DNA of 40,304 nt from an uncultured Desulfovibrio sp. (GTDB taxonomy: Bacteria > Desulfobacterota > Desulfovibrionia > Desulfovibrionales > Desulfovibrionaceae). The notes under the pieces are model-generated. The model ran no database searches. It had not been told where the DNA came from and saw only the letters and a program-made list of their open reading frames with translations. A program made the translations under genes and the position numbers. Where the stretch lies: NCBI GenBank assembly GCA_944324555.1, contig CALUWU010000067.1, positions 1 to 40,304 of the forward strand. Direction: 5' to 3'. Positions 1-40,304 of the stretch are shown here, piece by piece; the first letter of the stretch is position 1, and every line of letters begins with the position of its first letter.

Positions 1-1
1 A

Positions 2-1141
2 TTCATTTCTTCCGGCTATAATCCCGAAAAGCCCATGGAAGGCCGCATCACCGACATCGGCCCCCGCAAATACAACGAATTCTTCCCCCCGGTCATCAAG
101 AAGAATTTCGGCAAATGGCTCTATCACGAAATTCTTGAACCCGGCGTGCTCATGCACGTGGCCGAAAGCGGCGACAAGGTCTACACCGTGCGCGTGGGCG
201 GCACCCGTACCATGTCCATCACGCACATCCGCGAACTGTGCGATATCGCCGACAAGTACTGCGGCGGCTATCTGCGCTGGACCACTCGTAACAACATCGA
301 ATTCATGGTGGAAGACGAAGCTACCATGAAGGCCCTGCGCGACGACCTCAACAGCCGCACCTTCGCCGCCGGCTCCCACAAGTTCCCCGTGGGCGGCACC
401 GGCGCCGGCGTGAGCAACATGGTGCACACCCAGGGCTGGGTGCACTGCCACACCCCCGCCACCGACGCCTCCGGCCCGGTGAAATGCGTGATGGACGCCG
501 TGTTCGACGACTTCAAGAACATGCGTCTGCCCGCCCCCGTGCGTATCGCCCTGGCCTGCTGCATCAACATGTGCGGCGCCGTGCACTGCTCCGACATCGG
601 CCTTGTGGGTATCCACCGCAAGCCCCCTATGATCGACCACGAGTGGGCCGACCAGCTCTGCGAAATTCCGCTGGCCGTGGCCGCCTGCCCCACCGCCGCC
701 GTGCGTCCGACCAAGGTCGAGCACAACGGCCAGAAGGTGAACTCCATCGCCATCAAGGAAGACCGCTGCATGTACTGCGGTAACTGCTACACCATGTGCC
801 CGGCTCTGCCCATCGCCGACCAGGACGGCGACGGTATCGCCATCATGGTGGGCGGCAAGGTGTCCAACCGCATCAGCATGCCCAAATTCTCCAAGGTCGT
901 TGTGGGTTACATCCCCAACGAACCGCCCCGCTGGCCTACCCTGACCAAGACGGTGAAGCACATCATCGAAGTCTACGCGGCCAACGCCAACAAGTACGAG
1001 CGTCTGGGCGACTGGGCCGAGCGCATCGGCTGGGAATCCTTCTTCAAGCTGACCGGCCTTGAGTTCACCCACCACCTCATCGACGACTTCCGCGATCCTG
1101 CTTACTACACCTGGCGTCAGAGCACCCAGTTCAAGTTCTAA
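2..1141 (+). CDS. dsrB: Dissimilatory sulfite reductase beta subunit, 5' end cut by window
   Basis: DsrB pairs with DsrA in the cytoplasmic siroheme/[4Fe-4S] enzyme that reduces sulfite with the help of DsrC, the last step of sulfate/sulfite respiration. The reading frame is open from base 2, and residues before the first ATG ([11 protein letters not shown]) match the usual DsrB N-terminus, so only about two codons are missing and the ATG at 35 is internal. Visible motifs are the siroheme/cluster cysteine region [14 protein letters not shown] (around residue 190) and an inserted ferredoxin domain with [12 protein letters not shown] (around residue 260). The C-terminus [12 protein letters not shown] is typical. 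dsrA should lie just upstream, outside the window; dsrD follows after 57 bp. Family assignment is essentially certain. Confidence 0.97.
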
Positions 1142-1158
1142 GCCAGAAAGACTACAAC

Positions 1159-1184
1159 GCCGGCGGCGCGCAAGCGCCGCCGGC
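1159..1184 (+). promoter_or_regulatory. GNRA-capped hairpin between dsrB and dsrD
   Basis: A perfect 11-bp GC stem (1159-1169 with 1174-1184) is closed by a GCAA tetraloop and ends 2 nt before the AGGAG ribosome-binding site of dsrD (1187-1191). No T-run follows, so it is unlikely to be a full terminator. It could be a processing or 3'-stabilising element that separates dsrAB from dsrD message levels, or it could modulate dsrD translation; both are inference. Confidence 0.7.
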
Positions 1185-1198
1185 ACAGGAGAAACAAC

Positions 1199-1435
1199 AT
1201 GGCTGACGAAAAAGATATCGTGGTCGACTTCCTCAAAAGCAAGTCTGCCGCCAAGTCCAAGTTCTATTTCAAGGACTTCCTGGAACTCTTCCCCGACAAG
1301 GGTCCCCGCGAAGTGAAAAAGGTTCTCACCAAGCTGGTGAATGAAGAAGTCCTGGAATTCTGGTCTTCCGGTTCCACCACCATGTACGGCCTGAAGGGCG
1401 CGGGCAAGCAGGCCCACACCGAGGGCGAAGACTAA
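1199..1435 (+). CDS. dsrD: Dissimilatory sulfite reductase-associated protein DsrD
   Basis: This is a small acidic winged-helix protein of 78 residues, the usual DsrD length. It starts at ATG 1199 behind AGGAG at 1187-1191. DsrD is known to be encoded next to dsrAB in many sulfate reducers and has been reported to stimulate sulfite reductase; it has no catalytic motif of its own. The N-terminal part is typical (ADEKDIVVDFLKSK...FYFKDFLELFPD), with the helix-turn-helix core REVKKVLTKLVNEEVLEF and a C-terminal glycine-rich strand. Two hairpins after the stop close the operon, so the transcript is probably dsrA-dsrB-dsrD. Confidence 0.95.
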   Translation: MADEKDIVVDFLKSKSAAKSKFYFKDFLELFPDKGPREVKKVLTKLVNEEVLEFWSSGSTTMYGLKGAGKQAHTEGED

Positions 1436-1463
1436 GTTTTCTCCTCATGACATCAAGCGGACG

Positions 1464-1515
1464 CGGGAGCGAAGCGTAACGCCCTCTGGCGGCATTCGCT
1501 CCCGTCTTTCGCTTT
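1464..1515 (+). terminator. Terminator of the dsr operon
   Basis: A 10-bp stem (cgggagcgaa at 1464-1473 with ttcgctcccg at 1495-1504) encloses a smaller stem and is followed by the T-rich stretch tctttcgctttt. It lies 28 bp after the dsrD stop. Confidence 0.75.
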
Positions 1516-1516
1516 T

Positions 1517-1548
1517 GACGCCGCTTTTCTTTCTTAAAAAGCGGCGTC
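1517..1548. terminator. Second hairpin after dsrD, terminator-like on both strands
   Basis: A perfect 12-bp stem (gacgccgctttt at 1517-1528 with aaaagcggcgtc at 1537-1548) has an 8-base loop. T-runs sit inside the arms, so it could work in either direction. With the preceding hairpin it insulates the dsr operon from amrA. Nothing else codes before amrA at 1710, but gcgcaattccg (1549-1559) recurs inverted at 1640-1650, so the leader of amrA may fold. Confidence 0.55.
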
Positions 1549-1709
1549 GCGCAATTCCGCCGCAACATTGTTGTGGCTTTTTCTTTTTCTATCCTCATTG
1601 CCGTTGCCTCCGCGCCGCCGAAGCGCAAACCCGCAGGATCGGAATTGCGCGAAAACGCAACGACGCGCCTTATGGCAAAACGCGGCTCCCAAGTCGGCAA
1701 GGAGTCTCC

Positions 1710-2288
1710 ATGTCCCTGTCCTTTGCTCTCTCGCTCGAAGAAAAGACCTTTCTCGGCCAGACGGCGGAACTGTCCATCGCCAGCGCCCTGGCCGGCAAAA
1801 GCGTTCCCGCCGTCCCCGAACCGCCCGCGGATCTGAAAAGCGACACGCTCCGCATGCCCCTCGGTTCCTTCGTCACCCTGCACCGCAACGGCGCCTTGCG
1901 CGGCTGCATAGGCTCCATGATCGGTCGGGAGCCCCTCTATCAAAATGTCTGGCGCATGGCCCGCGCGGCGGCCTTCGAGGATTCCCGCTTTCCTCCCCTG
2001 ACCGCGGGTGAATGGAAAGAGATCGCAATGGAGATCTCCGTTCTGGGCCCCCTGAGCCCCTGCCCCGATCCCGCCGCCATAGAAATAGGGCGCCACGGCC
2101 TTCTGTTGACGCGCGGTCCCTTCAGCGGCGTCTTTCTGCCGCAGGTTCCCGTCGAACAAGGCTGGAATCTCCACGAATATCTGGAAAACCTCTGCCGCAA
2201 GGCCCATCTGCCGCCCCGCAGCTGGCAAGACCCCGACGCCGCCCTCTACTGGTATGAAGCCGTCGTCTTCCCTGTTTGTCTTGAATGA
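1710..2288 (+). CDS. amrA: AmmeMemoRadiSam system protein A (AMMECR1 domain)
   Basis: The 192-residue protein is a single AMMECR1 domain with the signature LRGCIG at about residue 64, followed by the conserved pattern FPPLT...EWKEIAMEISVL and, near the end, LPQVPVEQGWNLHEYLENLCRKA. In many anaerobes this family is encoded with a Memo-like protein and a radical SAM protein (AmrB, AmrS), but neither partner lies in the window. The biochemical role is not established. The start at 1710 is chosen for AAGGAG at 1699-1704 and because family similarity begins there; the open frame extends 65 codons further upstream but that part looks non-coding. A long hairpin follows the stop. Confidence 0.88.
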   Translation: MSLSFALSLEEKTFLGQTAELSIASALAGKSVPAVPEPPADLKSDTLRMPLGSFVTLHRNGALRGCIGSMIGREPLYQNVWRMARAAAFEDSRFPPLTAGEWKEIAMEISVLGPLSPCPDPAAIEIGRHGLLLTRGPFSGVFLPQVPVEQGWNLHEYLENLCRKAHLPPRSWQDPDAALYWYEAVVFPVCLE

Positions 2289-2293
2289 TTTTT

Positions 2294-2352
2294 TTGAGGG
2301 GGGAAGGGGGAACCCTCTCGCGCTAGCTGAGGGTTCCCCCTTTCCCCCTCAA
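2294..2352. terminator. Long G-rich/C-rich hairpin after amrA
   Basis: Two 24-nt arms (2294-2317 and 2329-2352) pair with one mismatch around the loop tcgcgctagct. The hairpin begins 5 bp after the amrA stop, so it probably ends amrA transcription. The loop core recurs in the hairpin at 9589-9639, whose arms are different. It forms the outer end of the composite repeat 2294-2760. Confidence 0.75.
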
Positions 2353-2708
2353 ACTCCCCCCTTTCCCCTCCCAGCGCGCTTTTTCACAGCGTTCCTGAGG
2401 GCGTTCCGCAACGGAATCTGAAAACGTCCGCAAAGGCAAATCCAGAGCGTCCTGCCTTTGAAAAATGCGAGGTGCCGCCCGGCCCAAAACAAACGGAAAA
2501 GCCAGGCTTTTTTCTCGAAGCAACAGGCAGGGATTGAAAAACGCAACGCGTTTCAAACTGAAAATGCTCCAGGGTCAGAGCTTATGATCAAGATAAGTTT
2601 CCCTGCGGGCTAACATACAAAAAATACATATATCATTACATGTTACAACAACGTCCATCTTTACCCGTCAGCACAATATACGCGGGTTTTGGGGAAGATG
2701 GGGAGTTT

Positions 2709-2760
2709 GAGGGGGAAGAAACCCCTTTTTGCCGCAAGCAAAAGGGGTTTCTTCCCCCTC
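2709..2760. terminator. Perfect 21-bp hairpin downstream of ribB
   Basis: The arms at 2709-2729 and 2740-2760 are exact reverse complements around an approximately 10-base loop (tgccgcaagc). It lies 25 bp beyond the ribB stop on the minus strand, where it probably terminates transcription. It carries the same GAGGGGGAAGAAACCCC end sequence as the repeats at 9304 and 39582. Confidence 0.65.
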
Positions 2761-2785
2761 ACTCCCTCGCGCGGGCATGGTTTAT

Positions 2786-3468
2786 TTACTGCTTTTCGTA
2801 TTTTTGCCGCCAGAGAACAATGTCTTCCACGCTGACCAGGGGCATTCCCTGCTCGCGCGCAAAGGCCGCAATGCGGGGCAGGCGGGCCATTGTGCCGTCA
2901 TCGTTGGTCAGTTCGCAAAGAACGCGCCGCAGGGAGGCAGGCCGGCAAGACGCATCATGTCCACGGTTGCTTCCGTATGCCCCCGGCGCTCAAGGACGCC
3001 CCTCCCCCTGGCCCGCAACGGAAAGATATGACCGGGGCGGCGCAGGTCGCCCGGCTGCGCCCCCGCCCGTATGGCGGCCTTGACGGTCGCCACCCTGTCG
3101 GCGGCGGAAACGCCCGTGGTCACGCCTTCGGCCGCCTCGATGCTGACCGTAAACGCCGTCTGCTGCGTATTGGTATTTTGGGCGCACATGGGCGGCAGAT
3201 CCAGCGCGTCCGCATGTTTTTCGGTAAGGCAAAGGCAGACAATACCGCTGCAATGCCGAATCATCATGGCCATCTGACGTTCCGTCAGGCTGTGCGCGGG
3301 AAAGATCACGTCGCCTTCGTTCTCCCTGTCCGCATCGTCAACGACAAGAATGCCGTTGCCGTCTTGCAGGGCTGCCAGAGCGGCCTGCATGCGCTCCTCG
3401 GAAGAGCCGAAATCGTCAAGTTCGGAAGCAGAAGAAACGGAAAGGGAAGAAGGACAAATCTGATGCAT
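2786..3468 (-). pseudogene. ribB: 3,4-dihydroxy-2-butanone-4-phosphate synthase, frameshifted near the C-terminus
   Basis: RibB converts ribulose 5-phosphate to 3,4-dihydroxy-2-butanone 4-phosphate for riboflavin synthesis. The start ATG at 3468 has AAGGAG at 3475-3480. The acidic site [10 protein letters not shown], the [11 protein letters not shown] motif and [14 protein letters not shown] are intact. At about 2922-2936 the frame shifts: the original frame reads CGAFFAN and stops at 2908, whereas the shifted frame continues with the expected [14 protein letters not shown]...MPLVSVEDIVLW to a stop at 2786. The arithmetic fits one missing base or two extra bases. The intact second half suggests a recent mutation or a sequencing error. 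If real, the truncated protein lacks about 40 conserved residues, including the GTMAR motif, so another riboflavin source or gene copy would be needed. Confidence 0.8.
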
Positions 3469-3556
3469 GTTTGACTCCTTGCATGGTGAAACAGGCATCA
3501 GGGCGGGCAGAAAGGCAGACGCCGCCCGCAGGGGGCGCGCCCTCTTTCTTTGCAAA

Positions 3557-3700
3557 TTCTCTTTCATCCGGACTATAACCGTCGGCCTCGGAATTTCACC
3601 GAATCAGCTGCCTTTGCCGTGCAAAGCGCTCGCGGGCTTGCGGCATGCCGACGCGACATGCCCCTTACCGCCGGTGGGGACTTCCACCCCGCCCTGAGAA
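3557..3700 (-). promoter_or_regulatory. FMN riboswitch (RFN element) controlling ribB
   Basis: On the minus strand the conserved RFN blocks occur in order: agggcggggtggaagtcccc, accggcggtaa, agcccgcgagcg, gattcggtgaaattccgagg, ccgacggttatagtccggat and gaaagagaa. FMN binding normally shuts down riboflavin genes by termination or by hiding the ribosome-binding site. The 88 nt between the element and the ribB start contain a possible stem with gggc/gccc arms that could be the expression platform. Confidence 0.95.
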
Positions 3701-3707
3701 TGTCCAA

Positions 3708-3735
3708 AGCCTACGCGTTTTCCTGTTTTTTGCAA
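3708..3735 (-). promoter_or_regulatory. Probable sigma-70 promoter of ribB
   Basis: On the minus strand TTGCAA (3735-3730) and TAGGCT (3713-3708) are separated by 16 bp, placing transcription start just before the riboswitch. The -10 match is weak, and the call rests mainly on position. Confidence 0.45.
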
Positions 3736-3821
3736 CCGCTCTCCCCTTTCCTGCGCCTCTCCCCTGCGCCGCGTTGTTTTCAGATACGCCGTCAGGTTCA
3801 TGAGCGTTTTTCCATACGCGC

Positions 3822-3864
3822 ATCCCCCGGCAACATGCCTGAAAAAGGCGCGCTGCCGGGGGAT
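3822..3864. terminator. Hairpin downstream of the dsbA-like gene
   Basis: An 11-bp stem (atcccccggca at 3822-3832 with tgccgggggat at 3854-3864) lies 36 bp past the stop of the minus-strand thiol oxidoreductase gene. There is no clean T-run on either side, so terminator function is only probable. Confidence 0.45.
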
Positions 3865-3900
3865 ATTCAATCAATTGCCGTGCGGCAAAGGATTCTTACG

Positions 3901-4695
3901 CTACTTCTTCAGCGGCATTGTCTTCGCGGTATCAACGGCATACTTGAAGAGATCAAGCGGAAGGGCGCCGCGGACCATGAGGTTATTGACGACGAAACAA
4001 GGAGTTCCATCAATACCGAGCTTCTGGGCGTCTTCCTGATCTTCCTTGAGGATTTCGGCGACGCGCTTGCTGCGGCGGTCCTTGTCGAGACGGCGCTTGT
4101 CTATTTTCAGATCGTCCACAACGCTCTTGATGTAGTCTTCGCCTTCGGAAACGAGCCTGTCGCGATTCTGGAACAGTTTCTTGTAGAAGGTCCAGGCGGC
4201 GTCTTCATCCTGAAGGGAGAGAGCGACGAAGTATTGGGCGGCGGTAACGCCGACGCCTTCGCTGAGGGGCAGGTTCTTGAACACGAGGCTGACGCCGTCG
4301 CCGTATTCCTTGAGAATGCTTTCGACGGTGGCGGCCGCCTGCTGACAGAAGTGGCAGGTAAAATCGGAAAAGGCCACGATACGGACTTTGGCGTTTGCAG
4401 GCCCGCGCATGGGTCTGTTTTCCAGCTTCATATCCTTTTCCACGGCGGCGTCCTGTTTCCATTGGCGTTCGAGGGCGCTTTTGCGGCGGGCGTTGGCGCC
4501 TTGCTGGGCGATATCCAGAACGGCCTCGCTGTTGTTTCTCAGGACATCCAGAACGAGTTCAGGATGAGCGCGGAAGATTTCCTGCAGCTGCCGGGCGAGG
4601 GCGTCGTTATTTTCCGCCGCGCGGACGGGCGCGCTTTCCCCCCAGCAGAGGGCGGCCGCCAGCATGAGGGCAAGGAGTTGCAAACGTCCTTTCAT
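3901..4695 (-). CDS. DsbA-family periplasmic thiol:disulfide oxidoreductase
   Basis: The 264-residue precursor has a signal peptide (residues 1 to about 26, ending PVRA), so it acts in the periplasm. A helical N-terminal extension of about 70 residues, typical of ScsC/DsbG-like scaffold proteins, precedes a thioredoxin fold with the active site C114-H-F-C117 in the context FSDFTCHFCQQA. A cis-proline loop (GTPCFVVNN) lies near residue 230. The extra cysteine after this proline is unusual. The ATG at 4695 is preferred to the TTG three bases upstream because AAGGAG lies 7 bp before it. The protein could oxidise or isomerise disulfides in exported proteins; the electron partner is not in the window. 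It sits 99 bp downstream of the receiver gene with a hairpin in between. Confidence 0.88.
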   Translation of the reverse strand: MKGRLQLLALMLAAALCWGESAPVRAAENNDALARQLQEIFRAHPELVLDVLRNNSEAVLDIAQQGANARRKSALERQWKQDAAVEKDMKLENRPMRGPANAKVRIVAFSDFTCHFCQQAAATVESILKEYGDGVSLVFKNLPLSEGVGVTAAQYFVALSLQDEDAAWTFYKKLFQNRDRLVSEGEDYIKSVVDDLKIDKRRLDKDRRSKRVAEILKEDQEDAQKLGIDGTPCFVVNNLMVRGALPLDLFKYAVDTAKTMPLKK

Positions 4696-4735
4696 CAAGA
4701 TTCTCCTTTGTAGCTCGTATGAAGAAAAGCATTAT

Positions 4736-4759
4736 GGGCAGGAGGAAGTCCGCCTGCCC
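4736..4759 (-). terminator. Possible terminator between receiver gene and dsbA-like gene
   Basis: A 7-bp stem (gggcagg at 4736-4742 with cctgccc at 4753-4759) is followed on the minus strand by cataatgcttttctt. It would end the receiver transcript before the oxidoreductase gene. Confidence 0.4.
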
Positions 4760-4794
4760 TTCTGAAGAACTGCGGCGCGAGTGTTTCGGCCGGT

Positions 4795-5175
4795 TCAGGC
4801 TCTGTTTTCCAGGCGCGCCTGAGTCTGGGCGTCTTCGATCTTGTACAGCAGTTCTTCCAGTTCCACGGGTTTCATGAGGTAGCCGAACGCGCCGCACTGC
4901 ATGGCGTGAACGGCAAGCTGCATGTCGGCATGGCCGGAAAGCAGAATGACCTTTATTTCCGGGTATTGTTCATGGATGACTTGCAGGGCGCTGATGCCGT
5001 CCATCACCGGCATTTTCACATCCATGATAACAATATGAAAGGGTTCGGCTTTCAGAGCATCCAGAGCTTCCTGGCCGTTCGCGGCTTCCTTGCAAGAAAA
5101 GCCTCTCTTTTCCAGTCTTTTTTTCAGGAGCGCGGTTACTTCCAGCTCGTCGTCAACAAGGAGTATGTTACTCAT
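4795..5175 (-). CDS. Single-domain response regulator (CheY-like receiver)
   Basis: The 126 residues make up only a receiver domain. The acidic pair D8-D9, phospho-acceptor D52 (IVIMDVKMPVMDG), switch residue S80 and lysine K102 (YLMKP) are all present, so it should be phosphorylatable. There is no DNA-binding or enzymatic output domain. No histidine kinase lies in the window, so the partner is unknown; it could be a phosphorelay shuttle or act by protein-protein contact. The start at 5175 has a weak AAGG site. It is read away from parA, with a repeat copy between the two. Confidence 0.93.
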   Translation of the reverse strand: MSNILLVDDELEVTALLKKRLEKRGFSCKEAANGQEALDALKAEPFHIVIMDVKMPVMDGISALQVIHEQYPEIKVILLSGHADMQLAVHAMQCGAFGYLMKPVELEELLYKIEDAQTQARLENRA

Positions 5176-5202
5176 GGCAAGCCTTCTTTTTTAGATATTT
5201 TT

Positions 5203-5336
5203 CAGCTTGAAACGCTTTGTGTTTCAAGCCATGCGGCCTGTCGTTTCGCGGGAAAACGTGATTTTCCGCTTGTTTCTGGCCGGACGACGCGGCGGCGTCG
5301 CCTCATGTTTCACCCTTTTTAAAAGGCAAAACGTTC
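5203..5336 (+). repeat. Core module of the composite repeat, upstream of parA
   Basis: This segment aligns with the core modules at 39864-39988 (plus) and 2443-2545 (minus): a stem CTTGAAAC...GTTTCAAG, the block cggcctgtcgtttcgcgg, a stem GGAAAA...TTTTCC, a GC-rich stem and the end block aaaaggcaaaacgttct. The stems keep pairing although bases differ. It lies between the receiver gene and the parA promoter, and I see no coding frame in it. Confidence 0.6.
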
Positions 5337-5405
5337 TAATCAACATATTTTCTGGCATAAAAAGCGATTTTTTTCTATGGAGACGTTAAAAAATGCAAAA
5401 CAGCC

Positions 5406-6274
<869 letters not shown>

Positions 6275-6670
6275 TCAGCCTTCATAGACCGTGTGTTCCA
6301 GCGCGCGGTGATCGCGGAAATGCTTTTGCCGGATCGTGGTCCGGCAGCGGACGCAGCGAAACACCAGCAGACCGCCAAGATTGGCCGTGGTCAAATGAAA
6401 GGGATGCTCGGGGTCCGTCCGCCAGTCGCTGGTCTCCGCGCCGCAGTGCGGGCAGCGCACCGCCGGATCATAGGGATATTTGAAATCCCAATACTCAAGA
6501 AACTGACGAAAATCATCCAGGGGTTCCGCCGATTCTTCCGGCGGCAGCAGGCGGGCCAGCGCCTTTTCCACGCCGGGACGCGCCAGCTCCCACAGGCTGG
6601 CGGAAAGTTGCACGCCGCAGATATTGTCCTGAGCGTCCTTCACATACCAGATATGCTGTTCTTCAGCCAT
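6275..6670 (-). CDS. Small zinc-ribbon protein, function unknown
   Basis: I do not recognise a named family. The 131-residue product has CPHCGAET near residue 73 and CVRCRTTIRQKH near residue 107, a four-cysteine arrangement that could bind zinc. The N-terminal half (EEQHIWYVKDAQDNICGVQLSASLWELARPGVEKAL) is mixed alpha/beta. A second start at 6679 is possible, but AAGGGG would then touch the start codon, so 6670 is preferred. It lies antisense between parA and parB, ending exactly against the parA stop and diverging from parB across about 75 bp. A role in segregation is not implied by the sequence. Confidence 0.75.
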   Translation of the reverse strand: MAEEQHIWYVKDAQDNICGVQLSASLWELARPGVEKALARLLPPEESAEPLDDFRQFLEYWDFKYPYDPAVRCPHCGAETSDWRTDPEHPFHLTTANLGGLLVFRCVRCRTTIRQKHFRDHRALEHTVYEG

Positions 6671-6744
6671 TTGCTGCATCCCCTTTTTGAAAAATCAATC
6701 ACGACTGCTTCAAAAAACAGCCGTTAATGTATCAGGGAGTACGC

Positions 6745-7803
6745 ATGAGCGCAAACAAAGGTCTTGGCCGGGGTCTGGAAGTCCTCTGGGGGGGCAACGT
6801 CGCAACGGAAAAAAGCGAAGGGCAAAACAACCTTATTGCCATTGAGGCCATTTCCCCCAATCCTTCCCAGCCCCGTCGCCATTTCGACGAAGAAGCCCTC
6901 AAGGAACTGGCGGAATCCATCCGCGCGCAAGGCATTCTTCAGCCGCTTCTTGTACGTCCCGACGGCTCCGGCAATTATCAGATTGTCGCCGGGGAACGCC
7001 GCTGGCGCGCGGCCCGCATGGCCAATCTTTCCAAGGTCCCCGTCGTCATCAGGGAAATGAGCGACAAGGAGGTCATGGCCGCCGCCCTGATTGAAAATCT
7101 CCAGCGCGAAGACCTCAACGCCATTGAAGAAGCGCAGGCGCTCAAGGAACTGCGGGACGCGCTCAACATCACGCAGGAGGAGCTTGCCAAGCGTCTTGGC
7201 AAGAGCCGTCCGGCCATTGCCAACGCCATGCGCCTTTTGCAGCTCAGCGAAAGCGCGCAGGAAGACGTCCGTTACGGCCGCATGAGCGCCGGCCATGCCC
7301 GCTGCCTGCTCTCGCTTCAGGGGCCTGAAGCGCAGGAAGCGGCGGAAATCCTGCGCCGCTGCATTGTCGAGGACGGCATCACCGTGCGCGAGGCCGAAGA
7401 GGCTGTGGAATGCTGGAAGAAAACGGGCTGGCTGCCCGAGTACATGCTCAACAAGGGCATGGAAGCGGCCCCGATTCCGCAACCCGAGCCGCCGGTAAAG
7501 CCGACGCGCAAGAAGAGCACGGCCATGAAGCTCCTTCAGCGCATGCTCAACGAGGAAATCTGCAAGACAAGCGTCAGCGGCGACGCTTCCAGCGGGCGTA
7601 TTACCCTGCGCTACAACTCCCCCGAAGAATTGCAGACCATCTTGCAGCGCCTCGGCGTTTCCCTGCCTGAAGAAGGAGTCGAGGAACCGCAGCAGGCGGA
7701 CGCCCTTGCCGAGGCGATCGCCGGAGAAGAAGCGGACGGCGAAAACGCCGCGCGGGAACAGGAAACGCCGCCGGCGGAAACGGCGGCGCTCGCCGGCGCG
7801 TAG
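6745..7803 (+). CDS. parB: Chromosome-partitioning protein ParB (Spo0J)
   Basis: ParB binds parS, spreads on DNA and loads SMC; it is a CTP-dependent clamp. The 352-residue protein starts with the ParA-activating basic peptide KGLGRGLEVL, then has the CTP-binding region with GERRWRAA at residues 83-90 and ENLQREDLNAIEEA, a helix-turn-helix (TQEELAKRLGKSRPAIANAMRLL) for parS, and a linker and dimerisation domain near residues 250-315. The tail of about 50 residues is acidic and alanine-rich. ATG 6745 is preferred to the upstream in-frame ATG at 6727 because AGGGAG lies at 6734-6739. Confidence 0.96.
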   Translation: MSANKGLGRGLEVLWGGNVATEKSEGQNNLIAIEAISPNPSQPRRHFDEEALKELAESIRAQGILQPLLVRPDGSGNYQIVAGERRWRAARMANLSKVPVVIREMSDKEVMAAALIENLQREDLNAIEEAQALKELRDALNITQEELAKRLGKSRPAIANAMRLLQLSESAQEDVRYGRMSAGHARCLLSLQGPEAQEAAEILRRCIVEDGITVREAEEAVECWKKTGWLPEYMLNKGMEAAPIPQPEPPVKPTRKKSTAMKLLQRMLNEEICKTSVSGDASSGRITLRYNSPEELQTILQRLGVSLPEEGVEEPQQADALAEAIAGEEADGENAAREQETPPAETAALAGA

Positions 7804-7815
7804 CGCCGCAAGGCA

Positions 7816-7865
7816 GCGCTTTTCCGGTTCGCGTCCGCCGTGCGAGTCCCGGGCCGGAAAAGCGC
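7816..7865. terminator. Shared hairpin between convergent parB and rsmB
   Basis: A 12-bp stem (gcgcttttccgg at 7816-7827 with ccggaaaagcgc at 7854-7865) lies between the converging stop codons. T/A runs within the arms allow it to act on both strands. Confidence 0.6.
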
Positions 7866-7885
7866 GCGAAGAGCGCCGCGCGGCG

Positions 7886-9274
7886 TCATATCTTTTGCAG
7901 AACGGCGCCGAACATGCCTTCCATAAAAGGATGATCATGCGGCGTCTGCATCTGCTCCAGACAGCGCAACCCCTCCGCTTCCAGCCGCCGCGTCACGTTC
8001 TCGTTTTCTTCGGGATTCAGGGTGCACGTCACGTAGACCAGGCAGCGGCCGGGCAGAAGCCGTCGGGAAAGGGCAAGCGCAATATCGTATTGCAATTGCG
8101 GAAAGGCCGCCATGCGCGCGACGTGGCGCCGAATGTCCGGTCGCCGCGCGAGCACGCCCAGCCCGCTGCACGGAACATCCGCCAGAATATTCCCTTCCCA
8201 GAGACGCAGCGGCGGCCTGCGGCCGTCGGCCAGCGCAAGAGGCGGCACTGGAAGTTGTAACCGCTGGAAATGTTGCGGAAAACGACGCAGGCGCTGCCAG
8301 GAAACATCCGTGCAGAGTCCCACGGACGCGCCCTGCTCCGCCGCCAGCGCCGCCTTGCCGCCATAGCCACTGCACGCATCCCAGAGGGGAAAATCCCCAA
8401 GCCTTCCGGCTCGCCAGAGACTTTCCATCATCCATTGCGATCCTGCGGATTGCGACGAAAGACGCCCCTGCTCCATGAGTTCGGCAAGCGTTCCATCCCG
8501 GACGCTGCCGGGGACCCCGCCGGGAAAGGCTACGCCCCAGGCGCCGGCGGCAAGCGGCTGGCGCTCGTTCCGCGCCGCGGCAAGCAGTTCTTTCCGCAAT
8601 TCTTCGGCCTGCGCTCTTCCGGCATGAACACGAAAGGCGGGAACAGGCCGCGCGCCGCTGCGCCGGGCCAGCGCTTCCGCTGTTTCTTCGCCGTAGGCAT
8701 GTCGCCACAGGGCGTAAATTTCTAGCGGCAACGAAAGAAAACGGGCGCGCGCCGCCGGGCTGTCCGCCGTTTCGCCCTGTTTCACGTAAAACGCTTCTTC
8801 CTGTACGGCGTTTCCCAGCCGTTGCAGAGAACGCAACACGCCGTTGACGAGCTTTCCCAGGCCCGGCCCGTAGACGCGCCTCGCCGCGTCCACGGCAAGA
8901 GAAAGAACGGCATACGCGGGAACTCTCTCAAGAAAAACCATGCCATAGGCCGCCGTCAGCAGCAGACGACGCAGCGGCCGGGGCAGCTTTTCCGGCTGCG
9001 GCAGCAGTCTCCCCAGAATCCACTCCAGACGAATCTCCTGCCGCAGGGCGCCGTAAAAATATTCCGCGCTCAGATTTCGGTCGCGTCGATCCGCTTCCGG
9101 CAGTTCCGCAAGCACGCTTTCCAGAGCTTCCTGGGCCGAAGACGGCGCGGACGCGGCGTCCAGCAGGCTCAAGGCCTGCCATGCCCAGATCAGCGCCGAC
9201 GGCGGCGCCTTGCGAAGTTTGCCGGAAACGGTTGCGGTCTTGCGTTCCCGCAAAAAAACGGCTCCGTCTGACAT
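7886..9274 (-). CDS. rsmB: 16S rRNA (cytosine967-C5)-methyltransferase RsmB-like
   Basis: The 462-residue protein combines an N-terminal NusB-like RNA-binding domain (about residues 25-160) with a C-terminal Rossmann methyltransferase. Motif I appears as DACSGYGGKAALAA in place of the usual DxCAAPGGKT, motif IV is DVPCSGLGVLARRPDIR, and motif VI is YVTCTLNPEENE; the two motif cysteines expected for m5C chemistry are present. ATG 9274 is chosen for AGAGGAG 8 bp before it; the frame extends 63 codons upstream, but that part is the repeat at 9304-9464. It lies 408 bp downstream of DUF116, separated by repeats, so it may have its own promoter. Confidence 0.9.
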   Translation of the reverse strand: MSDGAVFLRERKTATVSGKLRKAPPSALIWAWQALSLLDAASAPSSAQEALESVLAELPEADRRDRNLSAEYFYGALRQEIRLEWILGRLLPQPEKLPRPLRRLLLTAAYGMVFLERVPAYAVLSLAVDAARRVYGPGLGKLVNGVLRSLQRLGNAVQEEAFYVKQGETADSPAARARFLSLPLEIYALWRHAYGEETAEALARRSGARPVPAFRVHAGRAQAEELRKELLAAARNERQPLAAGAWGVAFPGGVPGSVRDGTLAELMEQGRLSSQSAGSQWMMESLWRAGRLGDFPLWDACSGYGGKAALAAEQGASVGLCTDVSWQRLRRFPQHFQRLQLPVPPLALADGRRPPLRLWEGNILADVPCSGLGVLARRPDIRRHVARMAAFPQLQYDIALALSRRLLPGRCLVYVTCTLNPEENENVTRRLEAEGLRCLEQMQTPHDHPFMEGMFGAVLQKI

Positions 9275-9303
9275 GTTGTTTTCTCCTCTGACAGTGCTCT
9301 TTT

Positions 9304-9464
9304 TGAGGGGGAAGAAACCCCTTTGCTCTGCTGTCGATGCCCGTAGCTTCCTTCGTCGCAACGGGCACGGCCTGCGGCCGCCGTCGGGTCGCTGCTTACG
9401 GCAAAAAGGGCCCAGCCTTTCCGCAGCGAAGCGATGAAAGGCGTTCCCGTGGTTCCCCCTCAAA
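9304..9464. repeat. Long form of the G-rich inverted-end repeat, copy 1
   Basis: The element is bounded by exact 11-bp inverted ends, TTGAGGGGGAA (9304-9314) and TTCCCCCTCAA (9454-9464). Inside are a tgcccgt/acgggca stem and a gcctttc/gaaaggc stem. It is nearly the same as 39582-39745, and its first half recurs inverted at 27421-27509. It lies just upstream of rsmB, and I see no gene in it. Confidence 0.8.
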
Positions 9465-9639
9465 CTCCCCCATCTTCCCCCAAACCCGCGCGCCGTATCT
9501 GAACAGCCTGTCGCTTTGGGCCGGGCGGCGCGGCGCCGCCGCCCGTACTCGCGCTGAAAAAGCGCGCTGGGGAAGGGATGGGGGGCCTGGGGGGAAGGGA
9601 AACCCCTCTCGCGCTAGCAGAGGGGTTTCCCTTCCCCCC
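9465..9639 (+). repeat. Shortened core module plus terminal hairpin of the composite repeat
   Basis: After the tail actcccccatcttcccc, a shortened core follows (tttgggccgggcggc and gaaaaagcgcgctgggg, shared with 2372-2490). It ends in a 21-bp hairpin (9589-9609 with 9619-9639) around the loop cgcgctagc. This hairpin lies 44 bp beyond the minus-strand DUF116 stop and probably terminates it. The 408 bp between rsmB and DUF116 hold nothing else that I can identify. Confidence 0.65.
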
Positions 9640-9682
9640 GAACAGCAATCCCCCCGAACAACAAACTCCCTTGCAAAAAGCG

Positions 9683-10540
9683 TTACGCTGCACCCTCGTC
9701 CCGCGCCGTGAAGGGGCCGGACGTTCCCTCTTCCGCCGGCAACCCGAGAAAATGCCGGACGGCGGCTTCCAGAGGCCGCAGGGGAACAAGCGTATCCAGA
9801 CAGGGGCCGCAGGGGCGTTCATTGAGAATGCCGAAAACCGGCAGGGGGTAACTGTCCTGAATGCCGGAAGTCAGATCCCGCTCGCAGGCAACGGCGATGA
9901 TCAGCTTCGGACGGCGCTCAATGACAATGCGCCGCGCTATGGTGCCTCCCGTCGCAATGGCCATGCTGAAACCGTACTTGTCGCGCATGTCCAGAAGCGG
10001 CCCCACAGGACAGGCGCCGCAGCGCCGGCAAAGCTCCAGGGTATGCGTCAGGCGGTGCGGACAGGCGCTGCGCTGTATGCAGTGCGGCAGCAGCAGCAAC
10101 AACCGTTCGGGCGACGTTTTTATCCCTCGCGCCAGCACGAACTCGTTGTTCACCTTGATGAAGGAACGGCGCACCCGGGCGCGCTCCACATGCACGGCCT
10201 TGGCCAGCAGTTCCATCAGGGGAAAGAGCAGACGGATGGTCACATGCCGCACGGCCTCCACCCCGGGAAAGAGACGCGCCGTATAGATATGAAAGATCAG
10301 CGTGAGACAGAGCCAGAACAGGGCGGTGATCAGCGCGCAGCCCAGAACGAGGCTTATCAGACCGAGCCAGCGCAGATGTTCCCCAGAGACCGTCCACGGC
10401 AGCACAAGAAACAGGGCCAGCGCGCAGCCCAGCAGCAGGCACGCGCCCGAAAGCAGACCGAGAAAGATGCGCTTGCGACCGCCGCCGTAATGCGCCGAGG
10501 GCAAGACATAAGGGGACTTGCGTAAAAAGAACAGCTTCAT
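9683..10540 (-). CDS. DUF116 family membrane protein
   Basis: The 285-residue protein has two hydrophobic segments near residues 26-48 and 58-84, then a cytoplasmic cysteine-rich domain typical of DUF116. The pattern is LLPHCIQRSACPHR, CRRCGACPVGPLLDM, GGTIARRIVIERRPKLIIAVACERDL and RPCGPCLDT, so a metal or Fe-S site is plausible. The family often lies next to fmt/def/rsmB in Desulfovibrio-like genomes, as here, but its reaction is not known to me. A terminator separates it from fmt. The ribosome-binding site is weak, so the start (10540) is less certain than the family. Confidence 0.85.
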   Translation of the reverse strand: MKLFFLRKSPYVLPSAHYGGGRKRIFLGLLSGACLLLGCALALFLVLPWTVSGEHLRWLGLISLVLGCALITALFWLCLTLIFHIYTARLFPGVEAVRHVTIRLLFPLMELLAKAVHVERARVRRSFIKVNNEFVLARGIKTSPERLLLLLPHCIQRSACPHRLTHTLELCRRCGACPVGPLLDMRDKYGFSMAIATGGTIARRIVIERRPKLIIAVACERDLTSGIQDSYPLPVFGILNERPCGPCLDTLVPLRPLEAAVRHFLGLPAEEGTSGPFTARDEGAA

Positions 10541-10673
10541 GGTCTTTCGTTTCTTTGCGATTTCTGAGCGAAAAAATCCGGCGGTCGCATGCGTTTCCGC
10601 CTCGCCGCGACCGGGAACGGCTCATGCCGCCCCCGCGCTGCGGAAGGCGAATCCGCCTTTTTTCGATCTCTTC

Positions 10674-10713
10674 CTCAAGAAAAGAAAGGCAGCGTCCGGG
10701 AACGAACGCTGCC
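10674..10713 (-). terminator. Terminator of the fmt transcript
   Basis: On the minus strand an 8-bp stem (ggcagcgt/acgctgcc, 10713-10706 with 10695-10688) is followed by tttcttttctt. It falls in the 284 bp between fmt and DUF116. The rest of this gap holds a small hairpin (10644-10659) followed by T's on the plus strand and no convincing gene. Confidence 0.7.
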
Positions 10714-10824
10714 GCAACCATGAGGAACAGTCTCCCGGCGGAAATCGGCGTCCGCAACGCTTTCTCCCGCGCCGGAAATCTGAAGGCAATCCCCGCGCGT
10801 CTCTCGGGAGATTCACGGGGCGCG

Positions 10825-11823
10825 TTACGCGGGCGGTTCGGCGCGGCCGCAGAGCCCCTTGTCCTGAAGGCGCAGGAAGCCGTTGACGAAGGCGCGCGCC
10901 TCCATGTCCTTCTTGCCCTGGGGGCGCACGGTTCCCAGCGCGTACCAGGCGTCGGCGCAGGCGACGCGCAGGTCGGCGCCGTCCCAGAAAACGCTGCCGG
11001 GCAGGACGCGCGGCATGGGAACGTCGCGCAGAATCTTTCCCGGCCCCAGTTGCAGAATCAGGGCTTCCCGCCCGTCAAAATGAAATGCGGACCGGGCTCC
11101 GGGCCAGGGCGTGACGGCCCGGACGCGGGCGTCGACGGCGGCCGCGGGCGCGTTCCAGTCCACATAACCGTCCGCCTTGGAGAGCTTTGCGGCATAGGTC
11201 GCGCGGCTCTCGTCCTGCGGCGTGGCGCGGGCCGTGCCCGCCGCGAATCGATCCAGAACGGACAGCAGGAGCCGTCCGCCCATTTCCGCAAGCGCGTCGT
11301 GCAATGTGCCGCCGGTATGCCCCGCCAGAGGAAGGGATTCCTGAGCGTAGACCGGCCCGGCGTCAAGGGCCTGCACTATTTCCATGATGGAAACGCCCGT
11401 GCGGGCGTCTTCTTCCCAGTTTTCCATCAGGGCGCGCTGAATGGGCGCGGCCCCGCGATACAGGGGCAGAAGGGAGGTATGCACATTGAGAGGAGGAAAA
11501 CGCGGCGTCTCGATGACGGCCCGGGGCAGCAGCAGCCCGTAGGCCGCCACAAGCAGGAAATCGGGCTTGTACGCCGCCAGCTTGCGGCATTCTTCCTCGT
11601 CCTTGAAGTTGAGGGGCTGCTCGACGGGCAGCCCGAGGGACGAGGCCAGAACCTTGACGGGAGAAGGCGTCAACTTGTGGCCGCGCCCGGCCGGTCGATC
11701 CGGCTGGGTATAAACGGCCGCAAGCCGGCCGCCCGGCCAGCCGGCCACGGCGCGAAGCACCGTGGCGGCCAGCTCGGGCGTGCCCATGAAGACTATGCGG
11801 AAGCGCTCTTTCGTTTCATCCAT
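10825..11823 (-). CDS. fmt: Methionyl-tRNA formyltransferase
   Basis: This enzyme formylates initiator Met-tRNA with 10-formyl-tetrahydrofolate in the cytoplasm. The 332-residue protein shows the family blocks FMGTPELAA, YTQPDRPAGRG, the catalytic NVHTSLLPLYRGAAPIQ, and TGVSIMEIVQALDAGPVY with the conserved aspartate. A C-terminal tRNA-binding domain follows from about residue 210 (AAKLSKADGYVDWN, RAVTPWPGA). Its first 31 bp overlap the end of def on the same strand, a sign of translational coupling. Confidence 0.97.
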   Translation of the reverse strand: MDETKERFRIVFMGTPELAATVLRAVAGWPGGRLAAVYTQPDRPAGRGHKLTPSPVKVLASSLGLPVEQPLNFKDEEECRKLAAYKPDFLLVAAYGLLLPRAVIETPRFPPLNVHTSLLPLYRGAAPIQRALMENWEEDARTGVSIMEIVQALDAGPVYAQESLPLAGHTGGTLHDALAEMGGRLLLSVLDRFAAGTARATPQDESRATYAAKLSKADGYVDWNAPAAAVDARVRAVTPWPGARSAFHFDGREALILQLGPGKILRDVPMPRVLPGSVFWDGADLRVACADAWYALGTVRPQGKKDMEARAFVNGFLRLQDKGLCGRAEPPA

Positions 11824-12320
11824 TTCTTGACCTTGCTGTCGTACAGACTGCGCCGGAGGCGACTGATGCGATCGATGAAGAGGACGCCGTCCAGATGATC
11901 GTATTCATGCTGCACGACGATGGCGGCAAAGCCCTCCAGATCCTCGTCAATCGCATTGCCGTCAAGGTCCGTCGCCCTGAGATGGACGGTAGCGGCGCGC
12001 TTGACGGTGGCGCGGTAGTTCATGGGTACGGAAAGGCATCCTTCCTGCTCGCTGGGGATCATGTCCTCTCCCAGCGTCAGCTCGGGATTGATCAGCACGC
12101 GCGGACGGCGCTCGCTCCCTTCCTCGCTGATGTCGGGATCCATGACGAGCATGCGGATATTGCGCCCCACCTGCGGCGCGGCCAGCCCGACGCCCGGCGC
12201 GTCGTACATGGTTTCAATCATGTCCGCCGCAAGCTGCCGCACTTCCTCGGTGATTTCCGTTACGGGTTCGCACTTCTGCGCCAGTCGCGGATCGGGATAG
12301 GTGACAATCTCCAGCTTCAT
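11793..12320 (-). CDS. def: Peptide deformylase
   Basis: This metalloenzyme removes the N-formyl group from nascent proteins. All three motifs are present in 175 residues: GVGLAAPQVG, EGCLSVP (metal-binding cysteine) and QHEYDHLDG (the two histidine ligands and the catalytic glutamate). It begins 4 bp after the aspS stop and overlaps fmt by 31 bp, so aspS-def-fmt are probably cotranscribed. def and fmt are the matched pair that remove and add the formyl group. Confidence 0.97.
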   Translation of the reverse strand: MKLEIVTYPDPRLAQKCEPVTEITEEVRQLAADMIETMYDAPGVGLAAPQVGRNIRMLVMDPDISEEGSERRPRVLINPELTLGEDMIPSEQEGCLSVPMNYRATVKRAATVHLRATDLDGNAIDEDLEGFAAIVVQHEYDHLDGVLFIDRISRLRRSLYDSKVKKWMKRKSASA

Positions 12321-12324
12321 GACG

Positions 12325-14175
<1,851 letters not shown>

Positions 14176-14233
14176 TGCCTGTCCTTTCATCAAAGATGAC
14201 GTATGTCGCGCGCCGTTCCGTTGCGGAGGCGCC

Positions 14234-15496
14234 TTACCTTTTTTCTTCAAGCAGGGCGGGCAGCTCGCTCATGAGCGCAAGACGCTGCTCGCCGGAATCC
14301 ATGTCCTTGACCTGCACGGACTGCCGCGCGGCCTCGTCCGGCCCGAGAATGAGGCAGTACCGGGCGTTGCATTTGCCCGCCTGCCGCATCTGGCTCTTGA
14401 AACCGGCTTCGGAAAGACACATTTCGCCGCGCAGGCCGGCCGCGCGCAGACGCTGCGTCAGCGCGAAACCCTGCCGGCGGCGGCTCTCGCAGTCCTCGCC
14501 GGGAAGCGCCACAAGGAAGAAGTCCTTCCGGGGCGCTTCCAGCTCCGGCAGCAGCAGGGCCACGCGCTCCATGCCCATGGCAAAGCCCACGCCGGGCACG
14601 TCGGGGCCGCCGAGGCTCTTCACGAGGCCGTCGTAACGCCCTCCTCCGGCCACGGCGGACTGCGCGCCGATATTGCCGCTCACCACCTCGAACGTGGTGC
14701 GGCAGTAATAGTCGAGACCGCGCACAAGACGGTTGTCAAGCTCGAAAGGCGCGTTTCCGTCGCGCAGCAGATCCAGCACGACGTCAAAATGCGCCTTGCA
14801 GTCCGGGCAGTTGTAATCCAGAAGCCGGGGCGCGCCTTCCGTCAGTTCCTTGCAGCCGGGGACCTTGCAGTCCAGAACGCGCAGGGGATTTGTCTCCAGG
14901 CGGCGGGCGCAGTCCTCGCAAAGGCCGTCGCGCCTGTCGCGCAGGTAGGCCACCAGCGCCTCCTTGAAGGCGGGGCGGCACCGGGGGCAGCCCAGCGAAT
15001 TCAGCTTCAGGCTGACGTCCCGCAGGCCCAGCGCGTCAATGTAGCGCATCAGCATGAGAATCAGATCGGCGTCGGCGTAGGGGCTGTCCGAGCCGAGGCA
15101 TTCGCAGTTGATCTGATGGAACTGGCGCATGCGCCCCTTCTGCGGACGCTCGTAACGGAACATGGGACCCGTGGTGAACAGGCGGCTGACGCTTTCGCCC
15201 GCATGCAGCGAGGATTCGATATACGCGCGCATGACGCCGGCCGTCGCTTCCGGGCGCATGGTCATCATGCGGCCCTTGCGATCCGGAAAGGTGAACATTT
15301 CCTTTTGCACAACGTCGGTTTCCTCGCCGATGGAGCGCCTGAAAAGATCCGTGTATTCCAGCACCGGCGTCCGCAGTTCCACAAAACCGCATTGCCCGAA
15401 AATACGCCGCGCCAGCGTTTCCATGCGGGTGAACGCGTCGGAATCCGGCGGAAACATGTCGGCAAAGCCCTTGATGCGGGCAGCGTTGCAAGCCAT
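14234..15496 (-). CDS. hisS: Histidyl-tRNA synthetase
   Basis: This class II synthetase of 420 residues carries motif 2 [19 protein letters not shown], the histidine-specific [15 protein letters not shown] and [12 protein letters not shown], and an HGTP anticodon domain from about residue 330. A cysteine-rich insertion ([32 protein letters not shown]) lies in the middle and may bind zinc. ATG 15496 has AAGGA about 9 bp upstream. It follows purF after 37 bp and precedes aspS after 58 bp. Confidence 0.96.
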
Positions 15497-15533
15497 TTTT
15501 GACGTCCTTGAAATGAGGCTGAGTTACAGAGGG

Positions 15534-16940
15534 TTATGAAGAAATCTTGCCGCAGGCGCTTTCAAGGCGATACTTGCCGCACTCGTTGCAGGGCACGGGA
15601 TAGTCGCCGGTAAAGCAGGCCAGACAGTAGCTGTCCGAGTGCATGACCGAGCGCAGCAGGCCGTCCACGCTCAGATAGTGCAGGGAATCCACGTTGAAGA
15701 TGCTCTTCATTTCTTCCAGCGTGTGATTGGCGGCAATCAGCTCCTTGGGGGAAGCGAAGTCGATGCCGTAAAAACAGGGGAACTTGACCGGCGGACAGGA
15801 AATGCGGATATGCACTTCCCGGGCCCCGAGTTCGCGCAGCTTCTTCACGCGGGTGATCATGGTCGTGCCGCGCACGATGGAGTCGTCGACGATGCAGATG
15901 CTCTTGCCGTCGATCATGGCCTGCACGGGATTGATTTTCACGCGCACGCCGAAATTCCGCATGCCCTGCGTCGGCTGAATGAAGGTGCGCCCGACGTAGT
16001 GATTGCGGATCATGGCGTGTTCGTACGGCAGTTCCGCGCACTGGGCGAAGCCCACGGCCGGATAGACCCCGGAATCCGGGAAGGGAAGCACGAGATCCGC
16101 GTCGGGCGACGATTCGTAGGCCAGCTGCCAGCCCATGTTCTTGCGGCAGACGTAGACCTGCTCGTTGAAGATATAGGAGTCGGGGCGGGCAAAGTAGACC
16201 AGCTCGAAAATGCACTGGCGCGGCTTTTCCGGCAGGGGGCCGTCCAGCTTTTCGCTGTGTTCACCGCGCGCGTCGACAATGTACACTTCCCCGGGCGCGA
16301 TGCTGCGTTCGTAGTCCGCCTCCAGCAGATCGAAGGCGCAGGTTTCGGACGCGAAGACGGGCGCGCCGTCCAGACGCCCCAGCGCCAGCGGATGGAAGCC
16401 GAACGGGTCCCGCGCCGCGACCATCATGTCGTCGCAGAGCACAAGCAGGCAGTACGCGCCGCGCACGCGCGCGCAGGCTTCGCGCACGGCGTCGGGCAGA
16501 TCCTTGTGGCGCAGGGCGCGCACCAGCAGGTGCATGAACACTTCGGTATCGTTGGTTGTGGAAAAGATGGCGCCTTCGTTTTCCAGCTCCGCGCGCAGGG
16601 CTTCGGTATTGGTCAGATTGCCGTTGTGGGCCACGGCAATGTCCTTGCCCTTGTAATGGGCAAGAAAGGGCTGGGCGTTGCGAAGATAGGAACGCCCCGT
16701 CGTCGAGTAGCGCACGTGCCCGACGGCGATCTCGCCGGTGAGGCTCTGAAGATTGCTTTCCGTGAAGACGTCGGGCACAAGGCCCATGCCCTTGTGCTCG
16801 TGCATGCCGTCCTTGTCGCGGGTGATGATGCCCGCGCTTTCCTGTCCGCGGTGCTGCTGCGCGTACAGGCCGAAGTAGGTCAGACGGGCCGCATCTTCAT
16901 GTCCGTAAATGCCGAATAGGCCGCACTCATGCTTGATCAT
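15534..16940 (-). CDS. purF: Amidophosphoribosyltransferase
   Basis: PurF catalyses the committed step of purine synthesis, making phosphoribosylamine from PRPP and glutamine. The N-terminal nucleophile cysteine is residue 6 (MIKHECGLFG), implying a five-residue propeptide that must be clipped. The glutaminase domain shows HVRYSTTG and AHNGNLTN; the phosphoribosyltransferase domain has the PRPP loop ICIVDDSIVRGTTM. C-terminal cysteines (SYCLACF, VPCNECGKY) suggest the Fe-S-containing Bacillus-type enzyme. The 468-residue length is normal. It lies between the TPR lipoprotein gene and hisS rather than with other pur genes. Confidence 0.97.
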   Translation of the reverse strand: MIKHECGLFGIYGHEDAARLTYFGLYAQQHRGQESAGIITRDKDGMHEHKGMGLVPDVFTESNLQSLTGEIAVGHVRYSTTGRSYLRNAQPFLAHYKGKDIAVAHNGNLTNTEALRAELENEGAIFSTTNDTEVFMHLLVRALRHKDLPDAVREACARVRGAYCLLVLCDDMMVAARDPFGFHPLALGRLDGAPVFASETCAFDLLEADYERSIAPGEVYIVDARGEHSEKLDGPLPEKPRQCIFELVYFARPDSYIFNEQVYVCRKNMGWQLAYESSPDADLVLPFPDSGVYPAVGFAQCAELPYEHAMIRNHYVGRTFIQPTQGMRNFGVRVKINPVQAMIDGKSICIVDDSIVRGTTMITRVKKLRELGAREVHIRISCPPVKFPCFYGIDFASPKELIAANHTLEEMKSIFNVDSLHYLSVDGLLRSVMHSDSYCLACFTGDYPVPCNECGKYRLESACGKISS

Positions 16941-17006
16941 GCTTTCCCCGCTGCCTTCGCACCGGCTGCGAAGGCCCTCCTTTGTGCCGCTCCAGGGCGC
17001 GGCGTC

Positions 17007-17789
17007 TTATTTTTTCTCGCCTTTCCGCAAGTAGGCAATGCGATTGTCGATAACCCCGGGATTGGGGTAGCTGTCGCGGATGGCCTCGAACTGCGCGAGG
17101 GCGTCTCCGCTCCTGCCAAGCTGCTCCAGGGCGTCGGCCAGCACGAAACCGGCCAGCGCCCGCAATTCTCCTTGCGGTTCGTCATCCACAATCTGCCGCG
17201 CCAGATCGGCAGCCTCGTTCCAGCTGCCGCGCGCCAGATACTGATCCGCCAGATCGTAGGTGCACATGCTTTTCGCCTCGTCGGCCAGCGGCAGCGCAAG
17301 GCATTGCTGCAACGCCTCCTCCGCCGCCTCGAAGCGGCGCAGGTGAAACAGCACGGCCCCCAGACGCCGGTAGCCGAACAGGCTTTCATCCGGCGTCAGT
17401 CCCGGCACGTTGAGATAGGCAATCCACGTATCCGCGGCCCTGTCGTAACGGCGCAGCCGTTCGTTCAGCGTGCCGATGCGGCGCAGTATTTCCCGACTCT
17501 TGGCGTCGTCGTCGGCGAATTCTTCCAACATGGCGTCCAGATAGTCAAGGTTTGTCCGCATGTCTCCGCCGACGTTGAGCACCGTCAGCATCGCAAGCCA
17601 GGCCTGCCAGCGCTCCTCCGGCTCTCGCGCCTCCCGCAGGTAGCGCCCGAGAAGACGCTCCGCGCGCGACCATTGACGTTCGGCTATGGCCTCGCGCGCC
17701 GCCTGCAGGTCGTCGCCGTCGTCCAGAGGGGCGCGGCACGCGCCCAGCAGCAGCGCGACGCAGCAAAGACAGCCAAGAACGCGCCGCAT
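17007..17789 (-). CDS. TPR-repeat lipoprotein
   Basis: The 260-residue protein begins with a lipoprotein signal peptide whose lipobox LGAC ends at cysteine 18, so it is probably anchored to a membrane on the periplasmic side. The rest is all-helical with several tetratricopeptide-like repeats (for example YDRAADTWIAYLNVPG, FEAAEEALQQCLALPLADE, WNEAADLARQIVDDEP). Such proteins usually act as scaffolds, for example in envelope assembly, but nothing here names a partner. It starts 3 bp after the gyrA stop, so it is probably cotranscribed with gyrase. Confidence 0.8.
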   Translation of the reverse strand: MRRVLGCLCCVALLLGACRAPLDDGDDLQAAREAIAERQWSRAERLLGRYLREAREPEERWQAWLAMLTVLNVGGDMRTNLDYLDAMLEEFADDDAKSREILRRIGTLNERLRRYDRAADTWIAYLNVPGLTPDESLFGYRRLGAVLFHLRRFEAAEEALQQCLALPLADEAKSMCTYDLADQYLARGSWNEAADLARQIVDDEPQGELRALAGFVLADALEQLGRSGDALAQFEAIRDSYPNPGVIDNRIAYLRKGEKK

Positions 17790-17792
17790 GGG

Positions 17793-20336
17793 CTAGGCGT
17801 CCTCCGGGGCTCCGGCTTCCGGCGCGGCTTCGGGCGCCGGCGCCTCCGCCGGAACGTCGTCCCCGCCCTCTTCCTCGTCGAAGGCGCGTCCCGTCTGGCC
17901 GCCCTCGTCCACGCGGTCAAAGCCGACGACGCGCGCGCCCTCGTCAAGACGCACCAGCATGACGCCCATAGTGGCGCGCCCCTTGCTGCGGACGTCCTCC
18001 ACGCCGATGCGCACGACCTTGTTGGCCGACGTCAGCAGGATCAGACCATCGTTGTCGTGCACGGGCATGGCGCCCACCACGGGGCCGGTCTTGCCCGTCA
18101 CCTTGAAGTTGATGATGCCCTTGCCGCCGCGCGACTGCAAGCGGTAGAGATCGACCCGCGTCCGCTTGCCGAAGCCGTTGGCGGAAATGGACATGATTTC
18201 CGTCGTCTGATCGCTTTCCTTGAGAATGACGCCCGCCACGACAAAGTCCTGCCGGCGCAGCGCAATGCCCTTGACGCCCGTGGCCACGCGCCCCATGGGC
18301 CGCACGTCGCGGCAGGAGAAGCGGATGGAAATGCCGTCGGCCGTGGCCAGCACGATATGGCTGTCCTCGCGGATGGGACGCACCACCACAAGCTCGTCGT
18401 CCTCGCGCAGCCCCACGGCCATGAGGCCGGTCTTGCGGCAACGGGCGTAGAGCGAGGCGGACGAACGCTTGACCATGCCCCGCCGGGTGACAAAGAGAAA
18501 ATACTTGTCTTCGGCAAATTCGCGCAGGGCCAGCACCGTCGTGACCCACTCGCCCTCTTCCAGCGGCAGCAGGTTGTTGATATGCACGCCCTTGGCCGTG
18601 CGGCTGCCTTCGGGAACCTGATGCACCTTGAGCTGATGCATGCGGCCCTTGTTGGTGAACAGGCAGAGATACTGATGATTCGTGGTCGTCAGAAACTCCT
18701 GCACATAATCGTCCTCGGACGTGTGCAGGGCGGCGATGCCCTTGCCGCCGCGCTTCTGCTGCTGGTAGTTTTCCAGGGCCGTGCGCTTCATGTAGCCGCG
18801 GCGGGACAGGGTGATGACCACCTCGTCGTCGGGGATGAGGTCCTCGATATCAATGCCGTTGAGGGCTTCGGCCACCACTTCCGTGCGGCGCGGCGTGGCG
18901 AAGGCGGCGCGGATTTCCTCTATTTCCCGCCGCATTTCGCTGCGGAGCACCTCGGAGTTCTCCAGAATGGATTTGTAGAACTCAATCTTTTGCAGCAGGT
19001 CCCGGTACTCGTTCATGAGTTCGTCGCGTTGCAGGCCGGTCAGGCGTTGCAGGCGCATGTCGAGGATGGCGCGGGCCTGCGCCTCGGAAAAGGAAAACCG
19101 CTCCATCAGCGCGGCGCGGGCCGCGTCGGGATTTTCCGCCGCGCGGATAAGCGCCACGACCTCGTCGATATGATCGATGGCCAGCCGCAGGCCTTCCAGA
19201 ATATGGGCGCGGGCCTCGGCCTTCCGCAGGTCAAAGCGGGTGCGGCGAATGACCACCTCGCGGCGGTGATCCACAAAGCAGGACAGGGCCGACTTGAGGT
19301 TGAGCAGCACCGGGCGGTTGTCCACAACCGCCAGCATGTTGATGCCGAAGCTCGTTTCCAGCGGCGTGTACTTGTAGAGCTGATTGACGACGATTTCGGG
19401 AATGACGCCCCGCTTGAGATCAATCACGATGCGGATGCCCTTGCGATCCGATTCGTCGCGCAAGTCCACAATGCCGTCGATCTTGCGTTCGTTGACCAGC
19501 GCCGCAATCTTTTCCACCAGGCCGGACTTGTTGAGACCGAAGGGAATTTCCCTGATGACAACGGCCTGAAGCCCCTTCTTGCGCTCTTCCACCTCCACGC
19601 GGCCGCGCACCTTCACCGTGCCGCGCCCCGTGCTGTAGGCGTCGTGCAGGCCCTTGCCCGCATAGACGAAACCCGCCGTCGGGAAGTCCGGCCCCTTGAT
19701 GAAGTCCATCAGGTCCTCAACGCTGCATTGCGGATTTTCCAGAAGGAACTGAAGCGCGTCGCAGAGTTCGCCGAGGTTGTGCGGCGGAATGTTGGTGGCC
19801 ATGCCGACGGCGATACCCGAGGAACCGTTGAGCAGCAGGTTGGGCACCTTGGTGGGCAGCACCGAGGGTTCCTGGAGGGTATTGTCGTAGTTGGGCAGGA
19901 AATCGACGGTTTCCTTGTCCAGATCCGCAAGGAATTCGCCGGCCAGGCGCGACATGCGGACTTCAGTGTAACGCATGGCGGCGGCGGGGTCGCCGTCCAG
20001 CGAACCGAAGTTGCCCTGCCCGTCCACCAGCGGATCGCGCATGGAAAAATCCTGCGCCATGCGGACAAGCGCGTCGTAAACCGCCGAGTCGCCGTGAGGA
20101 TGATATTTACCGATGACGTCGCCGACGATGCGGGCCGACTTCTTGTGCGGCCGGTTGTAGCTGTTGGAAAGCTCGTGCTGGGCGAACATGATACGCCGGT
20201 GCACGGGTTTCAGACCGTCGCGCGCGTCGGGGATGGCGCGCCCTATGATGACCGAAAGCGAATACTCCAGATAGGACTGGCGCAATTCCTTTTCAATGCT
20301 GACTTTCGGATGTGCTTGTTCCAGTTGCTCAGACAT
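17793..20336 (-). CDS. gyrA: DNA gyrase subunit A
   Basis: GyrA is the DNA-cleaving subunit of gyrase. The catalytic tyrosine lies in [11 protein letters not shown], and the quinolone-resistance region reads [16 protein letters not shown] with serine and aspartate at the two positions most often mutated in resistant strains. The C-terminal beta-pinwheel contains the GyrA box QKRGGKG, needed for negative supercoiling, and an acidic, alanine-rich tail of about 35 residues. The 847-residue length is normal. ATG 20336 is chosen over an upstream in-frame ATG at 20390 because similarity begins at [20 protein letters not shown]. It follows gyrB after 177 bp, a gap that includes GC-rich hairpins. Confidence 0.97.
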
Positions 20337-20513
20337 GGGGCCTCTGCATGGGTAAAAATGTGCGATGCCTGCGGCCCGCTCCGGATGCAACCGGTAGCGA
20401 ACCGCCCCGCGCGTGCGTCGTCGCCGTCCGCGTCTTCCGGGAAAGACGCCGCTGTTTCTCGCGCCCGGGCTTGAGCGTCCGCCCGGGCCGCCTCATTTCA
20501 ACGTGAAACCGCT

Positions 20514-24067
<3,554 letters not shown>

Positions 24068-24211
24068 GTATTTTTTCCTTATTGTTATTGAGGCCTGAAG
24101 CTATGTCGCTAACTATGGCAACATGCTTTTTTTATTGCATATTTCATCGACTTTCCCGGAAACGTCAAGGAAAGGTTTCCTACCGGGGGCGGCGCGGGGC
24201 CCCGGCGCCGG

Positions 24212-25477
24212 TCACTTCATGCCCCTTGTTGCCGCGGCGTTGACGGCGCGATGCACATTTTTGTCATTAACGAGCATTTTTTCAATCTTTTTAACGGCAT
24301 GGATGACTGTGCTATGGTCCTTTCCGCCAAAGATCCGTCCGAGTTCCGGGTAGGAGAGGCCCAGTTCGCGGCGACAGACGTACATGGCGATCTGCCGCGC
24401 CAGCACCAGCCGGGGGTGGCGCTTGTCGCTTGTCAGATCGTCGGCGCGAACGCCGTAATGCGCCGCCGCGGCTTCCATTATGTCCCTGCATCCTTCCTGT
24501 CCGCGCGTTTCGGACAGGCGCAGCATGTCGTCCACTTCCTCTTCCGTCGGGGCGCGTCCGTTCAGGGAGAGAAAGGCCTGCAACCTGCGGAGCAGCCCCT
24601 GAAGGGGGCGGAAATGTTCGTAACGCCGGGCCAGCCGCATCATTGTCGCCGCCCCGAGGTGGAGATCGAGTTTCCGGCAGCCGTCCTGCACGTAGCGCAG
24701 GCGCACGTCCGCGTCGGGCGGCAGCAGTTCGAGAAGCAGGCCGCTTTCCAGGCGCGTCCGAAGGGCCGCGGGCGCCGCTTCCAGACGGCGCGGCGAGCCG
24801 GTGAAGGCCAGCGCCATGCGCCCGCCCGTCCGCGCGGCGGCGTCCATGCAGGCGACAAGGCCGCGGCAGCGCTGTTCGTTGTCCAGAACTTCGTGGAGGT
24901 CGTCGATCAGCAGCTGGTCGCAGCCCTGCCAGAAGACGCCGGAGTCCTGTTCCCACGGAAAACGGACGTCCTGCCGGTTGGCGAGACTGACGCCGACGAC
25001 GCGGCGGCCGGACGATTGCAGGGCGTGGAGCAGGGCGTGCAGCAGGTGGCTTTTTCCGGTTCCGCTTGCGCCGTGCAGAACCAGCAGGCGCGCGTCCGAT
25101 TCTTCCCGCAGCAGGAGACGCGTCGCGGCGACGGCAAAGGCGTTCTTGTCGTTGTGAAGAAACGATGCGAACGTCTGGGCCGTCTGCCCCGGAGACGTTT
25201 CGACGCGCGCCGTCAGGGCGGGCGAAAGCCTCGGGGAACGCCTGCCCCGCAGGCGGACGTCGTAACGGATATGCAGGGGCGAACGCGCAAGCGCATGGCG
25301 CAGGGCCTGTTCAAGGCGTTCCCGATGCGGCGCGAAATAGGGGCCGAAATAGACGTGGGGAAACACCACGCGCACGGCATCGCCTTCGTCTTCAAGGTCG
25401 ATGCAGTCCAGCCATGTGGGAGACTCGTCGCCTTCGCCCAGAAGGCGCAGACTATGGCGCAAGGCATCTTTCAGCAT
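24212..25477 (-). CDS. dnaA: Chromosomal replication initiator protein DnaA
   Basis: DnaA melts the origin. Domain III shows Walker A GASGTGKSHLLHAL, Walker B LLIDDLHEVL and sensor-like regions. Domain IV carries the DNA-binding helix-turn-helix and signature LSYPELGRIFGGKDHSTVIHAVKKI. At about 421 residues it is a little short and its N-terminal domains diverge from the usual forms, so the start is uncertain: ATG 25477 is used because similarity seems to begin at MLKDALRHSLRLL, but there is no strong ribosome-binding site and the frame is open to 25558. The 144 bp between dnaA and dnaN hold an AT-rich patch and GC-rich inverted sequence, but no clear DnaA box. Confidence 0.93.
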   Translation of the reverse strand: MLKDALRHSLRLLGEGDESPTWLDCIDLEDEGDAVRVVFPHVYFGPYFAPHRERLEQALRHALARSPLHIRYDVRLRGRRSPRLSPALTARVETSPGQTAQTFASFLHNDKNAFAVAATRLLLREESDARLLVLHGASGTGKSHLLHALLHALQSSGRRVVGVSLANRQDVRFPWEQDSGVFWQGCDQLLIDDLHEVLDNEQRCRGLVACMDAAARTGGRMALAFTGSPRRLEAAPAALRTRLESGLLLELLPPDADVRLRYVQDGCRKLDLHLGAATMMRLARRYEHFRPLQGLLRRLQAFLSLNGRAPTEEEVDDMLRLSETRGQEGCRDIMEAAAAHYGVRADDLTSDKRHPRLVLARQIAMYVCRRELGLSYPELGRIFGGKDHSTVIHAVKKIEKMLVNDKNVHRAVNAAATRGMK

Positions 25478-25868
25478 GGTTTTCAAGCTTCGTTCACCGT
25501 TGCAGGCCGTTTCCGCAAGGGCGGAAGACAGGGAAAACCGGCTTCTTCCCCCTGGCAAGGGAGGTTCCGCCGGGATCTTCCCGCCGGCTCCGCCGACGCC
25601 CGGAAAATACGGGCCGGAACAACGGCGGGCACAGTGCGCGCAAGCGATTTCTTATGCCATAAAACGCTTGATTAAACAAGTCTAGAAAGTCTGTCGTTCC
25701 GCGATATCCAAAGACGGACGCGGGATTGGCGGCGTCCTTTCCGGGGGGCGGCGCCCCCGGACTTCTGGACAAAGGACGCCCCGTCGGGATAAGGAAGAAC
25801 ATACTCCGAGAAACATCATGACGGCGCGGATCTCTCCGATGCGCGTCGTGAGGTCTTTTTGACGTTCC
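25478..25868. other. Divergent intergenic region between dnaA and the M23 gene, with a branched inverted repeat
   Basis: At 25731-25780 an exact 10-bp outer stem (ggcgtccttt with aaaggacgcc) encloses a 7-bp inner stem (ccggggg with cccccgg, 25741-25760). There is no T-run, so it is not an obvious terminator. CTTGATTAAACAAG at 25668-25681 is partly palindromic and overlaps a weak minus-strand promoter (TTGTTT, 17 bp, CATAAG) for dnaA. I looked here for DnaA boxes (TTATNCACA) and found no good match. Confidence 0.4.
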
Positions 25869-27323
25869 ATGAAAAAACTGCTCTTTCTTTTTTTGCTTGT
25901 CTCGGCCCTGGCGGTGGTCTGGATAGAACGACCCGGCCGGGACCCCGGCGTGGCGCTGTCGCCCGCGCTGGACCCCCCCTCCAGAGAGACTCCCGCCGTC
26001 GCCCCCGACGACGCTGGCGACGCTCCGCTTGCCGAACCCGACGGCAAGGCCGCCCCGGACGAGGACGTCAAGGCGGCGGGCAGCGCGCCCCGCGATCCGC
26101 ATGGCGACGGCGAGGCCGACGCCCCCCGGGAAGCGCCGGAAGCCGTCGCCGTGGACGAGGCGACCGCGCCGGCGATCCTCACGCCGGAAGGCGACACCAT
26201 ACGCAAGGGCACCGTGGAAAAGGGAGATACCGTCGGCGGCCTGCTGGGCAGCGTCGGCACCGGCGAGACGCAGCATTACCTCCGGGCCGCGCGTCAGGTC
26301 TTTTCCCTGCGGAAGTTTCGGGCCGGTCAGGCCTATGTGGTGGTGACGGACGCGGCGACGGGCCGCGTCAAGCGTTTCGAGTACGAGATCGACGATCGCA
26401 GGCGTCTGGTGGTGGAAGGGCTGGACGATCCGGTGGCGCGGCTGGAAACCATTCCCTATGAAACGCGTCTGGCCTTTGTCGAGGGCGTCATTTCCAGCGA
26501 TCTGTTCAGCGCCGTGGCCGACATGGGCGAAGGGCCGCAGCTGGCCCTGAGAATAGCCAACCTCTTTGCGTCGGAAATCAACTTCATCCGCGACTTGCAG
26601 GAAGGCGACAGTTTCCGCGTGCTGGTGGAAAAGCTCTATCGCGAAGGCGAATACAAGGGATACGGCAAGGTGCTGGCCTCCTCCTTTACCAACAGGGGCA
26701 AGACGTTCGAGGCCTTTCTCTTCCGGGACGGCGGCGATCGCGAGGGACATTTCTACAACGCTTCCGGCGAAAGCCTCCGCAAGGCCCTGCTTCAGGCGCC
26801 GCTGCCCATCACCCGCGTCACCTCCCGCTTTTCGGGCAGCCGCAAGCATCCCATTCTCGGTTACAGCCGTCCCCACTTGGGGGTGGATTACGGCGCGCCT
26901 ACCGGAACGCCGGTCATGGCCGTCGGCAGCGGCAAGGTCGTCAAGGTCGGCCGCGCCGGAGGCTTCGGCAATCAGATCATTGTCCGCCACCATCGCGATC
27001 TGGAATCCATGTACAACCATCTTTCGGGCTACGCGCGCGGCATCCGCAGCGGCGTCAGCGTGCGTCAGGGGCAGGTCATCGGCTACGTCGGCAGCACGGG
27101 CTTGTCCACCGGGCCGCATCTTGACTTCCGCATCAAGCAGAACGGCAAGTTCATTGATCCCACAAAGGCCGTGAATCCGCGCGCGCCGGGCGTTTCCCGC
27201 AAGCGCGCAAAGGAGTTTGCCGCCGTTGTGGCCGAATACCGCGCCTATATGAGCGGCGCCAAAAATGTGAACGAATACAAGGCCGACGACGAACTGGAAG
27301 AACACGACAGCGAAGGACGCTAG
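25869..27323 (+). CDS. M23-family peptidoglycan endopeptidase-like envelope protein
   Basis: The 484-residue protein begins with a signal or membrane-anchor segment (residues 2-18), then a long Pro/Ala/Asp-rich linker (to about residue 105), an OapA/LysM-like domain beginning GTVEKGDTVGGLLGSVG, and a C-terminal LytM/M23 domain. The HxxxD zinc motif is present as HLGVDYG near residue 335, but the second motif reads PHLDFRI near residue 416, with aspartate where many M23 enzymes have the second histidine of HxH. The HLD form occurs in other family members, so activity is uncertain. It probably acts on peptidoglycan in the periplasm. No strong ribosome-binding site is seen. Confidence 0.88.
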   Translation: MKKLLFLFLLVSALAVVWIERPGRDPGVALSPALDPPSRETPAVAPDDAGDAPLAEPDGKAAPDEDVKAAGSAPRDPHGDGEADAPREAPEAVAVDEATAPAILTPEGDTIRKGTVEKGDTVGGLLGSVGTGETQHYLRAARQVFSLRKFRAGQAYVVVTDAATGRVKRFEYEIDDRRRLVVEGLDDPVARLETIPYETRLAFVEGVISSDLFSAVADMGEGPQLALRIANLFASEINFIRDLQEGDSFRVLVEKLYREGEYKGYGKVLASSFTNRGKTFEAFLFRDGGDREGHFYNASGESLRKALLQAPLPITRVTSRFSGSRKHPILGYSRPHLGVDYGAPTGTPVMAVGSGKVVKVGRAGGFGNQIIVRHHRDLESMYNHLSGYARGIRSGVSVRQGQVIGYVGSTGLSTGPHLDFRIKQNGKFIDPTKAVNPRAPGVSRKRAKEFAAVVAEYRAYMSGAKNVNEYKADDELEEHDSEGR

Positions 27324-27370
27324 AGCGAAAATTGTCGGGCGCGTCCGACGGGAAAGGGTTTCGCAAAGCG

Positions 27371-27416
27371 AACGTCCCGCCCCCCTCTCCATTTTGGGAG
27401 AAGGAGGCGGGACGTT
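27371..27416. terminator. Hairpin between the convergent M23 and MFS genes
   Basis: An 11-bp stem (aacgtcccgcc at 27371-27381 with ggcgggacgtt at 27406-27416) holds a smaller ctcc/ggag stem and is followed on the plus strand by tcctgtttg. It lies 47 bp after the M23 stop. Confidence 0.6.
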
Positions 27417-27420
27417 TCCT

Positions 27421-27509
27421 GTTTGCGGCCGCAGGCCGTGCCCGTTGCGACGAAGGAAGCTACGGGCATCGACAGCAGCGCCGAGGGGGTTCCCTTCCCC
27501 CCAAACGAC
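27421..27509 (-). repeat. Partial copy of the G-rich repeat, inverted
   Basis: On the minus strand this segment carries CTGTCGATGCCCGTAG, the same loop as at 9330-9370, and ends in CGGCCTGCGGCCGC. The remaining half seen at 9385-9464 is absent. Its G-rich end (ttcccttcccccc at 27491-27503, plus strand) lies 26 bp from the MFS stop. Confidence 0.7.
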
Positions 27510-27529
27510 TTACGAATAGTGTTCAGCCC

Positions 27530-28672
27530 CTAGGCGGCCTTGCGGAGAAAGAGGGAGAAAATCGCGCCCACGAGGGTCACGGCGGCAAGCAGATGCATGG
27601 CGACGGGAAGCCCGCCGTAATTGTCGGCCACCCAGCCGAGCAGGGGGGCCGACATGCCGCCGATGCTCATGGCGACGCCGAGCGTGATGCCGGAGGCAAA
27701 GCCCATGTTCTTCGCGAGGTAGCGCTGGCCGAGAACAACCATGGAGCTGAAGGGCGCGTAGAGGCCCACGGCAATGGGAAGGAGCAGGGCCGCCGCCGCG
27801 TAGGGATTGTCCGCCAGGGGAAAGAGCGCAATGAACGGCAGGGTGAAGAAGCCGGACCAGCGGATGGCGCGACGGAATCCCCAGCGATCCGCGGCCATGC
27901 CCCCAAGCAGGTTGCTGACGACGCCGAAGATGCAGAAGAGGGCGAGCATGGCGTTGCCGACGTGGGCGGGCTGCCCAAAGACGTTTTTCCAGTACAGCGG
28001 CAGATAGGTATTGAAGCCGAGAAAGAGCACGGAGCGGGAAACGACGGCGCCGGACAGGATGGCGAAGGCGGCCCAGTCGTTTCTGGGTTCCGCCGCGCCG
28101 GCGGCCTTTACGGGAGCTGCGGCGGCGATGTTCCAGCGGGAGATGTTCCAGTAGAGCAGCGAGGCCATGCAGAGGGCGACGAGCGCAAAGGCGGCGGTCC
28201 CCGGCAGGCCGAAACCGCCGACGGCCAGCGTGACAATCAGCGGCCCGACGACGAAACCGCTGTTGCCGCCCACGGAAAAGACGCTCAGACCAGCGCCCTT
28301 CCGGCTGCCGGAAACAAGATTGGCGTAGCGCGCGCCCTCGGGATGAAAGACGGCCCCTCCGACGCCGCACAGCATGAGCGCAAGGAATATGGCCGTATAG
28401 CTTTCAAGATAGCCCACGGAGCCGAGACCGAAGCCCGCCAGCAGGATGCCCAGGGGAATGAACCAGCTGCGGGACAATCTGTCGGCGACAAGGCCGAACA
28501 GGGGTTGCACTATGGAAGACACGGCGGAATAGGCAAAGGCCAGCGCGCCGCAGGTCTGATAGTCGAAGTTGTGGGCGGCCGCAAGATAGATGAGAAGGGC
28601 CGGCAGCGCGCCGCCGTTGAGATCGCAGGAAAGATGGCCCAGCGAGATCAGAAGGATTTTTTTGAGTTCCAT
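27530..28672 (-). CDS. Major facilitator superfamily transporter, fosmidomycin-resistance (FSR) type
   Basis: This 380-residue inner-membrane protein has about twelve hydrophobic helices. The FSR-like features are the N-terminal SLGHLSCDLNGGALPALL, the loop motif GLVADRLSRSWFIP and the helix GAVFHPEGARYANLVSGSRKGAGLSVFSVGGNSGF. FSR relatives export drugs such as fosmidomycin, but the natural substrate here is unknown. It is the last gene on this strand after preT-preA-DUF1097; the 167-bp gap contains a terminator, so it may have its own promoter. A much longer open frame upstream of 28672 is rejected because the family N-terminus is MELKKILLISLGHLS. Confidence 0.87.
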   Translation of the reverse strand: MELKKILLISLGHLSCDLNGGALPALLIYLAAAHNFDYQTCGALAFAYSAVSSIVQPLFGLVADRLSRSWFIPLGILLAGFGLGSVGYLESYTAIFLALMLCGVGGAVFHPEGARYANLVSGSRKGAGLSVFSVGGNSGFVVGPLIVTLAVGGFGLPGTAAFALVALCMASLLYWNISRWNIAAAAPVKAAGAAEPRNDWAAFAILSGAVVSRSVLFLGFNTYLPLYWKNVFGQPAHVGNAMLALFCIFGVVSNLLGGMAADRWGFRRAIRWSGFFTLPFIALFPLADNPYAAAALLLPIAVGLYAPFSSMVVLGQRYLAKNMGFASGITLGVAMSIGGMSAPLLGWVADNYGGLPVAMHLLAAVTLVGAIFSLFLRKAA

Positions 28673-28765
28673 ATGAAACAGCGTTTCCTTGAATGAAAAG
28701 ACGGACGAAAAGCCCCGGAAGCAGTATTGCCCCTTCCCGGACGTCCGGAAAGGGGCAGCGTTATG

Positions 28766-28817
28766 AAGGGAAAAGGGGAAGAACCTTCGCCCGGGAGGGC
28801 CGGAATGGTTCTTCCCC
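28766..28817 (-). terminator. Terminator after DUF1097
   Basis: On the minus strand an 11-bp stem (ggggaagaacc with ggttcttcccc, 28817-28807 and 28785-28775) is followed by ttttccctt. A second hairpin with an acgt loop (28728-28757) lies just beyond. Together they separate DUF1097 from the MFS gene. Confidence 0.65.
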
Positions 28818-28839
28818 GCCAGGGCATTTTCGGCTCCCG

Positions 28840-29292
28840 TCAGTTCCGGCACAGCCTGTTGCCGAGGCTGTCGCAGGCGAAACCGAGCAGGATTCCCAGC
28901 AGCAGGGCGGGGATGACGGCCAGGTCGCCTCCCGCGGCAAAGGTTGAGAAGGAGCCGATGAAGGCTCCGGGAACAAAGACAAGCAGCGCCTTCTTTCCAC
29001 CGGCGCACATCAGGAACGTGGTCAGAAAGGTCAGCGCCAGCGCCGCGGCCTCGCCCGGCAGGGCGACGCCCAGACGCAGGCTTGCGAGGGCGTAGACCAT
29101 GCCGCTGCATACGCAGGCAAAAATCACCGGCAGCCCTCCGGCCCCCTTGCGGGGAGCGGCAAAGTACGCGGTGCATCCCGCGAATCCGGCCCATCCCGGC
29201 AGTCCGGCGCGGTTCGCGAGAAGTATCCAGATCGTGCAGAGCAGCGCGGTGGCAAAGGCCCGGCGCGCGTTTTCGGAGAAGGCGCGCGTCAT
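28840..29292 (-). CDS. DUF1097 family inner-membrane protein
   Basis: The 150-residue protein is nearly all membrane segments (about five), with DUF1097 features such as [13 protein letters not shown] near residue 35 and the C-terminal [23 protein letters not shown]. Its ATG overlaps the preA stop (ATGA), so it is cotranslated with preA. A transport or accessory role for pyrimidines is suggested only by this position; the family has no established function that I can cite. Confidence 0.82.
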
Positions 29293-30536
29293 ATGCTCTT
29301 GTCTTCCGCCTTGCCCTTGCGGCCGGGCTTCATGACGACGTCGCCCTTGGAGAGCGCCCCGACCGGGCAGATCAGGACGCACAGGTGACAGCCCACGCAC
29401 TTTTCCGTGTTGCAGGACGGGCGGCGGGTTTCCTCGTTCCATTCCAGCGCCTGATGCGCGCCGTCGTAGCAGGAGATGTAGCAGCGCCCGCAGCCGATGC
29501 AGCGTTCTTCGTCCAGACGGGGGTAGACGATATAGTCCCGATCAAGGGATTCCGCAGGGACCATGCTGGCGTTGGCCAGCCCCACGAGATCTTCAAGGCG
29601 ATCGACGCCCTGCTCTTCCATATAGTGCATGAGACCGTTTTTCAGGTCTTCCACGATACGGTATCCGTACTGCATGACGGCGGTCGTCACCTGCAGGGTC
29701 GAGGCGCCGAGCAGGATGAATTCCGCGGCGTCCTCCCAGGTCTCGATGCCGCCGATGCCGGAAATGGGGAGTTGGGACAGCCCCTCCCCGGAGCGCAGCT
29801 GCTGGATGAAGCGCAGCGCCACCGGCTTGACGGCCTTGCCGGAATAGCCCGAAATGGACGACTTGCCGTTGATGATCGGAAGACCGACTTTCCGGTTCAG
29901 ATCAAGATTCACGATGGACTTGATGGTATTGATGGCCGCGATGCCGTCGGCGCCGCCGGCAAGGCAGGCCCGGGCGACCGGGACCATGTCCGTGATGTTC
30001 GGGGTCATCTTGGCCATGAGCGGGAGGCGGGAACCGCGTTTCACGGCCTCGCAGAAGGCGCGGCAGAGTTCCGGGTTGGCGCCCACGTCCGAGCCCATGG
30101 CATGGGAGGTCATCTGCGGACAGGAAAGATTCATTTCGATCATGTCCGCCCCGGCTTCTTCGACAAGCCCCGCGAGTTCCGTCCAGTCCTTTTCGTTGGA
30201 GCCCATGATCGAGGCGATCAGCACCTTGTCGGGATAGTGTTCTTTCAGCTTGCGGAGATCCGCAAGATTTTCCTGGAGGGAGTGTTCCGCGATCTGCTCC
30301 ATGTTCTTGAAGCCGATGAACGGCGTGCCTTCCTTTGTCAGCGCGTCAAAGCGGGGCGAAACCTCGTCGATGAGAAAATGCGCGGGCCCGATGGTCTTGA
30401 AGACCACGCCGCCCCAGCCCAGATCATAGGCCTTGGCGCACATGTCGTAGCAGTTGCCCACGGGAGAGGAAGAAAGGCAGAAAGGATTTTCAAACCGCAC
30501 TCCGAGAAAGTCGATGGAAAGGTCCTTGCTGATCAT
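29289..30536 (-). CDS. preA: NAD-dependent dihydropyrimidine dehydrogenase subunit PreA
   Basis: PreA is the flavin (FMN) subunit that reduces uracil and thymine to dihydropyrimidines with electrons from PreT. The 415-residue protein has a dihydroorotate-dehydrogenase-like barrel ([15 protein letters not shown] at the start, catalytic-loop cysteine in [21 protein letters not shown]) and a C-terminal two-cluster ferredoxin domain with [11 protein letters not shown] and CVGCHLC. The start overlaps the preT stop by one base (TAATG) and the stop overlaps DUF1097, so these three genes form a tight operon. Confidence 0.93.
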
Positions 30537-31774
30537 TATCTGCTCCTCCGTTCTTCAAGGCTGCTGTGGATTGCCCGCGCGGCTTCCCTGCCCTTCCTGA
30601 CCGCCCAGACGACGGTCTTGTCGCCGGGGGCGATATCGCCCGCGACAAAAATCTTTTCATCCGCCGTGCGATAGTCCCGCGACTGGGCCTCGTTGCCGTT
30701 CATGGCAAGGCCGAGCCCGGCGGCGTCGGCCTTCTGCCCCACGGCGAGAATAATCTTGTCCGCGGCAAGGCGAAGCTCGGCGTCAATGTGCCGGTGCCGG
30801 AAAACGACGGCCTTGCCCTCGACGGCGACGGGGATATAGCCGTCGATAATGGTCACGCCGGCGTTGCGCGCGCCTTCCAGCTCCTGCGCCGAGGCCAGGA
30901 ATTCGCAGAATTCCTCGTAGGCCACGTCCGTCACGCGCCTGACTCCCAGTTTCTTGAGCGTGGTCGCGGCGTCCATGGCCACGTCGCCCCCGCCGACGAC
31001 CAGCGCGTGATCCGGGATGCTTTCGCCGCGCCCCTTGTTCCCCCGCACGCGCGCGAGAAAGGCCACGGCCGTTTCCACGCGGCTGTCGCCGTCAAACAGC
31101 GGCAGCGTCTTGCCTTCGCCGGCGCCCGTCGCCACCAGAACGGCGTCGTACTCCGCCTTCAGGCTTTCCATGGTAACGTCGGTTCCCACGGTAACGCCGC
31201 AGCGGAAGCGGACGCCAAGGCGCTCGATGGCGGCGACGTCGGCGTCCACGACCTCGTCGGGAAGCCGGTATGCGGGGATGCCGTAGCGCAGGTAGCCGCC
31301 GGGTCTTTCGCGTTTTTCAAAAACAGTTATTTCGTAACCGAGCCTGCGAAGGCTGGCGGCGGCCTCAAGCCCGGCGGGACCGGCGCCCACGACGGCGACA
31401 TGACGGCCGTTGGGGGCGCCCGGACGCAGGATTTCCATTTGCAGCCGCCGCTCCATGTCCGTGACGAAACGCTGAATGCCGCCGATATCAATGGGCCGGT
31501 CTATGCCGCAGCGGGAACAGCCCGCCTGGCAATAGCGCTCCGTCGGGCAGACATGGGCGCAGACGCCGCCCAGACTGTTGTTTTCCCGGACGATTTCCGC
31601 GGCGCCCTTGAAGTTGCGAAAACGAACGCTTCTGATGAAGCGCGCCGGGTCCGTGCCCGCCGGACAGGCTTTTGAGCAGGGCGCGTCATGGCACAGCAGA
31701 CAGCGCTGCGCCTCTTCCATGACGGTGCTCATGGTGTATTCCGGGCTGATCTTTTCTTCGTAGGCCGTTGTCAT
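30536..31774 (-). CDS. preT: NAD-dependent dihydropyrimidine dehydrogenase subunit PreT
   Basis: PreT takes electrons from NADH and passes them to PreA. The 412-residue flavoprotein resembles the GltD-like part of eukaryotic dihydropyrimidine dehydrogenase. The N-terminal cysteine clusters are [19 protein letters not shown] and [17 protein letters not shown], the FAD dinucleotide-binding fold is [17 protein letters not shown], the second (NADH) fold is [14 protein letters not shown], and the C-terminal FAD motif is [18 protein letters not shown] lies 5 bp before ATG 31774. It is the first gene of a minus-strand operon with a likely promoter at 31961-31989. Confidence 0.92.
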
Positions 31775-31943
31775 GGGGTCTCCTTTTGCCTGATGTCGTC
31801 AGGACGGTTTGTTCAGGAATGGGTCATCCCCTTTTCATGGCTTGAATGCCGGCTTTTCAAAGAGAGAGGAAGGCGTCGGAAGGCGCCAGACGCGGAGCGG
31901 CGGAAGCGCGGGCTGCGCCGCATGACTGCGAAAGGAATTTTTG

Positions 31944-31989
31944 TTCTTCTTAATGAAGAAATTGTTGCATGTATTGCCTTTTATAGCAA
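31944..31989 (-). promoter_or_regulatory. preT promoter with a palindrome at the start point
   Basis: On the minus strand TTGCTA (31989-31984) and AACAAT (31966-31961) are 17 bp apart. A 6-5-6 inverted repeat TTCTTCTTAATGAAGAA (31944-31960) covers the expected transcription start and would suit a repressor. The rest of the roughly 420-bp gap to arsR holds small GC hairpins near 32001-32036 and the arsR promoter; I see no gene. Confidence 0.5.
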
Positions 31990-32064
31990 GGCAGGATACC
32001 GGGGCTTTTCCCGGAAAAACGGCGTGAAACGCCGATGGACGCCGGCGTCGCGCATTCGGGGGGC

Positions 32065-32107
32065 TTGCCTTTTGCATTATACATGTGTATTTTGTCAAAA
32101 AGACAAA
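32065..32107 (+). promoter_or_regulatory. arsR promoter overlapped by a likely ArsR operator
   Basis: TTGCCT (32065-32070) and TATTTT (32088-32093) are 17 bp apart. The inverted repeat TTTGTC-AAAAA-GACAAA (32091-32107, 6-bp arms) overlaps the -10 element, so bound ArsR would block its own promoter. A related site lies before the permease gene at 32558-32582. Confidence 0.55.
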
Positions 32108-32192
32108 TAAACCGGTACGGGAACCCGTGGCCGGCCGTCGCGCCCTTCCGGCGTCCCGCGGCGGGCCGGGCTCTCCCGGAGAGAAGGGCTTG

Positions 32193-32513
32193 ATGCGGAA
32201 CAGGCAGTATATTGCGGCGCAGGCAAAGATTTTCAAGGCGCTGGGGCACCCCAGCCGTCTGCTGATGGTGGACGCGCTGCGCGACGGCGAAAAGTGCGTG
32301 TGCGATCTGCAGGCGCTGGTGGGCGACGACATGTCCACCGTTTCCCGGCATCTGGCCGTCCTGCGCGAGGCCGGCGTCGTCGCCGCGGACAAGCGCGGCA
32401 CGAACATCTATTACAGACTTGCCATCTGCTGCCTGGAAACCTTTCTGGACTGCACCGGCAAGCTGGTCGAGCAGCGCGCGCTTGACCAGCTCGGCATGCT
32501 GCCGAAGGCCTGA
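32193..32513 (+). CDS. arsR: ArsR-family metalloid-responsive repressor
   Basis: This 106-residue winged-helix repressor carries the arsenite-binding CVC motif (C35, C37 in EKCVCDLQALV) at the start of the sensor helix, as in classical ArsR. The recognition region is MSTVSRHLAVLREAGVVAADKRGTNIYYRL. Further cysteines (AICCLETFLDC) lie in the C-terminal helix. ATG 32193 has AAGGG at 32184-32188; a longer in-frame start at 32085 would include the promoter region and is rejected. It heads an operon with a permease and a small thioredoxin and probably controls all three. Confidence 0.92.
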   Translation: MRNRQYIAAQAKIFKALGHPSRLLMVDALRDGEKCVCDLQALVGDDMSTVSRHLAVLREAGVVAADKRGTNIYYRLAICCLETFLDCTGKLVEQRALDQLGMLPKA

Positions 32514-32557
32514 GCAACCCACGGAGGCGCGGACGGGCGCGGGGCTCTGTCCGGCCT

Positions 32558-32582
32558 CTTATTTGTCTATTTAGCCAATAAG
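32558..32582. promoter_or_regulatory. Second ArsR-like operator, upstream of the permease
   Basis: CTTATT (32558-32563) and AATAAG (32577-32582) are exact inverted arms; within them TTTGTC and GCCAAT resemble the arms of the arsR operator. It lies 18 bp before the permease start, so the permease may have separate control. Confidence 0.4.
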
Positions 32583-32600
32583 TAAATGTGGAGAAAAAAG

Positions 32601-33773
32601 ATGGAAACGGAAGAAATCGTTCCGCAGGCGAAGGAAGGAACGGCGCGCCCGTCTTCCTGCTGTTCCTGCGGCTGTTCCGCCGGAAGCGGCGGCGCGCGCC
32701 CGGCGGCGCCGGAACCGGAGGCCGTGAACAGGCTGCGCTATTTCGGCGCGGGGGCGCTTGCCCTGGCGTTGTGGGGAGCGGTCTACGCGGTCATTGAACC
32801 GGCGTCGCGATGCTTGACCTATGATCTTCTTTCCTTTGACGAGGGAACGCCGGCGGGAGCGGCGGTGGAATTCTTCTTTTACGACAGCGCCAAGATTCTT
32901 CTGCTGCTTGTGCTGATGGTCTACGTGATCGGCTGGTTGCGGGCGGGGCTGCATGTGGAGCGGGTGCGCGACTATCTGGCGGGCGGCGGACGCGGGGTCG
33001 GCTATGCCCTGGGGGCGCTTTTCGGGGCCGTCACGCCGTTCTGTTCCTGTTCAAGCATTCCCCTGTTTCTGGGCTTTACGGTGGCGCGCATTCCTCTGGG
33101 CATCACCATGGCCTTTCTCATTACGTCGCCGCTGATCAATGAAATTGCCGTCGTGCTGCTGTGGGGCGTGCTCGGCTGGAAGTTCACGTGCATCTATGTG
33201 GCGACGGGGATGATCGCGGGCATTGCCGGCGGCATGCTCATGGACGCCCTGCGGGCGGAACGCTGGTTGCAGCCCTTTCTGCTGGAAGCCATGAAGGATT
33301 CGCCGGCCCAGGCTCCGGGCGCGCCGGCGCCGGCGCGCGTCATGGGGCTGCGGGAACGCCATGCCTTTGCCTACGGCGAAATGCGGAGCATCTTTCGCAG
33401 GGTGTGGCGCTGGGTGATTATCGGCGTTGCCCTTGGCGCGGCCCTGCACGGCTTTGTGCCGCAGGAATGGTTTGCGGAGCGCCTCGGGGCCGGGCAGTGG
33501 TGGTCCGTCCCGGCGGCGGTGGCCGTGGGCATTCCGCTGTACACCAATGTGACGGGCATTGTTCCCGTCATGGAAAGCCTTCTGCTCAAGGGGCTTCCGC
33601 TGGGAACCACGCTGGCGTTCTGCATGAGCGCCGTGGCCGCCAGCCTGCCGGAACTGCTCATGCTCAGGCAGGTCATGCGCCCGCGCCTTCTGGCGCTCTT
33701 TCTGGGCGTTCTGCTTCTGATTTTCACGCTGGCGGGATGGTTCTTCAACGCCGTTCAGGCGGTATTGATGTAA
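32601..33773 (+). CDS. ArsP/SO_0444-type permease for metal(loid) efflux
   Basis: This 390-residue inner-membrane protein of the ArsP_1/DUF318 permease family has about eight membrane helices in two halves. The family signature TPFCSCSSIPLFLGF lies near residue 148, and the pseudo-repeat PLYTNVTGIVPVMESLL in the second half. Family members export trivalent organoarsenicals or divalent metals; which applies here is not decided by sequence. A cysteine-rich N-terminus (SSCCSCGCS, residues 18-26) may take up metal before export. ATG 32601 has GGAGA 7 bp upstream. It is followed after 15 bp by a thioredoxin-like gene. Confidence 0.88.
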   Translation: METEEIVPQAKEGTARPSSCCSCGCSAGSGGARPAAPEPEAVNRLRYFGAGALALALWGAVYAVIEPASRCLTYDLLSFDEGTPAGAAVEFFFYDSAKILLLLVLMVYVIGWLRAGLHVERVRDYLAGGGRGVGYALGALFGAVTPFCSCSSIPLFLGFTVARIPLGITMAFLITSPLINEIAVVLLWGVLGWKFTCIYVATGMIAGIAGGMLMDALRAERWLQPFLLEAMKDSPAQAPGAPAPARVMGLRERHAFAYGEMRSIFRRVWRWVIIGVALGAALHGFVPQEWFAERLGAGQWWSVPAAVAVGIPLYTNVTGIVPVMESLLLKGLPLGTTLAFCMSAVAASLPELLMLRQVMRPRLLALFLGVLLLIFTLAGWFFNAVQAVLM

Positions 33774-33788
33774 CAGACAGGAGGAAAC

Positions 33789-34019
33789 ATGATTATCAAG
33801 GTTCTTGGTCCCGGGTGCGCGCGCTGCGAGGAAGCGGAGCGTCTTGTCAGGAAGATCGTTCAGGAAACCGGTTGCGGCGCGACGGTGGAAAAGGTGACGG
33901 ATCTGCGGGAAATGATGGCGCTTGGCGTCATGGCGACGCCCGCGGTGGTCGTTGACGGACGCGTCATGTGCACCGGGCGGACGCCTTCGGAGGAGGAGCT
34001 CAGGAACTGGATATCCTGA
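33789..34019 (+). CDS. Small thioredoxin-like redox-active disulfide protein
   Basis: The 76-residue protein has a CARC active site at C10-C13 (LGPGCARCEEAE) and a cis-proline loop (MATPAVVVDGRV), typical of the archaeal/anaerobe minithioredoxin family that is often encoded beside ArsP-type permeases. An additional cysteine is in RVMCTG. AGGAGG precedes ATG 33789. It may reduce or hand over the metalloid for export; this is inference from position. Confidence 0.9.
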   Translation: MIIKVLGPGCARCEEAERLVRKIVQETGCGATVEKVTDLREMMALGVMATPAVVVDGRVMCTGRTPSEEELRNWIS

Positions 34020-34030
34020 CGCGAGGGCGC

Positions 34031-34073
34031 GGGAACGCCGGCGGCGGCAGGGGGCATGGCCGCCGGCGTTCCC
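34031..34073 (+). terminator. Strong hairpin ending the arsR operon
   Basis: A perfect 15-bp GC-rich stem (gggaacgccggcggc at 34031-34045 with gccgccggcgttccc at 34059-34073) lies 11 bp after the stop. There is no T-run, so it may act with Rho or as an RNA-stabilising end. Confidence 0.55.
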
Positions 34074-34226
34074 GTTCCGGAATCGACGCGGCGGGAACCC
34101 GCTTCCAGAGCGCGTAAAAAAAGAGTGATTAATTATGTAACAATTTGAAAAAATAGATTTATTTTTTATAAAAAGAGAAAATGCCGATACCTTTTGAAAG
34201 GTTGTTATGCAAATACGGAATTATTG

Positions 34227-34255
34227 TTGACATGGGTATGCCACGTCATTATAGA
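34227..34255 (+). promoter_or_regulatory. Near-consensus sigma-70 promoter
   Basis: A perfect -35 TTGACA (34227-34232), a 17-bp spacer and TATAGA (34250-34255) form the best promoter seen in the window. It lies in an AT-rich stretch (34110-34440) and drives the DUF4405 gene. The small inverted repeat accttt-tg-aaaggt (34189-34202) just upstream could be a regulator site. Confidence 0.85.
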
Positions 34256-34261
34256 AGGCTG

Positions 34262-34438
34262 AAAAAATATGATGCAGTTTTGCACAGGCAAGGATTTATA
34301 AATCTTTTCAGGCAAAACTGACTGAACTCTGCCTTCTTTTCCTGCAAAACTGTTTTAGATATACTGCAAAAATCCTTTTCAGGAAGACAGTCTTCAGCAA
34401 GAAGTTCTTTTTGGCATGATACGCCATGGGAGATTGTC
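34262..34438 (+). promoter_or_regulatory. Long repeat-bearing leader of the DUF4405 gene
   Basis: The predicted leader is about 175 nt. The motif TGCAAAACTG or its shorter form occurs at 34312-34320, 34343-34352 and 34365-34371, and inverted at 34275-34284. There are perfect palindromes at 34293-34304 (gatttataaatc) and 34383-34395 (gaagac-a-gtcttc). I do not recognise a known riboswitch. No credible gene lies in it. Confidence 0.5.
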
Positions 34439-35116
34439 ATGATACGAAAGGTAGTTTCGCTGACGACAGCCTTTTCTTTCCTGTTTCTTATCATAAGCTC
34501 CGTCATGCTCTACATCGTTCCTGAAGGGAGGGTGGCCTACTGGGCGGACTGGTCCATCATTTTTACAAAATCGCAATGGGGCGATCTGCACATTACCGGC
34601 GGAACGCTTTTCGTTGTTTTTGGCATCTGGCATACCGTATTGAATTTCAAGGCGATAGCAAATTACTGCAAGGCGGCGTTCGACGCGCAGCGTCGCAATC
34701 CCCGTCCCCTGCTCGTTTCGCTGCTCATCTGTCTTTTCGTCTACGCCGGAACGCTGCTGAACGTGCCGCCCATGCAGCAGCTCGTTTCCTGGAACGACGC
34801 CATCAAGGATTATCAGGCGGCAAAGCACGGGGAGCCGCCTTTCGGTCATGCGGAAACCAGCTCGCTGCGCCAGTTCGGCGCCTTTCTCGGGCTTGACGTC
34901 GAGGGCATGATCGCGGCCATGAAGAAGGCGGATTTCAAGGGAAATCTGCAGCCGGACAGCGTCTTTCAGGATATCGCCACGGCCAACGACATGACGCCGC
35001 AGCAGCTTTACGACTTTATCCTCAAGTCCTCGGGCGGCGCGGCGCGTCCCGCCGCTTCGTCCGCGACTCCGGGAAGCGGCATAGGACAGGGAAAGCGCCT
35101 GAGCGGGGACAAGTAG
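34439..35116 (+). CDS. DUF4405 domain membrane protein, cytochrome b-like
   Basis: The 225-residue protein has three hydrophobic segments (about 6-27, 50-68 and 90-107). Histidines H51 (GDLHITGG) and H65 (GIWHTVLNF) are placed like heme ligands in DUF4405 and b-type cytochromes. The soluble tail (FGHAETSSLRQFGAFLGLDVEGMIAAMKK ending PQQLYDFILKSSGG) resembles those in other Desulfovibrio-type proteins. It probably takes part in membrane electron transfer, but no partner enzyme adjoins it. ATG 34439 has GGGAG 6 bp upstream. A strong promoter and long leader precede it, and a good terminator follows. Confidence 0.82.
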   Translation: MIRKVVSLTTAFSFLFLIISSVMLYIVPEGRVAYWADWSIIFTKSQWGDLHITGGTLFVVFGIWHTVLNFKAIANYCKAAFDAQRRNPRPLLVSLLICLFVYAGTLLNVPPMQQLVSWNDAIKDYQAAKHGEPPFGHAETSSLRQFGAFLGLDVEGMIAAMKKADFKGNLQPDSVFQDIATANDMTPQQLYDFILKSSGGAARPAASSATPGSGIGQGKRLSGDK

Positions 35117-35146
35117 GCCCGCGACCGCGTCGCTGAAGAAAGAGAG

Positions 35147-35180
35147 GGAGCCCGTCGGAAAGATTCGGCGGGCTCCTTTT
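35147..35180 (+). terminator. Terminator of the DUF4405 gene
   Basis: ggagcccg (35147-35154) pairs with cgggctcc (35169-35176) and is followed by four T's, 30 bp after the stop. Confidence 0.85.
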
Positions 35181-35263
35181 GCGTCGGCTCCCCTCCTCGC
35201 GTTCGCCTTTTTCAACGGCAAGAGGGTCCGGGGGAAAGCGGCAATCGCGGGAACGGCGCGGGG

Positions 35264-35304
35264 AAAAGAAAAAGGCCCTTGCGGACTGTTTTCCACAAGG
35301 GCCT
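35264..35304 (-). terminator. Terminator of tRNA-Arg
   Basis: On the minus strand aggcccttg (35304-35296) pairs with caagggcct (35281-35273) and is followed by tttttctttt, 9 bp past the tRNA 3' end. Confidence 0.85.
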
Positions 35305-35312
35305 GAAACTTC

Positions 35313-35389
<77 letters not shown>

Positions 35390-35586
35390 GCGCGTGGCCT
35401 ACTGATAGCCTCTCGGCCGCCCGCTGTCAAGCGTCGGCTGTTGTGTTTCGCAAGGCTCTTTTATAGAATTTTGCACTCCCCTGCCGGTCGCGGCGGTTTC
35501 GGAATGTTTCGGAAGGGCCGCGGGAGCCGCGCGGGGCGCCGTTTTCCGCCCCCGGAAAACGCTTCACCTCAACAACTGGATATGCC

Positions 35587-36261
35587 ATGACGGAAATTAC
35601 CTGGTTCGGCCATTCGGCGTTCAAGATTGCCTGCGGCGACAAGAATCTGTTCATCGATCCCTTCTTCACGCCCGCGTCGACGGTAACGGCGGAAACGTGC
35701 GGCCCGGCCGACGTCGTGCTCGTGACGCATGATCACGCCGATCACGTCGGGGACGCCGCCGCCATCTGCGCGCGCACCGGGGCCATGCTGGGCGCCATCG
35801 TGGGCACGGCGCAAAAGCTGGGCGTGCCCTCCTCGCAGCTTCTGAACGGTATCGGCTTCAACATGGGCGGAACCGTCGAGGCCGCAGGCTTCTCCATAAC
35901 CATGACGCAGGCCTATCATTCCAGCGATTCCGGCGCGCCCGCCAGCTATATTGTCCGTACGCCGGACGGCAAGCATATCTACCATGCCGGCGATACCTGC
36001 ATTTTCAGCGGCATGGAGCTGTGGGGACGCCTCTACCCCATCGACATGGCCCTGCTGCCCGTCGGCGGCGTGTTTACCATGGACGCCGCGCAGGCGGCCG
36101 AGGCCTGCCGCCTGCTCGGCTGCAAGGCCGCGATACCCATGCACTGGGGCACCTTCCCCGTGCTGGCGCAGAATACCGACGACTTTGTGCGGGAGCTGAC
36201 GGCTCGCGCGCCCAAATGCCGTTGCGCCCGGATTAAGCCCGGCGAAAGCGTGAGCCTGTAG
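35587..36261 (+). CDS. UPF0173 metal-dependent hydrolase (metallo-beta-lactamase fold)
   Basis: The 224-residue protein has the metal motif HDHADH at residues 48-53, FIDPFFTPA near residue 22, the conserved AYHSS and [10 protein letters not shown], and the C-terminal [10 protein letters not shown]. This matches the UPF0173/YtkL-type family, whose substrate is not established. It is a single cytoplasmic domain with no signal peptide. The start at 35587 has no strong ribosome-binding site but fits the usual N-terminus ([14 protein letters not shown]). It stands alone, with tRNA-Arg upstream on the other strand and a long hairpin after the stop. Confidence 0.93.
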
Positions 36262-36270
36262 TCTGCCGAC

Positions 36271-36303
36271 GCGCGCTCCCGGGACGCCCGCCCGGGAGCG
36301 CGC
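36271..36303 (+). terminator. Hairpin after the UPF0173 gene
   Basis: A perfect 13-bp stem (gcgcgctcccggg at 36271-36283 with cccgggagcgcgc at 36291-36303) with a 7-base loop begins 10 bp after the stop. A T-rich tract follows only later. A second, looser cacgctttt/aaaagcgtg pair at about 36312-36357 could also help. Confidence 0.65.
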
Positions 36304-36372
36304 TGCGGAAAACACGCTTTTGACCTCCGGCGAGGACGGGAGGGAAAAAAGCGTGATGAAAAAGACGAAAAG

Positions 36373-36416
36373 TTGCCTTCCCTTCGCGGCGGGCGCTATG
36401 GTGACGCCATAAGCGC
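36373..36416 (+). promoter_or_regulatory. Likely AOR promoter with an inverted repeat over the -10 element
   Basis: TTGCCT (36373-36378) and TATGGT (36397-36402) are 18 bp apart. The -10 lies inside an interrupted palindrome, gcgctatgg (36393-36401) with ccataagcgc (36407-36416), which could bind a repressor. The distance to the AOR start is about 100 bp. Confidence 0.4.
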
Positions 36417-36508
36417 TGCACGCGCGTCCGTATTTTCCGGGCCCGTTATCCGCGGCCGCCCGTTTTCTTTCCCGCGCGAACGAGGGGCGCGGGCTCCAAG
36501 GAGGCAAC

Positions 36509-38257
36509 ATGTTTCGTTTTCTTCGCGTCAATATGGCGACCAAGGCTTGTGTTTTCGAAGACGTTCCGCAGGAGTACGCCGGTCTTGGCGGCCGCGCGCT
36601 GACGTCCACCATCGTGGCCCGTGAAGTGCCCCCGACCTGCACGCCCCTTGGACCTCACAACAAGCTGGTCTTCGCCCCCGGTCTGCTCGGCGCGACCAAC
36701 AGCCCCAACAGCAACCGCCTTTCCGTGGGCTGCAAGAGCCCGCTGACCGACGGCATCAAGGAATCCAACGCCGGCGGCCAGCCCGGCGGCCATCTGGCAA
36801 AACTGGGCATCCTCGCCATCATCGTGGAAGAAATGGCTGCGGAAGGCGAATGGTGGCAGCTGGAAATCGACAAGGATTCCGCCCGTCTCGTTCCCTGCGA
36901 GCTGGGAGGCCTCAACAACTTTGCCGCCGTTGAAAAGCTGGTGGAAAAGTTCGGCAAGGAATGCAGCTATATCACCATCGGCCGCGCCGGGGAATTCAAG
37001 CTGACCGCCGCTTCCATCGCCTGCACCGACCGCGAGCTGCGTCCCATGCGTCATGCCGGACGCGGCGGCGTGGGCGCCGTCATGGGTTCCAAGGGCCTGA
37101 AAGCCATTGTCGTGAACCCCGCCGCGGGCTCGAACCATCCGCTTGAAGATGAAAAGGCCTTCCGCGAAGCCTCCAAGCGTTTCGCCAAGGCCCTGACCAC
37201 CCATCCCATTTGCGGCACCGGTCTTGCCGAATACGGGACGGCCGTTCTCGTCAATATCCTGCACGAAGCCGGCGGCCTGCCGACGGCCAACTTTACCGTG
37301 GGCCAGTTCGACGGGCACGAGGGCGTGTCGGGCGAAAAGCTCAACGCCCTGACCAAGGAGCGCGGCGGCGAAGGTTCCGTGGCGCACGGCTGCATGAGCG
37401 GCTGCATTATCCGCTGCTCCGGCCTGCTGGCCGACAAGAAGGGCAAGTTCCAGAGCAAGTGGCCCGAATACGAAACCCTGTGGGCTTTCGGTCCTCACTC
37501 CGGCATTGACGATCTGGACGCCATCTCCCGTTACGACTACATGTGCGACGATATCGGCGTCGACACCATCGACGTGGGCGTGGCCGTGGGCGTGGCCATG
37601 GCCGGCGGCGCCATCCCCTACGGCGATACCAAGGCCGTGCTGCGGGTGATGGAAGAAATCAGCGAAGGCACGCCCCTTGGCCGCGTCATCGGCTGCGGCA
37701 CGGCGACCACCGGCCGCGTCTTCGGCGTGCGCCGCGTGCCCTGCGTCAAGGGACAGAGCCTCCCCGCCTATGATCCGCGCGCGGTCAAGGGCGTGGGCGT
37801 AACCTACGCCACCACGCCCATGGGCGCCGACCATACCGCCGGTTACGCCGTGGCGACCAACATCCTCAACAGCGGCGGCAAGCTGGACCCGCTGTCGCCC
37901 AAGGGACAGGTGGAGCTTTCCCGCAATCTCCAGATTGCCACCGCGTCCGTGGATTCCGTGGGCCTGTGCCTGTTCACGGCCTTTGCCCTGCTGGACAATC
38001 CCGACGCCCTGGCGGCCGTGGTTGACATGCTCAACGCCAAGTTCGGCTGGAAACTTACCGGCGACGACGTGGTGACCCTCGGTCAGCGCGTGCTGTCCAC
38101 CGAAGTGGACTTCAACCGCCGCGCGGGCATCACCATCGCGGCCGACCGCCTGCCGGACTTCTTCATCGACGAGAAGCTGCCGCCGCACAATACGACCTTC
38201 GATATTCCCGAAGAAGAGCTGCACCAGACCTTCAACTGGATCGAAGAAAAGAAGTAA
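36509..38257 (+). CDS. aor: Tungsten-containing aldehyde:ferredoxin oxidoreductase
   Basis: AOR oxidises aldehydes to acids, or the reverse, with ferredoxin, using a tungsten bis-pyranopterin and one [4Fe-4S] cluster in the cytoplasm. The N-terminal domain that binds the two pterins is seen as GLGGRALTSTIVAREV, APGLLGATNSPNSNR and GGQPGGHLAKLG. Cluster cysteines appear as HGCMSGCIIRC near residue 295 and DSVGLC near residue 490. At 582 residues it is slightly shorter than the best-known enzymes (about 600). A perfect AAGGAGG precedes the ATG. A MoaD/ThiS-like and a HesA/ThiF-like gene follow, a common arrangement for supplying sulfur to the pterin cofactor. Confidence 0.92.
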   Translation: MFRFLRVNMATKACVFEDVPQEYAGLGGRALTSTIVAREVPPTCTPLGPHNKLVFAPGLLGATNSPNSNRLSVGCKSPLTDGIKESNAGGQPGGHLAKLGILAIIVEEMAAEGEWWQLEIDKDSARLVPCELGGLNNFAAVEKLVEKFGKECSYITIGRAGEFKLTAASIACTDRELRPMRHAGRGGVGAVMGSKGLKAIVVNPAAGSNHPLEDEKAFREASKRFAKALTTHPICGTGLAEYGTAVLVNILHEAGGLPTANFTVGQFDGHEGVSGEKLNALTKERGGEGSVAHGCMSGCIIRCSGLLADKKGKFQSKWPEYETLWAFGPHSGIDDLDAISRYDYMCDDIGVDTIDVGVAVGVAMAGGAIPYGDTKAVLRVMEEISEGTPLGRVIGCGTATTGRVFGVRRVPCVKGQSLPAYDPRAVKGVGVTYATTPMGADHTAGYAVATNILNSGGKLDPLSPKGQVELSRNLQIATASVDSVGLCLFTAFALLDNPDALAAVVDMLNAKFGWKLTGDDVVTLGQRVLSTEVDFNRRAGITIAADRLPDFFIDEKLPPHNTTFDIPEEELHQTFNWIEEKK

Positions 38258-38268
38258 TCTCCGTCTCC

Positions 38269-38366
38269 GGCTCCGAAAAAGGCAACCTTTCGGAGCCGCC
38301 GCCCCGCCCGGCGGGGCGAAGCGAAACGAAACGGCGCCGCCCGTCTCCGGGCGGACGGCGCCGCCT
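38269..38366 (+). promoter_or_regulatory. Three successive hairpins between AOR and the MoaD-like gene
   Basis: Stem 1 pairs ggctccgaaa (38269-38278) with tttcggagcc (38288-38297). Stem 2 is gccccgc-ccg-gcggggc (38301-38317). Stem 3 pairs cgcccg with cgggcg around tctc, inside an outer ggcgcc/ggcgcc. No T-runs follow. They could lower or stabilise downstream message so that AOR is made in excess. Confidence 0.5.
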
Positions 38367-38393
38367 TCCAGGGTTGCGACCAGAAGGAGCGCC

Positions 38394-38633
38394 ATGCGTC
38401 TGCACATCAAGCTCAGTACGACGCTGCGTGATTACGTAAGCGGTTATGAACCGGAAAGGGGCCTGCATCTGGAGGTTCCCGAGGGAATGACGGTCGGCGA
38501 GCTGGCGCGCCATATCGGCCTGCCCCTGGAAGAGATAAAAATCGTCATGGTCAACGGACGCCACAGCGAGGCGGACGACGCCATGCGCGACGGCGATCGT
38601 GTCGCCTTTTTTCCCGCTGTGGGTGGCGGTTAG
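38394..38633 (+). CDS. MoaD/ThiS-like sulfur-carrier protein
   Basis: The 79-residue protein has the ubiquitin-like fold of MoaD/ThiS: an N-terminal strand MRLHIKLSTTLRDYV, the central GMTVGELARHIGLPLEEIKIVMVNGR, and the C-terminal tail FFPAVGGG, whose end glycine would be adenylated and thiocarboxylated. AAGGAG lies at 38384-38389. It is followed after 13 bp by an E1-like gene, its natural activating partner, and follows AOR, so a role in tungstopterin sulfur transfer is likely but inferred. Confidence 0.9.
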   Translation: MRLHIKLSTTLRDYVSGYEPERGLHLEVPEGMTVGELARHIGLPLEEIKIVMVNGRHSEADDAMRDGDRVAFFPAVGGG

Positions 38634-38646
38634 GCGTCCGTTGACC

Positions 38647-39516
38647 ATGACCCAACAAGAACTCCGTTCCTTTTTTGCGCCGTATGTCCGGACCGCGTAT
38701 CCCTCGCGCGAGAGGGGCGGCCCGGATACGCTCTTTGTGGAAGAGCGGGGGCTGGAGGCCTGGGCGGGGCGTCAGGGGACGACCCTGCGCGACGCCATGA
38801 TCGCCCTGCTGCCCTTGCATGTCTGGCCGGAGCGCTTCCGTCGAAATTACGGCCTTTTTTCCATTAAGGCAATGCGGCGCATGCTGAAAAGCCGCATTTT
38901 GCTGGTCGGCTGCGGCGGCCTCGGCGGGCATACGGCCGCGCTGCTCGCCCGTATGGGCGTGGGAACGCTGCGTTTATGCGATTACGACGTCTTTGATGAA
39001 AGTAATCTGAACCGCCAGTATTTTGCCCTGCACTCCACCCTCGGGCGCGGCAAGGCCCGGGTCGCGGCCGACGGTCTGCGCGACATGGCCTCTCATATCA
39101 GTTGCGAAGTCGTGGAGACGCCCGTCGACGCCGCGAGCCTGCCCTCCCTGCTGCGCGACGTGGATATGGCCGTGGACTGCCTTGATTCCATTCCGCTGAA
39201 AATGGCGCTGGAGGCCGAAGCCCTGAAAGCGGGCGCGCCCTTTGTGCACGGCTCCGTTCTGCGGGAAGAAGGTTTCGCCTTTCTGGCGGTGCGGCGGGCG
39301 CGGCTTCCTCTTCTCTACGCGGGCGGCAGGCGGGACGAGGATGAAAGGACGCGCCGTCAGCCCATGAGCGGCGCGGCCGCCGCGGGCGTGGCCTGCCTCA
39401 TGGCGCAGCTGTGCGCGCGTCATCTGGCCGCGCTGGCCGACGGGCGCGCGTCTGAAGATTCCCCGCTCTACCATATTGATTACAGCGTGCCGGAGCTGGA
39501 AAGCTTTCTGGATTGA
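38647..39516 (+). CDS. HesA/MoeB/ThiF-family E1-like adenylyltransferase
   Basis: The 289-residue protein has an N-terminal segment of about 80 residues, then the nucleotide-binding fold VGCGGLGGHTAALL (from residue 87) and the family block LCDYDVFDESNLNRQ. It would activate the C-terminal glycine of the adjacent carrier with ATP. The two CxxC pairs that bind zinc in MoeB/ThiF are not seen: where CYRC is expected, near residue 230, the sequence reads LPLLYAGG, and AGVACLMAQLCA follows later. The start at 38647 has only a weak ribosome-binding site; the open frame to 38599 overlaps the MoaD-like gene and is rejected. Confidence 0.85.
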   Translation: MTQQELRSFFAPYVRTAYPSRERGGPDTLFVEERGLEAWAGRQGTTLRDAMIALLPLHVWPERFRRNYGLFSIKAMRRMLKSRILLVGCGGLGGHTAALLARMGVGTLRLCDYDVFDESNLNRQYFALHSTLGRGKARVAADGLRDMASHISCEVVETPVDAASLPSLLRDVDMAVDCLDSIPLKMALEAEALKAGAPFVHGSVLREEGFAFLAVRRARLPLLYAGGRRDEDERTRRQPMSGAAAAGVACLMAQLCARHLAALADGRASEDSPLYHIDYSVPELESFLD

Positions 39517-39581
39517 CGCGCCTCCACCCCTCTCCCCTTTCTCTTTCCCCATCGCCAGGCTCAGGACTCATTACGGTTTTC

Positions 39582-39990
39582 TTGAGGGGGAAGAAACCCC
39601 TTTGCTCTGCTGTCGATGCCCGTAAGGCGCCAGGGCGCCTGACGGGCACGGCCTGCGGCCGCCCGTCGGGTCGCTGCTTGCGGCAAAAAGGGCCCAGCCT
39701 TTCCGCAGCGAAGCGAGGAAAGGCGTTCCCGTAATTCCCCCTCAAACTCCCCCATCTTCCCCAAAACTCGCGCATACTATACAGGCAGGTAAAGATAGGT
39801 TTTTTGTATTATCCCGCAGGGAGACAGAACTTGATAATGAGTCCTGACCCTGGACGGTATTGCAGTTTGAAGCACAAATGCGTTTCAAACCATACGACCT
39901 GTCTGTCGTTTCGCGGAAAAAAGCGGTTTTTCCCTCGCCTTGGGCTGCCGCCTCGCGTTTCGCCTGTTGCAAAGGCAAAACGCTCTGTCT
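39582..39990 (+). repeat. Composite structured intergenic repeat, third main copy
   Basis: The long G-rich form with 11-bp inverted ends (39582-39592 and 39735-39745) is followed by the tail actcccccatcttcccc, gcaggtaaagat, CCCGCAGGGA (39813-39822), CTGACCCTGGA (39844-39854) and the stem-rich core ending in aaaggcaaaacgctctg. The order is that of the minus-strand copy at 2294-2760, without the final hairpin. The stretch 39517-40142 contains nothing else that I can identify; the frames open in it look non-coding. Confidence 0.75.
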
Positions 39991-40142
39991 TCTCCCAATA
40001 CTCTTCTTGTCCGGCTGGCAGACGGACAAGGCGTCTTTTGTCGCGGGCGGATGGCGTTATTTTTCGCTCTCGCCTCCTCCGGGCGCGACGGCGTTTTCCC
40101 GGCGGGGCGTTTTTGCTGAAGAAGCGGGCTGACGGGAAAAAC

Positions 40143-40171
40143 AAAAAAAGCGCAGTCTTTCGACTGCGCTT
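40143..40171 (-). terminator. Terminator of the tRNA-Val/tRNA-Asp transcript
   Basis: On the minus strand aagcgcagtc-gaaa-gactgcgctt (40171-40148) is a perfect 10-bp stem followed by a run of seven T's. It lies 7 bp past the tRNA-Asp 3' end. Confidence 0.92.
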
Positions 40172-40178
40172 GATTTGC

Positions 40179-40255
<77 letters not shown>

Positions 40256-40260
40256 GGGTG

Positions 40261-40304
40261 TGGTGGGCAGTACAGGACTTGAACCTGTGGCCCCCGCCGT
40301 GTGA
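40261..40304 (-). tRNA. tRNA-Val (anticodon CAC), 5' part outside the window
   Basis: The visible 3' portion runs from the anticodon loop (T-CAC-AC) through stem GGCGG, a 5-nt variable loop, the T arm ACAGG-TTCAAGT-CCTGT, acceptor strand ACTGCCC, discriminator A and CCA. The anticodon CAC (for GTG) is read from the position of the loop; the 5' half lies beyond the window. Confidence 0.85.

Follow-up and report, generated by a model that had tools for sequence, protein, structure and literature searches.

What are the folded repeats that lie between the genes of this stretch of DNA, and do they act as mobile elements, as RNA or in some other form? The window, by which we mean the whole stretch of 40,304 nucleotides analysed, is contig C67 of the 192-contig, 2.89-Mb draft genome (G000) of an uncultured Desulfovibrio. 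A first-pass annotation had described a single composite repeat with a fixed order of modules, with three copies (copy 1, 2294-2760; copy 2, 9304-9639; copy 3, 39582-39990) and two partial copies (5203-5336 and 27421-27509), all between genes. We found repeat DNA at all five sites, and our own reading of the list of open reading frames indicates that the sites likely are intergenic. The repeats are stacks of separate small elements. We rejected a single composite RNA because the modules also occur separately.

Separate elements in the repeats

The repeats were abundant in the genome that contains the window. Copy 1 had at least 98 BLAST matches there (40 of 445 candidates scored) and copy 3 at least 66 (40 of 458 scored), where one element can give several matches. 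A motif search for the mirror motif of arm, linker and tail (CCCCTCAAACTCCCC) gave 63 + 65 = 128 occurrences in G000. The motif was present in 9/61 genomes of a genus sample, with 100, 94, and 43 occurrences in three close relatives and 4-22 in five more, and in 12/199 genomes of an order sample, four of the 12 being outside the genus. The exact tail was found in at least 66 stretches; among the matches listed, nearly all were gut Desulfovibrio MAGs (e.g., Candidatus D. intestinigallinarum) and two were unrelated taxa. The hairpin beginning GAGGGGGAAGAAACCCC and the tail AAACTCCCC(C)ATCTTCCCC that had been noticed in copies 1-3 are indeed there, at an abundance (BLAST and motif counts) far beyond chance, and the genome-wide search that might have found no further copies found many.

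Alignment of oriented copies told apart at least five elements, E1, B, C, D, and E2 (Table 1). E1 consists of a left terminal inverted repeat (TIR), a T-rich spacer, the hairpin, AAA, the tail, an AT-rich core, and a right TIR, and is mostly ~195-230 bp long in its short form; long forms mostly measure 265-335 bp. Module B is palindromic (GAGC...GCTC, with TA on either side) and frequently abuts the right end of E1. Module C (72 nt) lies inside the hairpin loop and module D (~40 nt) within the 3' arm of the hairpin; because D interrupts the arm, only a 9-bp stem is left beside the linker in copies 2 and 3. The tail of copy 1 has a one-base deletion. E2 is a second type of hairpin plus tail, opposite to E1 in copies 1 and 2.

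Table 1. Positions of the elements and their parts in the window.
Feature	Positions	Strand	Remarks
Copy 1 E1 hairpin, short form without loop insert	2709..2760	-	
Minus-strand stop codon TAA near copy 1 E1 hairpin	2786-2788	-	
Copy 1 third-strand tail	2682..2705	-	CTCCCCATCTT-CCCC-AAAA-CCCGC, one C short of consensus
Copy 1 linker	2706-2708	-	AAA
Copy 1 right TIR of E1, degenerate	2572..2589	-	GATCATAAGCTCTGACCC
Copy 1 module B, palindromic element	2445..2569	-	GAGC...GCTC; alone, TA-flanked, at G022 orthologous site
Copy 1 E2 (second-type) hairpin	2296..2350	+	sense to plus-strand frame ending at 2288
Copy 1 E2 third-strand tail	2354..2379	+	CTCCCCCCTTTCCCCTCCC-A-GCGCGC
Copy 2 E1 hairpin, long form	9305..9461	+	modules C and D inserted
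Copy 2 E1 loop module C; arm module D; 3' arm	~9326-9397; 9411-9450; 9453-9461	+	
Copy 2 E1 third-strand tail	9465..9489	+	linker AAA 9462-9464
Copy 2 E2 hairpin	9589..9639	-	GGGGGGAAGGGAAACCCC.../...CCCCCC; sense to minus-strand frame ending at 9683
Copy 2 E2 third-strand tail	9562..9585	-	CCCCCCATCCCTTCCCCAGCGCGC; linker AGG 9586-9588
Copy 3 left TIR of E1	39558..39575	+	GGCTCAGGACTCATTACG
Copy 3 E1 hairpin, long form	39584..39743	+	module C core 39610-39660
Copy 3 E1 module D; 3' arm	39693-39732; 39735-39743	+	
Copy 3 third-strand tail	39747..39771	+	linker AAA 39744-39746
Copy 3 right TIR of E1	39833..39850	+	GATAATGAGTCCTGACCC
Copy 3 module B	39852..39985	+	limits approximate; abuts right TIR
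Module B alone	5198..5336	+	limits approximate
Truncated E2: loop module C and 5' arm (27485-27502), without 3' arm or tail	27427..27502	-	

This anatomy changes how the parts of the supposed composite are to be read. The three copies do not share identical modules, as copy 2 is without the segment with GGTAAAGAT, CCCGCAGGGA, and CTGACCCTGGA. In copies 1 and 3, what was called the "stem-rich core" comprises the right half of E1 and, after it, module B, and the "closing hairpin" of copies 1 and 2, taken to be the closing part of one unit, is E2 in opposite orientation. The two partial copies are repeat DNA, but the first contains module B alone and the second is the 5' arm and loop module C of E2.

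The stacks differ among orthologous sites. At the gene next to copy 1, the related genome G022 (gene 79% identical) has only module B, located at the TA of the stop codon, contrary to one composite with a fixed order. By eye, none of the modules was seen at the orthologous site in G006, G021, G008, and G023. Because G022 has B alone and these four genomes have none, the stack was either built by separate insertions or lost piecemeal. E1 is absent from the site in G022, yet the site is not reduced to one clean TA. At the gene next to copy 3, G022 and G020 both have a degenerate version that lacks a TIR but retains the tail, part of B, and the hairpin together with modules C and D. The presence of module C is the main difference, and a clean one, between two loci (L104 and L112) at one orthologous site, over the stretch shown. 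The concern that the modules had become neighbours by chance is not borne out for the copies, of which there are many, but the modules are separate elements. Elsewhere in G000, contig C82:53-955 (L270) carries a gene copy that is nearly identical to that of G022 and 79% identical to the window's own; the MAG therefore probably includes some DNA of a related species, and some of the G000 elements may come from there.

The ends of E1 identify it as a miniature transposon (MITE) of the IS5 family. The ends read GGSTCAGGACTCATTA and TAATGAGTCCTGACCC, are inverted repeats of 16-18 bp, and have TA on the outside. A search for both ends, with up to 4 mismatches, gave 89 rows, in which most elements appear once per strand; the flanks were TA/TA in 32/89 rows and TA plus CA or TG in 22 more. 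The target-site duplication that the first-pass annotation proposed to look for would be this TA, which is too short for proof in single cases. A PF13340 search of the nine carrier genomes led to an 828-bp, TA-flanked element in G022 (L315) and in a second related genome, G043 (L306). Its ends (GGCTCAGGACTCATTA) are the TIRs of E1, with one base different at one end in L306, and two open pieces of it match DUF4096 (53 bits) and DDE_Tnp_1 (35 bits). E1 is like the IS5-family (DUF4096/DDE_Tnp_1) insertion sequences and MITEs in its TIR and TA duplication; it is unlike the 828-bp element in its interior, which by eye was not found there, and the reading frames are interrupted in both copies of the larger element. 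The window's own genome had no PF01609 match and a single, sub-threshold PF13340 fragment. We rejected an IS630-type transposase (PF13358) as the parent: it is in 3/9 genomes and had no matching end pair in the fetched loci. The first-pass annotation was thus right to call the repeat MITE-like as far as E1 goes, and E1 is only part of it. When up to 4 mismatches and a distance of up to 45 nt were allowed, a left TIR preceded 15/28 hairpins in G000, 11/28 in G022, and 2/5 in G186, and 0/89 hairpins in G006, G042, G043, G050, G057, G199, G201, and G223. We regard the copy number, the MITE nature of E1, and the piecewise assembly as well supported and very likely correct.

Several smaller features accompany the elements. 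Locus L066 (~4712-4741) has a minimal form, a 30-bp palindrome in which the two E1 TIRs are joined head to head. Runs of N lie inside elements at L138 and L169 (G057), as assembly gaps at a strong hairpin or masked stretches, and several MAG contig ends fall in elements (e.g., L024, L042, L058, and L079). Rfam found only an FMN riboswitch and two tRNAs above the gathering score in the window, with no match in the repeats; the riboswitch (3552-3705, minus strand) is upstream of the gene that ends beside copy 1.

Covariation of the tail with the stem and apex

The kernel of these elements is a hairpin of ~17-24 bp (more with C and D inserted), a 3-nt linker, and the tail. The lower 5' arm consists of purines only (GAGGGGGAAGAA), and the tail that follows AAA reads CTCCCCCATCTT. 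With the two in parallel register, there is a code in which tail C stands at stem G-C and tail T (or A) at stem A-T. We propose that the tail would line the whole stem as a third strand, with its end paired to the apex, forming a pseudoknotted intrastrand triple helix.

The tail followed the lower stem base by base. The test set comprised 68 unique arm/tail pairs with 47 distinct arms from nine genomes; only positions 8 on were scored, as the search pattern fixes 1-6, and a hairpin partner was required. Loci with no detectable hairpin, with N, with a pyrimidine run <9, or selected by the exact tail were left out of the covariation tests, and the G000 loci had been found by similarity to copies 1 and 3, tail included. 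The code was valid in 78.3% of 438 cells, versus 52.9 (sd 2.3; maximum of 5000, 61.2) for permuted tails and 40-59% in six shifted registers, and in 77.8% with the exact-tail-selected loci put back. A further 29 pairs from four other genomes, some of whose elements share descent with the first set, were valid in 74.0% of 169 cells (permuted 53.7, sd 3.4, maximum 66.9), and the nearest register, -1, gave 62.7%. The permutation statistics ignore shared ancestry; for 37 family representatives, whose 5' arms differ at >2 of 22 positions, 83.7% of 208 cells were valid (permuted 54.7, maximum 68.3). At position 11 of the E1 stem, A or G goes with tail T or C, with T:C counts of 46:2 and 11:12, respectively, over all 71; among paired hairpins, A-T had tail T in 30/30 (30:0) and G-C had tail C in 7/15 (8:7).

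The geometry was also found without selection. A generic finder applied to 400 kb of the complete genome G006, sampled without selection, gave five matches with this geometry; it gave none in the reversed sequence and none in any of three triplet shuffles. For the window, the counts were five matches and, in the reversed sequence, none. One hairpin with a mirror tail from this finder, at 28763-28817 (minus strand) near the end of a minus-strand frame, may be due to chance. Readings of the tail as a direct repeat or as an antiparallel partner of the arm were rejected: the mirror match was longer in 44, equal in 18, and shorter in 6 of the 68 pairs, and no tail of the direct-repeat type was seen in the loci scanned.

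The upper stem follows the same code after a skip of one base. In short hairpins, the upper 5' arm has a C-run and then a T-run, and its counterpart in the tail is a C-run and then an A-run. We surveyed hairpins of 34-75 nt (long forms with module C out, tail-selected loci in), and of 129 unique hairpins, 123 were parsed and 120 had an A-run. The A-run begins one base ahead of the T-run in 97/120, and the two runs have equal length in 89/120 (4-4 in 55, 3-3 in 11, 5-5 in 10, and 1-1 in 13). With the one-base skip, which was noticed on the same data later used to test it, C stood at C in 242/277 cells and A at T in 211/220 (84 unique pairs; upper C/T run required, tail-selected loci left out). 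This amounted to 91.1% valid, versus 59.2 (sd 2.1) for permuted tails, and four other offsets were worse. The 37 representatives gave 86.6% of 217 cells (permuted 53.3, maximum 66.4).

The end of the tail also matches the hairpin apex. Within the eight bases that follow the A-run, the stretch complementary to the apex is on average 4.54 nt long (permuted 3.39, sd 0.16, maximum 4.07) in 28/37 representatives, the other nine having no usable apex or A-run. Apex and tail end covary as GCGG:CCGC, GCGA:TCGC, AGAGC:GCTCT, AACGCG:CGCGTT, and AGCGCG:CGCGCT. The lock would compete with the top pairs of the stem, because in many stems the apex as defined contains them. In G006, G057, and G201, second-type tails (e.g., at L129 and L156) end in AGCGCGCTTTAT, and TTTAT recurs after the apex-pairing bases across several genomes. 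This covariation is strong support for a third strand that follows stem and apex, which we hold to be highly probable.

Orthologous gene ends gave results that depended on divergence. Six orthologous pairs had <85% identity; two loci are counted twice among them, so the pairs amount in effect to four sites. They had two-sided stem differences at 14/30 positions. The tail differed too at 12 of the 14, all 12 were valid in both genomes, and both uncompensated changes were at one site. Some of these differences are probably replacement by another family rather than point changes. Among 36 close pairs (>=85% identity, positions 8-12; 4/40 pairs skipped), the tail followed 2/14 two-sided stem changes, one of them valid in both genomes, and the triplet was broken in at least one genome by 23 changes on one side of the stem, 4 in the tail only, and 1 mixed, indicating that recent change is mostly uncompensated. 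Over 25 orthologous pairs, identity was 90% in the tail, 89% in the 5' arm, 92% in the 3' arm, 80% in the spacer, and 62% in the right flank, where the first bases of arm and tail were chosen by the search pattern.

The folding strand and known triplex repeats

The third-strand code is more easily read on the template DNA strand. Read as its complement, the third strand has G on G-C pairs of either orientation; at A-T pairs of the lower stem it has A or T, and at T-A pairs of the upper stem it has T. The lower stem would then have the antiparallel purine motif (G.GC, A.AT, and T.AT), after which the third strand would skip one base where the purines change strand and continue as parallel G/T triplets in the upper stem (G.GC and T.AT). 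The apex pairing would lock it. Tail A, i.e., third-strand T, is found in 36/239 cells at stem A-T and 3/263 at G-C, and these exceptions represent few events because most are at one or two positions. Tail T, which would be third-strand A, was absent from T-A pairs of the upper stem (0/220), consistent with a parallel motif that excludes A. In sense RNA, such positions would be mismatches. The upper part would correspond to the parallel G/T motif; by the title of one paper (PMC4807104), G.GC and T.AT reportedly fit poorly in parallel triplexes, which counts against the fold. On the sense strand, the stems have 20 G.T, 33 A.C, and 44 other mismatches, with no sign of G-U tolerance (6/95 hairpins skipped). 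We therefore favour the template DNA strand, and DNA is probably the strand that folds.

Bacteria are already known to carry intrastrand triplex repeats: Holder et al. (2015, PMC4666352), who refer to work by Hoyne and Maher, describe the potential intrastrand triplex (PIT), BoxC, or TM_ECO elements in E. coli and elsewhere, and the antiparallel purine and parallel pyrimidine third-strand rules are stated in the main text of that paper. Under those rules, the lower part of the present kernel is, on its predicted triplets, the antiparallel purine motif. The elements are like PIT as described there in that third strand, purine segment, and pyrimidine segment are on one strand with valid triplets, in that there is a purine motif on one strand and a pyrimidine motif on the other, and in being G/C-rich, repeated, and intergenic. 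The E. coli PIT element studied, according to the same text, is class II, with 9-nt stems, very high sequence identity, and no strand bias, and no link to mobile elements was found; in-cell footprinting gave no sign of a triplex. The present elements differ from it: on the template strand they have the class I order (third strand 5'), they are longer, their hairpin continues past the first ~12 triplets, their predicted third strand switches purine strand, and an apex lock is predicted. They also covary among diverged families, lie mostly just behind stop codons, and are partly carried by a MITE. The 3-nt linker fits the ITxF search rule for PIT (loops 1-6 nt), but in most of the present hairpins the upper hairpin separates the purine and pyrimidine segments. 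From their predicted triplets, the elements would work like the PIT motif but lie outside the published ITxF rule. The main text of PMC4666352 does not mention Desulfovibrio.

The elements resemble two other groups in part. H-type pseudoknots with triple helices are found in telomerase RNA and SAM riboswitches, including SAM-V. They share with the present kernel a hairpin, pairing of loop and tail, and a strand along the stem groove, but they are made of RNA and their triple stretches are short, whereas the present kernel is a dispersed repeat with ~20 predicted triplets in DNA. REP/BIME, BOX, and Correia-type repeats are short palindromic intergenic repeats, modular and in many copies, as are the present elements, which differ from REP in the third strand and in having no association with a Y1 transposase in the genus sample. 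In the open-access library searched, no paper listed appears to describe such elements, nothing was found on "alternate-strand triplex", and papers matching both Desulfovibrio and MITEs were, by title, unrelated.

The E. coli element described in PMC4666352 is nearly invariant, so comparison could not test its fold. The dozens of diverged families here provide a comparative test, in which the tail follows stem and apex, and the formation and relevance of intrastrand triplexes in bacteria become directly testable. A strand-switching triplex with a lock would be a new fold, and the MITE shows how a transposon can spread such structures. If correct, the triple helix would have been recognized by three-way covariation, not by sequence likeness.

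Position behind genes and competing explanations

The elements lie mostly just behind genes and in the sense orientation. By gene calls from a simple hexamer model, 201/227 instances were outside predicted genes, with the upstream gene on the same strand in 121, on the opposite strand in 50, and not seen in 30; a second gene list put 38/227 inside frames. Where the upstream gene is on the same strand, the median distance from stop codon to hairpin start is 25 nt, and the hairpin begins within 40 nt in 84/121. By the second gene list, this distance was 24-26 nt in 26/80 cases in the clade with E1 and 4-34 nt in 22/34 in the other genomes. Between codirectional genes, 47 of 72 elements were sense and 25 antisense; 41 were between convergent and 22 between divergent genes. 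Where an E1 copy has a same-strand gene end <=60 nt upstream, the stop codon TAG is the target TA plus the first G of the TIR in 21/26.

Canonical intrinsic terminators were not depleted at gene ends with an element (32/112, versus 80/293 without; in the G006 sample, 0/2 versus 34/132). We rejected the hairpin itself as an intrinsic terminator, as there is no U-tract after it; AAACUCCCC is there in copies 1-3 and in all loci picked by motif. A replication-strand bias was rejected as well, with 8 leading and 9 lagging among 17 elements of G006 (by eye, from the GC skew of twenty samples).

The sequences establish the copy number, TIRs, TA sites, covariation, position, and orientation of the elements; we infer that the kernel folds in cells, that the folding strand is DNA rather than RNA, and that the fold is a roadblock. 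Transcription would open the duplex, the template strand would fold, and RNA polymerase would be obstructed just behind the gene. In the window's clade, IS5-family ends (E1) enclose the kernel and insert at TA, often that of a stop codon, which becomes TAG because the TIR begins with G; module B and the loop and arm modules C and D stack onto E1. We consider the triplex kernel, its packaging in E1, and the template-strand roadblock to be the best explanation as a whole, with about an even chance of being correct. It is plausible, if somewhat short of probable, that this is a selected natural DNA fold, i.e., a strand-switching intramolecular triplex of ~20 triplets, locked at its apex, acting as a template-strand roadblock behind genes and spread by a MITE. 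As a use for the fold, the roadblock is the likeliest, but a tentative one. A related E. coli element had no terminator activity in earlier tests, as told in the main text of PMC4666352, which counts against it. The undepleted canonical terminators, the antisense share between codirectional genes, and the mostly uncompensated changes in close orthologous pairs also speak against the explanation as a whole.

The sense transcript might fold instead, as an H-type pseudoknot in the 3' untranslated region with the tail in the stem groove, shielding the 3' end of the mRNA from exonucleases. The sense orientation and the short distance past stop codons would suit such an RNA, whole copies fold far better than shuffles (z of -7.4, -4.1, and -6.7), and the pairing of apex and tail is equally possible in RNA. 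Its third strand, however, would be mostly C, requiring protonation, and would place tail A at A-U pairs instead of G-C pairs; in the upper part, C would be required on C-G antiparallel, for which we know of no standard triple. With G.U not enriched on the sense strand (20 versus 33 A.C) and no Rfam family in the window's repeats, we find this RNA a live but unlikely rival; the first-pass suggestion that retained folding fits an RNA was right about the folding, and the third-strand code, the G-U counts, and Rfam favour a DNA fold. RNA could also be involved through Rho: the C-rich, G-poor tail (one G in 25 nt of the consensus) would load Rho in a portable terminator whose hairpin stops 3' trimming, with the mirror a by-product of pyrimidine-richness. 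The location after stop codons is as expected for this, but base-by-base agreement with the stem, matched lengths of T-run and A-run, and the apex complement are all unpredicted, and we think it improbable.

The elements might be purely selfish, with a fold that aids dispersal (e.g., in a single-stranded intermediate) and survival because insertion at the TA of a stop codon is harmless. High copy number in few genomes (9/61), the TIRs and TA sites of E1, and its preferred spacing and TAG stop codons fit this well. Against it, kernels without the left TIR of E1, in the eight genomes listed above, also sit behind stop codons, and kernels without TIRs are kept at orthologous gene ends with the tail better conserved than the right flank (partly pattern-selected). 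There was also no link to a Y1 transposase. Pure selfishness is likewise a live rival, in our judgment about as doubtful as the sense-strand RNA. A G-quadruplex, with the four G-runs of the template strand as the conserved feature, is hardly credible: 134/210 instances have four runs of >=3 with loops of 1-7 (53 of the 210 being tail-selected loci), but the motif is in 0/11 instances of G223, 0/3 of G199, and 5/20 of G050, and it predicts neither hairpin nor mirror agreement nor apex complement. It was rejected as the defining feature since it is not universal. We also rejected the REP sequence of a RAYT, as PF01797 is in 5/9 carriers (one a fragment) and 30/52 non-carriers. At one place in G050 (C46, ~72001-74207; L187/L188), two of the putative triplex elements flank a Y1 transposase gene (72443-72799).
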